Shown here piece by piece: positions 1 to 64,000 of a DNA stretch of 64,000 bases. The notes beneath the pieces are model-generated. The model was not told where the DNA came from. It saw only the letters and a list, made by a program, of their open reading frames with translations, and did not search any database. Both the position numbers and the translations under genes were made by a program. The stretch is from Gammaproteobacteria bacterium (GTDB lineage Bacteria; Pseudomonadota; Gammaproteobacteria; Eutrophobiales; Eutrophobiaceae), in the NCBI GenBank assembly GCA_004297165.1, contig SCUJ01000006.1, forward strand, positions 310,001-374,000, in the 5' to 3' direction. Position 1 is the stretch's first letter, and every line of letters begins with the position of its first letter.

Positions 1-1445
1 GCCTCGATCTCGCGGGCCTGCCATTCGAGGGCCGCGGTCAGACCGAGTTTGTCCAGGACCACGGGGCGCAACTCGGAGGAGATGCGCCGCACCAGGTCAA
101 CGGAGGCGCCGATCTGCCGGTTGATTGCCGCCACCTCGTCCTGGAGTTTAGCCGAGCACGATCGCACCTGGGGCCCTGGCGGGCAAAACGCCGGCAGCCG
201 CGACAGGTCTATTTTCAAAGAGGTGAGAACCTGACCGATCTCGTCATGCAGATCGCGGGAGATGCGGGCGGCCTCCGCTTCGCGGGCCATGTGCAGGCGG
301 TGCGCGAGCGCCCTTAACTGCGCTTGCGCCTCGATGGCCTCGTTATGTCTGGCGGCCAGGGAATCGGCCATGGCGTTGAAGGCCGTCGCCAGGGATGACA
401 ATTCGCCATACCCGCGCGGCAGAATAGCGCGGGTAGATAGATCGCCGGAGCCAAGGCGTTGCGCCGCATGGGCCAGCGCGCGCAATCCACGCAGGATCCC
501 CAGTTCCGCGGCGATGAACACCGCGGCGATGGTGAATAACGTCAGGATCCCAAGTCCTGACAGGGTCCGGTAAAAAACTGAAGAGGCCTGCTGCATGATT
601 TGCTCGTAGGGCAGGCTGGCGGATACATAGAGCCCCGGGGCCTGTTCCAGCGGGACGGCCACGAAATACCGCCGGATGCCGGCGCCGGCGAGTTCCAGCA
701 TTCTGCCATGCTGCGCACGGGAGAGTTCGGATATGCCTGAAATCCGTAATTTCCCGATATCCGTCAGTTCGGGGTCTGCGGAGCCGCCGAACGCCAACAC
801 CCGATCCTCCCGATCCGTGATAATCAGGGAGATGCCGTCCGGCAGGTAGCTCTGCCGGGCCATCTTTGAGAGCCATTCGAGGTCAAGGCCGTTGAATAAC
901 ACCGCGATTACCCGGCGTTCGGAATCCCGGACCGCGTAGGCGTGATTGAGTGTGGGCCGATCGAAGATTGGCGAGATGATGTAAGAGCCGGCCGCAACGG
1001 TATCGGAAGTCATCGCCGCGCGGTAGGCCGGGTTATCCTGCCAGCTCCGGTAACTGGATAGCGGATAGGCGCTGGCAAGCACCTGCCCTTCGGGGGAAAG
1101 AACGCCAATGTTGGCCAACTGCGGATGACCCACCAGCAGGGCCTGCTGGAAATCGGGATCCGTGAGGATTGGCGATTGCCGCCCTTCGCGGGTCAGCTTT
1201 GTGCCAAGCCATAAGAGCAACTCGCGGGCGCCCTGGATCTGATGGGCGTGTTCGCGACTCGCGAGGCTCGCCAAGTGCAGGGCATCGCGCTCCATGCGGG
1301 TAAGGGTCGCGGCGCGCTCGTTTTCAGCCGCGAAGAAGGTGAAAAGGATGGCGGGCAGTGTGGCAAGGCAGATCAAGAACAAGAGCCTGCCGCGCAGCGA
1401 AAAAAACCATGAACCGTGTGCTGGCAGGTTGGGCAGGTTTGTCAT
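1..1445 (-). CDS. Sensor histidine kinase (NarX/UhpB-type HisKA_3), partial at left edge
   Basis: An open frame starts with ATG at 1445 and runs off the left edge, so 481 residues are visible and the ATPase end is missing. A membrane segment lies near residues 18-40 (LLFLICLATLPAILFTFF), followed by a roughly 240-residue extracytoplasmic sensor region that reads like a Cache domain. A second membrane segment lies near residues 290-310, then a HAMP-like linker (GDLSTRA...YGELSSLATAFNAMADSL). The dimerisation and phosphoacceptor region has the HisKA_3 signature RISRDLHDEIGQVLTSLK with His at about residue 400. This class normally pairs with a NarL/LuxR-type response regulator, which is not visible here. 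It diverges from narK, so a role in nitrate or redox sensing is possible. The sensor does not look like the NarX nitrate-binding domain, so the ligand is unknown. Confidence 0.85.
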   Translation of the reverse strand, partial: MTNLPNLPAHGSWFFSLRGRLLFLICLATLPAILFTFFAAENERAATLTRMERDALHLASLASREHAHQIQGARELLLWLGTKLTREGRQSPILTDPDFQQALLVGHPQLANIGVLSPEGQVLASAYPLSSYRSWQDNPAYRAAMTSDTVAAGSYIISPIFDRPTLNHAYAVRDSERRVIAVLFNGLDLEWLSKMARQSYLPDGISLIITDREDRVLAFGGSADPELTDIGKLRISGISELSRAQHGRMLELAGAGIRRYFVAVPLEQAPGLYVSASLPYEQIMQQASSVFYRTLSGLGILTLFTIAAVFIAAELGILRGLRALAHAAQRLGSGDLSTRAILPRGYGELSSLATAFNAMADSLAARHNEAIEAQAQLRALAHRLHMAREAEAARISRDLHDEIGQVLTSLKIDLSRLPAFCPPGPQVRSCSAKLQDEVAAINRQIGASVDLVRRISSELRPVVLDKLGLTAALEWQAREIE

Positions 1446-1494
1446 GGCGTCAGATTGTAGTCCGATTTAACCCTTATGGAATATATGGCATTCA

Positions 1495-1542
1495 TTGATA
1501 TAAATCAGTTTTGCCCGCGTTCAGGATGGCATAATTAATCGA
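1495..1542 (+). promoter_or_regulatory. FNR/Dnr-type box and -10 element upstream of narK
   Basis: The sequence TTGATATAAATCAG at 1495-1508 matches the FNR-family consensus TTGAT-N4-ATCAA at nine of ten fixed positions. A -10-like CATAAT lies at 1530-1535, which would put the transcription start near 1542. The box would then be centred about 41 bases upstream, the classic class II activator position. That leaves a leader of about 150 nt before narK. It also lies 50 bp upstream of the divergent kinase gene, so it could act both ways. Binding and start site are inferred. Confidence 0.6.
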
Positions 1543-1693
1543 ATTTATATATTTCCGACAGTTCTTGCCACCAGAGGTAACCCGAAGCGCCGCGCTTTAC
1601 ACCGCCACTGAATAGCACCGGATTAGCTGACCCAAATGGTCATAAAACTGGTCGGTTACAAATTCATCATCACAACTAATAAGGTACGAAACA

Positions 1694-3295
1694 ATGGCTG
1701 ATATCACCGAATGGGTAGTGGAGGACCAGAATTTCTGGGACAAAACTGGCAAGGCTGTGGCGCGAAGGAATCTCTGGATCTCTATCCCTTGTCTATTATG
1801 CGGCTTCGCGGTCTGGATGATCTGGGGGGTCATTACAGTTCAAATGTTGAACCTCGGCTTTCCCTTCACCCAGGCTGAGTTGTTCACGCTGTCTTCCATC
1901 GCCGGCCTGAGTGGCGCCACCTTCCGGATCCCCAGCACCTTCTTTATCCGCATCGCCGGCGGCCGGAATTCGGTTATTTATACCACCGCATTGTTGATGA
2001 TTCCGGCCATCGGCACCGGCATCGCCTTGCAGGACAAAGATACGTCATTGTGGGTGTTTCAGTTGATGGCGCTGCTGTCCGGATTCGGCGGAGGTAATTT
2101 TGCCTCTTCCATGTCGAATATCAGTTTCTTCTACCCCAAACGGCTCCAGGGAACCGCGCTCGGACTCAACGCCGGCCTGGGGAATTTTGGCGTGACCACG
2201 ATGCAGATCCTGGTGCCTCTGGTGATGACGGCCGGGATCTTCGGCGGCGAGTCGATGACGCTGGTCAACAGCAGCGGCACCTTGATCGGCAAGATCCCCG
2301 CCGGTACGGAGACCTTCATACATAACGCCGGCTATGTGTGGCTGGTGATCCTGATCCCGCTGGTCCTGGTCGGCTGGTTCGGGATGAACAACATCGTCAA
2401 TCCCGCGGTAACGCCAAACCCCGGCAATCCGCTCACTGCGGTGGTCAAGGTGACCGGTCTGCTCTCGGTGGCGTTTGTCACCGCCGCCGTGGGGGTGTAT
2501 CTCATACTCCCGGCACCTTCAGGCCTCGCGCTGAACAAATGGATCATCCTGCCGCTGATTATCGCCGCGACAATCCTGCTGCTGAAATTCCTCACCCGCG
2601 GGCAACTGCGGCAGAACCTGGATCGGCAGTACAAGATATTCAACAACAAACACACCTGGGCCATGACTGTCATCTACACCATGACCTTCGGTTCCTTCAT
2701 CGGGTTTTCCTCCGCCTTCCCACTGGCCATGCAGATAATCTTCGGCTATACCCATGTCCCCGGTCCGGATGGCGTGCTGGTGCATACCGCAGTCAATCCG
2801 AACGGCCCGAGCGCGCTGATGTATTCCTGGATCGGGCCCTTCGTCGGCGCCCTGGTCCGGCCGATCGGCGGCTGGGTCTCGGATAAACTTGGCGGGGCGA
2901 AGGTCACCCAGATCATCTCGGTGGTGATGGTCATTTCCGCCCTGGGGGTGGCCTATTACATGGCGGCGGCCTATCGATCCGCGACACCGGAAGAGTTTTT
3001 CGTTCCTTACTTCGTGCTGTTCGTGGTCCTCTTCGCGGCCTCCGGAGTAGGCAACGGCTCGACCTTCCGCACCATTGCGGTGGTCTTCGACAGGGAGCAG
3101 GCCGGTCCGGCGCTGGGTTGGACCTCGGCGGTGGCGGCCTATGGCTCCTTCATCATCCCGATAGTCTTCGGGGATCAGATCAAAGCCACGACGCCGGAGT
3201 ATGCCCTCTACGGGTTTGTGGCGTTCTACGTCATCTGCATCGTGCTGAATTGGTGGTTTTATCTACGGCCCAATGCCTACGTCAAAAACCCATGA
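1694..3295 (+). CDS. narK: NarK-family nitrate/nitrite transporter (MFS)
   Basis: A 533-residue major facilitator protein with about 12-14 hydrophobic segments. It carries both nitrate-porter signature regions: GLNAGLGNFGVTTMQ in the first half and GPFVGALVRPIGGWVSDKLGG in the second, each with the conserved glycines. The second includes the Arg that binds the anion in NarK proteins. It would move nitrate and/or nitrite across the inner membrane, as H+ symport or nitrate/nitrite exchange. No nitrate or nitrite reductase is in the window, so its partner enzyme lies elsewhere. A palindromic repeat element begins exactly at its stop codon. The FNR-like box upstream suggests induction when oxygen is low. 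Confidence 0.88.
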   Translation: MADITEWVVEDQNFWDKTGKAVARRNLWISIPCLLCGFAVWMIWGVITVQMLNLGFPFTQAELFTLSSIAGLSGATFRIPSTFFIRIAGGRNSVIYTTALLMIPAIGTGIALQDKDTSLWVFQLMALLSGFGGGNFASSMSNISFFYPKRLQGTALGLNAGLGNFGVTTMQILVPLVMTAGIFGGESMTLVNSSGTLIGKIPAGTETFIHNAGYVWLVILIPLVLVGWFGMNNIVNPAVTPNPGNPLTAVVKVTGLLSVAFVTAAVGVYLILPAPSGLALNKWIILPLIIAATILLLKFLTRGQLRQNLDRQYKIFNNKHTWAMTVIYTMTFGSFIGFSSAFPLAMQIIFGYTHVPGPDGVLVHTAVNPNGPSALMYSWIGPFVGALVRPIGGWVSDKLGGAKVTQIISVVMVISALGVAYYMAAAYRSATPEEFFVPYFVLFVVLFAASGVGNGSTFRTIAVVFDREQAGPALGWTSAVAAYGSFIIPIVFGDQIKATTPEYALYGFVAFYVICIVLNWWFYLRPNAYVKNP

Positions 3296-3437
3296 CAGGC
3301 TGGTGAAAAACTGCTGCGCTAGGCATAACTACGTTGCAAGCGGTCTCGAAATCCTCATTTACTGCTGTGTAAATTCCGGTTTCTCGTCCGCTTGCGCCTG
3401 GTTCTGCCGTCGCTCGCGACGTTTTTCAACAGCCTGT
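3295..3437. repeat. Imperfect palindromic repeat element (MITE/REP-like)
   Basis: A 143-bp element has perfect 8-bp ends: ACAGGCTG at 3295-3302 against CAGCCTGT at 3430-3437. An inner imperfect palindrome runs from GCAAGCGG (3336-3343) to CCGCTTGC (3388-3395), with matched arms (TCTCGAAATC / CCGGTTTCTCG) around a small loop. No coding sequence is seen. It sits at the 3' end of narK, between convergent genes. A short relative of its end occurs at 44839-44862. It may be a non-autonomous transposable element and might terminate transcription. Confidence 0.65.
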
Positions 3438-3463
3438 TGACGCGCGAGATCGCCTTACAGCAT

Positions 3464-3958
3464 CTAACCGTGAGAAGGGCTGGCGCCAGTCAGCCCTTTT
3501 TTCAGAGCGGGTTCGGTGCGATAGAAGTAATAGCCCATCGCCACCGACGAGATCACATTGCCGATTGCCACGTTAATCCAGGCGAATTTCGCGAGTAACG
3601 GCGTGAACAACACTCCGACAACGCAATAAAACCCGACTTCAAGGACTATGAAAAACTCCAGCGCATACCAGAGTACGTTCTGATCCTTTTCCGCCTCCCT
3701 GAAGATATAGGCGGCAACGACTGCCGTGAAGTAAAACGCCAGGAAGTGAAGCGCCGTATACCCCAGGACCGGCAACACGCTGATTGATACCTCGGCGGGA
3801 TCCCGTAGACCGTAAAACACCGCGGATCCCAATGCCGCCGGCGTGAAGAAGGGTTGTCCGGCGATCAAATCGACACAGAAGAACCAGATGATGACGATTA
3901 CTGCGCCGATATTGCCGGCAATAAAACCGGCGCGTAACGCGGTATGGCTATGCGGCAT
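3464..3958 (-). CDS. Conserved-looking four-segment membrane protein of unknown function
   Basis: A 164-residue inner-membrane protein with four clear hydrophobic segments at about residues 10-32, 60-85, 95-118 and 124-145. The start is well supported by GGGGAGGG just upstream of the ATG. No catalytic motif is recognised. It is the last gene of a minus-strand run that begins with the MAPEG gene and includes two U32-family genes. It follows the UbiU-like gene after 53 bp, so co-transcription is plausible. I do not recognise the family and assign no function. Confidence 0.6.
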   Translation of the reverse strand: MPHSHTALRAGFIAGNIGAVIVIIWFFCVDLIAGQPFFTPAALGSAVFYGLRDPAEVSISVLPVLGYTALHFLAFYFTAVVAAYIFREAEKDQNVLWYALEFFIVLEVGFYCVVGVLFTPLLAKFAWINVAIGNVISSVAMGYYFYRTEPALKKGLTGASPSHG

Positions 3959-4011
3959 AATCCCTCCCCGAGGATTATCAGTGGACCTGATTCTGAGTAT
4001 AGAACATAACT

Positions 4012-5058
4012 CTAAGGAATTTCTGAAACGTCCGGGGTGAGATTATTCTCCTCTTCCTTTCTTACAGGCAGAGTCATCGGGTAATAACACATTCGGCCAC
4101 TGGCGCAATGGTCGGGCGTCTGCCGGATGTCGCGGGCGAAGCGGCGGATGTCGCTTGGGTTTTGATCCAGTCTGGCGCGCACGGCGTTTACCATCTCCAC
4201 GCCTTTTAATTTTCTTGCGAGCGGGGCATCCCGTCCCGCAATCTTGATCGAATGCAGGCCAACAGTCTCCCACTCGGGCAGGGCGCAGAGGGCGCAGGGG
4301 CCGTAAGGAAGTCCTGCCGGTGTCATCGTGAAGCCGCAGCCGAAGCGATACCAGAGCCAGTTCTGGTAATCCTGTTCGTTGTTTTGCAGGGCGGCCTGTT
4401 CCTCCAAGGACAGGGGTTGACCGTCGAGGCGTCGAAATTCGCCCTGATACTGGTCCAGGCAGATGGGCCCGCCAAGCTTCGCGGGCAGGTGGATCGTGTG
4501 ACACAGACCTTCCTCGTAAACGCAGCCGTCGTTCAGTACAAAGGACTCGAATTCAAGGTCGCGATGGCGGTCGATCATGACCGCCATTTCTTTCAGGGTG
4601 ATGTCGCGGGGGAAGATGATGCGGTGCGCGCCCAGGTCACGATAGAAGGCGGCGGTCTCGCTGTTGCGGCAACCGGCGATGGAACTGACATGGATCCGCA
4701 AGCGGAACGAGTGACGGGAGAGAATACTTATTAATAGCGGATCGCCTGCGATCACGGCCGCCCCGCCCAGGCTGTCGAAATCCGCCACGATTTGCAACGC
4801 GGCCTCCAGTTGTTCCGCTGAATAATGTTGTGCGTTCAGGGCCAGCGAGAGCCGGATTCCATGTTCATCCGCCAGGCGCGCGGCCCGCTCCAAGTCTGCA
4901 TAGTCCGGCAGATTGGCGAAGGCGCGGCGGCTGATCCCGGAAGTATGGAAACGTTCCAGCCATCGCGGGGAGACGACGCTGCAATAGAGCTCATCAGCCC
5001 CGGCTGCGGCGAGCGGCGCGATCTCTTCAATCCGGCTAATGGGGGCGACGATCTTCAT
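4012..5058 (-). CDS. U32-peptidase-family Fe-S protein, UbiU-like
   Basis: A 348-residue protein. The start at 5058 (MKIVAPISRIEE, a typical U32 N-terminus) is preferred over the longer frame, whose extra N-terminus only overlaps the upstream gene out of frame. The N-terminal TIM-barrel part has GADELYCSVVSPRW. Cysteines at about 179, 186, 200 and 241 follow CX6C-X13-C-X40-C, very close to the [4Fe-4S] ligands of UbiU (CX6C, then about 17 and 39 residues on). Further cysteines (255, 258, 318, 324) are extra. SIKIAGR near 270 matches the U32 family SLKIEGR motif. UbiU and UbiV together perform O2-independent hydroxylation in ubiquinone synthesis. This pair could be that system or a paralogue acting on another substrate. 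It overlaps the UbiV-like gene by 23 bp. Confidence 0.72.
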   Translation of the reverse strand: MKIVAPISRIEEIAPLAAAGADELYCSVVSPRWLERFHTSGISRRAFANLPDYADLERAARLADEHGIRLSLALNAQHYSAEQLEAALQIVADFDSLGGAAVIAGDPLLISILSRHSFRLRIHVSSIAGCRNSETAAFYRDLGAHRIIFPRDITLKEMAVMIDRHRDLEFESFVLNDGCVYEEGLCHTIHLPAKLGGPICLDQYQGEFRRLDGQPLSLEEQAALQNNEQDYQNWLWYRFGCGFTMTPAGLPYGPCALCALPEWETVGLHSIKIAGRDAPLARKLKGVEMVNAVRARLDQNPSDIRRFARDIRQTPDHCASGRMCYYPMTLPVRKEEENNLTPDVSEIP

Positions 5059-5908
5059 GCCAGTCGCCGTGGATGATGAGACGATCGACCCGTCCCGCGT
5101 GCGACGCCCCGCGCACGGCATTCCACATGTCATGGTCATGCGCGTAGAACCGGGTATTCCCCCGCTGAAAACTGCGCAGATCCGATACCGTGGGACGCGC
5201 GGTGTGTTCCACATATTCCAGGCATTCCCTGCCGCAGCCGTGCCCCGGCTGAAAACGCGCCGCCGGGGGCAGATTCAACGAACCGATCTTGCACATCCTG
5301 CCTTTCATGACGTAACCGTAGCCAAGATGAACTGACAGCCGGATCTTGCCATCGAAGAGGTCGGCCGCTTGCGCATACGGCGGAATATCCACCTCCATGC
5401 GCGAGACCCCGTAATCCATCAGAAATGCCGCATAGGGATCCGAGAAGATGCCGCTGGGACAGAGTCCCGCCCATTCCGCCGATGGCAGACGCGGGTCCTT
5501 GATCTGTTTACAGAGGAGTCGCCCGGCGCTTGGCTTGAGGTCCGGATAGGAATGGCGCACGAGCCGCAGGGCGCCCCAATCGTTGACGATGACCTCTTGT
5601 CCATGGGGGAGCGAAGCGAGCAGGGGCAGGACCCGTTTCATGCCCTGATCGGAGAGGGCAGGGAGCGTCAGGGAGACGGCGAAGCGCGAGTCCGCCAACG
5701 CTGTTTCGAGAATGCCCATCTCCGGCAATAACCGTTCGCAAAATTCGTTGCCGAGATGGATGCGGGTTATGGTCCGCTCGTTCCAGTCGGGATTATCTGT
5801 ATCCGCCTCTGGCAACCAGGCACGGACACACACCGCCTCGGGCGTCTTCAGCAGTCTCCTGACCGTAATCGATTCGGTGCAGGCGAGGGAGAATTCGGGC
5901 GTATTCAC
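5036..5908 (-). CDS. U32-peptidase-family Fe-S protein, UbiV-like
   Basis: A 290-residue protein with the U32-type strand motif EVIVNDWGALRL near residues 105-116. It has four cysteines placed like UbiV's cluster ligands: one in LGNEFCERL (about 57), then C206-X18-C225-X3-C229. UbiV has one early Cys followed by CX12CX3C. The 3' end overlaps the UbiU-like gene by 23 bp, so the two are translationally coupled, as expected for a heterodimer. No SCP2-type UbiT gene is adjacent, and the overall sequence does not look like a textbook UbiV. It may be a divergent anaerobic quinone hydroxylase half or a relative with another substrate. Confidence 0.65.
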   Translation of the reverse strand: MNTPEFSLACTESITVRRLLKTPEAVCVRAWLPEADTDNPDWNERTITRIHLGNEFCERLLPEMGILETALADSRFAVSLTLPALSDQGMKRVLPLLASLPHGQEVIVNDWGALRLVRHSYPDLKPSAGRLLCKQIKDPRLPSAEWAGLCPSGIFSDPYAAFLMDYGVSRMEVDIPPYAQAADLFDGKIRLSVHLGYGYVMKGRMCKIGSLNLPPAARFQPGHGCGRECLEYVEHTARPTVSDLRSFQRGNTRFYAHDHDMWNAVRGASHAGRVDRLIIHGDWHEDRRPH

Positions 5909-5915
5909 GCCGGTT

Positions 5916-6299
5916 TCAGAACAGATGCACGAACGCGCCTATGATGCCTCCCAACACCAAAATAATGTTGGGCAGGGCGCTCAGCATGAATCCGGGGCCG
6001 CGACTCTCAGGATCGCGGACATAGGATCGACAATAGATGATCCGGCCGATGAAGAATATGAGCCCCAATCCGGCGGCGGTCAGTTCATGCACGAACGTGG
6101 CGAAGATCCACAAGGCCGGGAGGAACACCACAAGTTGCTCCATGGTGTTCTGGTGCACCCGGAACCAACGCTCGAACAGCGCGTTGCCGCTGATTGCGGG
6201 GGCCCTGACGCCTGTGTCCATTCGCGCCTTGCCAACCAGCATCCCGAAAGCCAGGTACTCGATGAGAACCAGACAGGTGACTGTTGCAGTTAAAGCCAT
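5916..6299 (-). CDS. MAPEG-family membrane protein
   Basis: A 127-residue protein with four hydrophobic segments and the MAPEG signature region FRVHQNTMEQLVVFLPALW near residues 46-64, where the Asn/Glu pair is typical, followed by GRIIYCRSYVRDPESRGPGF. The start at 6299 is chosen because AAGGAG lies 8 nt upstream; a longer in-frame extension lacks this. MAPEG proteins are membrane-bound glutathione S-transferase or peroxidase relatives, and bacterial members are mostly uncharacterised. It ends 8 bp before the UbiV-like gene and probably leads that operon. A link to lipid or quinone chemistry is only an inference from the neighbourhood. Confidence 0.82.
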   Translation of the reverse strand: MALTATVTCLVLIEYLAFGMLVGKARMDTGVRAPAISGNALFERWFRVHQNTMEQLVVFLPALWIFATFVHELTAAGLGLIFFIGRIIYCRSYVRDPESRGPGFMLSALPNIILVLGGIIGAFVHLF

Positions 6300-6392
6300 G
6301 GTGTGTTCTCCTTTCCGAATGGAACAATAACGACGTGGAAATACCTTAGCATAAACCATCTCAGGCCGCTGCCCCGGCCGTAAGTTCTGTCA

Positions 6393-7649
6393 ATGAGCGC
6401 AAGTGAACCAGTCATGCATCCTCCCCCTGCCGCAGGCAGACCGCGCAAGCTGGTCTTCAGTCTGGAGCAGGCCCTGTCGTTGCCGTACGCCACATTGCGC
6501 TTCGCGCAGTTAGGCTGGAGGGTCATCAAGATTGAGGCGACGCCGACGGATGCGAACCTCCCGGGAGACCCGAATCGCCATATCGGCGCCCGAATCGCCG
6601 AGCCCGACCGCCGCGGTTATTTCATGGCCCCCAACGTGGGCAAGGAATCCATCGTCATGGATCTGAAGCAGCCGGCCGGTCGTGAGGCGCTGCACGAGCT
6701 GACCCGGCAACTCAGACCGGATGTATTCTGTTGCAACACCCTGCCGGCGCGATATAAGTCCCTCGGGATCGATTACCCAACACTCTCCGCGATCAGGGCG
6801 GATCTCATCTGGGCCGGGATCTCGGCCATGGGGCCCGATTATCCCGGCGTACCTGGATATGATCCTGCCATCCAGGCCATGTCCGGATTCATGGAACTGA
6901 CCGGGCAGGAAACGGGGCCGCCGACCTTGTCCGGCATCCCGGTCATCGATCTGAAGGCCGGGGATGAGGTTTATGCCGGGGTGATGCAGGCCCTGGTCGA
7001 GCGTCATGAGACCGGGCGGGGTAAATGTATCCATGTCTCCATGCTGCAGGCAGCCGCGAGTTGGCTCATCACCACCATGCCGCTGCTGGACCTGGACTGC
7101 GACCTCTCGGAGGTGAGCCGCTGCGGCAATGCGCACCGCAAGTTCATTCCCACCAACGCCTATCCGACCCGCGATGGCTACATTTACATCGCCATCGGCA
7201 ATGATCTGCAATGGCAGCGCCTGATCGCCATCCCGGGTTTCGAGTCTCTGGCGAGCGCAGCGCGCCGGACCAACGAAGGGCGGCTCGAGGAGCGGCACGA
7301 ACTTTATGCCAGAATCGGCGCGATCACGGCCGGATTCGCCACGGCCGAACTGGAACGAATCTTCAGCGCCGCCACCATCGCCCATGCCGTGATCAACACC
7401 GTGGCGCAAGTCGCGGAACTGCCGGCTATCAAGCAGCGACGGACCACGACGGTACTGCCCGATGGTCGCCGGGTCCGGATGCAGCCCATCGCCGTGGATG
7501 ACCCGGGGGGACGTGTCGAATTGCCTTTCGCGCCGCGCTATGGGGAACATACCCTGCGTGTGTTGCATGAGGCCGGGTTTACGGAGGCGGCCTGCGGGGA
7601 TCTGCTGCGACAGGGCGCGATCCTCGGCTGCGAGGATTGCGCGGTATGA
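6393..7649 (+). CDS. Family III (CaiB/BaiF-type) CoA-transferase
   Basis: A 418-residue protein of the CaiB/BaiF class, which moves CoA between an acyl-CoA donor and a carboxylate through an aspartyl-CoA thioester. The nucleotide-like N-terminal part has [14 protein letters not shown]. The catalytic Asp is in [11 protein letters not shown] at about residue 157. [14 protein letters not shown] near 210-225 and the later [22 protein letters not shown] segment are also typical. Substrates cannot be read from sequence. Its stop overlaps the DAHP synthase start (ATGA), so the two are coupled although their functions look unrelated. Confidence 0.85.
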
Positions 7650-8710
7650 CCCACGTCATCAAGGACCTGCGCATCCGCAACACCCAGCCGCTGATCACGC
7701 CGGCGGTGCTCGCGGATGAGCTGCCGGTCCCTGCGAGTCTCACCGATCAGGTATACGCCGCCCGCCAAACCATCAAAAACATCCTGACCGGCGCGGATCC
7801 GAGATTGCTCGCGATCGTGGGCCCCTGTTCCATCCACGATGTCGCCGCCGCCCTGGAATATGCGCGAGGTTTGAAGACCCTGGCAGATGAATTCCAGGAT
7901 GTCCTCTATACGGTGATACGCGTCTATTTCGAGAAACCGCGCACCGTGGTTGGCTGGAAAGGTCTCATCAATGACCCCGACCTGGACGGCAGCTTTCATA
8001 TCAACCGGGGCCTGCATCTGGCCCGCCAACTGCTCCTGGAGGTCGGGGCGATCGGTCTGCCGGCGGCGACCGAGTTTCTCGACACCACCTTTGGCCAATA
8101 TTACGCGGAACTGGTGAGCCTCGGCGCGATTGGCGCCCGCACGGTCGAGAGCCAGATCCACCGGGAACTGGTCTCCGGGCTTTCCATGCCGGTCGGGATC
8201 AAGAACCGGACCGACGGGAACATTGATGTCGCGATTGAGGCCATGCAGGCGGCCCGCCACGGTCACTGGTTCCCCTCCCTGACCCCGGAAGGTGCGCCGG
8301 CGATATTGGAGACCACCGGCAACGCGGATACCTGCCTGATCCTTCGGGGCGGCAAGGAGAGCGGACCCAATTACCAGGCCGGCGATGTGCGGCGGGCGGA
8401 ACGGAAACTCACGGACGCGGGTATCAATCCGGCGATCGTCATCGATTGCAGCCACGGCAACAGCGGCGGCGACCCGGACCGCCAGGTGGAGGCGCTCAGG
8501 GACCTTGCGGGGCAGTTGGCGTCGGGCAATAACAGCATTCGCGGGGTGATGCTGGAGAGCAACCTCAAGGCCGGCAAACAGAAGCCGGACAAGCGGGAAA
8601 ATCTGATCTATGGCCAGAGCATCACCGATGCCTGTCTGTCCTTGTCCTGCACAGCCACGGCACTCGGGGACTTCGCCACGAGTCTGCGCCAGATGGGCCG
8701 GGGACGGTGA
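7646..8710 (+). CDS. 3-deoxy-7-phosphoheptulonate synthase (DAHP synthase, class I)
   Basis: A 354-residue enzyme that condenses phosphoenolpyruvate and erythrose-4-phosphate, the first step of the shikimate pathway. The start at 7646 ([10 protein letters not shown]) overlaps the upstream stop as ATGA and is preferred over an ATG 9 nt earlier. Family motifs include VGPCSIHD (about 63-70), [24 protein letters not shown], and near the end [11 protein letters not shown]. The usual KNGTDG loop reads KNRTDG, a small variation. Length and motifs fit the AroF/AroG/AroH group, but which amino acid inhibits it cannot be told. The pairing with a CoA-transferase is unusual. Confidence 0.9.
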
Positions 8711-8816
8711 ACGAGGCCACGAACCAAGGTACAATGCCCCATCCTTAAATACACCTGACACCGGTCGTCACGATGGCCGGAAAGCAAAAGGATCCATCAG
8801 GGAGCAATCATAAGAG

Positions 8817-10130
8817 ATGTCCATAAACCTGGACCGCGCCACCCGGGAACCCATCGAATCGGCCGGCCTGGATGAACTCCGGGCCCTGCAACTGGAGCGG
8901 TTGCGCCGGTCGCTGCGGCATGCCTACGAAAATGTACCGTATTACCGGAAGAGTTTCGCTGCGGCGGGAGTCTATCCGGACGACCTGCGGGACCTTGCCG
9001 ATCTCGCCCGTTTTCCCTTCACGACCAAACAGGACCTGCGCGATCACTACCCCTTCGGCATGTTCGCCGTGCCGCGGGAAAAACTGGTGCGGATCCATGC
9101 CTCCAGCGGGACGACGGGCAAACCCATCGTGGTGGGTTACACCCGCAAGGATATCGATCTGTGGGCGGACCTGATCGCCCGCACCATGCGCGCAGGCGGG
9201 GCGCGTCCGGGCGACCTGTGCCACATCGCCTACGGTTATGGCCTCTTCACCGGTGGACTGGGTTTCCATTATGGGGCGGAGCGTCTCGGCTGCACCGTTA
9301 TTCCCATGTCCGGCGGTCAGACGGAGAAACAGATTCAGTTGATTCAGGATTTCCGGCCCAGGGTTATCCTGGTGACGCCTTCCTACGGCCTCAATCTCAT
9401 CGACGAAATGGAAAAACAGGGCATCGATCCCTCCGGATGTTCTCTGGAGATCGGCATCTTCGGCGCCGAACCCTGGACGGACGCCATGCGCGACGAACTG
9501 GAATGGCGTCTGGGCATCCAGGCTTTGGACACCTACGGGCTCTCCGAGGTCATCGGTCCCGGCGTCGCGATGGAATATCTCGATACCAAGGACGGCCTGA
9601 CGGTCTGGGAGGATCATTTCTATCCCGAGATCATCGATCCCGAGACCGGCGCGGCGCTGCCGGACGGCTCGCCGGGTGAACTGGTATTCACCTCGCTGAC
9701 CAAGGAGGCGATGCCTATCGTCCGTTACCGAACCCGCGACCTGACCCGCTTGCTGCCCGGCACGGGACGGGCGATGCGGCGGATGCAGAGGTTGACGGGC
9801 CGGTCCGACGACATGCTGATTGTCCGCGGGGTCAACGTTTTCCCCTCCCAAGTCGAGGAACAAATCCTGTATTTCAAGGAACTCGCGCCGCATTACCAAC
9901 TGGAGGTCTACCGGGAAGGGCGCCTCGATGAGGTCCGGGTCCTGGTGGAGCGCAATGCCAAGGTCCCTGAATTTTCGAGGGAAGATAAGGAAAACGTGGA
10001 GGCGCAACTGCGGCACCGGATCAAGGCCTTCATCGGCATCACGGTCGAGGTGCGCATCGGCGAACCCGGCGCCATCCCCCGTTCCCAGGGCAAGGCCCAA
10101 CGGGTCGTCGATCGGCGGCGCGCCAACTGA
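8817..10130 (+). CDS. paaK: Phenylacetate-CoA ligase family protein
   Basis: A 437-residue adenylate-forming ligase of the PaaK family, activating phenylacetate or a related aromatic acid to its CoA thioester with ATP. The phosphate-binding loop SSGTTGKP is at about residues 96-103. YGYGLFTGGLGFHYGAERLG is the PaaK-specific segment. DTYGLSEVIGPGVA precedes YRTRDLTRL and GRSDDMLIVRGVNVFPSQ, and the last Lys region is IPRSQGKAQRV. Length is normal for the family (about 430). PadJ-type ligases in anaerobic phenylacetate degraders belong to the same family, which fits the Pad-like oxidoreductase at 59.3-63.6 kb. The actual aromatic substrate is not proven. Confidence 0.88.
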   Translation: MSINLDRATREPIESAGLDELRALQLERLRRSLRHAYENVPYYRKSFAAAGVYPDDLRDLADLARFPFTTKQDLRDHYPFGMFAVPREKLVRIHASSGTTGKPIVVGYTRKDIDLWADLIARTMRAGGARPGDLCHIAYGYGLFTGGLGFHYGAERLGCTVIPMSGGQTEKQIQLIQDFRPRVILVTPSYGLNLIDEMEKQGIDPSGCSLEIGIFGAEPWTDAMRDELEWRLGIQALDTYGLSEVIGPGVAMEYLDTKDGLTVWEDHFYPEIIDPETGAALPDGSPGELVFTSLTKEAMPIVRYRTRDLTRLLPGTGRAMRRMQRLTGRSDDMLIVRGVNVFPSQVEEQILYFKELAPHYQLEVYREGRLDEVRVLVERNAKVPEFSREDKENVEAQLRHRIKAFIGITVEVRIGEPGAIPRSQGKAQRVVDRRRAN

Positions 10131-10165
10131 AATTACATTTTCATTAACAAACTTGTAACCGTAGG

Positions 10166-10576
10166 ATGCAGGATATGCAGGAAATCGTGAAGGTCGGACA
10201 GGAAAACGCACAACGCATCGTGGTCGAGAAATGGCGGACCATCGCCTTGCTGGGCGAAGACAGCCGCGTCTATTCGACCCCTGCCTTGTTGCACGATGTC
10301 GAGGTGACCTGCCACGAATCGATCAAGCGTTTTCAGGGCGAGGGCGATGACTCGGTCGGGATGAGCGCGACGGTGAACCACCTCGCGGCGACCCCGCTGG
10401 GGATGTGGGTCGATATCGTCGCGCGCGTCACCGCGGTGGCGGGCCGCAAGGTGGATTTCGAATTCGAATGCCGGGACGCCTCCGGGGTGGTGGCGAACGG
10501 CGTCCACAGCCGGTTCATGGTGAACATGGAGAAGACCGCGGCACAGATCAAGGCGAAGGCGGAGAAGTACAGATAG
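10166..10576 (+). CDS. Hotdog-fold thioesterase, FlK-like
   Basis: A 136-residue protein resembling fluoroacetyl-CoA thioesterase FlK and related hotdog proteins. Recognisable parts are VYSTPALLHDVEVTCHESIKR near residues 34-54, VGMSATVNHLAATPLGM near 65-81 and the ending VNGVHSRFMVN-type strand. In FlK-like proteins Thr, Glu and His of these segments form the active site, and all three are present (T in STPALL, E in HESI, H in NHLAA). It lies 35 bp after the PaaK-like ligase and could release CoA from a stalled product. The substrate is unknown. Confidence 0.75.
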   Translation: MQDMQEIVKVGQENAQRIVVEKWRTIALLGEDSRVYSTPALLHDVEVTCHESIKRFQGEGDDSVGMSATVNHLAATPLGMWVDIVARVTAVAGRKVDFEFECRDASGVVANGVHSRFMVNMEKTAAQIKAKAEKYR

Positions 10577-10612
10577 AAACCGTTTCAACGAAGAAAGGAA
10601 GGGGGAGGATCG

Positions 10613-12415
10613 ATGTTCAAACAATACGGCGTTACATTTCTGTTCACGACCGGTCTGCTGGCGAACATGGCAGCGGCGCAAGAGACCCAACTCTATTGGG
10701 GCGATACGCACCTGCACAGCTCCTACTCCGTGGATGCCTATTCCACGGGCAATTACAAAGGCGACCCGGATATGGCGTATCGCTTTGCCAAGGGGCTGCC
10801 GGTCCTGCATCCGGTCACCCGCGAGAAGATCCGGATCGAACAACCGCTGGATTTTCTGGTGGTGGCCGACCATGCCGAGATGTTGCAACTCCAGATCCGC
10901 CTGGAAGAGAATGACCCCGATCTGCTCGCCACCGCCACCGGGCGGCGGCTCGCGGAAGTGCTGAAGCAGGACAAGCGCGCCGTGTTCCGCGAGGTAGCCC
11001 AGATCAACACGGGCGGCGGGCAGGATCTGCTGCGCGACATCTACACCCCGGCCAACCGGCGCAATGCCTGGAAACGGCAAATGGCAGCCGCCGAGTTGCA
11101 TAACGATCCGGGCCGGTTCACGACCCTGATCGGTTGGGAATGGACCTCGGCGCCCGAATGGAGCAACCTGCATCGCGTGATCCTGACGTCGGCGGACGCG
11201 GCCACGGCGCAAAAGTTTTATCCCTTCAGTTCCTATGACAGCCAGCGTCCGGAGGATCTGTGGGCCTGGCTGGAAAAGACCAGTGCCGAGGCCGGCGTCG
11301 AATTCCTCGCCATTCCCCATAATTCCAATATGTCGAACGGCATGATGTTCGACATGGTCGACAGCGATGGCCGCCGGATCACGGCGGAATACGCGCGCCA
11401 GCGGATCCGCTGGGAGCCGGTGATGGAGGTCACGCAGACCAAGGGCACCTCGGAGACGCATCCCCAGTTGTCGCCGAGCGATGAATTCGCCGACTTCGAG
11501 ATACGCAACAAGTTGCTTACCGGCCCCGAGGCCAAGGTCAGTCCGAACTCGTACGCGCGGACTGCGCTCCTGCAAGGGCTGGAACTTGAGGCCGGGACCG
11601 GGGCTAATCCTTACAAATTCGGCCTGATCGGCAGCACCGATTCGCATAACGGTCTGGTCGCGACGGAAGAGGGGAATTTTTACGGAAAACTCGCCAATCA
11701 CATGTTGACGGAGTCGCGCAAGGGCGAGCAGAGCAACTTCCCCGCCTGGGAACTCTCCGCGTCGGGGATCGCGGGGGTGTGGGCCACGGAAAACACCCGC
11801 ACCGCCATCTTCAACGCCTTCAAGCGCAAGGAGGTCTTCGCGACGAGCGGACCGCGGATCGCCGTGCGGATGTTCGGCGGTTTCAACTTCAAGGGCGGAG
11901 ACGCCAGGGCCAAAGATATCGCGACGGTGGGTTACCGGAAGGGAGTGCCGATGGGCGGCGATCTCACGGCCGCGCCGCGGGGCAAGGCCCCCGCGTTCCT
12001 GCTGCATGCCGTCAAGGATCCGCTCGGCGCCAACCTGGATCGTATTCAGATCATCAAAGGTTGGCTGGACGCGGCGGGCGTAAAGCACGAGCAAATTTAC
12101 GAGGCGGCCTGGGCCGGGGAACGCCGGCCGGACGGGAACGGCAAGCTGCCGCCGGTCGGCAATACGGTCGATGCCGGGACCGCGACCTACAGCAATGCCA
12201 TCGGCGCTGCGCAACTCGCGACGGTCTGGACCGACCCCGATTTCGATCCGGCCCTGCGGGCGTTTTATTACACGCGGGTGCTGGAAATCCCGACCCCGCG
12301 TCATTCGACCTACGACGCCGTGGCGTTGAAGATCGACGCCAGCGAGACCCGCCAGCCGGTTGCGATCCAGGAACGCGCCTATTCCTCGCCGATCTGGTAT
12401 ACCCCGGCGCAATAA
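10613..12415 (+). CDS. Exported DUF3604 protein, PHP-like metal-dependent hydrolase fold
   Basis: A 600-residue protein with a signal peptide (residues 1-22, cut after AAA-Q) and a strong ribosome binding site (GGGGGAGG). The DUF3604 hallmark GDTHLHSSYS places H33 and H35. D86-H87 (ADHAE), H235 (IPHNSN) and D342/H344 (GSTDSHNG) follow the order of PHP-type metal ligands, suggesting a metal-dependent phosphoesterase or other hydrolase in the periplasm. The family has no settled function. It is followed after 12 bp by a PpiC-type isomerase gene and then a HupE/UreJ-like gene, all apparently one operon. The strong binding site suggests high expression. Confidence 0.85.
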   Translation: MFKQYGVTFLFTTGLLANMAAAQETQLYWGDTHLHSSYSVDAYSTGNYKGDPDMAYRFAKGLPVLHPVTREKIRIEQPLDFLVVADHAEMLQLQIRLEENDPDLLATATGRRLAEVLKQDKRAVFREVAQINTGGGQDLLRDIYTPANRRNAWKRQMAAAELHNDPGRFTTLIGWEWTSAPEWSNLHRVILTSADAATAQKFYPFSSYDSQRPEDLWAWLEKTSAEAGVEFLAIPHNSNMSNGMMFDMVDSDGRRITAEYARQRIRWEPVMEVTQTKGTSETHPQLSPSDEFADFEIRNKLLTGPEAKVSPNSYARTALLQGLELEAGTGANPYKFGLIGSTDSHNGLVATEEGNFYGKLANHMLTESRKGEQSNFPAWELSASGIAGVWATENTRTAIFNAFKRKEVFATSGPRIAVRMFGGFNFKGGDARAKDIATVGYRKGVPMGGDLTAAPRGKAPAFLLHAVKDPLGANLDRIQIIKGWLDAAGVKHEQIYEAAWAGERRPDGNGKLPPVGNTVDAGTATYSNAIGAAQLATVWTDPDFDPALRAFYYTRVLEIPTPRHSTYDAVALKIDASETRQPVAIQERAYSSPIWYTPAQ

Positions 12416-12427
12416 GGACGCGCCGCC

Positions 12428-13306
12428 GTGAAACGCCTGCTGGCCGAGCCGTTGCTGCATTTCGCCGTGCTCGGCGGCCTCGTCTACGGATCCTGGGCCG
12501 CCTTCGGCAAACCGTCGGAACCTGCCGCCGATGTCATCGTCGTCGATGAGCAGACCCTGTTGAATCACATGCAATACCGCGCCAAGGCCTTCGAACCGGA
12601 GTATTTCTCCGCGCAGTTGGCGGCCATGGATCCCGCCGGGCGTCAGCAGCTCATCGACGAGTACGTGCGCGAGGAGTCCCTCTACCGTGAGGCGGAGGCG
12701 CTCAATCTGGCCGCGGGCGATTACGTGATCAAGTTGCGCATGATCCAGAAAATGGAATATCTGCTGGAGGACCTCAATCCCGTCGCGGCCCCGGATGCCG
12801 CGGAACTGGAGCGGTATTTCGCCGCGCATCAGGAACAATATCGGGTCGCCGATTCATGGACCTTCACCCATGTGTTTTTCGATGCCGAGGCGCGCGGTGA
12901 CGAGGCGGCGCGGGAGCAGGGAAAGGCTGCACTGGTTAGGTTGAACGCGGACCAGGTAAATTTTTCGGCGGCGGTGGAACACGGCGATCGGTTTCCCTTT
13001 CTGCAGAATTATGTGGAACGCACCGGCGATTACATCGCCGACCACTTTGGCCAGGACTTCGCCAATCGCTTGCGCGACCTGCCGCTGGCGCAATGGTCCG
13101 GTCCCATCAAGTCTCAATACGGACATCATCTGGTCTACATTGCCACGCACGCCCCCGCGCAGGTTCCGGCGCTGGCCGAGGTCCGCGGGCAGGTGGAACA
13201 GGACTATCTGCGCGACGCGCACACGCAGGCCCAGGAGCGGGCGATCGCCGAATTGCGCAAGTCTTACCGGGTACAGGTGGCGGAATCGTTGAGCAGTCCG
13301 CGGTGA
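12428..13306 (+). CDS. Membrane-anchored PpiC-type peptidyl-prolyl isomerase-like protein
   Basis: A 292-residue protein that starts with GTG. An N-terminal signal anchor covers about residues 5-27 (LLAEPLLHFAVLGGLVYGSW). The middle is helical and SurA/PpiD-like (QLIDEYVREESLYREAEALN). The parvulin-like domain is at about 140-260, with FTHVFFDAEARGD, ARLNADQVNFSA-type strands and GPIKSQYGHHLVYI, the usual C-terminal parvulin signature. It should sit on the outer face of the inner membrane and assist folding of exported proteins. Its tight position after the DUF3604 gene suggests that protein, or the HupE-like partner, as its client; this is inference. Confidence 0.8.
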   Translation: MKRLLAEPLLHFAVLGGLVYGSWAAFGKPSEPAADVIVVDEQTLLNHMQYRAKAFEPEYFSAQLAAMDPAGRQQLIDEYVREESLYREAEALNLAAGDYVIKLRMIQKMEYLLEDLNPVAAPDAAELERYFAAHQEQYRVADSWTFTHVFFDAEARGDEAAREQGKAALVRLNADQVNFSAAVEHGDRFPFLQNYVERTGDYIADHFGQDFANRLRDLPLAQWSGPIKSQYGHHLVYIATHAPAQVPALAEVRGQVEQDYLRDAHTQAQERAIAELRKSYRVQVAESLSSPR

Positions 13307-13313
13307 TGGCGCA

Positions 13314-14339
13314 GTGACCTACCGGTCCCGGCAATTTGTCGGCGCGCTGCTCTTGCTCGTGGCGGCCTTATTGGGCATCCGGAACCCTCTGGCGCATGAG
13401 GCCAGACCTTTGCACGTCCGCATCGAAACGCTCGCCGCCGGCGCCTATCAGGTCACGATCAGGGCGCCTGAATCCATCGCCATCGACAACCTGCCCTGGG
13501 TGCAATGGCCGGATACCTGCGCCAGCCCCGCTGGAGACGCGGCCAACTCTGCGTTGCAACATTACCTGTTGCGTTGTTCAGGGGATCTTGCGGGCGCCGA
13601 GATCGCCATCCGTTACCCGCTGTTCAATCCGGTAATCACGACGCTGATCACCTGGGCGGAGCGGCCGAATGCCGACCTGCACGTGGTGCTCCGGCCGACC
13701 GAATCGACCTGGCGCGTGCCGAAGACGCCGGGATCGCAACATGTGCCGACGGCTTACCTGCGCCTCGGCATGGAGCATATCCTCACCGGCGCGGATCACC
13801 TGCTGTTCATCGGGGCGTTGCTCGCGATTGCCGGGGCCGGCCGGCGCATCGTGCTGGCCGTGACCGGATTCACCCTGGCGCATTCGCTGACCTTGACCCT
13901 GGCGGCGTTGGAATTTGTCGCGATCCCGATCCCGCCGACGGAGGTGGCCATCGCCTTATCCATAGCCTTCCTCGCCCGCGAGCTTGTTCTGCCGAATGAC
14001 CGATCGCTCACCCGCCGACGGCCTTTTCTGGTGGCGACCTGCTTCGGGCTCTTGCACGGACTCGGATTCGCCGCCGCCTTGCGCGAGGTCGGTCTGCCGC
14101 AGCGCGACATCCTCATCGCCTTGGTATCGTTCAACCTGGGTGTGGAGGCGGGTCAGATCCTGTTCATCGCCATGGCGCTGATCGCGCTCTGGCTGGTTGA
14201 AAAAACAATCGTCAATTTCCAGCGGGGAAAACTCATCGCGCGTTCGCCGATGACGATCCCCGCACTGGGATACGGTATCGGGGCTACCGCCGCATTCTGG
14301 TGTATGCAACGAATCCTCGTCTGGCAGGTCGGGTTTTAA
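13314..14339 (+). CDS. HupE/UreJ-family membrane protein with N-terminal periplasmic domain
   Basis: A 341-residue protein with a GTG start, 7 bp after the PpiC-like gene. The signal peptide (about 1-28, ending LAH-E) is followed by a beta-rich region of about 120 residues. The membrane domain has about seven segments from residue 145 on. The HupE-type metal motif GMEHILTGADHLLF (H, D, H) is present, as is CFGLLHGLGFAAAL with a second His. Classical HupE/UreJ proteins import Ni or Co, but members with this long N-terminal domain are uncharacterised. No hydrogenase or urease gene is nearby. Supplying metal to the upstream PHP-like protein is one possible role. Confidence 0.8.
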   Translation: MTYRSRQFVGALLLLVAALLGIRNPLAHEARPLHVRIETLAAGAYQVTIRAPESIAIDNLPWVQWPDTCASPAGDAANSALQHYLLRCSGDLAGAEIAIRYPLFNPVITTLITWAERPNADLHVVLRPTESTWRVPKTPGSQHVPTAYLRLGMEHILTGADHLLFIGALLAIAGAGRRIVLAVTGFTLAHSLTLTLAALEFVAIPIPPTEVAIALSIAFLARELVLPNDRSLTRRRPFLVATCFGLLHGLGFAAALREVGLPQRDILIALVSFNLGVEAGQILFIAMALIALWLVEKTIVNFQRGKLIARSPMTIPALGYGIGATAAFWCMQRILVWQVGF

Positions 14340-14418
14340 TGGATGTCTTGATGGAGATCATTTATTAAAGCTGTCCCCGCCGGATAGTAATGCATAAAGC
14401 CCTAACCGGAATCGAATC

Positions 14419-16311
14419 GTGGCCAAGGTCAAACATACCACAGGCGGTGAGCGTGCCGGGGGCAATGTCGAAGATCTAATCTCCGAACTGACGGCGATTC
14501 GTGCGGAAATGATCGCGGCGGTGCAGGAGTCCGCTCAAGTCCTGAAGTCCATCCACCCGCAGCATCGCAAAAGCGCCCGGAACCTCCTGCAATATCTGAC
14601 CCTGCGCCGCCGGGATTTGCGGCCAATTCAGTCCCGGCTGGCGGAATTGGGACTGTCATCCCTGGGCCGCTCCGAGGCCCATGCCCTGGCGACGATCGAT
14701 GCCGTGTTGTCGACCTTGCATAAGATTGCGCAACGGGAATGGTCGCCGCCCGACGAGGATGTCAGCGAACTCGAATTCAGACATGGACAGGACCTGCTGC
14801 GGGAACACACGGTGGCGATGCTGGGCGAATTCCCGCGCAAACGCAATGTCCACATCATGGTCACCATGCCGAGCGAGGCGGCCACGGATTATTCGCTGGT
14901 TGCGGACCTCCTGAAGAGCGGGATGAATTGCATGCGCATCAACTGCGCGCACGACGCCGCGGAGGCCTGGTTGGCCATGATCGAACATCTGCGCCGCGCC
15001 ATGAAGGCGACCGGCAGGGATTGCAAGGTGATGATGGACCTGGCGGGTCCCAAGTTGCGGACCGGACCTGTCCAGCCGGGCCCGGCCGTCATCAAGTACA
15101 AACCGCAGCGCGACGATTTCGGACTGGTCGTAAGCCCGGCCAGGGTCTGGATGGCGACGGAGAAGTTCTGCCAGTCATCGCCGTCGCCCGCGCATGCCTG
15201 CATCGCCGTTGACCCGGAGTGGCTGGCCGGGATCCGGATCGGAGACAAGGTCAGATTCACCGACGCGCGCGGGGCCAGGCGCTCGCTCAAGGCGGTGGAC
15301 AAGACGGAGGAGGGCTGCTGGCTTGAGGGGAGAAAATCCGCCTATATTGCCAATGACACCGTGTTTTATCATCGGCTGGAAGAGAACCCGGACAAAATGC
15401 GATCGTCCCGCGGGCAGGTATCCGGCAAGGAGGCCCCCATACATTTGTCCGTGGGCGATTTGTTGATCGTACGCTCCGATATGCAGCCTGGCCGACCGGC
15501 AACCGTGGACAGCAGCGGGAAGATTCTGACCCCGGCAGCGATCGGTTGCACGCTGGGCGTCACCCTGCGCAATGTCAAGATCGGCGAGATGATCTGGTTC
15601 GACGACGGCAGGATCGGCGGCGTCGTCGAGGCGATCAAATCCAAATGTCTGCATGTCAGGATCCGGCATGCGCCGCTGACCGGCGGCAAATTACGGGGCG
15701 ACAAGGGCATCAACCTGCCGGACAGCGAGTTGAAACTGCCGGCGTTGACCGAAAAAGATAGTCAGGACCTGGACTTCATCGCGAGGCAGGCGGACCTGGT
15801 GGGGCTGTCCTTCGCCAACAATGCCGCCGATGTGAGGATGTTGCGGGAGCAACTGAACAAATTCGGCGAGAAGCAGCCCGGTCTCGTGTTGAAGATCGAG
15901 ACCCGCGCCGGGTTCAGGAATCTCCCGGCCATGTTGCTGGAGGCGATGTCTGGTCGTTGCTGTGGCGTCATGATTGCCCGCGGCGACCTGGCCGTGGAGT
16001 CGGGGTTCGAGCGTCTGGCCGAGGTTCAGGAAGAGATCCTGTGGCTGTGCGAGGCGGCCCATGTCCCGGTTATCTGGGCAACCCAGGTGCTGGAGACGCT
16101 CGCCAAGCGGGGCGCGCCGACCCGCGCCGAAATTACCGACGCCGCCATGGCGCATCGCGCCGAATGTGTGATGCTGAACAAGGGGCCATACATCATCCAT
16201 GCGGTGAGGATGCTGGATGACATACTCAAGCGCATGCAGTCACATCAGTTCAAGAAGCAGTCCATGCTGCGGCAGTTGGGATTGGCTTACGCCTCTCCCG
16301 TGGGTGATTGA
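14419..16311 (+). CDS. Long pyruvate-kinase-like protein with extra N-terminal domain
   Basis: A 630-residue protein with a GTG start. Residues 1-140 form a helical extension not found in normal pyruvate kinases. The kinase-like barrel then shows MRINCAHD (R173, N175), DLAGPKLRTG (207-216), an enlarged middle domain (about 217-425), NLPDSELKLPALTEKDSQD, LSFANNAADV, LKIETRAG (the catalytic Lys) and IARGDLAVE (519-527). ATQVLETLAKRGAPTRAEITDAA follows, but the usual DAVMLSxET reads ECVMLNKG. The C-terminal allosteric domain is missing. A normal pyruvate kinase exists at 50342-51781, so this copy may have another role or substrate. Most active-site residues remain, so it could still be active. 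Confidence 0.8.
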   Translation: MAKVKHTTGGERAGGNVEDLISELTAIRAEMIAAVQESAQVLKSIHPQHRKSARNLLQYLTLRRRDLRPIQSRLAELGLSSLGRSEAHALATIDAVLSTLHKIAQREWSPPDEDVSELEFRHGQDLLREHTVAMLGEFPRKRNVHIMVTMPSEAATDYSLVADLLKSGMNCMRINCAHDAAEAWLAMIEHLRRAMKATGRDCKVMMDLAGPKLRTGPVQPGPAVIKYKPQRDDFGLVVSPARVWMATEKFCQSSPSPAHACIAVDPEWLAGIRIGDKVRFTDARGARRSLKAVDKTEEGCWLEGRKSAYIANDTVFYHRLEENPDKMRSSRGQVSGKEAPIHLSVGDLLIVRSDMQPGRPATVDSSGKILTPAAIGCTLGVTLRNVKIGEMIWFDDGRIGGVVEAIKSKCLHVRIRHAPLTGGKLRGDKGINLPDSELKLPALTEKDSQDLDFIARQADLVGLSFANNAADVRMLREQLNKFGEKQPGLVLKIETRAGFRNLPAMLLEAMSGRCCGVMIARGDLAVESGFERLAEVQEEILWLCEAAHVPVIWATQVLETLAKRGAPTRAEITDAAMAHRAECVMLNKGPYIIHAVRMLDDILKRMQSHQFKKQSMLRQLGLAYASPVGD

Positions 16312-16358
16312 TTAAGGTCCATCCCTGGACAACGGTATTCCCTGGTCAATTGTCCGGT

Positions 16359-16730
16359 TCAGGGAGCGCGTTTGGCGATGATCTCCGTGGCGGGTCCGGC
16401 AGCCGCGCCCTCGGCCTGGCGGGTGAATTTGATCTCCTCGCCTGCAACGGTTCCCTTCCAGTTCACCTTGGTCTCGGCATTGTTGATGGTGCGCACCACG
16501 TGGAACGAGATGGCGTCGCCCTCGATCTTGCCTTCTTTTATCTCCGCCGGGCCGGCCTGGGGGTTATTGAGCGTGCCGGTCACTTGCGCGCCGTCCATTT
16601 TTAATTCCAGGGTTAATTCCGCGCCGGCGGCATTTGCGATCCATTTTCCCGAAACGTCCGCGGCCCAAACCGTGAATGCGGCGAGCAGGAATGCCAGGCC
16701 GATTGCCATTGTTTTCGATATTTTGTTCAT
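16359..16730 (-). CDS. Small periplasmic beta-rich protein of unknown function
   Basis: A 123-residue protein with a clear signal peptide (about residues 1-23, ending VWA-A). The mature part alternates strands (GKWIANAA, LTLELKMDGAQVTGTL, KEGKIEGDAISFHV, KVNWKGTVAGEEIKFTRQ). This pattern is common in small secreted proteins often annotated as glycoside-hydrolase-associated or lipocalin-like. No catalytic residues are recognisable. It lies 40 bp downstream of the TetR gene on the same strand and may be co-transcribed with it. The function is unknown. Confidence 0.65.
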   Translation of the reverse strand: MNKISKTMAIGLAFLLAAFTVWAADVSGKWIANAAGAELTLELKMDGAQVTGTLNNPQAGPAEIKEGKIEGDAISFHVVRTINNAETKVNWKGTVAGEEIKFTRQAEGAAAGPATEIIAKRAP

Positions 16731-16770
16731 GTTCTTGATGCCTCCTTAATATGGTTGATAAAAGCGTTGC

Positions 16771-17451
16771 CTACTTGCGACCCGGACGCGCGCGGTGGGT
16801 GGATTTCCTGGTTGTCTTGAGGTTGTCGTAGTTTGCGATCAGCCGGAAGGCGCGCACGAGGTTGTCGACGAACTGCGACTGTCCCATGAATACCGGGCCA
16901 GGCCGGTTGATGATGGTATTGTTGATGGTCCCAAAAACGATCTGAAACGCGAAACGGATATTGGTTTCCTCCTCGGCGGTGAGCACGCGTCCAATGCGTT
17001 CACTTATTCGCAGCACGAAGGCGGAGGCGAAATCGTTGCCTAGCTGCCGGATTGGCGTCCAGAAGGTGGAATCACGCATGCTGCGCATCAGCGCGGCGCG
17101 CCAGAACCGGCGCCGGGACCAGTAATAAGCCACGATATTTTCGACGAGACCGGCCACGAGGCCGTCATCCGTAAGTGTGTCGAGGAGCCCCAGTTGAATC
17201 TCCCGACGGCTTTGCAGGTGCTGGTCGATCATCGCATCGAAGTATTCGTCCTTGCTCCGAAAACGCGCATAAAAGGCGCCGACGGAGTAACCGGCGGCGG
17301 CGGCAAGCTCCGCGACCGAGATGTCATCGAGTTCCCGGTCTTCCAGTAGGCGGAAGCCCGCGGCGATAAGCGCATCGTAGGTCTTCTGACTGCGCCGTTG
17401 TTTGACCTTGTGTCCCAGAGGACGGCGTTGGCGCGTCGTGTTTTGAGTCAT
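16771..17451 (-). CDS. TetR/AcrR-family transcriptional regulator
   Basis: A 226-residue protein. The N-terminal DNA-binding domain (about residues 20-70) has the TetR form YDALIAAGFRLLEDRELDDISVAE followed by AAAAGYSVGAFYARFRSKDEYF. The C-terminal ligand-binding part is helical and ends in a Lys/Arg-rich tail (about 212-226). A promoter-like pair precedes it at 17537-17565, and an inverted repeat with TTTTGAGTA arms lies further up at 17591-17617. Autoregulation is likely for this family but not shown. The regulated genes are unknown. Confidence 0.85.
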   Translation of the reverse strand: MTQNTTRQRRPLGHKVKQRRSQKTYDALIAAGFRLLEDRELDDISVAELAAAAGYSVGAFYARFRSKDEYFDAMIDQHLQSRREIQLGLLDTLTDDGLVAGLVENIVAYYWSRRRFWRAALMRSMRDSTFWTPIRQLGNDFASAFVLRISERIGRVLTAEEETNIRFAFQIVFGTINNTIINRPGPVFMGQSQFVDNLVRAFRLIANYDNLKTTRKSTHRARPGRK

Positions 17452-17536
17452 TGTGCAAGGACCTTGTTATTGTTTGCCTGACAGGACGATCAGTCTGTTT
17501 TTCGCCGAACCCCGACGTGCTTGGCAAGAAACTTCA

Positions 17537-17565
17537 ACTATAGACAAACCGGAGTATGTGAACAA
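17537..17565 (-). promoter_or_regulatory. Candidate sigma-70 promoter for the TetR gene
   Basis: Read on the minus strand, TTGTTC (17565-17560) and TATAGT (17542-17537) are separated by exactly 17 bases. The -10 matches five of six consensus positions and the -35 four of six. The start would be about 80 bases before the TetR ATG. This is pattern matching only. Confidence 0.45.
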
Positions 17566-17570
17566 GACAG

Positions 17571-17804
17571 TCAAATAGAACCAAACCTTATTTTGAGTAC
17601 CCCCTGGTTACTCAAAAACCGCCGTCCGAGGGGTTCGTAATCGTGGCCGCGCAGGCGCGGTAGTAATCGTTCGCCGGTAATGCATTCGACCCGGTCGGGG
17701 CCGAATTCTCCGAGCCTGCGCGCCGCTTCGGCCGGGATCAGTCCCTCGTTCGATGCCTTGAGACTGGCGAGCGCCTGATCGACTGTGAGTCCCTGGATCC
17801 GCAT
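17571..17804 (-). pseudogene. N-terminal remnant of a cation-transporting P-type ATPase
   Basis: A 77-codon frame whose first 45 or so residues match the Cation_ATPase_N domain (LTVDQALASLKASNEGLI, then PAEAARRLGEFGPDRVE). They continue briefly as P-type ATPases do (VECITGERLLPRL). After that it loses similarity, has no membrane segments, and ends. Complete ATPases of this class are about 850-900 residues, and no phosphorylation motif DKTGT is nearby in any frame I could follow. I therefore call it a truncated remnant left by deletion. It could be expressed as a short peptide, but nothing suggests function. Confidence 0.6.
17591..17617. promoter_or_regulatory. Inverted repeat TTTTGAGTA-N9-TACTCAAAA
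   Basis: Perfect 9-bp arms lie at 17591-17599 and 17609-17617, separated by nine bases. It falls inside the 3' part of the ATPase remnant and about 140 bases upstream of the TetR start. The half-site TTGAGTA recurs in the palindrome upstream of the TonB receptor (19360-19371). It could be an operator or a weak hairpin terminator. Confidence 0.4.
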
Positions 17805-17833
17805 GGCCTCACCCGGTCAGGTCCGTTTGCTGG

Positions 17834-18073
17834 TCAGTGATGCGAATGCCGGTGCAACTGTTCAAGTTGCACCTTGAGCGTGGCGATGTGGGTGGTTGAC
17901 CAGTGGCCGAAACGATTGATGATTAACAACCCGATCATCAGCAGTAAGGCGTAGAGTTGAGGGGTGTCGGAATAATAAAGCGCAGGGATGCCGCCGCCCA
18001 AAACGCTGAGGACGAGGCACCAATCGATAATCCTGACGAGCAGGATACGCAGTTTAATCTGGGATTCGTTCAT
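17834..18073 (-). CDS. Small two-segment membrane protein of unknown function
   Basis: A 79-residue protein with hydrophobic segments at about 9-32 (LLVRIIDWCLVLSVLGGGIP) and 40-55 (LYALLLMIGLLII). The short cytoplasmic tail ends in a His-rich stretch (LHRHSHH). A purine-rich GGAACTG lies just before the ATG. It follows no recognised family. It diverges from alanine dehydrogenase and precedes the ATPase remnant; whether it was once part of that transporter locus is unknown. Size and clean start make it a plausible real gene. Confidence 0.5.
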   Translation of the reverse strand: MNESQIKLRILLVRIIDWCLVLSVLGGGIPALYYSDTPQLYALLLMIGLLIINRFGHWSTTHIATLKVQLEQLHRHSHH

Positions 18074-18122
18074 ATCAGTTCCTTCTTGCGTTGTGGCTGG
18101 CCTGATGGAATCTTTATTATCG

Positions 18123-18150
18123 TTGCCACTAAGTATAGTGACTGTATACC
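18123..18150 (+). promoter_or_regulatory. Candidate promoter of alanine dehydrogenase
   Basis: TTGCCA at 18123-18128 and TATACC at 18145-18150 are 16 bases apart and 37 bases before the ald ATG. A strong ribosome binding site (GGAGG, 18176-18180) follows. Evidence is by consensus match only. Confidence 0.45.
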
Positions 18151-18186
18151 ATTAACCAAAACCTCTAAGACTGCCGGAGGCTAGGA

Positions 18187-19308
18187 ATGATCATAGGCAT
18201 ACCGAAAGAAATCAAGGATCACGAATACCGGGCCGGAATGACGCCGGCCAGCGTGGTGGAGCTGGCGCATCACGGACACCGGGTGCTGGTCGAATCCGGG
18301 CTCGGGGCCGGTATCGGCGTCCCTGACGCGGACTATCTCCGGGCCGGGGCCGAGGTTCTCGCCGGACCCGCCGGGATCTACGGCCAGGCGGACCTGATTG
18401 TGAAGGTCAAGGAACCTCAGGTCAGCGAATTGCGAATGCTGCGTCCCGATCAGGTTTTGTTCACTTATCTGCATCTGGCCCCGGATCTCGCGCAGACCAG
18501 GGCCTTGCTTGAATCGCGGGTCACGGCCATCGCTTACGAGACAGTCACCACTACCGATGGATCGCTGCCCTTGCTAGCGCCGATGAGCGAGGTCGCCGGA
18601 CGGCTTTCGGTCCAGGCCGGGGCCCACTGTCTGGAAAAGGCCAATGGCGGCGCCGGGATCCTGCTCGGCGGCGTTCCCGGCGTCGAATCCGCGCATGTCC
18701 TGGTGATCGGGGGCGGTGTCGTGGGCGATAACGCGGCCTATATCGCCAAGGGCATGGGGGCTCATGTCACCATCCTCGACAACTCCATTCCCCGGTTGCG
18801 CCGGCTGGATATCGAATACGGCGGGCGAGTGAATTGCGTCTTCTCCAACAAGGCGAGTATCGAAAAATATGCCCTGGCGGCGGATCTTGTGATCGGCGCG
18901 GTGCTGGTCGCGGGCGCGACGACCCCGAAACTGGTCAGCCGCGATATTATCCGCCGCATGAAACCGGGTTCAGTAGTTGTGGACGTCGCCATCGATCAGG
19001 GTGGCTGCATCGAGACCTCCAGGCCCACGACCCATTCCGATCCGACCTTTATCGTCGACGAGGTGGTGCATTATTGCGTGGCGAACATGCCGGGCGCGGT
19101 GCCGCGGACTTCATCATTAGGGTTGAATAACGCCACGCTGCCGTATGTTTTGAAACTCGCAGACCAGGGTTGGCGAACCGCACTGGCGGAGGACCCCGGT
19201 TTTCTCAACGGTCTTAATGTCCATGATGGGCTGTTGACCTGCGAGGCCGTTGCCAGGGCCCATGGGATCGAGTGGACCCCAGCGAAAAAAATATTGGGGA
19301 AATCGTGA
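18187..19308 (+). CDS. ald: Alanine dehydrogenase
   Basis: A 373-residue NAD-dependent enzyme interconverting L-alanine and pyruvate plus ammonia. The start [20 protein letters not shown] is the classic family N-terminus. The catalytic Lys is in VKVKEPQ (about 75). YLHLAPD contains the active-site His, and the NAD-binding loop is [12 protein letters not shown] (about 174-185). The ending [26 protein letters not shown] is diagnostic. Length is typical (about 370). It has its own promoter-like sequence and Shine-Dalgarno. It can supply pyruvate from alanine or assimilate ammonia; the direction is not evident. Confidence 0.93.
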
Positions 19309-19333
19309 AATAAAAGCTACAATTGCAGGCATC

Positions 19334-19371
19334 TTGTTGAAATAAAACAACAATGTACCTTGAGTACTCAA
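19334..19371. promoter_or_regulatory. Two operator-like palindromes before the TonB receptor
   Basis: TTGTTG (19334-19339) and CAACAA (19348-19353) form an inverted repeat around AAATAAAA. Six bases later comes the perfect 12-bp palindrome TTGAGTACTCAA (19360-19371). Both lie within 70 bases of the receptor start at 19401. This placement suits a repressor or activator site controlling receptor synthesis. The regulator is unknown. Confidence 0.45.
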
Positions 19372-19400
19372 CTCACTCAACCTCTTGGGAAACAAAAGAC

Positions 19401-21722
19401 ATGAACGAATATTTAAAACCCGGGTTAGTCGCAGTACTACTCGCCTCGTCCCTGCCGCTTGCGGCACAGGAGACGTCCCAACTCGAAGAACTCGTCATCA
19501 CGGCGCAAAAGCGGGAACAAAGCCTCGGCGATGTGAGCGTCTCCGTGACCGCATTCTCCGGCGAGGCGATCCGTGAATTGAATCTGAGCAACAGCGTCGA
19601 TATCGCGGCACAAACTCCGGGGATGAAAATCGGCACCCCGGTGGGCGAGGGCAATAATCCGGCCATCACCTTGCGCGGCGTGGGTCTGAACGATTTCAAC
19701 GACAACAACGAGGGACCGATCGCGATCTATCGTGATGAGGTCTATCAGGCGGCCATGCCCGGCCTTACCTTCCAGTTGTTCGATCTCGATCGCGTGGAAA
19801 TCCTGCGCGGACCACAGGGCTCGCTCTATGGCCGCAATGCCACGGGCGGTCTGGTGCATTTCATCTCGGCACGGCCCACCCAGGAATATACCGGTTATGG
19901 CGAGATCAACTTCGGCGAATACAGCCAATTGCAGATGGAAGGCGCGTTGAGCGGGCCCATCATGAAAACGCTGACCGGCCGGATCGCGTTCGCGACCAAC
20001 AGCCATGACGGCTACGTAACCAACCGGATCGGGCCTGACGGAAATGAAGCCGAGACCTATGCCTTCCGTGGGCAGTTTCTGTTCGAACCCAATGACCAGT
20101 TGAGCATCCTTTTCAGCGGTCATCATGGGGAAGGCGATACCGTAGCGCCCAAATACCAGCATCAGGTGACGGATCCTTCAGGTGTGGATTTCTGGGGTTA
20201 CGCGGACACCGATGACGACAACTTTGCCGGCGACTACGACAGGCAAGGCATCCTGAACATCGAAAATTACGGTTATACCATCAACGCGACCTGGGACGGG
20301 GAGAACTTCGATCTGGCCTACATCACCGGTTTCGAACAGGTGGACAAGATCCATCAGGAAGACACGGACGTTGGTCCCTACAGCGGCATCGAACCAGAAT
20401 TCATGGCCGACGTCGAGACCTTCAGCCAGGAGTTCCGGATCTCGGGCGAGAGGGAGAAAATGAACTGGGTCGCAGGCATCTATTACTTCAATTCGGATGC
20501 GGATAACAACCTGGAACTGCTGGTCAATTATCCGGATGGCCTGGTCAGTTTCCTGGATACGCTGGCGGTCGCCGATGGCGGTTTTGCCGGCGGACTGGCC
20601 GCCTCCGGTTATGTGGCCGGGGCGGATCCCTCCGTAATCGTCCCCTTCGTCTCCTATGACGTGGATTATGCGCAGGATACGGAATCCATCGGCATCTTCG
20701 GCCAGGTGGATTATGACCTTACCGAGCTATTCACACTGGTGGGCGGGTTGCGTTACACAACGGAGGATCGGTCATACGATTACGTGAATAACTTTGGTGA
20801 CCGGAATGGCAACGGCGCGATTGAGGCCAATAATGACGGGGCGTTGACCAACTTCCTCAACTGGCTGAACACCACCCTGCCGCCGACGGATCCCGATTAT
20901 TTTCCGACGGAGTGGTTCCTCTACAGCGGCGCGATCGACAACGACAATGTCTCCGGCAAGATCACCCTGGAATACCGGCCGAACGACGATCTTCTGCTTT
21001 ATGCCGGGTATTCGCGCGGTTTCAAGAGCGGCGGTTTCAATGGCGGCTTTCTGGATCTGACAGACGGCGTTCTGCCGACGGACACCCCGTATAACGAGGA
21101 GATCCTGAATTCCTACGAGATGGGTATCAAGGCGGAATCGGGGGGTGGCACGCTGCGCTTCAACGGAGCGGCCTTCTACTACGATTACGAGGACTTCCAG
21201 GCTCTCACGTTCTCAGGGCTGAGTCAGTTCATAAATAATTCGGATGCCGAGGTCTACGGCGTGGATATGGATCTCGCATGGGTTCCCAATGAAAACTGGG
21301 ATGTGCTTCTGGGAGCCAGTTTCCTGGACACCAATGTGGATCAGGTCGTGGTGCAAGGCACGCCGGTGACCGATGTGGACATGGTGCTCGCGCCCGATTT
21401 CACCTTCAACGGACTGGTGCGGTACACCTATCCCCTCAAGGACGCGAGTTCCCTGTCATTCCAGATCGACTTCAACCATCAGGGCGATCACTACTTCGAC
21501 ATCACCAACAGCCCGACCTCCGAGGAAAACGCGTATACCGTGTTCAATGCCCGGATCGGCTATCGCTATAACGAGCATATCAGCGCGGCAGTCTGGGCCA
21601 AGAACCTGGGCGATGAGGAATACCGGGTCTACACCTTCGACTTCACCGCACCGGGCGGTTTCAACCAGCAGTTCTTTGCCCCGCCACAATGGTTCGGGGG
21701 CTCGCTCAGCTACGAGTTCTAG
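19401..21722 (+). CDS. TonB-dependent outer-membrane receptor
   Basis: A 773-residue receptor. The start at 19401 (MNEYLKPGLVAVLL) is chosen because it begins a signal peptide cut near LAAQ-E. The TonB box follows as LEELVITAQKREQ. The plug domain (about 35-150) has the typical DRVEILRGPQGSLYGRNATGG. The beta-barrel ends in aromatic LSYEF, the usual C-terminal signal. It would import a bulky or scarce ligand using TonB energy. The plug type is common among receptors for varied organic compounds, so iron cannot be assumed. No TonB or ExbBD genes are in the window. Two palindromes precede it and a strong terminator follows. Confidence 0.92.
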   Translation: MNEYLKPGLVAVLLASSLPLAAQETSQLEELVITAQKREQSLGDVSVSVTAFSGEAIRELNLSNSVDIAAQTPGMKIGTPVGEGNNPAITLRGVGLNDFNDNNEGPIAIYRDEVYQAAMPGLTFQLFDLDRVEILRGPQGSLYGRNATGGLVHFISARPTQEYTGYGEINFGEYSQLQMEGALSGPIMKTLTGRIAFATNSHDGYVTNRIGPDGNEAETYAFRGQFLFEPNDQLSILFSGHHGEGDTVAPKYQHQVTDPSGVDFWGYADTDDDNFAGDYDRQGILNIENYGYTINATWDGENFDLAYITGFEQVDKIHQEDTDVGPYSGIEPEFMADVETFSQEFRISGEREKMNWVAGIYYFNSDADNNLELLVNYPDGLVSFLDTLAVADGGFAGGLAASGYVAGADPSVIVPFVSYDVDYAQDTESIGIFGQVDYDLTELFTLVGGLRYTTEDRSYDYVNNFGDRNGNGAIEANNDGALTNFLNWLNTTLPPTDPDYFPTEWFLYSGAIDNDNVSGKITLEYRPNDDLLLYAGYSRGFKSGGFNGGFLDLTDGVLPTDTPYNEEILNSYEMGIKAESGGGTLRFNGAAFYYDYEDFQALTFSGLSQFINNSDAEVYGVDMDLAWVPNENWDVLLGASFLDTNVDQVVVQGTPVTDVDMVLAPDFTFNGLVRYTYPLKDASSLSFQIDFNHQGDHYFDITNSPTSEENAYTVFNARIGYRYNEHISAAVWAKNLGDEEYRVYTFDFTAPGGFNQQFFAPPQWFGGSLSYEF

Positions 21723-21747
21723 GACGAACGTTTGGGGAAGAGGCAAG

Positions 21748-21776
21748 CGGGGGCTGATACAGCCCCCGTTTTTTTT
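21748..21776 (+). terminator. Rho-independent terminator of the TonB receptor
   Basis: An 8-bp GC-rich stem CGGGGGCT (21748-21755) pairs with AGCCCCCG (21761-21768) around a five-base loop. Eight T residues (21769-21776) follow immediately. It begins 25 bases after the receptor stop. Confidence 0.92.
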
Positions 21777-21777
21777 A

Positions 21778-23103
21778 TCACCGCGTAGGCGGGTGTGTAT
21801 GCGGCGCTTCCTTGGCCTGTTCATCCAGATGCCGCAACGTCGGGCTGAAGAAGTAGAATCCGGACACGATCAATACCAACACCAGACAGGCCATAAACAC
21901 GGCGATGGGCGCCCCGATCCGTTCCGCCAGAAATGCGATGGGCAGGACGCCGAGCGGCGTCAGGCCGAAGGTCAGCATGATGAAACTCGACATCCGGCCG
22001 CGGATATTGTCGGCGACGAGGAGCTGCAAGATGGTGTTGTTCAGTGTCTGACTCGCGTTGCCGAAGATGTTGGCAATCAACAAGGGGACCAGCGCAAAGG
22101 CGAAGGAAGGCGTCAGGCTGAACACCCCCAGAAACACGGCGAAGGCCAGCGTGGTCGTGATCATCAAGTTGCTCCGCCGCGCATTGTGCGGCATCCGCGC
22201 CACCCACAGGGCGCCTATCACACCGCCGATCCCCATGATCGTCATCATCAAGCCCAATCCGGATTCGCCCGTGTGCCAGACCTCATCGGTGAAGACCACC
22301 AGCAGGTTTTGCACCGGCATGACGATTAGCATCGGGAACATTCCGAAGATCAGACACAGAAAGATGGGACGATGTCCCGTAACGTAACGGAAGCCATAGA
22401 GCATATCCGAGAAGAGCGATTTGTCATCGTGCCGGGTCGGATGGCAGGCTGGCAGGCGCATCATGCAGAGCGAGGCCACCACATACAGGGCGATGGACAT
22501 GATATAAGCGCCCTTCAGGCTGAAGAAGTGAATCATGATGCCCGACACGGCCGGACCCAGTACCCGGGCAAGGTTATTGGCTCCGGCCGAGAGCGCCAGG
22601 GCATTGGCAAGGTGTTGCCGCCCGACAACGTCGTAAACGATGGCCATGCGCGCCGGCATAACGAATGGGAAGGCGCAGCCCACCATGAAGGCGGTGACCA
22701 TCATGTGCCAGAAGGCGATTTGATCCAGGAGTATGAGCGTGAGGATCAGGCTTTCGCAGCCAAGAATCACCGTTTGACCGATAATGACCAGCTTCTTGCG
22801 CTCCATCCGATCGGTCACGGCGCCGCCGATCAGCGACCCGATGACCATGGGCACGGCCACCGAGAGATTGATATAAGCCAGCGACATCTCGCTCTTCGTC
22901 AGGTCCCAGGCCAGCAGCGAGCGCACCAGCACCAGACCCTGCATGGCAAGGAAGAAACTCAGATGACCGACCAGAAACCAGCGGAAGGGGATGGATTCAA
23001 GCGAGACAAAACCGCGCGGCAATTTTGCCGCCATTTCCGAGGACCCGTTGGTTTTATCTTTTTCGATATGCATGTGCAGGTCCAGGAGCGATTCGGATTT
23101 CAA
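21778..23103 (-). CDS. MFS transporter, EntS-like exporter group
   Basis: A 441-residue major facilitator protein with about 12 membrane segments. The start may be the ATG at 23103 or at 23034 (MAAKLPRG), since the first 23 residues are hydrophilic. The loop GGAVTDRMERKKLVIIGQ (about 98-115) is the MFS motif A between segments 2 and 3. SAGANNLARVLGPAVSG near 170 fits the drug/enterobactin-exporter group. It ends against the receptor terminator, convergent with the TonB gene. Export of a siderophore or drug is possible, but the substrate is unknown. Confidence 0.8.
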   Translation of the reverse strand: MKSESLLDLHMHIEKDKTNGSSEMAAKLPRGFVSLESIPFRWFLVGHLSFFLAMQGLVLVRSLLAWDLTKSEMSLAYINLSVAVPMVIGSLIGGAVTDRMERKKLVIIGQTVILGCESLILTLILLDQIAFWHMMVTAFMVGCAFPFVMPARMAIVYDVVGRQHLANALALSAGANNLARVLGPAVSGIMIHFFSLKGAYIMSIALYVVASLCMMRLPACHPTRHDDKSLFSDMLYGFRYVTGHRPIFLCLIFGMFPMLIVMPVQNLLVVFTDEVWHTGESGLGLMMTIMGIGGVIGALWVARMPHNARRSNLMITTTLAFAVFLGVFSLTPSFAFALVPLLIANIFGNASQTLNNTILQLLVADNIRGRMSSFIMLTFGLTPLGVLPIAFLAERIGAPIAVFMACLVLVLIVSGFYFFSPTLRHLDEQAKEAPHTHPPTR

Positions 23104-23235
23104 GGAGGCCGCTAAAACATGGCCAGCGTGTTGAACACATGAAGTAACTTAAACGGAATCCAGCGGGCGGGCGGCGCGCTGAATGATACGGTCAGGGGAG
23201 GGGTGAGTCAAATAATGGGCGGTGATAGAGATTCT

Positions 23236-24000
23236 TTACGCGGCGTAGCCATCCAGCAGCAGTTTGCCGCCGGTGATTGCTACCAGAAGATAACACGTAT
23301 GATAGAAGGCCCTGGCTGGAATTCTGTGCAACAACCATATTCCACAGAGAAAACCGGCCACGGCAAAAGGCATCAAGATTGCCGCTGCTTCAAGATTTTC
23401 GATTTGCAACAGACCCAGTCCGGCATAGGGGACCAGTTTCAGAAAATTTACTACCGCGAAGAACAAAACTGTGGTTGCCACATACCGGACCTGTGGCATT
23501 CGTTGCGGGAGCAGATACAAATTGAGTGGTGGGCCTCCGGCATGGGCGATGAAGCTGGTGAAGCCGGAGCACATTCCGGCGGCGATCCCCAATCCAATCC
23601 CAAGCGGGGAAGTTTGGCCAGGGTTTCGCGGATATCTCAAGTAAAAATCCAGGGTGAACAGGATCGCGATCGCCCCGAGCAAAAGGCGCAGAAAATTCGC
23701 GCTCAAGTAACCAAAGAGGCAAGTACCTATGACAATCCCGATGACCGCCCCCGGCACTAATCGCTTCAGGTGATCCGCATCCCACTGATTTCGATAGGCG
23801 CGCAGGCCGAACATATCGATTACGCACAACACCGGCAGCAGGATTGAAGCGGCCTGCGCCGGAGTGATGACCAGGGCCAGCAATGGCACCGACAGGATGC
23901 CCAAACCCCCGCCAAAACCGCCTTTCGAGACGCCGAAAATGAAAGCCGCCGGAATGCCGGCGAGGTAGAACGAGGGATTGAGCAATAATGACTCTTCCAT
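23236..24000 (-). CDS. TauE/SafE-family membrane permease
   Basis: A 254-residue protein with about eight hydrophobic segments. The family signature near the N-terminus is FIFGVSKGGFGGGLGILSVP (about 20-39), and a second glycine-rich copy GIAAGMCSGFTSFIAHAGGPP lies at about 145-165. Members export sulfite, sulfoacetate or other small organic anions, but many are uncharacterised. Spacing of 132 bp separates it from the MFS gene. No sulfur-oxidation gene is adjacent, so the substrate is open. Confidence 0.85.
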   Translation of the reverse strand: MEESLLLNPSFYLAGIPAAFIFGVSKGGFGGGLGILSVPLLALVITPAQAASILLPVLCVIDMFGLRAYRNQWDADHLKRLVPGAVIGIVIGTCLFGYLSANFLRLLLGAIAILFTLDFYLRYPRNPGQTSPLGIGLGIAAGMCSGFTSFIAHAGGPPLNLYLLPQRMPQVRYVATTVLFFAVVNFLKLVPYAGLGLLQIENLEAAAILMPFAVAGFLCGIWLLHRIPARAFYHTCYLLVAITGGKLLLDGYAA

Positions 24001-24071
24001 GAGCGCATTATAACCCGAACCGTAAATGCCCTCGTGACTACTCGCCGGCCAGCGCAGCGGAATCCGGCCGC

Positions 24072-24815
24072 TCAGGCGGCTTTTCGATGCTGCAACCAGG
24101 CGGCGAGTTCATCCGCCCCGCCGATATGTTGTGCGTTGATGTATATCTGCGGATAGCTATCCGCACCGGTAACCGCCCGCAAGGTCCGGTCGGTATAATC
24201 CCGGTTAAGCACCAATTCCTCGAATTCCATACCCGCATCCGTCAGGAGTTGCTTGGCGCGGCTGCAATGGGGACAGCCTTTGCGGGTAAAGACGGTGACA
24301 TCGTCGGCTTTGTCCGCGTTGGGCGCGAGATACGCGAGCATCGTGTCGGCGTCGGACACCTCGAAGGGATCGCCGGGAACTTTTGGCTCGACGAACATCT
24401 TTTCGACCACGCCATCGCGAACCAGCATTGAATAACGCCAGGACCGTTTGCCGAATCCGAGTTCCTTGCGGTCTTCGAGCATACCCATGCCCTCGGTGAA
24501 TTCGCCATTGCCATCTGGGAGGAAGGTGATCCGATCGGCCTTCTGGATCTCCTTCCATTCGTTCATGACAAAGGCGTCATTCACCGAGATGCAGACGATC
24601 TCGTCGACGCCATGCCGAAAAAATATCGGCGCCAATTGGTTATAGCGTGGGACATGGGCTGACGAACAGGTGGGCGTGAAGGCGCCGGGCAGGGAAAAGA
24701 CGATTACGGTCTTGTTCTGGAAGAATTCCCGGCTATTGATGGCCACCCATTCGTGGCCCTTCCGGGTATGGAAAACGACCTCGGGTATCCTGCGGCTGGC
24801 ATTACTTGCTGACAT
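24072..24815 (-). CDS. Hybrid peroxiredoxin-glutaredoxin
   Basis: A 247-residue fusion. Residues 1-165 form a Prx5-type peroxiredoxin with the peroxidatic Cys50 in [12 protein letters not shown]. Residues 172-247 form a glutaredoxin with CPHC (C181, C184), followed by [20 protein letters not shown]-like residues typical of the glutathione-binding face. The enzyme reduces peroxides with glutathione as electron donor without a separate glutaredoxin. It diverges from oxyR with 120 bp between them, the arrangement known from Haemophilus-type Prx/Grx loci, so OxyR control is likely. Confidence 0.93.
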
Positions 24816-24935
24816 GGCGTTGCTCCTGTGATTGGTTGATTTCAGTACACGGCCGTCATGCTAAGGGATGGAAATATATTTATAAAATATTATTATTAAA
24901 ACATTATAATAAATTAATTAAATCGAGAATCCGGC
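24816..24935. promoter_or_regulatory. Divergent oxyR / peroxiredoxin control region
   Basis: A 120-bp spacer contains a markedly AT-rich core (about 24867-24921) with several ATTAT/TATAA steps, suited to two divergent promoters and OxyR binding. I could not align a complete ATAG-N7-CTAT OxyR motif by eye, so no exact site is given. Confidence 0.4.
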
Positions 24936-25832
24936 ATGCTGCGCCTGCCCACCATGAAACAACTGCAATATCTGGTCGCGTTGCGCGAGTATCGGCATTT
25001 TGGCCGCGCCGCGGGGGCGTGTCATGTTTCGCAACCCGCCTTCAGTATCGCGATCCAGGAGCTGGAAACATTGCTCGGCGCACAATTGGCCGACCGCACC
25101 AACCGGCAGGTAACGTTCACCAACACCGGGCGGGATGTGGCGGATCGCGCCAGCAAGATCCTTCAGGAATTGCATGGCCTGGTGGACGACGCGCGGCAGA
25201 CCCGCATGCCGCTGTCCGGGCAATTGCGGCTGGGTTCGATTCCCACGATTGCGCCCTTTCTGTTTCCCGGATTGTTGCCGAAATTGCGAAAGAAATTTCC
25301 CCAACTCAAATTGTTCCTGGAAGAAGGGCTCACCGCGCAGATACATGCCGCGCTGATGGCCGGAGATCTCGATCTCATTCTGATCGCGCAACCCTATGAC
25401 CTCCGCAACACAGAATCCATGAAATTGTTCAAGGATGCGTTTCATCTCGCATTCAACAGCGACACTACTCTGCTGGGGAAGGGCGGCACGGCATCGATCG
25501 CCAAACTGCCTGCGGAGAGTATCCTCCTGTTGCAGGACGGGCATTGCCTCCGCAATCATGCCTTGAGCGCCTGCCGCATCAGGAATATGGGCAAGGTCAG
25601 CCCGGTGAGCGCGAGCAGCCTCCTGACATTAATCCAGATGGTGGATGCGGACCTGGGCGTTACATATATACCGGAGATGGCCTTGGGTTCCTATTTGCTG
25701 AAAAACACCCGGATCAGAACCCTGCCGCTCGGCGCCGGCGCCTATCGCGAAATCGCCCTGGCTTGGCGGCGCGGCAGCGACAGGGGCGAGGAATTCAGAA
25801 CCCTGGGCGAATTCATCGGCGGTCAGGCATGA
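24936..25832 (+). CDS. oxyR: OxyR, hydrogen-peroxide-sensing LysR-type regulator
   Basis: A 298-residue LysR-type protein. The helix-turn-helix lies in residues 7-65 (MKQLQYLVALREYRHFGRA and SQPAFSIAIQELE). A second possible start is the ATG at 24954. The redox-sensing pair is C204 and C213 in DGHCLRNHALSAC, the same nine-residue spacing as Cys199/Cys208 of E. coli OxyR, so it should form the peroxide-induced disulfide. It faces the Prx/Grx gene it probably activates. A GIY-YIG gene overlaps its stop by 4 bp. Confidence 0.93.
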   Translation: MLRLPTMKQLQYLVALREYRHFGRAAGACHVSQPAFSIAIQELETLLGAQLADRTNRQVTFTNTGRDVADRASKILQELHGLVDDARQTRMPLSGQLRLGSIPTIAPFLFPGLLPKLRKKFPQLKLFLEEGLTAQIHAALMAGDLDLILIAQPYDLRNTESMKLFKDAFHLAFNSDTTLLGKGGTASIAKLPAESILLLQDGHCLRNHALSACRIRNMGKVSPVSASSLLTLIQMVDADLGVTYIPEMALGSYLLKNTRIRTLPLGAGAYREIALAWRRGSDRGEEFRTLGEFIGGQA

Positions 25833-26089
25833 GCGGGTGGTATGTCTATATCCTGCGCTGCGCCGATCATAGCCTGTACACCGGCACGACGACGGATCCC
25901 GAGCGACGTCTGCACGAGCATAATCACGATGACCGGCTGGGCGCGGCTTATACCCGCGTCCGGCGACCGGTCAGCCTGCTATACAAGGAAAGCTGCGCCG
26001 ACCGATCGGCGGCCCTGCGGCGCGAGCATGAGATCAGACAGTTGCGCAGGAAGGAGAAATTGCACCTGGCGGAGTCCCAATTCGGTTAG
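25829..26089 (+). CDS. GIY-YIG nuclease superfamily protein (YhbQ-like)
   Basis: An 86-residue single-domain protein beginning MSGWYVYILRCADHSLYTGTT, with the GIY-YIG pair present as WYVYIL and LYTGTT. The catalytic Arg lies in DPERRLHEHN (about 27-36), and a Glu is near 66-68 (RREHEIR). Length matches stand-alone YhbQ/UPF0213 proteins, whose DNA-repair role is not settled. The start overlaps the oxyR stop (ATGA), so it is probably co-transcribed and may belong to the oxidative-stress response. Confidence 0.88.
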   Translation: MSGWYVYILRCADHSLYTGTTTDPERRLHEHNHDDRLGAAYTRVRRPVSLLYKESCADRSAALRREHEIRQLRRKEKLHLAESQFG

Positions 26090-26113
26090 AGAAGATGGAG
26101 TTACGGGAATGCC

Positions 26114-26377
26114 CTAGCGGCGTTTGCGATTGGCCTTGGTCGCGTCCTCGAACCGGACGCGAAGTTGCTTGCCCTGATACGGTTTTCCGTCCAACGCCGC
26201 AAGCGCGGCGCGCGCTTCATGTCCTTCCATCTCGACGAAACCGAAACCGCGGCATTTATGGGTAAAGATATCCGCCGCAACGCTGACGGAACGAACCTTG
26301 CCGAAGGGGGAAAACAGCTCTGTGACCGAACGCTCAGATGCATCCACCGGAAGATTGCCTACGAACATTTTCTTCAA
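26114..26377 (-). CDS. RRM-domain RNA-binding protein
   Basis: An 87-residue protein made of one RNA-recognition motif: RNP2 as MFVGNL (residues 4-9) and RNP1 as CRGFGFVEM (about 42-50), followed by a basic tail. A TTG start at 26377 is favoured because GAGG lies 9 nt upstream; the next ATG is three codons in. Such small RRM proteins bind RNA, and several bacterial ones are cold-induced. It lies just downstream of a cold-shock gene on the same strand but is separated by a terminator, so it probably has its own promoter. Confidence 0.88.
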   Translation of the reverse strand: MKKMFVGNLPVDASERSVTELFSPFGKVRSVSVAADIFTHKCRGFGFVEMEGHEARAALAALDGKPYQGKQLRVRFEDATKANRKRR

Positions 26378-26440
26378 TTGCTAGTCCTCGTCTCACCAGA
26401 GTTGCTTGCTACCCATTCCATGGAGAGATGTGGACGGGCG

Positions 26441-26472
26441 AAGAAAAACGGGTCCGGCGATGCGCCGGACCC
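26441..26472 (-). terminator. Rho-independent terminator of the cold-shock gene
   Basis: A perfect 10-bp stem (GGGTCCGGCG at 26450-26459 with CGCCGGACCC at 26463-26472) has a three-base loop. Read on the minus strand it is followed by a T-rich run (26448-26441). It starts 24 bases after the cold-shock stop codon. Confidence 0.9.
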
Positions 26473-26496
26473 TCTATTAGTGGAGCTTGTGATGAA

Positions 26497-26700
26497 TCAG
26501 GCCGGTGTTACGTTGGTTGCCTGTGGGCCTTTGGCCCCGTTCTGAATCTCGAATTGAACGGTCTGTCCTTCGCTCAGGGTCTTGAATCCCGATCCCTGGA
26601 TCGCGGAGAAGTGCACAAATACATCGGGGCTGCCATCGGAGGGGGTGATAAATCCATAACCTTTAGCTTCGTTAAACCACTTGACGGTACCTGTTACCAT
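26497..26700 (-). CDS. CspA-family cold-shock protein
   Basis: A 67-residue nucleic-acid chaperone. It has RNP1 KGYGFIT (about 13-19) and RNP2 VFVHFSAI (about 27-34), plus the family start [15 protein letters not shown]. It binds single-stranded RNA/DNA and melts secondary structure. AGAGGAAA lies just before the ATG. An unusually long upstream space (26701-26990) may include a structured leader, as in cspA genes. A strong terminator follows. Confidence 0.95.
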
Positions 26701-26990
26701 GTAAATTTTCCTCTACTGAATCAAAATAATGAACCTTGTTTTGCATTGCCGATTAGTAAAGTTGATTACAGGAGATACCGAAACGTAACTTCCGATAATG
26801 ACTTAGCTAATGTGCAAACGTATTAATATTAACCGAGTGTTGAGAGAATTACGAGTTTGCGATGACGTGCCATGCTGTCATCCGACGTTAGTACAGTTTG
26901 AAAAGAATCGAATTACTTAGATGGGGTTTGCTGTTCTGCTGTGTTGTCGATCTTGGCGAGGATAAAATATATTATGAATAACAATATGTT
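26701..26990. promoter_or_regulatory. Divergent spacer: csp leader and SEL1 gene promoter
   Basis: This 290-bp spacer is less GC-rich than its surroundings and has no credible ORF. The half next to the cold-shock gene may be its 5' leader. On the plus strand, TTGTCG (26945-26950) and TATATT, 18 bases apart, could form the promoter for the SEL1 gene. No exact csp promoter could be assigned with confidence. Confidence 0.35.
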
Positions 26991-28289
26991 ATGCTACCAT
27001 TTCCGCAGTCAGGACAGGGCCCCGTGAGCGCCAAGAAAACATTTTCCATCAACAACTCCAGGAGGGACCTGCAACGACTTGAGCGGCAAGCCCGTAAGGG
27101 GGAGATCGCCGCGCAACTCACACTCGCCAATATCTACGAGAGCGATCGCAATATCTTCGACATTGGCCTGGCGGCGATGTGGTATCTCCAGGCCGCGCAA
27201 CAAGGTTCCGCGGAAGCCCAGGTGCGGATTGGCGAGATGTATCTGGAAGGCGCAGGGATCAGAAAGGATCCGGGCGAGGCCGTGGTCTGGTTCAAAAAGG
27301 CGGCCGCCACCGGCAATCCTGATGCCTTGTCCAATCTCGCCTGGTGCCATCTGAAAGGACTGGGCGTACGCAAGGATCTAACACATGCCTTCAAGCTGTA
27401 TTCCCAATCGGCGGCGCAAAATCACCACTCGAGTTGTTACAACCTCGGTTATATGTATGAACACGGATATGGCGTGCAACATGACGCGCGACTGGCCTTC
27501 TCCTGGTATCTGGAGGCGGCGCAACAGGGGAATGCCAAGGCGCAGTTGAAGATTGGCACGCTTTACGGCAGCGGGCGGGGCGTATCTCGCGATCAGATCG
27601 AAGCCGTGGAGTGGTATCGCAAGGCGGCGGAACAGGATTATGCCAAGGCCCAATACAACCTCGCCATGATGTACTCGACGGGCAAGGGAGTGCCCGAAGA
27701 TCAACGCCAAGCCTGTAAATGGTTGCGCAAGGCGGCAGAACAGGGATACGTGCGTGCGCAGTACAATCTGGGCATCTGTTACCTCGATGGTAACGGTTGC
27801 GGCAAGGATCATATCGAGGCGTTGGACTGGCTTTTGAAAGCCGCCGGCAGGGATTACACACGCGCTCAATATCAGTTGGGGAAGATTTACGCCACCGGCC
27901 AGGGCGTACCGATCGATCTGCAGGAGGCGGCGGGCTGGTTCAAGCTGGCCGCAAAAAAAGGCCATGCCAGGGCGCAATTCAGTCTCGGCAAACTTTTCAT
28001 TGAGGGGCTCGGCGTCGAGCAGGACCCCGTAGTGGCCTTCAACTGGTTTACGAAAGCGGCGGAATCCGGATATCCGCCGGCGCAATATTCGCTCGGCGTC
28101 ATGTACGGCAAGGGCAGGGGTGTGACCAGGGATTACATCAAGGCCTATGGCTGGTTGTTCGCGGCGGCGACGGCGGATGAACCGCACGCCATGACCGTTT
28201 TGCGAAAGCTCAAAAGCAAGATGAGCCGCGAGGAACTGCTCAAGGGCGGCATCCTGGGAGAAAGGTTGTGTCTGGAGTACAGTTCATGA
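26991..28289 (+). CDS. SEL1/TPR-like repeat protein
   Basis: A 432-residue protein built almost wholly of about ten 36-residue SEL1 repeats, each with the pattern A-x2-WYRKAAEQG-x-A-x-AQYNLGxMY-x2-GxGV-x-x-D. It has no signal peptide. The start is uncertain: ATG at 26991 has no clear ribosome binding site, and GTG at 27024 (SAKKTFSINN) would be a natural alternative. SEL1 proteins act as scaffolds for protein complexes. The stop overlaps the UGPase start (ATGA), so a link to sugar-nucleotide or envelope metabolism is possible. Confidence 0.85.
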   Translation: MLPFPQSGQGPVSAKKTFSINNSRRDLQRLERQARKGEIAAQLTLANIYESDRNIFDIGLAAMWYLQAAQQGSAEAQVRIGEMYLEGAGIRKDPGEAVVWFKKAAATGNPDALSNLAWCHLKGLGVRKDLTHAFKLYSQSAAQNHHSSCYNLGYMYEHGYGVQHDARLAFSWYLEAAQQGNAKAQLKIGTLYGSGRGVSRDQIEAVEWYRKAAEQDYAKAQYNLAMMYSTGKGVPEDQRQACKWLRKAAEQGYVRAQYNLGICYLDGNGCGKDHIEALDWLLKAAGRDYTRAQYQLGKIYATGQGVPIDLQEAAGWFKLAAKKGHARAQFSLGKLFIEGLGVEQDPVVAFNWFTKAAESGYPPAQYSLGVMYGKGRGVTRDYIKAYGWLFAAATADEPHAMTVLRKLKSKMSREELLKGGILGERLCLEYSS

Positions 28290-29701
28290 AGCGAACAGAC
28301 CTGGTAAGTCGTTTCGCCCCCTTCAAGCAACGCATGCTGGCTGCGAACCTGCCTGAAATAGTCATTGAGAACTTTAAACATTTATTCAGACAGGTGCTGG
28401 AAGGCGAAACCGGACTCATACCGGACAGGGATATCCAGCCGGTAAACGACCTGCCCGATATCTCCGAAGTTGGCGCCGCTTACAGGTCGATCGGCGGGGA
28501 GTCCCTGCCGCATACGGCCTTGATCAAACTTAACGGCGGCCTGGGCACCTCCATGGGTATGAGCCGTGCGAAATCCCTCATCCGGGTTAAGGATGGCCTC
28601 AGTTTTCTGGAAATAGCCGCGCAACAGGCGGCTGTCAGCCGGGTGCCTCTCGTATTGATGAACAGCTTTGCCACGCACGCGGATTCCTGCACGGCGCTGG
28701 CTCGCAGCAAAGAAGAAAGCCAGTTTGATCTGGAGTGGAGTTTTCTGCAACACAAGTTTCCCAAGATCCGCCGCGATAATTTGGCGCCGGCATGCTGTCC
28801 CGAGTGGCCGGGATTGGAATGGAATCCTCCAGGACACGGGGATATCTATCTTGCCCTCGTGACCAGCGGCATGCTCGAGAAATTGCTCAGCAAAGGATTC
28901 CGGTACGCGTTCATATCCAATGTGGATAACCTTGGCGCGGTCCTGGACGAGGCGTTGCTCGGATATCTGGTTAAAAACTGCCTGCCTTTCCTGATGGAGG
29001 TGGCGGATCGGACATCGGCCGACCGCAAAGGGGGCCATCTTGCCCGCAGGCGCGATGGCCGATTGATCCTGCGGGAATCGGCGCAATGTCCCGAGGCAGA
29101 GATTGAATCCTTCCAGGACATATCCCGTTTTCGATATTTTAATACCAACAGCATCTGGCTGAACCTGCTCTCACTGCAGGAGACGCTCGCAGCGAATGAT
29201 AATGTCCTTGACCTGGCGTTGATTCGCAACGACAAGACCCTCAATCCCAGAGACCCGGCATCCACCTCAGTGTTTCAACTTGAAACCGCCATGGGCTCGG
29301 CGATTTCGGTTTTTGCAGGCGCTGAGGCGATCCGGGTGCCCCGCAGCCGCTTCGCCCCGGTCAAAACCACCGCTGACCTGCTCGTCGTTCAATCGGATCT
29401 GTATCGTCTGGATGAAAAATATCGTCTGGCGCCCGCTTCTACCAATGCCGGAATCCCGGAGATCAAACTGGACCAGCGATTCTACAAACTCATCGACGAT
29501 TACGAGGCGCGGTTCCCGGATGGCGCGCCTTCACTGCGCTCCTGCGCCAGGCTGGAAATACGGGGCGATGTCGGTTTCTCCAGGAATGTGACAGTGCAGG
29601 GTAGCGTCGTTCTGGAGAACAGGGGGGGTGACCGGGTTCTTGTCCCGGCAGGCGCTGAACTTACTCGGGATCGGTGCTGGCCGGATCCTGTGCCGGCTTA
29701 A
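28286..29701 (+). CDS. UTP-glucose-1-phosphate uridylyltransferase, eukaryotic (UDPGP) type
   Basis: A 471-residue enzyme making UDP-glucose from UTP and glucose-1-phosphate. The start at 28286 (MKRTDLVSRF) overlaps the SEL1 stop. The nucleotide-binding loop is LNGGLGTSMGM (about 83-93), and VLMNSFATHADS, PGHGDIYLAL and FISNVDNLGA follow in the family order. This is the large UDPGP family found in eukaryotes and some bacteria, unrelated to the 300-residue GalU. The C-terminal beta-helix is present. UDP-glucose would feed envelope polysaccharides or storage sugars. Its 3' end overlaps the opposite-strand NYN gene by 41 bp. Confidence 0.9.
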   Translation: MKRTDLVSRFAPFKQRMLAANLPEIVIENFKHLFRQVLEGETGLIPDRDIQPVNDLPDISEVGAAYRSIGGESLPHTALIKLNGGLGTSMGMSRAKSLIRVKDGLSFLEIAAQQAAVSRVPLVLMNSFATHADSCTALARSKEESQFDLEWSFLQHKFPKIRRDNLAPACCPEWPGLEWNPPGHGDIYLALVTSGMLEKLLSKGFRYAFISNVDNLGAVLDEALLGYLVKNCLPFLMEVADRTSADRKGGHLARRRDGRLILRESAQCPEAEIESFQDISRFRYFNTNSIWLNLLSLQETLAANDNVLDLALIRNDKTLNPRDPASTSVFQLETAMGSAISVFAGAEAIRVPRSRFAPVKTTADLLVVQSDLYRLDEKYRLAPASTNAGIPEIKLDQRFYKLIDDYEARFPDGAPSLRSCARLEIRGDVGFSRNVTVQGSVVLENRGGDRVLVPAGAELTRDRCWPDPVPA

Positions 29702-30245
29702 TCCTGGGCTCTCCCTGGAAAGACTTCCTGGAGCGCCGGTTGCGTGAGGTCTTTTTCTGCGGGAGAGCAAACCAGTCCGCTTCCGTGATTTCATGGTAAT
29801 AATCGGCCTCGTCGAGGAGCACCCGGGAGGCGGAACTGGCTACCGCAGCTATCTCGACGCGCACGCCTTCGCTCTTCAGGTGTTTGACGAGTTCCACGAA
29901 GTCCGAATCGCCGGACATGATGATGATGGTGTCAACCTTTGCGGCCAACTGCATGGCATTGATGGTCAGAGGTATGTCGGCACTTTTGTGACAGGGCCGC
30001 ACGGACCCGTGATAATTGGCATGGAGCCTCTCGCCGAGTTTCTCCGAGATATTCCTGCCTTCCCGGAAATAGATGAGCCGGTTCAATCCGCGATTAAGCA
30101 GCAATCTCGGTATGAGGGTGTCAAAATTCAACATCGTTAGCGGATCGCTGGTTTCGCCGTGAATGCTGCGTTCCATATTATTGCCGTCCACGAGAATGGC
30201 TACGGACTGGATGATGGTGACTTCCGGCGGCGTTTGTGGTGACAT
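29661..30245 (-). CDS. NYN-domain (DUF88/LabA-like) protein
   Basis: A 194-residue protein. The start at 30245 (MSPQTPPEVT) is preferred; the longer frame adds a segment that is unlike the family. The PIN-like NYN fold shows VAILVDGNNMER (about 16-27), then LIYFREGRN, ADIPLTINAMQLA and IIMSGDSDFVELVKHLKSEG (about 110-129) with conserved acidic residues. This suggests a metal-dependent ribonuclease. The C-terminus is basic and disordered. It overlaps the UGPase gene tail-to-tail by 41 bp. Confidence 0.85.
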   Translation of the reverse strand: MSPQTPPEVTIIQSVAILVDGNNMERSIHGETSDPLTMLNFDTLIPRLLLNRGLNRLIYFREGRNISEKLGERLHANYHGSVRPCHKSADIPLTINAMQLAAKVDTIIIMSGDSDFVELVKHLKSEGVRVEIAAVASSASRVLLDEADYYHEITEADWFALPQKKTSRNRRSRKSFQGEPRIKPAQDPASTDPE

Positions 30246-30355
30246 GGCTCGATATGTCCCGTGGCGTATTGTCAAAGTATAATGTTTGTGAGCCTCAAGT
30301 TCCCGACAAATGAACCACACCAGGCAGTATTCACACCTATAAAGCAACCAGTCGC

Positions 30356-31681
30356 TTGATCGCAGATCCCATAACGACCGCAAACCCCGCCCCGGAAGGC
30401 GCCGAAAGATCGCAGCCCGGCGGACGGCGCATACTTTTACATGCCCCGGACATCACGCTGAAAGGCAGGAATCAGCGTGATTTCCAGCAGGCGCTTATCA
30501 GGAATGTCCGCCTGCACCTGTCGCGGTCCGGTTATCACTGGAACGCGGGCGCTTCCCGGGGACGGGTCTGCATCCTGGTGCCTGAACGGAGTGCGATTGA
30601 TATCCCGGATGCGCTTGCCCTGTTACGGAGGATTCCAGGTGTGGCCGCATTGGCGGACGCCTTGTGGATACCGCCACGCGAGGCGTATACCGAAGACAGG
30701 CAGGTAAACTGGGATCTGCTCACCCCCAAAGTTATCGATCTCGCAGCTTCCATCTATCGCGAGCATGCGAGTTTTGCGGTGCGTTTCAATCGGGTTGACA
30801 AGCAATTGTTGACAATCTCATCCGCGGTCGGCGAGCGGCTGGGAGCGGCAATCGTGCAAGCCACCGCCTGGGACAAGGTCAATCTCAAACGCCCGGATTG
30901 CACCTTCCATATCGACGCTTATCCCGATGGCTTGTATTTGTATACCGACAAGCTGAAAGGCGTGGGCGGCCTTCCCGTAGGCACGGGCGGACGAGTGCTC
31001 GCGTTGTTATCCGGCGGCATCGATTCCCCGGTGGCGGCCTATCTGCTGGCAAAACGGGGTTGCGAGGTGGATTTGTTTCACCTGTCTGCCAGCCACCTGA
31101 GCGTTAGCGAGATCGCCGATTCCGTGATCGGCAGACTGGTGCGGCAACTCAGCCGGCACACTGGGCGCATGCACCTGCATGTCGCGCCCAATACCTATTT
31201 CGATATGGCCTTGAAGGGACGGCCTACGGGGTACGAGGTGGTGCTGTTCCGGAGATTTCTGTTGCGAGTCGCGGCGGAACAGGCCAACCGGATCGGGGCC
31301 CTGGCCCTGGTCAACGGCGACAGTCTGGGACAGGTGGCGTCGCAGACGCTGGAGAATATGGTCAGCGTCACGCGTTGCATCGAAACGCCGGTCTTCCGGC
31401 CATTGGTTGGAACCAACAAGGACGAGATCATCGACCTGGCGCGCTGGATCGGCACCTATGAAATCTCCATCGATCCCTACAAGGATTGTTGTGCCCTCAT
31501 TGCAGGCAATCCCAAGACCCGCTCCACTCACGAGGCCCTGGTCGAACTGGAGCAAACACTCATCCCCGATTACCCCCAGCTCATGGCGCGCACGTTACAG
31601 GATATGACCGTGCTGGAGTTTGCCTACGGGGAGCGTGTCACGCCAAACATAAACACACACAAGCAGGAAGAATTTACATGA
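30356..31681 (+). CDS. thiI: ThiI-type tRNA 4-thiouridine / thiazole sulfur-transfer enzyme without rhodanese domain
   Basis: A 441-residue protein with a TTG start (uncertain). The N-terminal ferredoxin-like part begins LHAPDITLKGRNQRDFQ. A THUMP domain spans about 65-180, and the PP-loop ATPase motif SGGIDSPVAAYL lies at about 219-230. The last stretch has the KDCC pair and ends soon after. E. coli ThiI is 482 residues and has a C-terminal rhodanese domain with an essential Cys; that domain is absent here, as in archaeal and Gram-positive forms. It adenylates U8 of tRNA for sulfur insertion. Its stop overlaps the next gene (ATGA). Confidence 0.85.
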   Translation: MIADPITTANPAPEGAERSQPGGRRILLHAPDITLKGRNQRDFQQALIRNVRLHLSRSGYHWNAGASRGRVCILVPERSAIDIPDALALLRRIPGVAALADALWIPPREAYTEDRQVNWDLLTPKVIDLAASIYREHASFAVRFNRVDKQLLTISSAVGERLGAAIVQATAWDKVNLKRPDCTFHIDAYPDGLYLYTDKLKGVGGLPVGTGGRVLALLSGGIDSPVAAYLLAKRGCEVDLFHLSASHLSVSEIADSVIGRLVRQLSRHTGRMHLHVAPNTYFDMALKGRPTGYEVVLFRRFLLRVAAEQANRIGALALVNGDSLGQVASQTLENMVSVTRCIETPVFRPLVGTNKDEIIDLARWIGTYEISIDPYKDCCALIAGNPKTRSTHEALVELEQTLIPDYPQLMARTLQDMTVLEFAYGERVTPNINTHKQEEFT

Positions 31682-32340
31682 AGGTCACCGTTATACCCGT
31701 CACTCCGTTCGAACAGAATTGCTCGCTCCTGGTCTGTGAGGAATCCGCCAAGGCCGCGGTGATCGATCCGGGCGGGGACCTCGATCGGATCGAGGCCGCC
31801 ATTAAACAGTCAGGCGCAAGATTGGAAAAGATTTTCGTTACCCATGCCCACGTCGATCATGCCGGCGGCGTGGCCGAGTTGGCGCGGCGGACCTCAGCGC
31901 CGGTGGAGGGTCCACAGCGCGGCGATCAGTACTGGATCGACGTGATGGAGGAGCACGGCCGGGATTTCGGTTTCGAGTTCGCGGAGCCGTTTACGCCGAA
32001 CCGCTGGCTTGAAGACGGCGAAAACGTGCGTTTCGGCAATATCACGCTGGAGGTCCTGCATTGTCCCGGGCATACGCCGGGACATGTGGCATTCTATTAT
32101 CGCGCGCAGAGACTCGCCTTCGTGGGCGATGTCCTGTTCCGCGATTCCGTCGGGCGCACTGATTTTCCCGGCGGGGATTGGGATACGCTGGTGCGATCGA
32201 TCACCCAGAAGCTCTGGCCGCTCGGCGACGATGTGCAGTTCATCTCCGGCCACGGCCCGGTCTCCACCTTCGGGCGGGAGAGGCAGACCAATCCCTGGGT
32301 CAGCGACCGCGAACTCGCCAACCCCACGAATCCGGATTAG
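31678..32340 (+). CDS. Metallo-beta-lactamase-fold hydrolase, YcbL (glyoxalase II-like)
   Basis: A 220-residue protein starting MKVTVIPVTPFEQNCSLLVCEE, closely following the YcbL pattern. The zinc ligands are in THAHVDHAGG (about 59-68), CPGHTPGHVAF (about 125-135), GDVLFRDSVGRTDFPGGD and ISGHGPVSTFGRE. YcbL has glyoxalase II activity (hydrolysis of S-lactoylglutathione). Here the start overlaps the thiI stop, so the genes are co-transcribed. The sequence 32341-32475 that follows holds no gene. Confidence 0.9.
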   Translation: MKVTVIPVTPFEQNCSLLVCEESAKAAVIDPGGDLDRIEAAIKQSGARLEKIFVTHAHVDHAGGVAELARRTSAPVEGPQRGDQYWIDVMEEHGRDFGFEFAEPFTPNRWLEDGENVRFGNITLEVLHCPGHTPGHVAFYYRAQRLAFVGDVLFRDSVGRTDFPGGDWDTLVRSITQKLWPLGDDVQFISGHGPVSTFGRERQTNPWVSDRELANPTNPD

Positions 32341-32475
32341 AGTGGTTGGCGGTGAGTGAAACGAACCCCAACATGGAGAATTGGTTCGTTGAACTCAATT
32401 GTGGAGCCAGTTGGAAATTTGGTGTTCCTGAACATTACCTGAATCGAATCTTTGGGCAGATTCAGAAGCTTCAAA

Positions 32476-33102
32476 TCACGGTTTCTTCAAAATCTCCTCC
32501 GTCGCTTGCCGTCTTGCCTCGACGATCCGCATGAATTCGTGCGCGACGCGGGGGACGTGTTCGAAATAATGCGTCAGGTCCTTGTAGTGCGCGCAGAGCA
32601 GGGTGCTGGTCGTAAGCGCGCGCACTGAGGCGGTGCGCACGCCGCCGGAGAAATAGCCCATCTCACCGATGGGTTCGGGCGGTTCGACGTAGGCGATGTG
32701 GGTGCGGGTTCCGTTCATTTCCGTCCGATAGACCTCGACCTTGCCCGAGGCGAGGATGTAGAGCGTCGGTTCCGGCATGTCCTGCGTTATGAATTGCTCG
32801 CCGATATCCACGGTCACTTCGCTGAAGCGGCTGCTTAACGCTGAGAGCTCGGTGTCGGAGAGGGAAGCGAAGACCGGGCAGGATCGCAAGCGGTGGATCC
32901 GCTGCTTGCGGATGGCGGTTTCCCAGTCATCTTTCGAAATGTCGCCGTTTTCGATCAGGATCTGGCCGATCGTCTTGAAGGGCTTTTTCTGTTTGAGCAG
33001 TTGCCCCTGTTTCTTTACGGCATTTTGCAACGTGCCTTTGGAGCATGCGAGAAACTCACCGATGCGTTTTGCCTCGTAGTTCATTTTGTCGATGTTGCTC
33101 AA
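32476..33102 (-). CDS. Cyclic-nucleotide-binding domain protein without DNA-binding domain
   Basis: A 208-residue protein. The first 70 residues are basic and helical (ending IGQILIENGDISKDDWETAIRK-type, reminiscent of GSPII_E_N start segments). A single cNMP-binding fold covers about 75-190, with the phosphate-binding cassette PIGEMGYFSGGVRTASV retaining the Gly-Glu and Arg-Thr contacts. There is no helix-turn-helix after it, so it is not a CRP-type regulator. It lies 50 bp after a FimX-like gene on the same strand, suggesting a shared signalling pathway. Confidence 0.8.
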   Translation of the reverse strand: MSNIDKMNYEAKRIGEFLACSKGTLQNAVKKQGQLLKQKKPFKTIGQILIENGDISKDDWETAIRKQRIHRLRSCPVFASLSDTELSALSSRFSEVTVDIGEQFITQDMPEPTLYILASGKVEVYRTEMNGTRTHIAYVEPPEPIGEMGYFSGGVRTASVRALTTSTLLCAHYKDLTHYFEHVPRVAHEFMRIVEARRQATEEILKKP

Positions 33103-33151
33103 GAGAATCTCCCCAATGTTACGAATGCAATAATGGATTTATAGACCATCC

Positions 33152-35113
33152 TCAGGTGATTTCAAAGGACTCCAGGTTGCTCGATTCGTCGATTTGCGTG
33201 ATTTCATCGCCGACAAAGGGACCCATGGCGTAATCCACGCCGCGATGAATCGCCTCGGTCAGCTCGTTCGCGTCCTTGATGCCGTCGGTGACAATCCGGA
33301 GCCCCGCCGCTTTCAGACTGGCGAGCAGGTCCTGTTTCTGCGCCTTGACCGGGACGAACGCCTGCATCTCGGGAATTTTAAAGTGATCGACGATCAGATA
33401 ATCGAACAGGCCCTTGTGCGTCAATTCATGCAGTTCTTCGAGCGGACCGTTCGCTTGCAGCGCGAAGCCGAACCCGAAGGTCTTTTTCAGATAGATCATC
33501 AGGGCCTCGGCCTGTTTTTTCCGGTGCAGAAAACCATCCGCCGATATCAACGGGGTGATCGAATGTTCGGTTAATTTGTCGCGGACCGATGCCAGATGCT
33601 GGCGCAACCAATTGAAGAGATAGGCGTCGGCGAGCGACGCCTCGCTGAGGCGCAGTAAAAAAATCGTCTTGCGCGCCTCGTTTTTTATGACACGGGCGAT
33701 GGCCTCGCGCAGCATCCAGCGATCGACGAATTTTTTAAAGGCGTCATTGTCCACGGCCTGCAAAATGTTATCGGCATGCTGGACCGCGCCGCTGGTGGTG
33801 ACCAGTTGGAGCGAGACGACAAAGAGTTCATCCGTCGCTTCGGCCCCGCTGACCAGACTGATCACCGGTTGGAAGGTCTGCACGATGCGATTTTCGTCGA
33901 AGGCCTTCTTTATGGGCAGAGCGGCCGGGCTGAGCTGCCGCTCATCAAGTACGGCTTCATCCTTGGTCACTTCGATCTTTCGGTCGGCGCTTCTGCGATC
34001 CGGCGCGGCCGGTTTCTGGCCTCGGGTCGTTGGCTTGTCGCTTGCTTCCACGACCGGGTGGGGATGCGAGGTTTCAGGAACTGTGGGCATACTGACGGAT
34101 GGAGGGGCCGGAGAAATGTCAGGTTTTGCCGGCGTGTCCGGGACGGTGAGCGCTTCAGGCTGAGGCGGGGGCGAGTCTGTCCGGATTGCGCCGGCGTAGG
34201 CCGTAGCGTGTATATGATAGGAATTGCCGGGCGATCCCTTGGCGATGTCGCAGTCGGCGCGGGCCAGTGCGATGATCTGTTCCGCCGTGCCGGTGATTTC
34301 GCGTAAAGGCACGATCCCCATGCTGACTGTGTATGGGTAAACCCGGTCCTGGTAAACATAGGGGTTTCCCGCCAACGCTTCGCAAAGTTGCCGGGCGCGG
34401 CCGGCCAGGGTCTCCAGCGTCCCGTTCTGGTCCATGATGATGGCAGTCGCGGAGTCGCTGAGGCGGGTGATGGCCGGACCTGTCCCCGCCTTGTCCAGCA
34501 GATCGAGACACATGCGTGACAGATGTCTGAGGATATTTGTCAGCAGGACGAGTCCCAGTTCATTTTGCAACTCGTTGGCGCGATCCAGTTGAACGAGCAT
34601 CAGGACCTTTTCGTCAGCGCTTTCTCCCGCGAGTTCCAGGGAGCGGTAAAAGATCGCCTTGTTAAAGGCCTTGCTCTGGCTGGTTACCTCACGGAGTGTT
34701 TCCAAATGCAGGCGGTGTTTTTTATGGGCCAGGCGTATGGCGCTCACCAGTCGATTTTTATCGAGGCGGTCCTTGCGGATGAAATCGTAAACTCCGGCCC
34801 GGATTGCCTTGGCGGCGACTTCCTCGGTGCCGGCGCCGGTCAACATGAGGGTCGCGGGAAAGAGGGCGTTTTTGCGGTTGGCCTGGAGGATATCGAGGCC
34901 GGTGACGCCATGGATGCAAAGATAATAATCCAGCAGCAGAACGTCATAGGCGGCCCAGTCGAAGGCATCTCCAGGCACGCCGTTCGCCACCGGGTCATAC
35001 TCGACCAGTTCGGTCCCTGGGAAGAGTTTCTTGAGATGCGTGAGCAGCAACCGCCGGTAATCGCTGTCATCGTCCAGGATGAGGATGCGTCGGATTAGGT
35101 GTTCTTCGGTCAT
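33152..35113 (-). CDS. FimX-like REC + degenerate GGDEF + degenerate EAL protein
   Basis: A 653-residue protein. A receiver domain (1-125) has acidic D14-D15, phosphoacceptor D62 (LLLDYY), T92 and K114. A GGDEF-fold domain (about 150-310) has lost the signature: the site reads RLSDSATAII. A Pro-rich linker (about 315-400) leads to an EAL-fold domain (about 405-640), where FQPVISLVSG is kept but the EAL motif is replaced by ELF and catalytic acids look absent. This resembles FimX, a c-di-GMP-binding effector of type IV pili. It probably binds rather than makes or breaks c-di-GMP. PilZ and PilF genes lie in the same window. Confidence 0.82.
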   Translation of the reverse strand: MTEEHLIRRILILDDDSDYRRLLLTHLKKLFPGTELVEYDPVANGVPGDAFDWAAYDVLLLDYYLCIHGVTGLDILQANRKNALFPATLMLTGAGTEEVAAKAIRAGVYDFIRKDRLDKNRLVSAIRLAHKKHRLHLETLREVTSQSKAFNKAIFYRSLELAGESADEKVLMLVQLDRANELQNELGLVLLTNILRHLSRMCLDLLDKAGTGPAITRLSDSATAIIMDQNGTLETLAGRARQLCEALAGNPYVYQDRVYPYTVSMGIVPLREITGTAEQIIALARADCDIAKGSPGNSYHIHATAYAGAIRTDSPPPQPEALTVPDTPAKPDISPAPPSVSMPTVPETSHPHPVVEASDKPTTRGQKPAAPDRRSADRKIEVTKDEAVLDERQLSPAALPIKKAFDENRIVQTFQPVISLVSGAEATDELFVVSLQLVTTSGAVQHADNILQAVDNDAFKKFVDRWMLREAIARVIKNEARKTIFLLRLSEASLADAYLFNWLRQHLASVRDKLTEHSITPLISADGFLHRKKQAEALMIYLKKTFGFGFALQANGPLEELHELTHKGLFDYLIVDHFKIPEMQAFVPVKAQKQDLLASLKAAGLRIVTDGIKDANELTEAIHRGVDYAMGPFVGDEITQIDESSNLESFEIT

Positions 35114-35196
35114 GAAGCGGCGTCGTTCCGTGCGATGTTATTCACTATCTTACGGCACATTTTAATCTTCGGGGACGAAAAAATGCGTGGGGTCGA

Positions 35197-36210
35197 TCAC
35201 TCGGGATCTCCCAACCGGGGCTGAGGCCGTGTGCCGATCTCTTTCAACAATCCGCCCGCGCCCAGTCGCATGATGTCACTGGCGGTCAAGGGCAGGTCCG
35301 CGGCAAGTCGTTCCAGCGCCCAATCGAAACCGTTCAGGCTGGGGGAACGGGCGCAACCGGGCATACCCAGCACCGGGCGCCGGCCATGCCTCCCAAGCAA
35401 CAATAGATTACCGGGGTCCACCGGCATGCCGAAATGCAGGATCTCGCCGCCGGAACGGGCGATGGCGGCCGGAATGATGTCGTTCCTGTCAATAATGGCG
35501 GAGGCCCCGACCACGATGATCAGGTCCAGATTGAGATCCAAAAGCTGGCGCAAGGCCAGCACGAGTTCAGTTTCATCGTGCGGGCAACGCAACTCCAGAT
35601 CGAGGCTTGCCTGAACCGCATCGAGGCGTCTGCGCAGCACCCGCGCGGTCTTGTTCAACACGCTGTCCTGAATCCCTGGCAGGATCGTCTGGATGAAACC
35701 CGCGCGCTTGGGCTGAAAGGGCGCCACCTGGAGCGCGGGGGCCACGACGGTTGCCTCCCGTTCGCAGGCGACGAGGACCTCTCCGGGGACCGCGAAGGGG
35801 ATGATCTTGACGGTGGCCACCAGTTGCCCTGGTTGGACCACGGCGTAGGGATCCAGGGTCGCCAGGGTGATGTCCTCATGGATCAGATTGATCCGATCGA
35901 TGGTATGTTTTTCCGTGACCAGCAAACCATACGCCGCGCTTTTGAGATTGCAGCGTCCGGTGAATGCCTGATCGGTACGTATGTTCGGACCCTTGAGTAT
36001 TTCCGCCAGCCGGGCGGCCGCGGCGTTCTCGCCAATATCGCCTGGATCAGTGAAGACAACGGTGAGCATGGCGTAACCGGCCTGTCGCAACCGCTCGATA
36101 TCCTCCGGCCCCAGCAAGTGGCCTTTCTTCAGGGTAAAGGCGGCATCCTTCACGCTGTGCGCCAGGAGGGCCCCGGCCGCTTCACCAACGGGACACTGAA
36201 CCAGTTTCAT
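35197..36210 (-). CDS. MoCF-domain molybdopterin-binding protein
   Basis: A 337-residue protein with a C-terminal molybdopterin-binding (MoCF/MoeA-like) fold: LIIVVGASAIIDRNDIIPAAI (about 235-255), GMPVDPGNLLLLGRHGRRPVLGMPGCARS. The N-terminal half is of the kind found beside molybdenum-hydroxylase genes, starting KLVQCPVGEAAGALLAHS. It overlaps the XdhC C-terminal gene by 4 bp. With the two XdhC pieces it forms a three-gene maturation operon that would deliver cofactor to a CO-dehydrogenase/xanthine-dehydrogenase-family enzyme, not encoded here. Confidence 0.85.
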   Translation of the reverse strand: MKLVQCPVGEAAGALLAHSVKDAAFTLKKGHLLGPEDIERLRQAGYAMLTVVFTDPGDIGENAAAARLAEILKGPNIRTDQAFTGRCNLKSAAYGLLVTEKHTIDRINLIHEDITLATLDPYAVVQPGQLVATVKIIPFAVPGEVLVACEREATVVAPALQVAPFQPKRAGFIQTILPGIQDSVLNKTARVLRRRLDAVQASLDLELRCPHDETELVLALRQLLDLNLDLIIVVGASAIIDRNDIIPAAIARSGGEILHFGMPVDPGNLLLLGRHGRRPVLGMPGCARSPSLNGFDWALERLAADLPLTASDIMRLGAGGLLKEIGTRPQPRLGDPE

Positions 36211-36908
36211 GCGCGTCCTGTATGGCGCATAGTCTTGATGACCTCCGCCAGTATGGAGATTGCGATCTCCGCGGGCGAGGCGGCGCCGATGGGCAGCCCC
36301 GCCGGCCCGTGGATAGCGGCGACCCGATCCGGCGTAAAGCCCGCTTCGGCAAGGCGTTGATTTCTGGCGGCCGCGGTCTTGCGGCTGCCCAGTGCGCCAA
36401 TGTAGAACGCGGGGGAATTCAAGGCTCGGCCGAGTCCGGGATCGTCGAGTTTGGGATCATGCGCGAGGCTGACCACCGCCGTTCTGGGGTCCGGCGGCAA
36501 TTCCCGCAGGGCCTCGTCCGGCCAGGCGTTCAGCAAGCGGGCCTCCGGAAAGCGTTCGTTGTTCGCGAAGGCCTGGCGGGGATCGATGATGTAAACCTCG
36601 AAGTCGCAGCGATGAGCGAAGTCCGCGAGGTACTGCGCGATATGCACGGCGCCGATAATTACAAGACGCAGCGGCGGATTGAAGGGTTGGATGAAAAGTT
36701 CCCGTCCGTCATGACTGACCCTCAGGCACTCGTCGGATATGAGTGCCTGCCGGGCATGCTCATGCAGGGGATTCGCTGTTGCAGCGGTTTGCTGTACGAG
36801 ATCTTCAGCCAGCAATTCCTGTTCGCCTGAACCGAGGTCGGTTATCAGCACACATGCCTGACGCTGGTTCCGCGCCTGATTCAGCGCGCTCAAGTTCTCA
36901 CGGCGCAT
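36207..36908 (-). CDS. XdhC Rossmann-domain protein (C-terminal half of XdhC/CoxI)
   Basis: A 233-residue protein equivalent to the second half of XdhC. The Rossmann region is LRLVIIGAVHIAQYLADFA (about 77-95), followed by VYIIDPRQAF and FYIGALGSRKT. The final PAGLPIGAASPAEIAISILAE is the XdhC C-terminal signature. XdhC binds molybdenum cofactor and helps its sulfuration and insertion into molybdenum hydroxylases. Its start overlaps the end of the N-terminal-half gene by one base and its end overlaps the MoCF gene, so all three are tightly coupled. Confidence 0.88.
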   Translation of the reverse strand: MRRENLSALNQARNQRQACVLITDLGSGEQELLAEDLVQQTAATANPLHEHARQALISDECLRVSHDGRELFIQPFNPPLRLVIIGAVHIAQYLADFAHRCDFEVYIIDPRQAFANNERFPEARLLNAWPDEALRELPPDPRTAVVSLAHDPKLDDPGLGRALNSPAFYIGALGSRKTAAARNQRLAEAGFTPDRVAAIHGPAGLPIGAASPAEIAISILAEVIKTMRHTGRA

Positions 36909-37258
36909 CAGATGCGCTGTCCGCCGGGCGCGTTGCAGGCCGTTTCAATTGGTTCTACATACACCTGGATCCTGCCCCCGCAGGCGAGTCCCACCTCCCA
37001 GGCGCGTTCGTTGCTGACTCCGAATTCGAGGACCCGGGGCTTGCCGGTCCTGATGACCTCAAGCGCCGTTTCGATCACGGCGGTTTCCACACACCCGCCG
37101 GAGACCGATCCCTCAAAACGGCCTTCGGCATCCACCACGAGGTGACTGCCCTCGGGACGCGGCGCGGAGCCCCAGGTTTCGATGACGGTCGCGAGCGCGA
37201 GCTTGCGGTCTTCGCCGGCCCAGCGTTCCGCCACTGCAAGGATGTCCGTGTTGTCCAT
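36908..37258 (-). CDS. XdhC/CoxI N-terminal-domain protein
   Basis: A 116-residue protein corresponding to the first half of XdhC: ATVIETWGSAPRPEGSHLVV, then the signature GSVSGGCVETAVI (Cys about 56), a cysteine implicated in cofactor handling. In many bacteria XdhC is one chain of 250-350 residues. Here it is two separate genes in adjacent frames, overlapping at base 36908. Both halves look intact, so this is more likely a natural split than damage. Confidence 0.87.
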   Translation of the reverse strand: MDNTDILAVAERWAGEDRKLALATVIETWGSAPRPEGSHLVVDAEGRFEGSVSGGCVETAVIETALEVIRTGKPRVLEFGVSNERAWEVGLACGGRIQVYVEPIETACNAPGGQRI

Positions 37259-37277
37259 GCGCGGGATATTACTATGA

Positions 37278-37332
37278 CCCCGCTCCGGATTTCACGTATA
37301 AATTCTGCGAGATTGCCTGTGAAGGAGCGGGG
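37278..37332. other. Large imperfect hairpin between xdhC and korA
   Basis: CCCCGCTCC (37278-37286), then after a GGAT bulge TTCAC (37291-37295), pairs with the contiguous GTGAAGGAGCGGGG (37319-37332). This gives 14 base pairs with a 23-base loop. It is 20 bp upstream of the XdhC N-terminal gene and 140 bp upstream of korA. It could be a leader structure, a protein site or a terminator (CTTTAT follows on the plus strand). The rest of 37259-37472 shows nothing else clear. Confidence 0.45.
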
Positions 37333-37472
37333 CTTTATCAATATGTCATTGGCCGGCGCTATCTTGTATCATTGGATCTGAAAGAGAGGACGCCGCGTAG
37401 TTCTCGCCGGATAAATCCGCGATCCTTCGCAGTCTCAATCGAACATGTGCCATCAATTCTGGTGTGGTCTAA

Positions 37473-39338
37473 ATGTCGAATCATGTTGAAATCAAAAATG
37501 CGGTAATCCGTTTCGCGGGCGATTCCGGCGACGGGATTCAGATTACCGGCTCCATGTTTACCCACGAGTCCGCCATCCTGGGACATGACATCAGCACCAT
37601 GCCGGACTTCCCCGCCGAAATTCGCGCCCCCGCGGGCACGCTCGCCGGCGTCAGCAGTTTTCAACTGAACTTCAGTTCCTACGAGATCGACACGCCTGGC
37701 GATCAACCGGCGGTGCTGGTGGCCTTGAACCCGGCGGCCCTGCGGGCCAACATCATGGACCTCGCGCCCGGCGGCGCCATCATCCTCAACAGCGATGCCT
37801 TCACCAAATCCGAATGGCAGAAGGCGGGCTATGCGAGCGATCCGCTCGCCGATCATTCGCTGTCGGGTTTCAAGATCTATCCGATCCCCGTCAGTTCGCT
37901 GACCCTTGCGGCGGTGGAAAACACCGGCATCAGCAGGAAGCAGGCGGTGCAGTGCAAGAACATGTTCACGCTGGGCGTCATCACCTGGCTTTATGACCGA
38001 TCCATCGAACCGATTAAACGCTATATCGATAAACGCTACTCGGCAATTCGGCCGGAGATGGCTGAGGCGAACAAACTGGCCCTGCAGGCCGGTTACAATT
38101 ACGCGGACACGGTGGAACTGTTCACCGGCAAATACCAGATCACCGCGGCAAAGCTGCCGCCCGGAGTCTATCGAAGGGTGACCGGCAATGAGGCGACGGC
38201 GCTCGGGATGTTGACCGCCTCGGAATTGTGTGGCCGGCCGCTGTTCTATGCCTCTTATCCAATTACGCCCGCCAGCGATATCCTGCACGAGCTTTCCAAA
38301 CTGCGTCATTTCGGCGTCATCACCATGCAGGCGGAAGACGAGATCGCCGCCATGGGCATGGCCATCGGCGCGGCCTATGGCGGATCGCTGGGTCTGACCG
38401 GCACCAGTGGTCCGGGCATGGCCCTGAAGAGCGAGGCGATTGGTCTCGCCGTCATGACCGAATTGCCGGTGGTTATCATCAATGTACAGCGCGGTGGGCC
38501 CTCCACGGGTCTGCCGACCAAGACGGAGCAGGCGGATCTTCTGCAAGCCATGTTCGGTCGCAATGGCGAAAGCCCAGTCGCGATCGTGGCCCCGGCCACG
38601 CCGGCGGATTGCTTTCACATGGCCATCGAGGCATTCCGGATCGCTGTACGTTACATGATCCCGGTCGTGTATCTGTCGGACGGTTATCTGGCCAATGGTT
38701 CGGAACCTTGGCGGATTCCAGGTCCGGAGGAACTGCCGTCGATGCGCGTCAAATTCCACAGGGATCGGGACATGCCACTGCCTTACGTACGCGACCCGCA
38801 AACCCTGAGCCGGCCCTGGATTGTCCCAGGTACGCCTGGCCTCGAGCATCGTATAGGCGGACTGGAAAAACAGGATGGCACGGGCGATGTCAGTTACAAC
38901 TCCCGCAACCATGAGATTATGGTTGGATACAGGGCCGAGAAGGTCCGGCGCATAGCTGAAGTTATCCCGCCATTGACCGTGTCTGGCCCAGAAACAGGCG
39001 ACCTGCTCATCCTCGGTTGGGGCAGCACCTACGGCGCCATCCGGCACGCCGCGGAAAACGCCAGGAATCAGGGGTTGTCCGTGGCCTCGGCCCACCTTAA
39101 GTATCTCAATCCCTGGCCGGCCAACACGGGCGAGGTCCTCGGCCGCTATAAACATGTCCTGCTCCCCGAACTCAACAGCGGGCAGTTGCGCATGTTGCTG
39201 CGGGCTGAGTATCTGGTGGACATCATCGGCATGAACAAGATCATGGGTAAACCCTTTCTGATGACCGAGATTGAGGAGAAGATCCAGACGATCCTCGGCG
39301 GCGTCAGGCCACTGAAGACTGCGGCGGTGACATGCTAA
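37473..39338 (+). CDS. korA: 2-oxoglutarate:ferredoxin oxidoreductase, fused gamma-alpha subunit
   Basis: A 621-residue protein in which the gamma domain (about 1-185, starting FAGDSGDGIQITGSMFTHES) is fused to the alpha domain (from about 200; YPITPASDILHELSK, then GTSGPGMALKSEAIGLAVM). The C-terminal domain has LGWGSTYGAIRHA. This two-subunit KorAB form is found in oxygen-tolerant bacteria and in Thauera-type denitrifiers. It oxidises 2-oxoglutarate with CoA to succinyl-CoA and reduces ferredoxin. The stop overlaps the beta gene start. In Thauera it feeds electrons to benzoyl-CoA reductase. Confidence 0.9.
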   Translation: MSNHVEIKNAVIRFAGDSGDGIQITGSMFTHESAILGHDISTMPDFPAEIRAPAGTLAGVSSFQLNFSSYEIDTPGDQPAVLVALNPAALRANIMDLAPGGAIILNSDAFTKSEWQKAGYASDPLADHSLSGFKIYPIPVSSLTLAAVENTGISRKQAVQCKNMFTLGVITWLYDRSIEPIKRYIDKRYSAIRPEMAEANKLALQAGYNYADTVELFTGKYQITAAKLPPGVYRRVTGNEATALGMLTASELCGRPLFYASYPITPASDILHELSKLRHFGVITMQAEDEIAAMGMAIGAAYGGSLGLTGTSGPGMALKSEAIGLAVMTELPVVIINVQRGGPSTGLPTKTEQADLLQAMFGRNGESPVAIVAPATPADCFHMAIEAFRIAVRYMIPVVYLSDGYLANGSEPWRIPGPEELPSMRVKFHRDRDMPLPYVRDPQTLSRPWIVPGTPGLEHRIGGLEKQDGTGDVSYNSRNHEIMVGYRAEKVRRIAEVIPPLTVSGPETGDLLILGWGSTYGAIRHAAENARNQGLSVASAHLKYLNPWPANTGEVLGRYKHVLLPELNSGQLRMLLRAEYLVDIIGMNKIMGKPFLMTEIEEKIQTILGGVRPLKTAAVTC

Positions 39339-40393
39339 TGAACGAGCAAGCAACCCGGAACGAACACGTCCAGCAATATACCCGCAAGGATTTCATCTCG
39401 CCGGAGGCCGTGCGCTGGTGCCCCGGCTGCGGCGATTATTCCATCCTCGCCCAGATGCAGCGGGTGATGCCCACGGTCTGCGCGGAGTTGAATCTCCCGC
39501 GGGAGAATATTGTCTTCATCTCGGGCATCGGCTGCTCGAGTCGTTTCCCCTATTACATGAATACCTACGGATTTCATACCATCCATGGGCGGGCGCCCAC
39601 GATCGCAACCGGGCTGGCCGTCAGTCGTCCGGATTTGCAGGTCTGGGTCATCACCGGCGACGGCGACGGTTTATCCATTGGGGCCAACCACCTGCTGCAT
39701 TGCCTGCGCCGCAACATCGATATCAAGATCATCCTGTTCAACAACCGCATCTACGGACTGACCAAGGGCCAGTATTCCCCGACCTCTGAGAAGGGCAAGA
39801 AGACCAAATCCAGCCCGATGGGGACCATGGAAGCACCGGTCAATCCGCTCTACACCGCGATGGTCGCCGAGGCGACCTTCGTCGCGCGCGCGATCGCCAC
39901 CGACTCCGACCGGCTGCGGGAGATCCTTCTCCGCGCGGCCCGGCACCGCGGGGCCGCCTTCGTCGAGGTGCTGCAGAATTGCAATGTCTTCAATGATGGG
40001 GCGTTCGACTCCTTCGCGGAGAAGGCGGTGATGGAGGAACGCACCTTGATCCTGAAGGACGGCAATCCCCTGATCTTCGGCAAGAACGGCGACAAGGTGC
40101 TGAAGATGCGCGGCGGCAGCCATGGCCTGGAATTCGAGGTCGCGCCGACGGCCGAGACCCCGGCGGACAAACTGGTGCTGCACAATGAAAAATCTCCGCG
40201 CAATTATCTGGCGCGCCTGCTGACCACGCTGGATGAAGCCACGCTGCCTGTGCCGATCGGCGTGTTTCAGGCCATCGATCGGCCGCATTATGGCGCGCAA
40301 CTGCAAGATCAGATCGCCATGGCCCGCAAGCGCAACGGTCCCGGCAAATTGTTCGAACACCTGCATAACGCGGATACCTGGTCCGTCACGTGA
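39332..40393 (+). CDS. korB: 2-oxoglutarate:ferredoxin oxidoreductase, beta subunit
   Basis: A 353-residue thiamine-diphosphate subunit. The cluster cysteines are in WCPGCGDYS, GIGCSSR and LQNCNVF. The diphosphate motif is ITGDGDGLSIGANH, and the Asn loop FNNRIYGLTKGQ is the family signature. SEKGKKTKSSPMGTMEAP fits KorB better than PorB. The start is ATG at 39332 or 39338; both overlap korA. It reduces ferredoxin through its single [4Fe-4S] cluster. The gene ends 66 bp before the ffs RNA. Confidence 0.92.
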   Translation: MLMNEQATRNEHVQQYTRKDFISPEAVRWCPGCGDYSILAQMQRVMPTVCAELNLPRENIVFISGIGCSSRFPYYMNTYGFHTIHGRAPTIATGLAVSRPDLQVWVITGDGDGLSIGANHLLHCLRRNIDIKIILFNNRIYGLTKGQYSPTSEKGKKTKSSPMGTMEAPVNPLYTAMVAEATFVARAIATDSDRLREILLRAARHRGAAFVEVLQNCNVFNDGAFDSFAEKAVMEERTLILKDGNPLIFGKNGDKVLKMRGGSHGLEFEVAPTAETPADKLVLHNEKSPRNYLARLLTTLDEATLPVPIGVFQAIDRPHYGAQLQDQIAMARKRNGPGKLFEHLHNADTWSVT

Positions 40394-40459
40394 AACGCGA
40401 GCGATCAGCGCGGGAATGGGCTCGCCGTTGCCGCGTTTACTTGATAAAATCCAAATCTT

Positions 40460-40569
40460 GCGGTCTGTACCGGCCTCCCCGCGGCGCGAAATTGTGAACC
40501 CCGTCAGGCCCGGAAGGGAGCAGCGGCAGCAGTGGATGCGGGTGCCGGGATCAGGACGGTGCAGGCCGC
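40460..40569 (+). ncRNA. ffs: Signal recognition particle RNA (4.5S, small bacterial type)
   Basis: The conserved domain IV loop is seen at about 40503-40531 (GTCAGGCCCGGAAGGGAGCA, then GCAGC), preceded by GAACCCC and followed by GGGTGCCGGGA as in 4.5S RNA. The ends pair well: GCGGTCTGTACCG (40460-40472) with CGGTGCAGGCCGC (40557-40569), allowing two G-U pairs. TTTCT follows, a possible terminator. Its position just before dnaX matches many proteobacteria. Confidence 0.93.
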
Positions 40570-40639
40570 TTTCTATCATTGTTTCGATATTTCCAGACTT
40601 CCACCCTGACCGCGACAGACTGACGGATACCCGGTTCGC

Positions 40640-42295
40640 ATGAGTTATCAGGTACTGGCGCGCAAATGGCGCCCGCAAAATTTCACTGATCTGGTCGGAC
40701 AGGCGCATGTCGTAAAAACCCTCAGCAACGCCCTGGATTCCGGCCGGCTGCATCATGCCTATCTGTTTACCGGCACCCGGGGCGTCGGCAAGACCACGCT
40801 GGCCCGGATCATGGCGAGATGCCTGAATTGCGAACAGGGCGTGGGTTCCCACCCTTGCGGCGAATGCCATGCCTGCATCGGGATTGCGGAGGGCAGATTC
40901 CCGGATCTTATTGAAGTGGACGCCGCGTCCCGCTCGAAGGTGGATGAGACGCGGGACCTCATGGACAACGTCCAGTACCTCCCCGTCTCCGGGCGCTACA
41001 AGGTCTATCTCATCGACGAAGTCCACATGTTCTCCGAGAAAAGCTTCAATGCCCTGTTGAAGACCCTCGAAGAACCTCCGCCTCACGTCGTCTTTCTGCT
41101 GGCGACCACCGAACCCAAGAAACTGCCGATCACCATCCTGTCCCGCTGTCTGCAATTCAATCTGATGCATCTAACGCCGGAGCAGATCGCCGCGCAGATC
41201 CGGGTCATCCTGCAGGCGGAACGCATCGAGGCCGATCCGGGCTCGATCGGATTGCTGGCCGGGGCCGCGAACGGCAGCATGCGGGATGCCTTGAGCCTGC
41301 TGGATCAGGCCATCGCCTACAGCGCCGGACGGCTCGATGAGGCGCAGGTGCGCGCCATGCTGGGCAGCATCGACCCGGCGGCGATCGACGACCTGCTGGA
41401 GGCCCTCGCGAACCACGATGCAGGCGCGTTGTTCGCGCATATCGATCAGCTCGCCGCGCACAATCCCGATTATGACAGCCTGCTGGCCGCCCTCCTGACC
41501 CGTTTACATCAGGCGGCGGTGGCGCACGTCCTGCCCGGCGACCCGTGCCGTATGGATGCCTTCATTCAGTGCTTCCTGGATCGCGTGTCGGCGGAGGATG
41601 TCCAGTTGTTTTATCAGATCGCCCTCAACGGCCGGCGCGATCAGGCGTTGTCTCCCGATCCGCGGTCCGGTTTCGAGATGACCCTGGTGAGGATGCTCGC
41701 CTTCCGGCCAGGGGAGGCGCCGCGGGACGCGCGGCAACCAAATTCCGCGACTGCCGCGACCGTTGTTGCGAGTCCTTCTCCCCACGCGGCGGCGGCCCGC
41801 CCTACCGCCAGGGCTGAGGTAAAACCACAAACACAACCACAACCACAACCACAACCACAACCTGGGCCAGGCTCGTCAAGCGCACTGGACACGGGCGAAT
41901 GGCAGCAGATCATCGACGAGATGGCGCTCGCCGGTCTGGTGCGTGAACTGGCGGGGCATTGCGTGCTGAAAGCACATACCCCTGACAAGGTGCACCTCAG
42001 CCTGGCGCCGACCCAGGAGCACCTTCTCAAGACCTCGCAGAAGGAACGCTTGCAGAAGGCTATCAAGGACCGTTTCGGCGAGAAGGTCAAACTGGAAATC
42101 ACCGTGGAAGAGATCGCGGGAGAGACCCCGGCGCAGCGCCGTCAACGGGAGGAACGTCAGCGCCAGCAGGAGGCCGTGGCGGCATACAGCCGCGACCCTG
42201 GCGTGCGAACGATTATGGAAAACTTCAACGCGGATCTGCAGATGGATTCAATCCGGGTCAAGGACCCGGCGTCCGGATCGGGGCCTGCGCCATGA
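40640..42295 (+). CDS. dnaX: DNA polymerase III subunit gamma/tau
   Basis: A 551-residue clamp-loader ATPase. The Walker A loop is [18 protein letters not shown] (about 45-62), zinc-binding cysteines are in [19 protein letters not shown], Walker B is [23 protein letters not shown], and sensor 1 is [17 protein letters not shown]. The tau C-terminus follows a low-complexity Ala/Pro/Gln linker that includes a hexanucleotide repeat. It loads the beta clamp and links polymerase to helicase. The frame overlaps ybaB by 4 bp (dnaX-ybaB-recR, a standard order). I did not find an obvious slippery site for a short gamma form. Confidence 0.95.
41824..41862 (+). repeat. CCACAA hexanucleotide tandem repeat inside dnaX
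   Basis: About six consecutive units of CCACAA (one with ACACAA) encode an alternating Pro-Gln stretch in the tau linker. Such runs change length by slippage in units that keep frame. The region is unlikely to be structured in the protein. Confidence 0.8.
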
Positions 42296-42621
42296 AGATC
42301 GGTCTGGGGAACATCATGAAACAGGCGCAGGAGATGCAGGAAAACATGCAGCGCCTGCAAGAGGAGATCGCCGGGAGCGAGGTCCAGGGCGAGGCCGGCG
42401 CGGGCCTGGTGAAGGTGCTCATGAACGGACGCCACGAGGTGAGGAAAGTGACCATCGACCCGAGCCTGGTCGGCGAGGATCGCGACATGCTGGAGGATCT
42501 GGTCGCCGCCGCCGTTAATGACGCCGTGCGGCGCATCGACGCCATGTCCAAGGAAAAACTCGCCGGTCTTACCTCGGGCCTGAACCTCCCCGCGGGTTTC
42601 AAGTTTCCCTTCCAGGGGTAA
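42292..42621 (+). CDS. YbaB/EbfC nucleoid-associated protein
   Basis: A 109-residue DNA-binding protein with the typical [19 protein letters not shown] helix near the start, then [20 protein letters not shown], and [17 protein letters not shown] before a Leu/Gly-rich tail. It forms a homodimer that binds DNA around the chromosome. It is co-transcribed with dnaX and recR, as is usual. Confidence 0.95.
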
Positions 42622-42653
42622 CGCGGGTCTGGACCTAACCAAGGCTTGTACAC

Positions 42654-43253
42654 ATGAATGATCACGCATCATTAATAGATGAATTAATCGGGTCGCTGCG
42701 GTGTCTCCCCGGGGTGGGCCGCAAATCCGCGCAGCGGATCGCCTACCATCTCCTGCAACGGGATCGCCCGGGGGCGCTGAAACTTGCACAGTCCCTGACC
42801 CAGGCCATGCAGGGCATCGCCCATTGCCGTCGTTGCCGCAATTTCAGCGAAGCGGAATTTTGCGTCCTCTGCCGGAATCCCGCCCGCGATCGCGGCCTGC
42901 TCTGCATCGTCGAAAGCCCCGCGGACATGAAGGCGGTCGAGGAGGCGGGTTTCCGTGGGCTGTATTTCGTGCTGATGGGTCATCTCTCCCCGCTGGACGG
43001 GATCGGCCCGGAGGAGTTGGGGTTTTCGAATTTGAATCAACTGCTGGACGAAGGCGAGACCCGCGAGGTCATCCTGGCGACCAATTCGACGGTGGAAGGG
43101 GAGGCGACGGCGCATTTCATCAGCGAGATGGTCAGAAACCGATCCCTGCAGGTTACGCGGATCGCCCATGGCGTGCCGATGGGTGGCGAACTCGAGTACG
43201 TTGACGCCAGCACGCTGTCGCATGCTCTCTCCGGGCGCAGGACTTTACGTTAA
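42654..43253 (+). CDS. recR: Recombination protein RecR
   Basis: A 199-residue protein of normal length. The helix-hairpin-helix is [15 protein letters not shown] (about 20-34). The zinc finger is [16 protein letters not shown] (about 57-72). The Toprim domain follows ([19 protein letters not shown]), with [14 protein letters not shown] and the Walker-like [14 protein letters not shown] at the end. It works with RecO and RecF in gap repair. It is the last gene of the dnaX operon. A palindromic repeat cluster follows. Confidence 0.97.
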
Positions 43254-43282
43254 ACAATCCTCGTTTGTGACGGCGAGAGATT

Positions 43283-43410
43283 GCCCCTCTCCCCTCGCGG
43301 GAGAGGGGCAGGGGGAGAGGGGCAGGGAAATTTCCACCCTCTCCCCGACCCTCCCCCGTCCAGGGGGAGGGGGTCGATACCTGCTACGCAGCCTCTCCCG
43401 GCGGGAGAGG
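43283..43410. repeat. Palindromic GC-rich repeat cluster (GAGAGGGG type)
   Basis: Three hairpins follow each other: GCCCCTCTCCC (43283-43293) with GGGAGAGGGGC (43299-43309); CTCCCCC (43351-43357) with GGGGGAG (43363-43369); and CCTCTCCC (43392-43399) with GGGAGAGG (43403-43410). They lie between convergent recR and nitroreductase genes, so they may act as a two-way terminator. The composition matches a widespread dispersed intergenic repeat. Confidence 0.7.
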
Positions 43411-43434
43411 CGAAAACGGTTCAAGGGTGCTCCA

Positions 43435-44064
43435 TCAAATACGTATGACGAATTCCTCCTTCGGCATGCGCACCTTCCGGAGTCTTGCATAGGGATCATC
43501 CGCCGCGCGGTATCCCAGCGTGGCGATGACTGTGGCGGCAAGGCCGATCTGATCCAGTTCCAATACGCGATCGTAAGCGGCAGGCACGAAGCCCTCCATC
43601 GGGCAGGCATCCACTTGTAGCAACGCACACGCCGTCAGCAGATTCCCGAGGGCCAGATAGGCCTGACGCGACGCCCAGTTGCGGTAATTCTCGGGGCTCA
43701 TGCCGCCAATGAATTCGCGCAGGATGCGCTCCAGGCCGGCCAGATTCTCGCGCGGGGCGTCGCGGGTCCCGGCGATCAGTTGCAGGTATTGCTCGATATC
43801 CGCGTCATTGATCTCGCGGCGGATGGCGAACACCAGCAGATGCGATGAATTCAGGACCTTGTCCTGGTGCATCGAATGTTCCACCAGGGCCTCGCGGACC
43901 TGTTTGTCCGCGATGACCAGCAACCGGTAGGGTTGCAGCCCGAAGGCGGAGGGGGCGAGACGCGCGGCCTCCAGGATCTTTTCGAGATGTTCCGCGGCGA
44001 TCACACGTTCCGGGTCGAATTTCTTCACCGCATAACGCCAGCCCAGTTGTTGTAGCAGATCCAT
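43435..44064 (-). CDS. NfsB-like FMN-dependent nitroreductase
   Basis: A 209-residue protein. The start at 44064 is chosen because AAGGAG lies 6 nt before it. The first part is LGWRYAVKKFDPERVI, close to the family RHSTKAFD motif. LAPSAFGLQPYRLLVIAD contacts FMN, and GNLLTACALLQVDACPMEGF (about 150-170) is the other conserved block. Length is typical (about 215). These enzymes reduce nitro groups or quinones with NAD(P)H. Surrounding palindromic repeats isolate it as a single-gene unit. Confidence 0.88.
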   Translation of the reverse strand: MDLLQQLGWRYAVKKFDPERVIAAEHLEKILEAARLAPSAFGLQPYRLLVIADKQVREALVEHSMHQDKVLNSSHLLVFAIRREINDADIEQYLQLIAGTRDAPRENLAGLERILREFIGGMSPENYRNWASRQAYLALGNLLTACALLQVDACPMEGFVPAAYDRVLELDQIGLAATVIATLGYRAADDPYARLRKVRMPKEEFVIRI

Positions 44065-44151
44065 AACATGCTCCTTCAGGTTCATGGTGAGTCGATCGGT
44101 TTGGTTCCCTCGTAGCGTAGCAAATCCCGCCTGCCGGTGTAATAATGAAAA

Positions 44152-44197
44152 ATCTCCCTTCGCCCTCCGGGGGAAGGGCCGGGGATGAGGGAGAGAT
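44152..44197. repeat. Palindromic intergenic repeat (CCCTCCGGG type)
   Basis: ATCTCCCT (44152-44159) and AGGGAGAGAT (44188-44197) flank an inner CCCTCC-GGGGGAAGGG hairpin. It lies between two divergent gene starts. It resembles the cluster at 43283-43410 in composition but is not identical. Confidence 0.55.
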
Positions 44198-44236
44198 TAC
44201 CGATCCCCCATAGAAGGTAGACTTAACCCCCTGGAC

Positions 44237-44839
44237 ATGAGTATGCATGCAATGCCGCAAAAACCCCGTTCGCCAAGCTTGATCCTCGCGATCATACTGT
44301 GTCTGCCTGTCACACTATTACAGGCTGAGACTACAGACTTCGACGGCGACTGGATTGTCAATGCCGAGTTGAGCGGCGATACGGATCGACAGGTCGAAAA
44401 GGCGATCCGGGAAGCGGGCGGCTTTCCCTCCGGAGGCAAGCGCGGCAGCAAGGAGCGCTACCGCGGCGGACCCGCGGATCAGTTGCTTTACGATCACATC
44501 TCCTATGATCAGCATTTACGTTTCGAATATCGGGAACCCCGCGTGCGGCTGATCTACGACGATGGTTTCGAACGGTCATTTTATGCGGATGGCCGGGGCC
44601 GAGTCGCCAGCGCCAGCGGGACAACGGGCGGTGACCGCAGCGATTATTCATTTGCCTCGTGGGAAGGCGAACGCCTGATGGTGGAATCGCGACCGCTGGA
44701 TGGCGGGAACATCAGCGAGATTTTCACCCTGGAGGAAGGGGGGCAGCGTTTACGTGTTGAACTGGAATTGCACCCGCTGAGTTTCCGGTGGCCAATCCTT
44801 CTGGTCCGGGTCTACGATCGCGTCAACGCCGCGCCATAA
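44237..44839 (+). CDS. Exported protein of unknown function
   Basis: A 200-residue protein with a signal peptide (hydrophobic core about 14-27, cut near LQA-E). The mature part has DFDGDWIVNAELSG, LLYDHISYDQHLRFEYREPRVRLIY, and strand-rich segments ending LRVELELHPLSFRWPILLVRVYDR. It contains no cysteines and no recognised catalytic motif. It may be an outer-envelope or periplasmic protein. It has its own upstream region and ends convergent with ettA. Confidence 0.6.
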   Translation: MSMHAMPQKPRSPSLILAIILCLPVTLLQAETTDFDGDWIVNAELSGDTDRQVEKAIREAGGFPSGGKRGSKERYRGGPADQLLYDHISYDQHLRFEYREPRVRLIYDDGFERSFYADGRGRVASASGTTGGDRSDYSFASWEGERLMVESRPLDGGNISEIFTLEEGGQRLRVELELHPLSFRWPILLVRVYDRVNAAP

Positions 44840-44862
44840 CAGGCTGTAGAAAACCTTCTGCG
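44839..44862 (+). repeat. Short relative of the narK-end palindromic element
   Basis: ACAGGCTG followed by TAGAAAACCTTCTGCG resembles the first 24 bases of the element at 3295 (ACAGGCTGGTGAAAAACTGCTGCG). Only this end is present. It lies between the convergent exported-protein and ettA genes. Confidence 0.45.
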
Positions 44863-44869
44863 TTACATA

Positions 44870-46534
44870 TCACCCGTGCAATCGGCGGTAATGCACCCGG
44901 TGCGGTTCTGAATCCTCGCCGCGGCGGCGCACCAGGTCCGCGTGGTAGTCGCTGAAATTCCCATCGTGTAAGACAACCGCCGAATCGCCTTCGAAGGCGA
45001 GGATGTGCGTGGCGATGCGATCCAGGAACCAGCGGTCATGGGAAATGACCATGGCGCTGCCGGGGAAGGCGAGGAGGGCCTCTTCCAGGGCGCGCAGCGT
45101 CTCGATATCCAGATCGTTGGACGGTTCGTCGAGCAACAGGACATTCGCCCCCTGCCGGAGGGTGAGGGCAAGGTGCAGGCGACCGCGCTCGCCGCCGGAT
45201 AGCGCCGCGACATGTTTCTGTTGCTCCGTGCCGCGGAAGTTGAAGCGTCCGAGATAGGCCCTCGAATTGACCTGATAGTTGCCGATGGTGAGGTTCTCCT
45301 GCCCGTCCGAGATCGCCTCCCAGACGGTCTTTTTGTTGTCCAGCTTGTCCCGTTCCTGTTCGACGCAGGCGATCTTCACGGTCTCGCCGATGGCGATCGC
45401 GCCGCTATCCGGCTGAACCTGTCCGGTGATCAGGCGGAAGAGGGTGGTCTTGCCGGCCCCGTTGCCGCCGATGACCCCGACTATGGCGCCCGCGGGTACG
45501 CGAAATTCCAGATTCTCGAAGAGATTTTTCTCGCCGAAGCATTTGCCGACGCTGTTGAATTCGATCACCTGATCGCCGAGCCGGGGTCCTGGTGGTATAT
45601 AGATCTCGTTGGTCTCGTTGCGCTTTTGAAAGTCCTGCGCATTCAATTCCTGAAAGCGGGCGAGGCGGGCCTTGCTCTTGCTGTGCCGGCCCTGGGGATT
45701 GCTGCGCACCCATTCGAGTTCGTGCTGGATCGCCTTCTGCCGGGCGGTCTCCGTGCGTTCCTCGTGCGCCAGTCGTTGTTCCTTGTATTGCAGCCAGCCG
45801 GAGTAATTGCCCTCGAAAGGGATCCCGCGCCCGCGATCCAGTTCCAGGATCCAGCCCGCGACGTTGTCGAGAAAATAACGGTCGTGGGTGACCGCGACCA
45901 CGGTGCCGCTGAATTCGGCCAGGAAGCGTTCGAGCCAGTAGACGGACTCCGCGTCCAGGTGGTTGGTCGGCTCATCCAGCAACAGCATGTCGGGGCGGGA
46001 GAGCAGCAATCGGCAGAGCGCCACGCGCCGTTTTTCACCGCCCGAGAGATGTTCGACCGGGGCGTCCCAGGGAGGCAGGCGCAGGGCGTCGGCGGCGCGT
46101 TCGAGTTTGTGTTCCAGGTTATGGGCATCCCAGGCCTCGATGATCGCCTCGTGTTTCTCCTGCATTTTGGCGAGTTCGTCGAAGTTGGCGACCTCCCGGC
46201 CGTAGGCCAGATAGACCTCCTGCAAACCCGCCAGGGCATCGAGTGGTTCGCGCAGACCGTCCTCCACGTTCTGCCGGACAGTGCGGGCCGCATCCAGTTG
46301 CGGTTCCTGCGACAGGAAACCCACCCGGATATTCGGCATCGGCCGCGCCTCTCCGTTGATCTCGGTATCCACGCCCGCCATGATCCGGAGCAGGGTGGAT
46401 TTTCCCGCGCCGTTAAGCCCGAGCACGCCGATCTTCGCCCCCGGAAAGAAAGACAGCGAGATATCCTTCAGGATCTCGCGTTTGGGCGGCACGACCTTGC
46501 CGACGCCGATCATCGTGTAAACGTATTGGGCCAC
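44870..46534 (-). CDS. ettA: Energy-dependent translational throttle protein EttA (ABC-F)
   Basis: A 554-residue protein, matching E. coli EttA at 555. The GTG start at 46534 (VAQYVYTM) has GGAG 8 nt upstream and gives the family N-terminus; the longer frame to 46687 does not. Two ABC domains are present: Walker A GLNGAGKSTLL and GGNGAGKTTLF, signatures LSGGEKRRVAL and LSGGERGRLHLAL, and Walker B MLLLDEPTNHLD and VLLLDEPSNDLD. EttA binds the ribosomal E site and gates elongation according to ATP/ADP. It diverges from the cyclophilin gene. Confidence 0.95.
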   Translation of the reverse strand: MAQYVYTMIGVGKVVPPKREILKDISLSFFPGAKIGVLGLNGAGKSTLLRIMAGVDTEINGEARPMPNIRVGFLSQEPQLDAARTVRQNVEDGLREPLDALAGLQEVYLAYGREVANFDELAKMQEKHEAIIEAWDAHNLEHKLERAADALRLPPWDAPVEHLSGGEKRRVALCRLLLSRPDMLLLDEPTNHLDAESVYWLERFLAEFSGTVVAVTHDRYFLDNVAGWILELDRGRGIPFEGNYSGWLQYKEQRLAHEERTETARQKAIQHELEWVRSNPQGRHSKSKARLARFQELNAQDFQKRNETNEIYIPPGPRLGDQVIEFNSVGKCFGEKNLFENLEFRVPAGAIVGVIGGNGAGKTTLFRLITGQVQPDSGAIAIGETVKIACVEQERDKLDNKKTVWEAISDGQENLTIGNYQVNSRAYLGRFNFRGTEQQKHVAALSGGERGRLHLALTLRQGANVLLLDEPSNDLDIETLRALEEALLAFPGSAMVISHDRWFLDRIATHILAFEGDSAVVLHDGNFSDYHADLVRRRGEDSEPHRVHYRRLHG

Positions 46535-46698
46535 TGAGTAAACTCCATAAAGGTTGTGGTGATATGGGGTGGACAGGTTGCGGGCGCCCGCCCATGCCGG
46601 CACGGGACATGGTGAGGGCTGCATCGATTCTGTTATGCCTGCGGCGGCGGGATTATATACAATTTCCGCCCTCGATTCGAAGATCATGGGAGTTGTTT

Positions 46699-47292
46699 AT
46701 GCTGATGAAGACCTGCGGCGCAAAGCATGTTTTGATGGGAGTGTGTCTGTGGTTCATTGCCGTTCAGGCGAATGCCGGGGAAGGCCGTCCCGAGGTGACA
46801 ATCGAAACCAGGCATGGGCAGATAGTCATCGAACTGCTGCCGGAGGTCGCCCCAGGGCATGTCGCAAACTTTCTCAAGCTGACGGAATCCGGATTTTATA
46901 ACGGCACGATCTTTCATCGTGTGATCCCCGGTTTCATGATTCAGGGCGGCGATCCTTACACGAAGCAGATGGATAAATCGAAATACGGCACGGGCGGTCC
47001 GGGTTATGCCATCCCTGCGGAATTTAACGCGGAGCCGCACGTCCGCGGCACAGTCTCCATGGCCCGTTCACGGGACCCGGACAGCGCGGGCTCCCAGTTT
47101 TTCATCGTGGTCAAGGACACGCCGCATCTGAACGGACAGTACACGGTTTTCGGCCGGGTGATCTCCGGCATGGAAACGGTGGACAGGATCGTGGCCGAGG
47201 CGCGCGACCCCATGGACAATCCCTTGGAACGCGTTGAAATGCAGGTCCGTATGCGTGCGCAGGAAGCGCCCGCGGCAAAGACAGAGGAGTAA
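46699..47292 (+). CDS. Periplasmic cyclophilin-type peptidyl-prolyl isomerase
   Basis: A 197-residue protein. The start at 46699 yields a signal peptide (about 1-26, ending ANA-G). The catalytic Arg region is FHRVIPGFMIQGGDPY (about 72-87), GTVSMARSRDPDSAGSQFFIV follows, and HLNGQYTVFGRV gives the cyclophilin end. It catalyses proline isomerisation of exported proteins like PpiA. The acidic C-terminal tail is short. VanZ-type and PilZ genes follow on the same strand. Confidence 0.93.
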   Translation: MLMKTCGAKHVLMGVCLWFIAVQANAGEGRPEVTIETRHGQIVIELLPEVAPGHVANFLKLTESGFYNGTIFHRVIPGFMIQGGDPYTKQMDKSKYGTGGPGYAIPAEFNAEPHVRGTVSMARSRDPDSAGSQFFIVVKDTPHLNGQYTVFGRVISGMETVDRIVAEARDPMDNPLERVEMQVRMRAQEAPAAKTEE

Positions 47293-47321
47293 CGCTACCG
47301 ATTGCCCGGCAACGGCGGGAT

Positions 47322-48236
47322 GTGATGAAAATCCCTGCCCCGTTCGCGGCGACAGTCGTCGGCGCCGGACTGGTCCTGATCTTCCTGCCCCTGGATGCGA
47401 GGGAGCTCGGGCGTTCGTTGGCAGAACTGTGGGACCTTGGCCATGTGGCTTTCTTCTTCTGTCTCTTGAGTCTGGCGCTCCCCCGGTTTCGCTGGCGCGG
47501 GCAACAGGTTTCGCTGCCTGCGGGGATAGGCCTTGCGCTGGTCATCGGCCTTGGCATCGGCGGCGCGATTGAGGCGCTGCAACAGGGAATCGCAGGCCGC
47601 GAGGCAAGCCTTGGGGATCTGTATCGCGACATAACCGGGGCACTGCTTGCGGCCGGCTGGACCCGGTGGCGCATGGTTTCGACTCTAACCCCATTCATGA
47701 AAGGCTTGCGGGTCTTTGCCGTGTTGCTGATCCTCCCGTCCGGCGTCCATTTATCGTTGGCGCTCATGGATGAATGGCGTGCCTGGCGGGAATTCCCGGT
47801 GTTGCTGGGATCGGGCGACAGATTGTCCTTAACCCGCTTCGGCAATCCGGCCAATCTGCGACCGGTCGCCTCCGGCGTCGAGGTTGCGTTCAGCACAGCG
47901 CTGTATTCCGGTTTTAATTTACGCTACTTTCCCCGCGATTGGTCCGGTTTTGCGCGGCTGGAGTTGCTGCTCGACAATCCCGCGGAGGAGACCGTCTCCT
48001 TGACATGCAGGATCCATGACCGGGCGCATAATCAGGATTATGCCGATCGATTTAATGGGCGTTATGCTATCGTAAAGGGTGCGAATGCGATTACGGTGGA
48101 CCTCGTCGAAGCCGCGCGGCTCTCATCCGGCAGGGTCATGGACATGCGGCATATCGCGGGGCTGGGTTGTTTTACCACAAGGCTCGCCCGGCCAGCCGTG
48201 CTGGTCCTGCGCCGGATCAGGCTCGTGCAAAAATGA
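47322..48236 (+). CDS. VanZ-like membrane protein with C-terminal soluble domain
   Basis: A 304-residue protein. The first half has four hydrophobic segments and the VanZ-like pattern WDLGHVAFFFCLLSLALPRF and EALQQGIAGREASLGDLYRDITGALLA. The second half (about 150-304) is a beta-rich domain with ending RHIAGLGCFTTRLARPAVLVLRRIRL, resembling carbohydrate-binding-like modules seen with some VanZ proteins. Function is unknown; VanZ proteins confer weak teicoplanin resistance in some species. It lies 29 bp after the cyclophilin gene. Confidence 0.75.
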   Translation: MMKIPAPFAATVVGAGLVLIFLPLDARELGRSLAELWDLGHVAFFFCLLSLALPRFRWRGQQVSLPAGIGLALVIGLGIGGAIEALQQGIAGREASLGDLYRDITGALLAAGWTRWRMVSTLTPFMKGLRVFAVLLILPSGVHLSLALMDEWRAWREFPVLLGSGDRLSLTRFGNPANLRPVASGVEVAFSTALYSGFNLRYFPRDWSGFARLELLLDNPAEETVSLTCRIHDRAHNQDYADRFNGRYAIVKGANAITVDLVEAARLSSGRVMDMRHIAGLGCFTTRLARPAVLVLRRIRLVQK

Positions 48237-48268
48237 AATCATAAGCTGACAGGATTTACAGACACGCC

Positions 48269-48622
48269 ATGCAAACGACTGAGGGGAAGGATACGCGGAG
48301 ACTCGTGCGTTTTCCGGTGAACGTCAAGGTGTATGACGACGCGAACGGGAACACCTTGGGTTACACCTCGAACATGCACGTGGAAGGCATGATGCTGATG
48401 AGCTTCGCCGCGGTCGTGGTCGATACCGAGTACCGGGTCCGGCTCGAATACCTCGAACCGGATGATGAAATCGTTCAGATCCGGCTCTCGGCCCGTTGTC
48501 TCTGGTGCAAACAGGCGAACAACAAGGATATTCACCACAGCGGTTTTTATTTCTCCGAGATCGGTGTGGAACAGCGGGATAAGGTCATTCGCCTAATCGA
48601 GGCGATGACGGCCAGGTCCTGA
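48269..48622 (+). CDS. PilZ-domain protein, probable c-di-GMP receptor
   Basis: A 117-residue single-domain protein. RRLVRFPVNVKV near residues 10-21 carries the RxxxR element that binds c-di-GMP. The second motif, normally DxSxxG, reads NMHVEGMML (about 35-43), so the aspartate is replaced and binding may be weaker. The pilus gene pilF and a FimX-like protein are nearby in the window. It ends 17 bp before the opposite-strand efpL gene. Confidence 0.78.
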   Translation: MQTTEGKDTRRLVRFPVNVKVYDDANGNTLGYTSNMHVEGMMLMSFAAVVVDTEYRVRLEYLEPDDEIVQIRLSARCLWCKQANNKDIHHSGFYFSEIGVEQRDKVIRLIEAMTARS

Positions 48623-48639
48623 AACCTCGAGGGAGAGGG

Positions 48640-49206
48640 TCATGCCCTGGACATATATTTCCCGGTAACGGTGTTGACCCGGATCAGCGCGCCTGTCGCC
48701 AGATATTCGGGCACCTGCACCTCGATGCCGGTCGCGAGCCGCGCGGGTTTGGTCCGGCCGGTCGCGGTGGCGCCCTTGATCTCCGGGGCGGTATCGACGA
48801 TCTCGAGGTCGACGGAGTGGGGCAGTTCGACGGCCCGCAACCGGTCTTCCACCAGCAGGGCGGTGATGCCCCCCAGTCCCTCGGTCAGATAGCCGACCTG
48901 ATCCCCCAAGTCCTCGCCCGACATGCTGTACTGATTGTAATCCTCCGAATTCATGAACACGTATTCGTCGCCGTCGACATAACTGAACTGCACGGGCACG
49001 CGCCGGCAGTCGGCCTCGCGCAGGAAATCGTCGCCCTTGTAGGTGGCTTCCGCCTTCTGTGAGGTCTGAAGGTTCGTGTAACGGACCCGATACAGAGTCA
49101 CCGCACCCCTGGCCGAGGGGCTCTTGCACTCGATCTGTTTGACGATGTGCGGCGTCCCGTCGATATCGATGATGACGCCCTTCTTCAGTTCACTGGCCTT
49201 CGGCAT
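48640..49206 (-). CDS. efpL: Elongation factor P-like protein (EfpL/YeiP)
   Basis: A 188-residue protein. The start at 49206 (MPKASELKKGVIIDIDG) is that of the family. The tip loop IECKSPSARGAVTLYRVR carries Arg in place of the modified Lys of EF-P, which marks EfpL. FSYVDGDEYVFMNSEDYNQY and VQVPEYLATGALIRVNTVTGKYMSRA complete the three beta-barrel domains. It relieves ribosome stalling at proline-rich motifs. This subfamily is concentrated in gammaproteobacteria, which supports the lineage guess. Confidence 0.93.
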   Translation of the reverse strand: MPKASELKKGVIIDIDGTPHIVKQIECKSPSARGAVTLYRVRYTNLQTSQKAEATYKGDDFLREADCRRVPVQFSYVDGDEYVFMNSEDYNQYSMSGEDLGDQVGYLTEGLGGITALLVEDRLRAVELPHSVDLEIVDTAPEIKGATATGRTKPARLATGIEVQVPEYLATGALIRVNTVTGKYMSRA

Positions 49207-49389
49207 GCATGGGTCTCCTGTTCGAAAAGTTCTGGATTCGTCGCGAGCGGCGGGAAGCGTCCTGCTCGTGCTCCGCTTCGGAAGGGTGGCCATATTAGCG
49301 TTTATACCCGCTCGCCTACAAATCCGCATGGAGCATGGACTATACTCGTCGAGTAGAAGTTAGCATCCGGAATTCTGCGGGGGGAACCC

Positions 49390-50247
49390 ATGAATCTCCA
49401 CTCGGATTGCCTGAAAAACATCTACGCCCGCCCGGCGTCGAGTCGCTGCGCTGGCGTCATGTTCATTGTGTTACTGAGTCTGTCGCTTCCGGCCTGTACC
49501 TCCCTGACCATCGCCAGCCTGGTGGCGACCACCGTCAGCAACGCCGCCGAGCGGGAGCAGGCAACGCCGCGCCTTGACAAAAGCCAGATCGCCGCTTCCA
49601 ACATCAGTTTGGGCGTCGAATACATGCGCAAGGCGGAATACGAAAGGGCACTGGAAAAACTGGCCGCAGCGCGCACAGCCGAGCCTCGCAACGCCATGGT
49701 CTACAGCGTCATGGGGATCGTCAGGCAGCGCATGGGCGAGTTCGCGGAGGCGGAGAAATTATTCAAACAATCGGTGAAACTGAATCGCGCCGATTCCGAT
49801 GTGCTGAGCAACTACGGGCAATTCCTCTGCGCCCAGGGACGGATCGACGATGCGGAACGTTATTTCCTGGAGGCGGCACAAAACCCCTTGTACCGGACGC
49901 CGGAGGTGCCGTATGCGAATGCCGGCACCTGCGCCTATAAAAATGGCCGGACGGAACAGGCGATAGAATATTTCCAGAAGGCCCTGCAATCACAGCCCGC
50001 CCTGCCGAATGTGCTATTGCAGATGGCGGAGATCAGTTTCGATAGGGGCGAATACCTCCCCGCCCGCGACTATCTGACGGGCTACCTGCATGTGGCTTCG
50101 CATAACGAGAAGAGCCTGTGGCTCGGCATCCGGATCGAAAAGGAACTGGACAACAAGGATGCGGTTTCCAGTTACGCCCTGTTGTTGAGAAATCGGTTCT
50201 CGGGGTCCGTGGAGGCCGCACTGCTGGAGCAATCGGGGATCAGATAG
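49390..50247 (+). CDS. pilF: Type IV pilus pilotin PilF/PilW (TPR lipoprotein)
   Basis: A 285-residue lipoprotein: the lipobox LSLPAC places the lipidated Cys at about 36. About six TPR units follow, including the family-specific NYGQFLCAQGRIDDAERYFL and NAGTCAYKNGRTEQAIEYF. PilF/PilW is needed to assemble the PilQ secretin in the outer membrane for type IV pili. Usually it sits in an operon with ispG and hisS; here it stands alone before pyk. The N-terminus before the lipobox is longer than normal, so a later start is possible. Confidence 0.88.
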   Translation: MNLHSDCLKNIYARPASSRCAGVMFIVLLSLSLPACTSLTIASLVATTVSNAAEREQATPRLDKSQIAASNISLGVEYMRKAEYERALEKLAAARTAEPRNAMVYSVMGIVRQRMGEFAEAEKLFKQSVKLNRADSDVLSNYGQFLCAQGRIDDAERYFLEAAQNPLYRTPEVPYANAGTCAYKNGRTEQAIEYFQKALQSQPALPNVLLQMAEISFDRGEYLPARDYLTGYLHVASHNEKSLWLGIRIEKELDNKDAVSSYALLLRNRFSGSVEAALLEQSGIR

Positions 50248-50341
50248 TGGGCTGTTGATGTGTCATGCCATGGATCCGGCGCAATCGTTGTCTGTCATCC
50301 CTACCGGCCACCGGCGATCTGCATTATGATCGCCCCTACCC

Positions 50342-51781
50342 ATGAGACGCACGAAGATCATCGCCACTGTCGGCCCGGCCACCGATGCGCCGGGCATGCT
50401 GGAACATATGCTGGAGGCTGGCGTGGATCTGTTCCGCCTCAATTATTCCCATCAGGATGGCGGCCGGCATGAAGAGCGGGTTGCGCGTATACGCGAGCTC
50501 TCGGCCAGGCTTGGCGTCGAGACCGGCATCATCGCCGACCTGCAGGGCCCCAAGATACGGATCGGCAAGTTCGGCAACGGCCCGGTCACACTAAGCGAGG
50601 GGCAGGCGTTCATCCTGGACGTCGCAGCCCCCGTCGTCGCCGGCGACGCGCACCGGGTCGGCGTTACCTACCCGCTGCATGAGGATGTAAAACCCGGTCA
50701 TACGCTCCTGCTGGATGACGGGAGCATCGTCCTCAAGGTTAAGGAAGTGGCGGGTATGGAGATTCGTTGTAAGGTTCAGGTCGGCGGCGAACTCTCGGAC
50801 AACAAGGGGATCAATCTCTTGGGCGGCGGATTGTCCGCACCCTCCCTGACGGAGAAGGATCTGGTCGATCTCCGGCATGGCGTAAAGATCGGGGTGGACT
50901 ATTTCGCCGTTTCCTTCGTCCGCAATGCCCGGGATGTCGAAGAGACGCGACGGCAATTGATCCGGGCCGGCAGCGCGGCGGGGATCATCGCCAAGATCGA
51001 GCGGGCCGAGGCCGTGGAGCGCGCCGAGGAGATCATCGAGGCGGCGGACGCCATCATGATCGCCCGGGGCGACCTGGGCGTGGAGATCGGCGACGCGGTC
51101 CTGCCCGCGATCCAGAAGAATCTCATCACACTGGCGCGGAAGAAAAACCGCCCCAGCATCACGGCCACGCAGATGATGCAATCCATGATCGACAACCAGA
51201 TCCCCTTGCGGGCCGAGGTGTTCGATGTGGCCAATGCGGTCCTTGACGGCACTGACGCGGTGATGCTCTCGGCGGAGACCAGCGTCGGCAAGTTCCCCGA
51301 CAAGGTGGTCCAGGCGATGGCCAGGATCTGCGAGGAAACGGAGAAACAACCGGTGGCCAGGTTCTCGGATCACCGCATCAGCCAGAATTTCAACCGGATC
51401 GACGAGGCGATCGCCGCGGCGACGATGTATACGGCCAACCATATTGGCGCGCGGGCGATCGCCTCGCTGACCGAGACCGGCACCACCTGCCGGTGGATGT
51501 CGCGGATCAGCTCGACCATCCCGGTCTTCGGCTTTACCCGCTATCCCGAAACCATGCGCCGGATGCGCCTGTACCGGGGCGTCTGCCCGATCCATTTCGA
51601 TATTACGCACACCAACCCCTTTGAGGCCAATCGCGAGATCATCAGAATTCTGCGGGAAAAGGGGTATGTCGCGAATGGCGATCGGGTTATCATCACCAAG
51701 GGCGATTTGCAGGGCATCCGCGGAGGCACCAACAACATGAAGATCATCCAGGTGGGCCAATCGCTGGAGACGGATGCCTGA
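50342..51781 (+). CDS. pyk: Pyruvate kinase
   Basis: A 479-residue complete enzyme converting phosphoenolpyruvate and ADP to pyruvate and ATP. It starts MRRTKIIATVGPATD. RLNYSH, ADLQGPKIRIG, the catalytic Lys in AKIERAEAV, MIARGDLGVEIG and ITATQMMQSMI, then DAVMLSAETSVG are all in place. The C-terminal domain (from about 345) is present. The sequence is of the PykA type. The adjacent aldolase suggests a small glycolytic cluster. The second, unusual pyruvate-kinase-like protein is at 14419-16311. Confidence 0.95.
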   Translation: MRRTKIIATVGPATDAPGMLEHMLEAGVDLFRLNYSHQDGGRHEERVARIRELSARLGVETGIIADLQGPKIRIGKFGNGPVTLSEGQAFILDVAAPVVAGDAHRVGVTYPLHEDVKPGHTLLLDDGSIVLKVKEVAGMEIRCKVQVGGELSDNKGINLLGGGLSAPSLTEKDLVDLRHGVKIGVDYFAVSFVRNARDVEETRRQLIRAGSAAGIIAKIERAEAVERAEEIIEAADAIMIARGDLGVEIGDAVLPAIQKNLITLARKKNRPSITATQMMQSMIDNQIPLRAEVFDVANAVLDGTDAVMLSAETSVGKFPDKVVQAMARICEETEKQPVARFSDHRISQNFNRIDEAIAAATMYTANHIGARAIASLTETGTTCRWMSRISSTIPVFGFTRYPETMRRMRLYRGVCPIHFDITHTNPFEANREIIRILREKGYVANGDRVIITKGDLQGIRGGTNNMKIIQVGQSLETDA

Positions 51782-51822
51782 ACGAAATTTGTTTTTTATA
51801 GCAACCAGATGGAGTATCAGTT

Positions 51823-52851
51823 ATGAGCGACATAAAGGCTGAATTAACCGCCACCGCCAGCGCCATGGTGGCGAAGGGCAAGGGAATCCTGGCGATTGAC
51901 GAGAGCTTCCCCTCGATCAAGAAACGCTTCGACGGCATCGGCATCGAATCGAATGAGGAAAACCGCCGCGCTTATCGCGAGATCCTGATCGACAATCCCG
52001 GGGCCGCGGACTACATCAGCGGCATGATCCTCTTCGACGAGACCATCCGCCAGGCAACCAAGGCCGGCGAGACGTTCCCGGCCGCGCTCAAGCGGCAGGG
52101 GATCCTGACCGGGATCAAGGTGGACGCCGGAACCAGCGATCTTGCCGGACACCCCGGCGAGAAGGTGACGGATGGACTCGACGGGCTGCGCAAGCGGCTC
52201 ACTGAATACCGCACGCTCGGCGCGCGCTTCGCCAAGTGGCGGGCGGTGATCACGATCGGCGCGGGCATCCCGACCTCCGCCTGCATCGAGGCGAACATGC
52301 ACGCGCTCGCCCGTTACGCGGGGTTGTGCCAGGAAGTTGGCCTCGTGCCGATGGTGGAGCCGGAAGTCCTGATGGACGCCGACAACACCATCGATACCTG
52401 TTACACCGTGACCCGGACCACGCTGCACACCCTGTTCGACATGCTCGATCGGCAGGATGTGCGCTGCGAACACACCATCCTCAAGGTCAACATGGTGGTG
52501 CCGGGCAAACTCTGTGCGCAACAGGCGAGCGTAAGCGACGTGGCCGCGCAGACCGTACGCTGCCTGCTCGATTCGGTGCCGGCCTCGATCCCCGGGGTTG
52601 TATTCCTCTCCGGCGGCCAGAGCGCCGAGCTTGCCACCGCGCATTTGAACGCCATGAACGCCGGTTGGAAAAATCTACCCTGGCCACTCAGCTTTTCCTA
52701 CGGCCGCGCGCTGCAGGCGCCATGCCTCAAGGCATGGGGCGGCAAGCCGGAAAACACCGCTGCGGCCAAGGCGCGGCTCCTGCACCGGGAGAAATGCAAC
52801 GGCCTGGCCTCGCTCGGCCAATACAAGCCCGAGATGGAGAAGGCGGCCTGA
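51823..52851 (+). CDS. Fructose-bisphosphate aldolase, class I
   Basis: A 342-residue Schiff-base aldolase splitting fructose-1,6-bisphosphate. GILAIDESFPSIKKRFDGIGI is the family start. WRAVITIG, VPMVEPEVLMDADNTID and the Schiff-base Lys in HTILKVNMVVPG (about 222-233) follow. LSGGQSAELATAHLNAMNA is also conserved. Length fits class I enzymes of bacteria. It follows pyk by 41 bp and precedes the cobalamin adenosyltransferase by 5 bp. Confidence 0.95.
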   Translation: MSDIKAELTATASAMVAKGKGILAIDESFPSIKKRFDGIGIESNEENRRAYREILIDNPGAADYISGMILFDETIRQATKAGETFPAALKRQGILTGIKVDAGTSDLAGHPGEKVTDGLDGLRKRLTEYRTLGARFAKWRAVITIGAGIPTSACIEANMHALARYAGLCQEVGLVPMVEPEVLMDADNTIDTCYTVTRTTLHTLFDMLDRQDVRCEHTILKVNMVVPGKLCAQQASVSDVAAQTVRCLLDSVPASIPGVVFLSGGQSAELATAHLNAMNAGWKNLPWPLSFSYGRALQAPCLKAWGGKPENTAAAKARLLHREKCNGLASLGQYKPEMEKAA

Positions 52852-52856
52852 CAGCC

Positions 52857-53405
52857 ATGGGCCATCGCCTGAGCCGGATCTACACCCGCACCGGCGATGA
52901 CGGCGCCACCGGCCTTGCCGATGGAAGCCGCATCGCCAAGTCCGCGATCCAGCTTGCCGCCATGGGCGATATCGACGAGCTCAACAGTTGGCTGGGCCTG
53001 CTGCTGTGCGAGGCGATCCCGGAACCGGTGGCCGGACAATTGAGACAGTTGCAGCATATCCTGTTCAACATGGGGAGCGCGCTGGCGTTCCCCGATCCGG
53101 CCAAGGCGCGGCTCAAGGATTACACCTCCACCTTTGAAGCCTGGATCGACGCCTATAATGCGGAACTGCCGCCGCTCAAGGAATTCATCCTGCCGGGCGG
53201 TAACCGCACCGCATCAATCTGCCATGTCGCGCGCACGGTCTGCCGCCGGGCGGAACGCACGCTCGCCGGTCTGGCGCAGACCCAGACCCTGCCGCGGGCC
53301 CTGACGGTCGGCATCAACCGGCTCTCGGATCTGCTTTTTGTCATTGCCAGGGTGCTCGCGCGCAGCAACGGAGGCAACGAGGTCTACTGGGACAGGGAAG
53401 TCTGA
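52857..53405 (+). CDS. Corrinoid (cob(I)alamin) adenosyltransferase, PduO type
   Basis: A 182-residue enzyme attaching the adenosyl group of ATP to cobalt. The start MGHRLSRIYTRTGDDGATGL has the ATP-binding TRTGDDGxTGL motif, AAMGDIDELNSWLGLL follows, and the other half ends with FILPGGNRTASICHVARTVCRRAER. Length matches PduO-type enzymes (about 185). A requirement for adenosylcobalamin suggests a B12-dependent mutase elsewhere. It is 5 bp after the aldolase gene. Confidence 0.92.
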   Translation: MGHRLSRIYTRTGDDGATGLADGSRIAKSAIQLAAMGDIDELNSWLGLLLCEAIPEPVAGQLRQLQHILFNMGSALAFPDPAKARLKDYTSTFEAWIDAYNAELPPLKEFILPGGNRTASICHVARTVCRRAERTLAGLAQTQTLPRALTVGINRLSDLLFVIARVLARSNGGNEVYWDREV

Positions 53406-53436
53406 CCGGCGGTTCACCGTCAGCGTTGTAGCCGCC

Positions 53437-54474
53437 ATGGACACCCCTATCCCGTTCGCCGAACTCGTCTATCCTTATCCGGGCGGAGTCCCGCCCGCTG
53501 CAGCGACGGAGCTGCACGAAGGGATCTTCTGGATGAACCTCCCGTTGCCATTCGCGATGGGGCAGATCAATGTGTGGCTGCTCGCGGATGGCGACGGCTG
53601 GACTCTCATAGATACCGCCCCGGCCGTCCCCGAATGCAAAACTGCCTGGGAGACCCTGCTAAAGGCACACCTGCGCGGCCGGCCAATCACGCGGATCATC
53701 GTCACCCACCACCACCCGGATCATGTGGGACTCGCCCGCTGGCTCGCGGATCGTTTTGCCTGCGAGGTCTGGATGTCCGGGGAGACGGCCGACAAGGTGG
53801 CCTTTCTGCTGGGCGACGGGAAAGCGCCGTTCGAGGCCGCGATGTCCGGCTTTTATCGCCGGCATGGGGTCGACGATCCCCGCTTGCACGTGGAATTCGA
53901 AAGCGGCGGAAAATACTGCCGGGTGGTCTCCGGAGTTCCGGATCGCGTCAGGGTCATGGACGATGGCGAGACCTTCGCGATTGGCGCCAGGTCATGGCGG
54001 GTCATCCTCTGCAACGGGCATGCCCGGGGGCATGCGGCGCTGTATTGCGAAGGCTCGGGTATCCTGATCTCCGGCGATCAGATCCTCCCCAAGATCACCT
54101 GCAACATCAGCCTGATGTCGCTGGAGGCAGAATCGAACCCGCTCGCCGAATACTATGCCTCGCTGGATCGCCTGCGGCAGTTGCCGGAGGCGACGCTGGT
54201 GCTGCCTTCCCACGGCCGGGTGTTTCAGGGTCTGCATCCGCGCATCCGCCAGATCGAGCATGACCATGCGGAGCGCCTCGCCGAGGTTGAAGCCTTTTGC
54301 TCCGAACCGCGCCATGCGGCCGCGATCAGCCGCCTGCTCTTTCCCCAACAACTCAACGATCTGAACCGCGTGCTCGCCTTCGGCGAGACCCTGGCGCATG
54401 TCCATTATCTGGAACGCGCGGGACGCGTGAAGGCGGCGATCAGCAACGGGCAGTTGATGTATTCCCGGCCTTAG
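53437..54474 (+). CDS. Metallo-beta-lactamase-fold hydrolase
   Basis: A 345-residue protein. The start at 53437 (MDTPIPFAELVYPYPGGVPP) fits the family, as the longer frame merely extends over the previous gene. Zinc ligands are in THHHPDHVGLA (about 89-99), NGHARGHAALYC, ISGDQILPKI and LPSHGRVF. The C-terminal helical part has ERLAEVEAFC and FGETLAHVHYLERAGRV. The type is often found with acyl-CoA metabolism genes, but its substrate is unknown. A terminator-like hairpin follows. Confidence 0.88.
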   Translation: MDTPIPFAELVYPYPGGVPPAAATELHEGIFWMNLPLPFAMGQINVWLLADGDGWTLIDTAPAVPECKTAWETLLKAHLRGRPITRIIVTHHHPDHVGLARWLADRFACEVWMSGETADKVAFLLGDGKAPFEAAMSGFYRRHGVDDPRLHVEFESGGKYCRVVSGVPDRVRVMDDGETFAIGARSWRVILCNGHARGHAALYCEGSGILISGDQILPKITCNISLMSLEAESNPLAEYYASLDRLRQLPEATLVLPSHGRVFQGLHPRIRQIEHDHAERLAEVEAFCSEPRHAAAISRLLFPQQLNDLNRVLAFGETLAHVHYLERAGRVKAAISNGQLMYSRP

Positions 54475-54479
54475 GATCC

Positions 54480-54532
54480 CGCCAAGATATAAGTCTGATT
54501 CTCTAGGCGATCTTGGCGAGAAAAGCATTTTT
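54480..54532 (+). terminator. Possible terminator after the metallo-hydrolase
   Basis: CGCCAAGAT (54480-54488) pairs perfectly with ATCTTGGCG (54510-54518) around a 21-base loop. A run of five T residues follows at 54528-54532, 9 bases later. The long loop and the gap make it weaker than a classic terminator. Confidence 0.5.
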
Positions 54533-54550
54533 GACAGACGTGGTTTAAGG

Positions 54551-54671
54551 AAGCCCTGAACGAGTACCCGCTCGTGCTGAGCCTGTCGAAGCACGAATGG
54601 AAAACTCATTAAATCCGCTCGAATTCGTTACCCTTCGACAAGCTCAGGGCGAACGGATTCGAGCTTGTTCA
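54551..54671. repeat. Inverted pair of TTCGACAGGCTCAG-type palindromic repeats
   Basis: The unit GAGCCTGTCGAAG (54579-54591) recurs inverted as CTTCGACAAGCTC (54633-54645) with 12 of 13 matches. The first copy is flanked by CGTGCT/AGCACG arms and the second by CCCT/AGGG arms. It is a widely dispersed type of intergenic repeat, here between convergent genes. No coding potential was seen. Confidence 0.7.
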
Positions 54672-54679
54672 GAGATTAC

Positions 54680-55837
54680 TTAACGATTCTGCGTGTGACC
54701 GCAGGCCATCCCGGCGATGATCATCTTCTGCACGTTGGAAGTCCCCTCGACCACTTGCAGGGATTTCGCGTCCCGATACAGGCGTTCCGCGGGGAACTCC
54801 GTGGAGAAGCCGTAGGAACCAAAGATCTTCATGCACTCGTTGGCGGCATGCACCGCGGCCTCTGATGCGGAGTATTTGGCGATCGAGGTCTCGTACTGAT
54901 TGGCGACGCCCTTGTCCTTCAGATATGCCGCCCGGTAGACCAGGAGTTGCGCCGCGTGGTGCTCGACGACCATCTCGGCGATCTGGGCCTGGATCATCTG
55001 ATGCTGCGAGATGGGTTTGCCGAACTGGGTGCGTTCATTGGCGTAATTCACGGCGAGATCCAGCGCCGCCCCGGCCACGCCGAGAGCCCCCGCCGCGCAA
55101 CCCAGGCGCGTGTTATTCAATTGCCACATGCAGATCCCGAAGCCGTCGCCGGGTTTGCCCAGGATGGCGTCTTTAGGGATCTTCGCGCCGTTGAACGCGA
55201 ACTCGCCGGTCGGGGCGCAATGCAGCCCGAGCTTGGTCTCGATCGCGCGCGCCGTGCAGCCGGGCAGATTCTTCGGTTCGATGATGAAGGCCGACATGCC
55301 CTTGTGTTTCTTCTCGCGGTCCGTATAGGCGTACAGCAGCCCCGCATCGCCGACGTGGGCCTGGGAGATCCAGGTCTTCGTGCCGTTGATCTCCCAGTGA
55401 TCGCCCATGTCCTTCGCGGTGGTGCGCATGCTGGACACATCCGAACCGGTGTTGGGCTCGGTCATCGCGAAGAACCCGAGCTGGGTCCCCGCGATCCAGC
55501 CCGGGACATAGCGGCGTTTCTGTGCCTCGGTGCCGAATTTTTCCACGGTGAGCGAGGGCCCGAGGTTCTGCATGTTGAAGGGCAGCCGCCACGAGGCCGA
55601 GACCTTGGCGATCTGTTCGGCAATCAACACGGACTCCATGAAGCCCATGCCGTTGCCGCCCAGTTCCTCGCTGACGACGCAGGAGAAAAAGCCGAGTTCG
55701 CCCATGGCGGCGACGCGGTCGGGACGGAATACATGTCCGGCCTCCTCGGCGGCCTGGGTCGGGGCGATCTCCTCGATGGCGAAGCGCCGGGCGGTCTCCT
55801 GGACCAGTTTCTGTTCTTCGGTAAGTTCAAAGATCAT
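54680..55837 (-). CDS. Acyl-CoA dehydrogenase, candidate non-decarboxylating glutaryl-CoA dehydrogenase
   Basis: A 385-residue flavoenzyme. The start at 55837 (MIFELTEEQKLV) follows an AGAGAG site, and a longer frame runs into the previous gene. FAMTEPNTGSDVSS (about 123-136) and WISQAHVGDAG bind FAD and substrate. NERTQFGKPISQHQ and RLYRDAKSLQVVEGTSNVQ contain the catalytic Glu at about 364. It lies 22 bp after the biotin carrier gene of the decarboxylase operon. Oxidation of glutaryl-CoA to glutaconyl-CoA without loss of CO2, as in Desulfococcus and Syntrophus, is the best fit by context. Specificity is not shown by motifs. Confidence 0.85.
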   Translation of the reverse strand: MIFELTEEQKLVQETARRFAIEEIAPTQAAEEAGHVFRPDRVAAMGELGFFSCVVSEELGGNGMGFMESVLIAEQIAKVSASWRLPFNMQNLGPSLTVEKFGTEAQKRRYVPGWIAGTQLGFFAMTEPNTGSDVSSMRTTAKDMGDHWEINGTKTWISQAHVGDAGLLYAYTDREKKHKGMSAFIIEPKNLPGCTARAIETKLGLHCAPTGEFAFNGAKIPKDAILGKPGDGFGICMWQLNNTRLGCAAGALGVAGAALDLAVNYANERTQFGKPISQHQMIQAQIAEMVVEHHAAQLLVYRAAYLKDKGVANQYETSIAKYSASEAAVHAANECMKIFGSYGFSTEFPAERLYRDAKSLQVVEGTSNVQKMIIAGMACGHTQNR

Positions 55838-55859
55838 GACAACTCTCTTCTCCGGTCGC

Positions 55860-56075
55860 TTACTCAAGGATCATCAGGATGGCGTCTTCCTGGACCTGGT
55901 CGCCCTTCTTGACCTTGATCTCCTTCACCACGCCGCCGCACGGGGCGTAGACGGGGTTCTCCATCTTCAGGGCCTCGATGATGACGAGCTCGTCGTCTTC
56001 CTCGACCTTGTCGCCGACCGCGACGGTGACTTCCCAGATGTTCCCGGCCAGGGGGGCGCGCACTTCTTCAGACAT
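55860..56075 (-). CDS. gcdC: Minimal biotin carrier subunit of the decarboxylase (GcdC-like)
   Basis: A 71-residue protein containing only the biotinyl domain: VRAPLAGNIWEVTVAVGDKV, then the biotin-accepting Lys37 in EALKMEN, then APCGGVVKEIKVKKGDQV. The usual GcdC/OadA carriers have long Ala/Pro linkers (100-145 residues), which are absent. It carries CO2 between the carboxyltransferase alpha and the membrane beta subunit. It lies between gcdB and the dehydrogenase gene. Translation start is MSEEVRAPLAGN. Confidence 0.9.
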   Translation of the reverse strand: MSEEVRAPLAGNIWEVTVAVGDKVEEDDELVIIEALKMENPVYAPCGGVVKEIKVKKGDQVQEDAILMILE

Positions 56076-56095
56076 GACAGTTCTCCAGTGGGTGG

Positions 56096-57205
56096 CTATT
56101 TTTGCAACAGGGTTAAAAAGATGCCGGCGGCGATGGCGGTGCCGATGACGCCGGCGATGTTCGGGCCCATGGCGAACATGAGCAGATAATTTTTCTTGTC
56201 CACCCGCGCCGCTTCCTTCTGGACGACGCGCGCGGACATCGGCACGGCGGAGACGCCGGCGGCCCCAATCAGCGGGTTGATCTTGTCATGGGTGAAGAGA
56301 TTCATGAGTTTGGCGAGCAGGATCCCGCCCGCGGTGCTGACCATGAACGCCACCAGACCCAGTATGAAAATGTAAATGACCTCCTTGCGCAGGAAGTTAT
56401 CGCCGTTCATGGTCGAGCCGACGCTGACCCCGAGGAATATCGTGAGGATGTTCATCAACTCGTTCTGTGCCGTCTCGCTCAGCCGGTTGACCACGCCGGA
56501 TTCCTTGAACAGGTTGCCCAGCATGAACATGGCGATCAGCGGGGCGGCGGCCGGGACCAGCAGGATCAGCGTGATGGCGGTCACGACCGGAAAGATGATC
56601 TTCTCCCGCTGGGTGACGGTGCGGCCTTTATGCATCCGGATGCGCCGTTCCCGGTCCGTGGTCAGGAGGCGCATGATGGGCGGCTGGATGATGGGGACAA
56701 GCGCCATGTAGGAGTAGGCGGCGACCGCCACCAGGCCCAGCAACTGCGGGGCGAGTTTCGAGGCCAGAAAGATCGTGGTGGGACCGTCGGCCCCGCCGAT
56801 GATGCCGATGGTCGCCGATTCCGCCAGCGAGAAACCCATGAAGGAATGGGCGATGAAGAAGGTGACGTAAACGCCGAGTTGGGCGCCGGCGCCGAGAAAG
56901 ATCAGGCGTGGCTGCCGCAACATCGGTCCGAAGTCAGTCATGGCGCCGAGGCCGAGGAAGATCAGCGGAGGGATGATCTCCCATTCAATCCCGAAGTGAT
57001 AAAAGAGCCAGAGGAGGCCGGTATCCTCCTGCATCAAATTCGCCCCGGGGAGATTCGCGACCACGATGCCGAAACCGATGGGCAGCAGCAGCAGGGGTTC
57101 GAACTGCTTGTTGATGGCCAGATAGATCAGGACCAGCCCGATCGACCACATGATGATCGTGCTGGGGGTTATGGCGAGGATGCCCATGCTGTGCAGGAAT
57201 TCCAT
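56096..57205 (-). CDS. gcdB: Sodium-translocating decarboxylase beta subunit (GcdB/OadB)
   Basis: A 369-residue integral membrane protein with about nine to eleven hydrophobic segments. GIIGGADGPTTIFLASKLAP (about 134-153) is the signature that contains the Asp for Na+ and proton movement. The second conserved region ends with NPLIGAAGVSAVPMSARVVQKEA, then FAMGPNIAGVIGTAIAAG. It decarboxylates carboxybiotin and exports Na+. It lies 2 bp after the 43-codon gamma/delta-like gene and 20 bp before gcdC. Confidence 0.95.
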   Translation of the reverse strand: MEFLHSMGILAITPSTIIMWSIGLVLIYLAINKQFEPLLLLPIGFGIVVANLPGANLMQEDTGLLWLFYHFGIEWEIIPPLIFLGLGAMTDFGPMLRQPRLIFLGAGAQLGVYVTFFIAHSFMGFSLAESATIGIIGGADGPTTIFLASKLAPQLLGLVAVAAYSYMALVPIIQPPIMRLLTTDRERRIRMHKGRTVTQREKIIFPVVTAITLILLVPAAAPLIAMFMLGNLFKESGVVNRLSETAQNELMNILTIFLGVSVGSTMNGDNFLRKEVIYIFILGLVAFMVSTAGGILLAKLMNLFTHDKINPLIGAAGVSAVPMSARVVQKEAARVDKKNYLLMFAMGPNIAGVIGTAIAAGIFLTLLQK

Positions 57206-57207
57206 GG

Positions 57208-57339
57208 CTATTTCCGTTCCTCGCCGGACGCCTGCCTGCCCGCGGTCAGGGCAATGAGTTTGACAACGAGATAAAGAATGGCCATGCCGGCAAAGACGCC
57301 GGAGATGCCGTTGATGAAGATTCGGAATGCCTCGGACAT
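57208..57339 (-). CDS. gcdD: 43-residue OadG/GcdD-like small membrane subunit
   Basis: This short frame begins with ATG at 57339 and ends TAG at 57208-57210, two bases before gcdB. It reads MSEAFRIFINGISGVFAGMA then ILYLVVKLIALTAGRQASGEERK. One membrane helix (about 11-32) has GVFAGMAILYLVVKL, matching the gamma/delta-subunit pattern of decarboxylase pumps (F-x-G-M-x-hydrophobic), followed by a short charged tail. Known OadG/GcdD are 80-107 residues, so this is very compact. The location between the alpha and beta genes is where such a subunit is expected. Confidence 0.8.
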   Translation of the reverse strand: MSEAFRIFINGISGVFAGMAILYLVVKLIALTAGRQASGEERK

Positions 57340-57385
57340 GGATGGACCGTTAAAACTTATAAGCTGATTGTCATGCTATCGCAGC

Positions 57386-59119
57386 TTATCCCTTAATGAT
57401 ACGGGGCAGGATCATCTGATGCCGGGGACAGATCGAGCGGGGATTCTGATAAGCCGCCCCGGCGAATGCCTTCAGATAACCGCGCAATTCGGTCAGTTTG
57501 ACCACCTCGTCCACGAAACCGTAGCGGGCGCAGTAGTCCGGCTGGGAGGTGTCGCGGTATTTCTGCGCCAGTTGATTCATTTTTTCGATCACGTCATCGA
57601 GCGGCCGGCCGGCGTCCTTCTCCTTCATGGCCCGGCGGGCATAGGTGGCGACGGCGGCGGTCTCGCCGTGCATGACCGCGATCTCGGTGGCGGCGGTCCC
57701 CAGGGTGAAGGCATTGTGGCGGTTGGCGGTCGGGCCGCCCATCACGTAATGCGCGGCGGCGCTGCCCTTGCGCAGGACCACCAGCAGCATCGGCACGTCG
57801 GTCTGCGAGATGGAATAGATCAGTGACTGCCCGAGCCCCAGCAATTCCGCTTCCTCGGCCAGATCGCCCACGTCGATTCCGGAGGTGTCCTGGAACCAGA
57901 TCACGGGGATCCGGTCGCGGCCGCAATGGGTCACGAACTCGTTCATCTTGATGAGACCCTGGCGATAGAGTTTGCCGCCCATGCCGGGGTAATCGGCGTA
58001 TTCCGGATAACCCTTGCCGAGAAAACCCTGCCGGTTGCCGATGCAGCCGATCAGCATGCCGTCGATCTTGCAGAGTCCCGTGTAAACCTCCGGGCCGTAA
58101 CCGGGCCGGAATTCCATCTGTTCGCTGCCGTCCACGACCCGCGCCAGCAATTCGTCGAAGGAATACACCTCCTTCTGATTGAAGGGCAGGAGGGAATAAA
58201 GATCGTCGGCAGGGAAGGCCGGTTCGGCGGGTTCCGCGACCTGGAACACCATCGGGCCGTAGGCCGGCATGTTTTGCATATATTCCTTGATGCCGTCGAG
58301 GACGCCGGTTTCTTCCTCGTACACCCGCGAGAAGAAGCCGGTCTTGCCGAAATGAGTCTCCACGCGGCCCGGGGGCGCGGCCCGGAATTCGCGGGTTTTA
58401 TCGATCAATTCTTCGAGGAGCTCGACGTTGAAGCCGCCCCGCGGGGCCATCCCGGAGACGATCCCCACGCCGCCGACCGCGATGTTGGCGTCCTTGTGGG
58501 CGATGAGGATGGTGGGGCTGATCCCCTGATATCCGCCACCCGCCGGGTTGGTGCCATAAATCCCCGCCAGGATTGGGATCCCGGCCTGTTCCAATTCCGC
58601 GTGACGGTAAAACGGGGTCCCGGCGCCGCGGCGATTGGCATAGAATTTTTCCTGATCGGGCAGCTTCGCCCCGCTGCAATTCACGAGCCAGACCAGCGGG
58701 ATGTTGAGACGCATGGCGAGGTCCGTGACCCGCAATATGTTCTCGGACTGGCCAGGCAGCCAGGCCCCGGCCATGACCTTGTTATCGAAACCGATGATGA
58801 CCGCCCATTTGCCCCCGATCTTCCCGAGACCGTCGACCACGTTGGTCGTGCCTTCCTCGTTGTCCAGCGGGTTGTAAAGCGAGTGCAGGGGCTGCCATGT
58901 GCCGGGATCGACCAGATACTCCAGGCGCTGCGTGATGGTCAACGATCCCCGTTTGTTGATCTCCGCCGTGGAAAAACCGGCATTGAGGACGGCCTGTTTC
59001 TGCTGTTCGATGACAGTCTCGACGGCGCGCAGTTGCGCATTGCTTTCAGCGGCGCGGTCTTTGCGGTTCTGTTTCAATTCCTTGCCGAAATTGTCCATCT
59101 TCGAAAAATAGGGATGCAT
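57386..59119 (-). CDS. gcdA: Glutaconyl-CoA decarboxylase carboxyltransferase, alpha subunit
   Basis: A 577-residue carboxyltransferase. The start at 59119 (MHPYFSKMDNFGKELK) has GAGGAAG upstream. It follows the GcdA pattern throughout: NKRGSLTITQRLEYLVDPGTW, NCSGAKLPDQEKFYANRRGAGTPF, YGTNPAGGGYQGISPT, the second half YRQGLIKMNEFVTHCGRDR and QDTSGIDVGDLAEEAELLGLGQ, and the end YQNPRSICPRHQMILPRII. Length (577) is close to Acidaminococcus GcdA (587) and longer than methylmalonyl-CoA decarboxylase alpha (about 510), so glutaconyl-CoA is preferred. It leads the operon gcdA-D-B-C-acd. Confidence 0.92.
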   Translation of the reverse strand: MHPYFSKMDNFGKELKQNRKDRAAESNAQLRAVETVIEQQKQAVLNAGFSTAEINKRGSLTITQRLEYLVDPGTWQPLHSLYNPLDNEEGTTNVVDGLGKIGGKWAVIIGFDNKVMAGAWLPGQSENILRVTDLAMRLNIPLVWLVNCSGAKLPDQEKFYANRRGAGTPFYRHAELEQAGIPILAGIYGTNPAGGGYQGISPTILIAHKDANIAVGGVGIVSGMAPRGGFNVELLEELIDKTREFRAAPPGRVETHFGKTGFFSRVYEEETGVLDGIKEYMQNMPAYGPMVFQVAEPAEPAFPADDLYSLLPFNQKEVYSFDELLARVVDGSEQMEFRPGYGPEVYTGLCKIDGMLIGCIGNRQGFLGKGYPEYADYPGMGGKLYRQGLIKMNEFVTHCGRDRIPVIWFQDTSGIDVGDLAEEAELLGLGQSLIYSISQTDVPMLLVVLRKGSAAAHYVMGGPTANRHNAFTLGTAATEIAVMHGETAAVATYARRAMKEKDAGRPLDDVIEKMNQLAQKYRDTSQPDYCARYGFVDEVVKLTELRGYLKAFAGAAYQNPRSICPRHQMILPRIIKG

Positions 59120-59327
59120 GCATACTTCCTCGTCCCGGCATACAGGGCCTGTCGCCGGGCATAACGGGTTACTGATTTTCAGCGGGTCATGTGTGTCACG
59201 AAGCGGCAAATTCTATGGACTATCTCCGGTGCGCACAAGCATTTGCTTTGCCGTGAGCCTGGCTCAAGGTAGGATGCATGTCTGTGCAACAGCGGTATTT
59301 CCATTCCATGCCGTACAGCGGAAATCT
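59120..59327. promoter_or_regulatory. Divergent control region: gcd operon and 2-oxoacid oxidoreductase operon
   Basis: A 208-bp spacer between gcdA (leftward) and the gamma subunit gene (rightward). GAGGAAG is the gcdA ribosome binding site at 59124-59130. I found no convincing FNR-type or sigma-54 site by eye. Because both operons start here, shared regulation by the same signal is likely. Confidence 0.4.
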
Positions 59328-59867
59328 ATGCGGGAAATCCTGATAGTCGGGCGCGGCGGCCAGGGCGCGCAGACCGCCGGTAATCTGCTGGCGCAGGCCT
59401 TTTTTTCCGCAGGGCAGTATGTCCAATCCTTTGCCACCTACGGCGGGGCCCGGCGCGGCACACCGGTAAGCTCGACCATCCGGGTGGACGCAAGACCAAT
59501 CCGCCTGCGCTGCGATGTCACGCAGGCGGACGCGCTGCTGTGCTTCGATGCCAGCCTGCTCGATCAAGCCCTGCTCAACCGGACCAGGCCGGAGGCCCTC
59601 ATCGTGGTTAACTCGGTGCGTAGCCCCGAGGAATTTGCTGTTGCTGGGGAACGGCGGGTGTACACCATCGACGGCTTCAAACTGGCTGAAGCGCACAACC
59701 TGGGGCGTTTCATAAACTCCGCCCTGCTCGGGGCGTTCTGCGCCGCGCTGCGTGACCCGCCCGCGGAGGTTATGAGCCGCACCATCAGCGAGACAACGCC
59801 GGATCGCCGGCCGGAGAATCTCGCCGCCTTTCACGCCGGTTTTCGTACGGGGGAGGGGATCGCGTGA
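59328..59867 (+). CDS. 2-oxoacid:acceptor oxidoreductase, gamma subunit (PadE/PorG-like)
   Basis: A 179-residue protein. The start at 59328 (MREILIVGRGGQGAQTAGNL) is the gamma-domain signature. ATYGGARRGTPVSSTIRV and the C-terminal domain (TIDGFKLAEAHNLGRFINSALLGAF) complete it. In PadE/PorG this subunit joins the alpha and beta chains and binds CoA. The stop overlaps the next gene's GTG start by 4 bp. The order (gamma, FAD-ferredoxin, alpha, beta) suggests a NAD(P)-linked complex. Confidence 0.9.
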   Translation: MREILIVGRGGQGAQTAGNLLAQAFFSAGQYVQSFATYGGARRGTPVSSTIRVDARPIRLRCDVTQADALLCFDASLLDQALLNRTRPEALIVVNSVRSPEEFAVAGERRVYTIDGFKLAEAHNLGRFINSALLGAFCAALRDPPAEVMSRTISETTPDRRPENLAAFHAGFRTGEGIA

Positions 59868-61573
59868 GCGTGCCAGGGAAAACCCCGTTCGAATCTCCGA
59901 TCTGGACAACGGGAAAGACGGATGTCTACAGGACAGGCACCTGGCGCAGCGCCGTGCCGGACTATGTCAATCCGCCATCCCCCTGTCACAGCGCCTGTCC
60001 CGTGGACGGCGACATCGCCTTGTGGATACGGCAGGCCCAGGAAGGAGATATACATGGGGCCTGGTTGACGCTGGTGGATAACAACCCTTTTCCCGCCATC
60101 GCCGGCCGCGTCTGTCACCATCCCTGCGAAACGGCCTGCAACCGGGGCGGCTATGACGGCGCGGTCGCCATCTGCGCCCTCGAACGGTTCGTCGGCGATC
60201 GCGCCATCGAGGCAGGGTGGTCCTTGCCCGCGCCGTCCGTGGAGCGGGATCAGGCCATCGCCGTCATCGGCGGCGGACCCTCCGGCCTGTCCGCCGCTTA
60301 TCACCTGCGCCGCCGCGGCTATGCGGTAACTTTGTACGAGGCAGGCCTGGAACTTGGCGGACTGATGCGCCACGGCATCCCCCCTTACCGTTTGAGCAGG
60401 GAGGTCCTGGACAGCGAGATTCGAAGGATTATCGATCTTGGCATTCGCGTGGAAACCGGGAGGCCGATCCGCACTCCCGCCGAACTTGAGGCCCTCTCCG
60501 GCGGGTTCGCCGCGATCTATCTGGCCATGGGGGCGGATGCCCCGAAGCGCCTGCCTTCGCTCGACTACGGCAAGCCCTGGGTCATGGAGGGCGCCGAATA
60601 TCTGGTCCGGGCCAACCGCAACGATCCCCCACCGCTGGGGCGGCGTATCGTGGTGATCGGCGGCGGCAGCGCCGCCATGGATGTGGCGCGCAGCGCCCGC
60701 AGGTTCGGGCGGGAGGTCATCATCCTGAGCCTCGAACCGGAGGCGCTGTTGCCCTGCCAGCGGGAGGAACTGATCGAGGCGCGGGAGGAGGGCATCGCGC
60801 TGCATACCGGGTCCATGCTGCAAGATGTTCGGGAGAAGTGCGACGGCGTCTCACTGCACTGCGTACGGGTCGATTTCCAACCGGGTGTCCGGCGGGGTGA
60901 ATTCAAGATAAACCCGATCCCGGATTCGGGCTTTACCATTGAGGCGGACGCCATCGTCACCGCCATCGGGCAGGACCCCGCGCGCGATTTGCTGGAGGAA
61001 TTATTGGATCGGGACGGGGCCTTTATCCGGATCGACAATCGCATGCGGACCAGCCGCAACGGCGTCTTTGCCGGCGGGGATCTCGCGAGCATGGATCGGT
61101 TCGTTACTCATGCCATCGGGATGGGCAAAAGGGCTGCCGCGGAGATCCACGCCTTTCTGCATCCCGATGCAGCGACCGAGGATCGGAAGCGGGTCAACCG
61201 GTATCGGAGCGTACCGCGCACGCCGGACACTCGGGATCTGCGCACCGACGTCTCCCTCAATGCGATCAATCTTTATTATCACGACCCCGCCACCCGCACT
61301 CCGCAGACCGAGACAACGCCCGAGAACAGGCTTGGTAATTTCAACGAGACCCGGGCGACCTTCACGTTCGGACAGGCCGGCGCGGAGGCGGCGCGCTGTT
61401 TCAGTTGCGGCAGTTGCATCTTCTGCGACAACTGTTTCAACTACTGTCCGGATATGGCGATCCTGAAACTGGAACAGGGCTATGCGGTGAAGCCGGATTA
61501 TTGCAAGGGTTGCGGGTTGTGCGTCCGCGAATGTCCAACGGGCGCCATCGCCATGTTCGAGGATCGGCAATGA
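59864..61573 (+). CDS. GltD-like FAD/NAD(P) oxidoreductase fused to a ferredoxin domain
   Basis: A 569-residue protein with a GTG start. The N-terminal Fe-S part has PSPCHSACPVDGDIALWIR and VCHHPCETACNRGG, as in the small subunit of glutamate synthase. FAD-binding VIGGGPSGLSAAYHL (about 131-145), NAD(P)-binding VIGGGSAAMDVARSARRFG (about 264-282), and TAIGQDPARD with FAGGDLA follow. The C-terminus (about 505-569) holds two [4Fe-4S] motifs (CFSCGSCIFCDNCFNYCPD and CKGCGLCVRECPTG). In Azoarcus these are two chains, PadH and PadF; here they are one. It would pass electrons from the 2-oxoacid to NAD(P). Confidence 0.85.
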   Translation: MSVPGKTPFESPIWTTGKTDVYRTGTWRSAVPDYVNPPSPCHSACPVDGDIALWIRQAQEGDIHGAWLTLVDNNPFPAIAGRVCHHPCETACNRGGYDGAVAICALERFVGDRAIEAGWSLPAPSVERDQAIAVIGGGPSGLSAAYHLRRRGYAVTLYEAGLELGGLMRHGIPPYRLSREVLDSEIRRIIDLGIRVETGRPIRTPAELEALSGGFAAIYLAMGADAPKRLPSLDYGKPWVMEGAEYLVRANRNDPPPLGRRIVVIGGGSAAMDVARSARRFGREVIILSLEPEALLPCQREELIEAREEGIALHTGSMLQDVREKCDGVSLHCVRVDFQPGVRRGEFKINPIPDSGFTIEADAIVTAIGQDPARDLLEELLDRDGAFIRIDNRMRTSRNGVFAGGDLASMDRFVTHAIGMGKRAAAEIHAFLHPDAATEDRKRVNRYRSVPRTPDTRDLRTDVSLNAINLYYHDPATRTPQTETTPENRLGNFNETRATFTFGQAGAEAARCFSCGSCIFCDNCFNYCPDMAILKLEQGYAVKPDYCKGCGLCVRECPTGAIAMFEDRQ

Positions 61574-62736
61574 ACGCGGCCGGTCAGCGCACCTTGCTCA
61601 CCGGCAATCAGGCGGTGGCCTGGGCGGTCAGATTGTGCCGGCCGCAGGTGATCCCGGTCTATCCCATCACGCCGCAAACGCCAATCCTCGAACAGATCAG
61701 CGCATTCAGCGCGGCGGGAGAGATGACCGCGGAGATCCTGACCCCGGAATCCGAGCATTCGGCGATCGCCGCGAGCATCGCCGCCTCGCTGACCGGCGCG
61801 CGCGTCTTCACCGCGACCTCGTCGCAGGGACTGTTGCTCATGCACGAATTGCTGCACTGGGCGGCGGGCGTGCGCTCCGCCGTCGTCATGTGCAATGTCA
61901 ATCGCACCGTCGCCTCGCCGTGGGGATTCTGGCCGGACCAGACGGACTCGCTGGCCCAGCGGGACACCGGCTGGATCCAGTGGTATACCGAATCGGCGCA
62001 GGAATCCCTGGACGCCGTGATCATGGCCTTCCGGTTGGCCGAGGGCGTGAATCTGCCGGTCATGATCTGTCACGATGCGTTCTATGTCTCGCACGCGCTG
62101 GAGACGGTGATCGTTCCTGGGCAGGCGGCAGTGGATCGGTTTCTGCCCGCCTATAGCCCGCGGTTCAACATCGATCCCGCCGCGGCCCGATCGGTCGGGA
62201 GTAATGTCGATCAAACGACGTATCGGCGCGCCAGAAAAGATATAGGTGCGGCGATGACTGAGGCCGGAGTCATGACGGATGCCATCGCCGCGGAGTGGTC
62301 CGGACTCACCGGCCGTGACCAGCATGGCGCCGTTGAGATTTATCGCTGCGAAGATGCCGAACAGGTCTTCGTCACCATGGGCAGCTTGTGCGGCACCGTC
62401 CGCGAGGCGGTGGACAGTCTGCGCGGGCAGGGGCACAGGATCGGTCTGTTGAAGGTCAGGCAGTTCCGGCCGTTTCCGGGGGACCAGCTACGGGGGCTGT
62501 TGCGAGGCCGGGAGCGGGTGATGGTGCTGGATCGGAATTACTCGCCGGGCAACGGCGGTATCCTGCATCAGGAGGCGAGGGCGGCCCTGTACGGGATGCA
62601 GGGGCAGCCCGCGGTACTGGGTTATCTGGCCGGGGTTGGCGGGGTGAATGTCACGCCCGCGGATCTCGTCCGCATGGCCATTGAGTCCGGTCCGGTGGGA
62701 CAGGATGATAATAAATTCACGTCCGTCTGGTTATAA
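61570..62736 (+). CDS. 2-oxoacid:acceptor oxidoreductase, alpha subunit (PadG/PorA-like)
   Basis: A 388-residue protein starting MNAAGQRTLLTGNQAVAWAV. PVYPITPQTPILEQISAF and ESEHSAIAASIAASLTGARVFTATSS-type segments are the PorA family signature. The C-terminal half (MGSLCGTVREAVDSLRGQG, KVRQFRPFPGDQL) is also conserved. It binds the substrate with the beta chain. SPWGFWPDQTDS near residue 115 would help set the substrate. It overlaps the FAD-ferredoxin gene by 4 bp and is followed by the beta gene after 5 bp. Phenylglyoxylate or pyruvate cannot be separated by motifs alone. Confidence 0.88.
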   Translation: MNAAGQRTLLTGNQAVAWAVRLCRPQVIPVYPITPQTPILEQISAFSAAGEMTAEILTPESEHSAIAASIAASLTGARVFTATSSQGLLLMHELLHWAAGVRSAVVMCNVNRTVASPWGFWPDQTDSLAQRDTGWIQWYTESAQESLDAVIMAFRLAEGVNLPVMICHDAFYVSHALETVIVPGQAAVDRFLPAYSPRFNIDPAAARSVGSNVDQTTYRRARKDIGAAMTEAGVMTDAIAAEWSGLTGRDQHGAVEIYRCEDAEQVFVTMGSLCGTVREAVDSLRGQGHRIGLLKVRQFRPFPGDQLRGLLRGRERVMVLDRNYSPGNGGILHQEARAALYGMQGQPAVLGYLAGVGGVNVTPADLVRMAIESGPVGQDDNKFTSVWL

Positions 62737-62741
62737 ACGAC

Positions 62742-63623
62742 ATGGCGAAGACAATCGAATTTCACGATGAGGGACTGTTCCACTCCGGACACGCCGCCTG
62801 CCCTGGGTGCGTTGAGGCGCTGGCGATCCGGGTCATTGCCAACCGGATCGGCCGGAACGCGGTCGCCGTGGTCCCGCCCTCATGCAGCGCCGTGATCGTC
62901 GGTCCCCATCCCAACAGCGCACTGGATATTCCCGTCTATCACACCTCGCTCGAATCCAGCGCCGCCTCCGCCTCCGGGATCCGGCGGGCCCTGAACGCGA
63001 GCGACCGGCGGGATACGGAGGTGATTGTTCTGGCCGGCGATGGCGGCACCTACGATATCGGGTTTCAGGCGCTGTCATCCGCGGTGGAGCGCAATGAAGA
63101 CATCCTCTATTTCTGTTTCGACAACGAAGGCTACATGAATACCGGCGGGCAAAAGAGCTCATCAACCCCGTGGCTCGCGGCCACGGGTTCCACGCCGCGC
63201 GGCAAGCCTTCGAAAAAGAAGAATCTGGTGGAGATCCTGGCGGCGCACGGGATCCCCTATGTGGCCACGGCCACCCCCGGACACCTGGACGACCTCGGCA
63301 GGAAGATCGACAAGGCCATGACCATCGATGGAATGCGCATGATCATCATCCTCATCCCCTGTCTGGATGGCTGGGGCCTGGCCGATGATGTGGGCGTGAC
63401 CATGGCGCGGCTTGCAGTCGAATGCGGCATCTTTCCGCTCTATGAAGTCGAGCAGGGCCGGACGTATACCTTGAACCGGCAGTCGAAGACGCTCCCCGTG
63501 GGCGAATACCTGAAAAAACAGAAGCGATACCGGCATCTGAACGAGGCCCAGATCGGACTCATTCAGGCCGAGGTGGACGAGGACTGGATGCGCCTGCTGG
63601 AAAAAACGGGAAGCCGGCGCTAA
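62742..63623 (+). CDS. 2-oxoacid:acceptor oxidoreductase, beta subunit (PadI/PorB-like)
   Basis: A 293-residue thiamine-diphosphate subunit. Cluster cysteines lie in HAACPGCVEAL, PPSCSAV and IPCLDGWG. The cofactor motif is AGDGGTYDIGFQAL (about 92-105) and the second half is FDNEGYMNTGGQKSSSTPW. The family size and the order with the gamma and alpha genes match PadI/PorB. It ends four bases over the convergent aspartic-protease gene. The subunit completes a NAD(P)-linked oxidoreductase. Confidence 0.9.
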   Translation: MAKTIEFHDEGLFHSGHAACPGCVEALAIRVIANRIGRNAVAVVPPSCSAVIVGPHPNSALDIPVYHTSLESSAASASGIRRALNASDRRDTEVIVLAGDGGTYDIGFQALSSAVERNEDILYFCFDNEGYMNTGGQKSSSTPWLAATGSTPRGKPSKKKNLVEILAAHGIPYVATATPGHLDDLGRKIDKAMTIDGMRMIIILIPCLDGWGLADDVGVTMARLAVECGIFPLYEVEQGRTYTLNRQSKTLPVGEYLKKQKRYRHLNEAQIGLIQAEVDEDWMRLLEKTGSRR

Positions 63624-64000
63624 AAACGATCGGAAAGCGTCATCAGGGCGCCCTCCCTGTGCATGGAGACCTGTTGCAGGAAGGAGTTGCCCAGCAGGAT
63701 CTCGTCGGGAAATTCGCTGTCATGCACGGCCGCGCGCACATCGCGCACCTGAATATCGCCGACCATGACCTTGTCCAGCATCACGACGTAGACCTCGTCG
63801 TCGCCGGACGCGGTTTTACTGATGGCCGGCTCGCCTTTATGCTTGAAATCGAGGTTCAAGCGTCTGGCGTGCGTGCGGTTCATGGAGATCAAGGTCGCCC
63901 CCGTATCCACGAGGAATTTCACTTGGAATCCCTTGATGCTGCCGTTGACCCAGTAGATCCCCTGCGCATCGGGCGCGATCGTTACGGTATGTGGCGTTTG
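63620..64000 (-). CDS. Retropepsin-like aspartic protease, partial at right edge
   Basis: An open frame continues through the right edge, so only the last 126 residues are visible. GIYWVNGSIKGFQVKFLVDTGATLISM carries the catalytic DTGAT of clan AA proteases, with HARRLNLDF after it. DEILLGNSFLQQVSMHREG is the second conserved block. The form resembles TIGR02281-type bacterial proteins that usually have an N-terminal membrane anchor, which would lie outside the window. A GTG at 63922 in this frame is internal. The 3' end overlaps the beta subunit gene by 4 bp. Confidence 0.85.
   Translation of the reverse strand, partial: QTPHTVTIAPDAQGIYWVNGSIKGFQVKFLVDTGATLISMNRTHARRLNLDFKHKGEPAISKTASGDDEVYVVMLDKVMVGDIQVRDVRAAVHDSEFPDEILLGNSFLQQVSMHREGALMTLSDRF

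Follow-up and report, generated by a model that had tools for sequence, protein, structure and literature searches.

Three adjacent genes lie on the forward strand of the window, the 64,000-nucleotide stretch of gammaproteobacterial DNA that was analysed. They encode a DUF3604 protein of 600 amino acids (10613–12415), a PpiC-class foldase of 292 amino acids (12428–13306) and a HupE/UreJ_2 permease of 341 amino acids (13314–14339), with intergenic distances of 12 and 7 bp; the foldase and permease genes both begin with GTG. An earlier note on this DNA had described the trio, with these spacings, as an exported PHP-like protein with a full set of metal ligands, an anchored folding isomerase and a HupE-like metal permease carrying a periplasmic domain, and the open reading frames and the assignments given below agree with that description throughout.

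Upstream of the trio, in the same orientation and closely spaced, are genes for a CoA-transferase, a DAHP synthase, a phenylacetate-CoA ligase and an FlK-type thioesterase, and these four may share a transcript with it; neighbour clustering found no conserved adjacency of these genes to the trio at other loci. A minus-strand open reading frame (10133–12838; 901 amino acids), which overlaps the trio in antisense, appears to be its GC-rich shadow. A second trio copy in the same genome (L006) is convergent, and the genome also holds a third DUF3604 gene (L005) and a DUF3604 fragment (L004). The reported absence of hydrogenase or urease genes from the vicinity extends to the whole genome, in which no urease alpha subunit was found and NiFe-hydrogenase gave one partial, sub-threshold match on another contig and none above cut-off. 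An ordinary accessory role for a hydrogenase or urease in this genome was rejected on these grounds.

The three encoded proteins

The DUF3604 protein matches PF12228 with an E-value of 3.8e-229 (762.5 bits against a gathering cut-off of 20.4). Its AF2 model (pLDDT 92.5) indicates a PHP fold followed by a C-terminal beta-sandwich (residues about 415–600), and the closest solved folds are BVU_3505 (PDB code: 3e38; Z 16.8, 232 aligned, rmsd 3.4) and TM0559 (PDB code: 2anu; Z 16.1). Both have the PHP fold in common with the DUF3604 protein but differ in that sequence identity is low, and both are uncharacterised or predicted phosphoesterases with no known foldase or permease partner. Sequence and profile searches of the PDB returned no relative of DUF3604 or of HupE_UreJ_2.

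All four PHP metal motifs are complete and invariant in 57 of 57 homologues, namely motif I, H33-x-H35 (10709–10717), motif II, D86-H87 (10868–10873), motif III, H236 (11318–11320), and motif IV, D343-x-H345 (11639–11647). E176 (11138–11140), a probable bridging metal ligand, is likewise invariant (57/57). The protein also carries a Sec-type signal peptide; here as for the other two proteins, signal peptides and topology were assigned by visual inspection and with the help of the models. The best reading of these features is that of a predicted exported metal-dependent hydrolase, and the substrate is likely an extracellular ester, carbamate, amide or phosphoester. Sulfatase-like genes occur near DUF3604 at 11 of 80 homologous loci; apart from these and the trio itself, neighbour clustering for clues to the substrate found no conserved neighbour, the others varying by genome. 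The CehA/McbA carbamate hydrolases are also exported and need several histidines (PMC8292978), and the NCBIfam metallohydrolase model for that group weakly matches one divergent DUF3604 relative. Membership (NF038032) was rejected, as that relative scores 28.1 bits against a cut-off of 80 and the window protein gives no match. The earlier statement that DUF3604 lacks an assigned function holds in the literature searched, where no function was found, the name appeared in a single paper on an unrelated subject and PF12228 was not named.

The foldase matches the parvulin domain PF13145 (E 1.2e-13; 52.4 bits against a cut-off of 27) and has a single N-terminal hydrophobic anchor, located by inspection at 12455–12505 (consensus 'REPLLHF...'). 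Its profile is akin to PEB4, HP_0175, SurA and PrsA chains. The second parvulin histidine is invariant in 37 of 37 relatives; the first is His in 15, as in the window protein, and Gln in 22. Isomerase activity may be weak because of this replacement, which counts against the maturation role proposed below.

The permease belongs to HupE_UreJ_2 (PF13795, E 4.7e-42, 143.8 bits against a cut-off of 24.5; PF04955, E 9e-7), and its AF2 model (pLDDT 86) places a periplasmic beta-sandwich ahead of a helical HupE-type core. By inspection, a signal peptide would be cleaved at ...NPLA^HEARP, leaving His28 (13395–13397) as the predicted first mature residue; among 31 trio permeases this residue is His in 27 and Asp in four. 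The beta-sandwich (13398–13718), assigned by fold similarity, matches zinc-binding ZrgA (8f1b; Z 8.4), PA4063 (Z 8.3) and Cu-bound Ang-1 (9gce; Z 6.5), so that in the model this domain resembles zinc- and copper-binding domains. Within the membrane core, the metal motif HX5DH (H155, D161 and H162; 13776–13799) is invariant in 31 of 31 relatives, as are H190, H248, N274, E278 and Q281. A Foldseek search with the permease gave weak, mixed membrane-protein matches only.

Permeases of this type, with a periplasmic domain that binds metal, have already been published, and the earlier designation of the system as undescribed apparently stands for the gene set but not for the permease. The 'anglerases' Ang-1 and Ang-2, reported in 2025, are HupE/UreJ-2 permeases whose N-terminal-His domains bind copper and nickel (Kd about 74 nM for Cu and 220 nM for Ni), with capture and import as the proposed function (PMC12537917). 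The trio permease resembles them in its PF13795 core, its signal peptide and its 9gce-like periplasmic beta-sandwich, which is predicted to start with His in most trio relatives; in the model of the window protein, too, the beta-sandwich comes before the permease core. However, its periplasmic domain is shorter, the first His is not universal, and the reported neighbours of anglerases include neither DUF3604 nor a foldase (PMC12537917). Searches of the literature for the gene combination returned nothing relevant, and the trio, which is real and occurs widely, has apparently not been described in the literature searched.

Recurrence and co-occurrence of the genes

Eighty homologous loci were fetched with the window's DUF3604 sequence, and the whole trio was found within 5 kb at 31 of them, or at 16 of the 33 with at least 5 kb available on both sides. 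These loci span Pseudomonadota, Bacteroidota, Verrucomicrobiota, Gemmatimonadota, Acidobacteriota, Myxococcota and others. A search of viral contigs yielded no relatives. Gene order varies: DUF3604 may precede the foldase and permease singly or in tandem (up to four copies), may follow them, or may stand with the permease on the opposite strand, and a single foldase–permease pair often accompanies 2–4 tandem DUF3604 genes.

A count of the families across genomes, which the earlier note had named as the test on which its proposal could fail, was made in 397 genomes drawn evenly from the phylum, with DUF3604 called by its Pfam model independently of our own alignments. Of these, 33 have DUF3604 and 34 have the PpiC subfamily; both are present in 32, DUF3604 alone in 1, PpiC alone in 2 and neither in 362 (Fisher p 1.2e-43). 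Genome counts overstate independence because of kinship, although 14 families are still involved. In 184 genomes of the same class the corresponding numbers are 9 with both, 2 and 0 with each singly and 173 with neither (p 1e-13). The 'trio-type' PpiC is partly defined by the trios, since its profile was built from trio members; the converse count, with PpiC in 32 of the 33 DUF3604 genomes, is less affected. The arrangement is far beyond chance. The test did not refute the earlier proposal, as the families co-occur almost perfectly, in several phyla and also in genomes with the genes unlinked.

Most PpiC loci (34 of 39) lie less than 5 kb from DUF3604; of the remaining five, three belong to genomes that carry DUF3604 at another site. 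At every fetched locus lacking an adjacent DUF3604, PpiC is still paired with HupE. In three genomes (G388, G419 and G543) the pair lies far from DUF3604 or on a different contig, and linkage alone therefore does not explain the co-occurrence. These cases bear on the idea that the three genes move as a mobile or selfish operon and have no joint function. A patchy distribution and the many copies on rhizobial plasmids would suit such neutral co-inheritance, yet the association persists in the unlinked genomes, gene order and strand vary, and the second copy in the window's own genome is convergent; we regard it as very improbable.

Other partners of the foldase and permease

Two genomes of the phylum sample have PpiC and no DUF3604. 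One of them, G525, encodes in order (L108) a TonB receptor, an arginase-family protein, PpiC, HupE and two further arginase-family proteins. A signal or lipoprotein peptide was recognised by inspection at the N-terminus of the arginase-family proteins, and metal ligands have been lost from the third. A Novosphingobium plasmid carries an exported arginase, 66% identical, 4 kb from a PpiC–HupE pair and directly preceding ureD, the genes for the beta and alpha subunits of urease, and ureE. The arginase-linked PpiC proteins form one clade (99/99), as do the arginase-linked HupE proteins (100/96), and these clades cross two classes, that of the window and Alphaproteobacteria. Within G525's family and order (118 and 197 genomes) the exported arginase was found in G525 alone, and the arginase client is accordingly rare there. 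In two further genomes (G096 and G023) divergent PHP proteins of 736–778 amino acids, with all PHP motifs kept, flank PpiC and HupE. With arginase-family and divergent PHP partners both observed, the pair is the constant part of the arrangement and an exported metallohydrolase the variable part. The earlier idea of one three-part system is partly supported and is here extended, but the pair is not specific to DUF3604.

The arginase-linked loci also bear on whether the HupE-type protein might carry, in place of a metal, what the hydrolase produces, such as urea released by an exported ureohydrolase. The constant linkage of enzyme and permease fits this, as does the urease beside one arginase-linked version. 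However, the products of DUF3604 and arginase-family enzymes would differ, whereas HX5DH and the other histidines are invariant; the N-terminal domain resembles metal-binding domains; and close permease families are nickel or metal permeases. Product uptake accordingly has little probability.

Alternatively, the exported hydrolase could break down a metal-bearing or metal-chelating compound outside the cell, with the permease importing the freed metal and the foldase merely helping to fold the enzyme or the receptor. TonB receptors within the cluster at two loci, a urease operon, which would need nickel, beside one module, and the capture and import proposed for such permeases in the anglerase study (PMC12537917) are all consistent with scavenging of this kind. 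It leaves unexplained, however, the tie between the hydrolase and a dedicated foldase subfamily as well as the presence of one pair with hydrolases of unrelated fold, and the window's genome has neither urease nor a hydrogenase match above cut-off. We consider it rather unlikely.

A possible route to metallation of exported enzymes

The foldase and permease probably fold and metal-load exported enzymes, because they also accompany an unrelated exported metal enzyme. We somewhat favour, on balance, the view that the pair is a maturation module, combining folding and metallation, for exported metallohydrolases. In the present trio the DUF3604 protein, as the hydrolase, would cross the inner membrane through Sec in an unfolded, metal-free state and would be folded at the membrane, in contact with the anchored parvulin. 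The HupE-type permease, through its periplasmic metal-binding domain, would supply or hold the metal and pass it to the enzyme, which would thereby receive the correct ion in the periplasm. The complete PHP metal motifs in all homologues speak for this maturation role, as do the co-occurrence of the genes, the further partners of the pair and the likeness of the periplasmic domain to zinc- and copper-binding domains.

Several observations weigh against it. The pair stands alone in G466 (L107) and adjoins a broken DUF3604 in G325 (L118), while G295 has DUF3604 and lacks the pair, and many DUF3604 copies have no such pair close by. The arginase association comprises two loci, one of them with the 4 kb gap and opposite strands, and the N-terminal His, already Asp in four trio permeases, is absent from the arginase-linked ones. 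Moreover, the known role of HupE is import, but for an enzyme in the periplasm to be metallated the metal might have to be exported or simply captured.

Our first guess for the metal is nickel, with manganese second. Nickel is favoured because of the kinship to HupE and because the sister modules occur in a urease and ureohydrolase context, but manganese serves many arginases, and PHP enzymes work with several metals. As context for this guess, arginase-family enzymes with nickel are known, among them the metformin hydrolase MetCaCb and the guanidine hydrolase GdmH (PMC11271267). These resemble the arginase modules in family, in combining a catalytic gene with a degenerate one and in having metal-chaperone genes nearby. 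In the account consulted they are not described as exported and their metal chaperones are others, whereas the modules here have predicted signal peptides and the PpiC–HupE pair.

The best reading, that of maturation, draws on a parallel with experimental support, that of the TerC proteins MeeF and MeeY of Bacillus subtilis. These supply metal to manganese enzymes exported through Sec, and SecDF and the parvulin PrsA co-purify with them (PMC10550928). In both systems a metal protein with several membrane passes would act jointly with a PpiC-class foldase on Sec-exported metalloenzymes, a function that is predicted for the trio. They differ in that the trio permease is PF13795 and TerC is PF03741, that the trio pair is encoded beside its proposed client, that its foldase would be dedicated whereas PrsA is general, and that it occurs in Gram-negative and other phyla. 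Assignment of the permease to the TerC family (PF03741) was rejected, as Pfam gives only HupE families; with no TerC match, the permease would work like TerC at most. The gene set is best seen as a fresh form of an idea already known, the dedicated metallation of exported enzymes.

More tentatively, the pair could be a portable, client-specific module serving unrelated Sec-exported metallohydrolases of PHP and ureohydrolase folds, perhaps with nickel. In Gram-negative and other bacteria it would then correspond to TerC/PrsA and would allow nickel enzymes to be built outside the cytoplasm.

How enzymes that are exported unfolded obtain the right metal is largely an open question; for manganese, TerC has recently provided an answer. 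If the proposal is true, a pair that accompanies exported metallohydrolases of unrelated fold in several phyla would provide a second, genetically tractable one. DUF3604 would gain its first testable biochemistry, in terms of which metal it uses and how this is loaded, and the anglerase permeases would gain a client.

Surroundings of the trio and of DUF3604

The DUF3604 and PpiC genes of the trio are overlapped by an antisense reading frame of 901 aa (window 10133–12838, minus strand), apparently a GC-rich shadow ORF, by which length-based gene calling is misled. Immediately upstream, on the trio's strand, are genes for a CoA-transferase, a DAHP synthase, a PaaK-type ligase and an FlK-type thioesterase (window 6393–10576); these possibly form one operon with the trio, in the window's genome only. 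Among the 80 loci fetched with the window's DUF3604, 11 carry sulfatase-like genes, as judged from sequence, close to DUF3604 at a median distance of 418 bp (L023, L036, L042, L045, L050, L051, L061, L072, L082, L084 and L085).

Variation in copy number and integrity

A second trio in the window's own genome (L006:7714–15538) is convergent, with DUF3604 on the plus strand and HupE and PpiC on the minus strand, and is immediately adjoined by lptD-surA. Elsewhere in this genome (L004/L005), some 8 kb separates a short C-terminal DUF3604 fragment from an intact DUF3604 gene that lacks the PpiC-HupE pair and adjoins kdp genes. In genome G325, an intact pair adjoins a DUF3604 remnant bearing a stop codon (L118:7118–9027). 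One pair accompanies four tandem DUF3604 genes in Marinigracilibium (L036:3805–11743), and on a plasmid of Rhizobium sp. N324 DUF3604-PpiC is followed by three consecutive HupE/UreJ genes (L105:12186–14427). DUF3604 is frequent on rhizobial plasmids, which make up the majority of the 78 plasmid records containing it.

Arginase-family partners of PpiC-HupE

In genome G525, which lacks DUF3604, the pair is surrounded by three predicted exported arginase-family proteins in one operon (L108:6346–12807). The third has lost its metal ligands, and in this respect resembles the catalytic/pseudoenzyme pairs of nickel ureohydrolases. On a plasmid of Novosphingobium sp. RL4, a predicted exported arginase and PpiC-HupE adjoin a urease operon (L129:5842–17379), the genes of which were assigned by Pfam as ureD, beta, alpha and ureE. 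This adjacency suggests that at the Novosphingobium locus urea is made outside the cytoplasm and then fed to urease.
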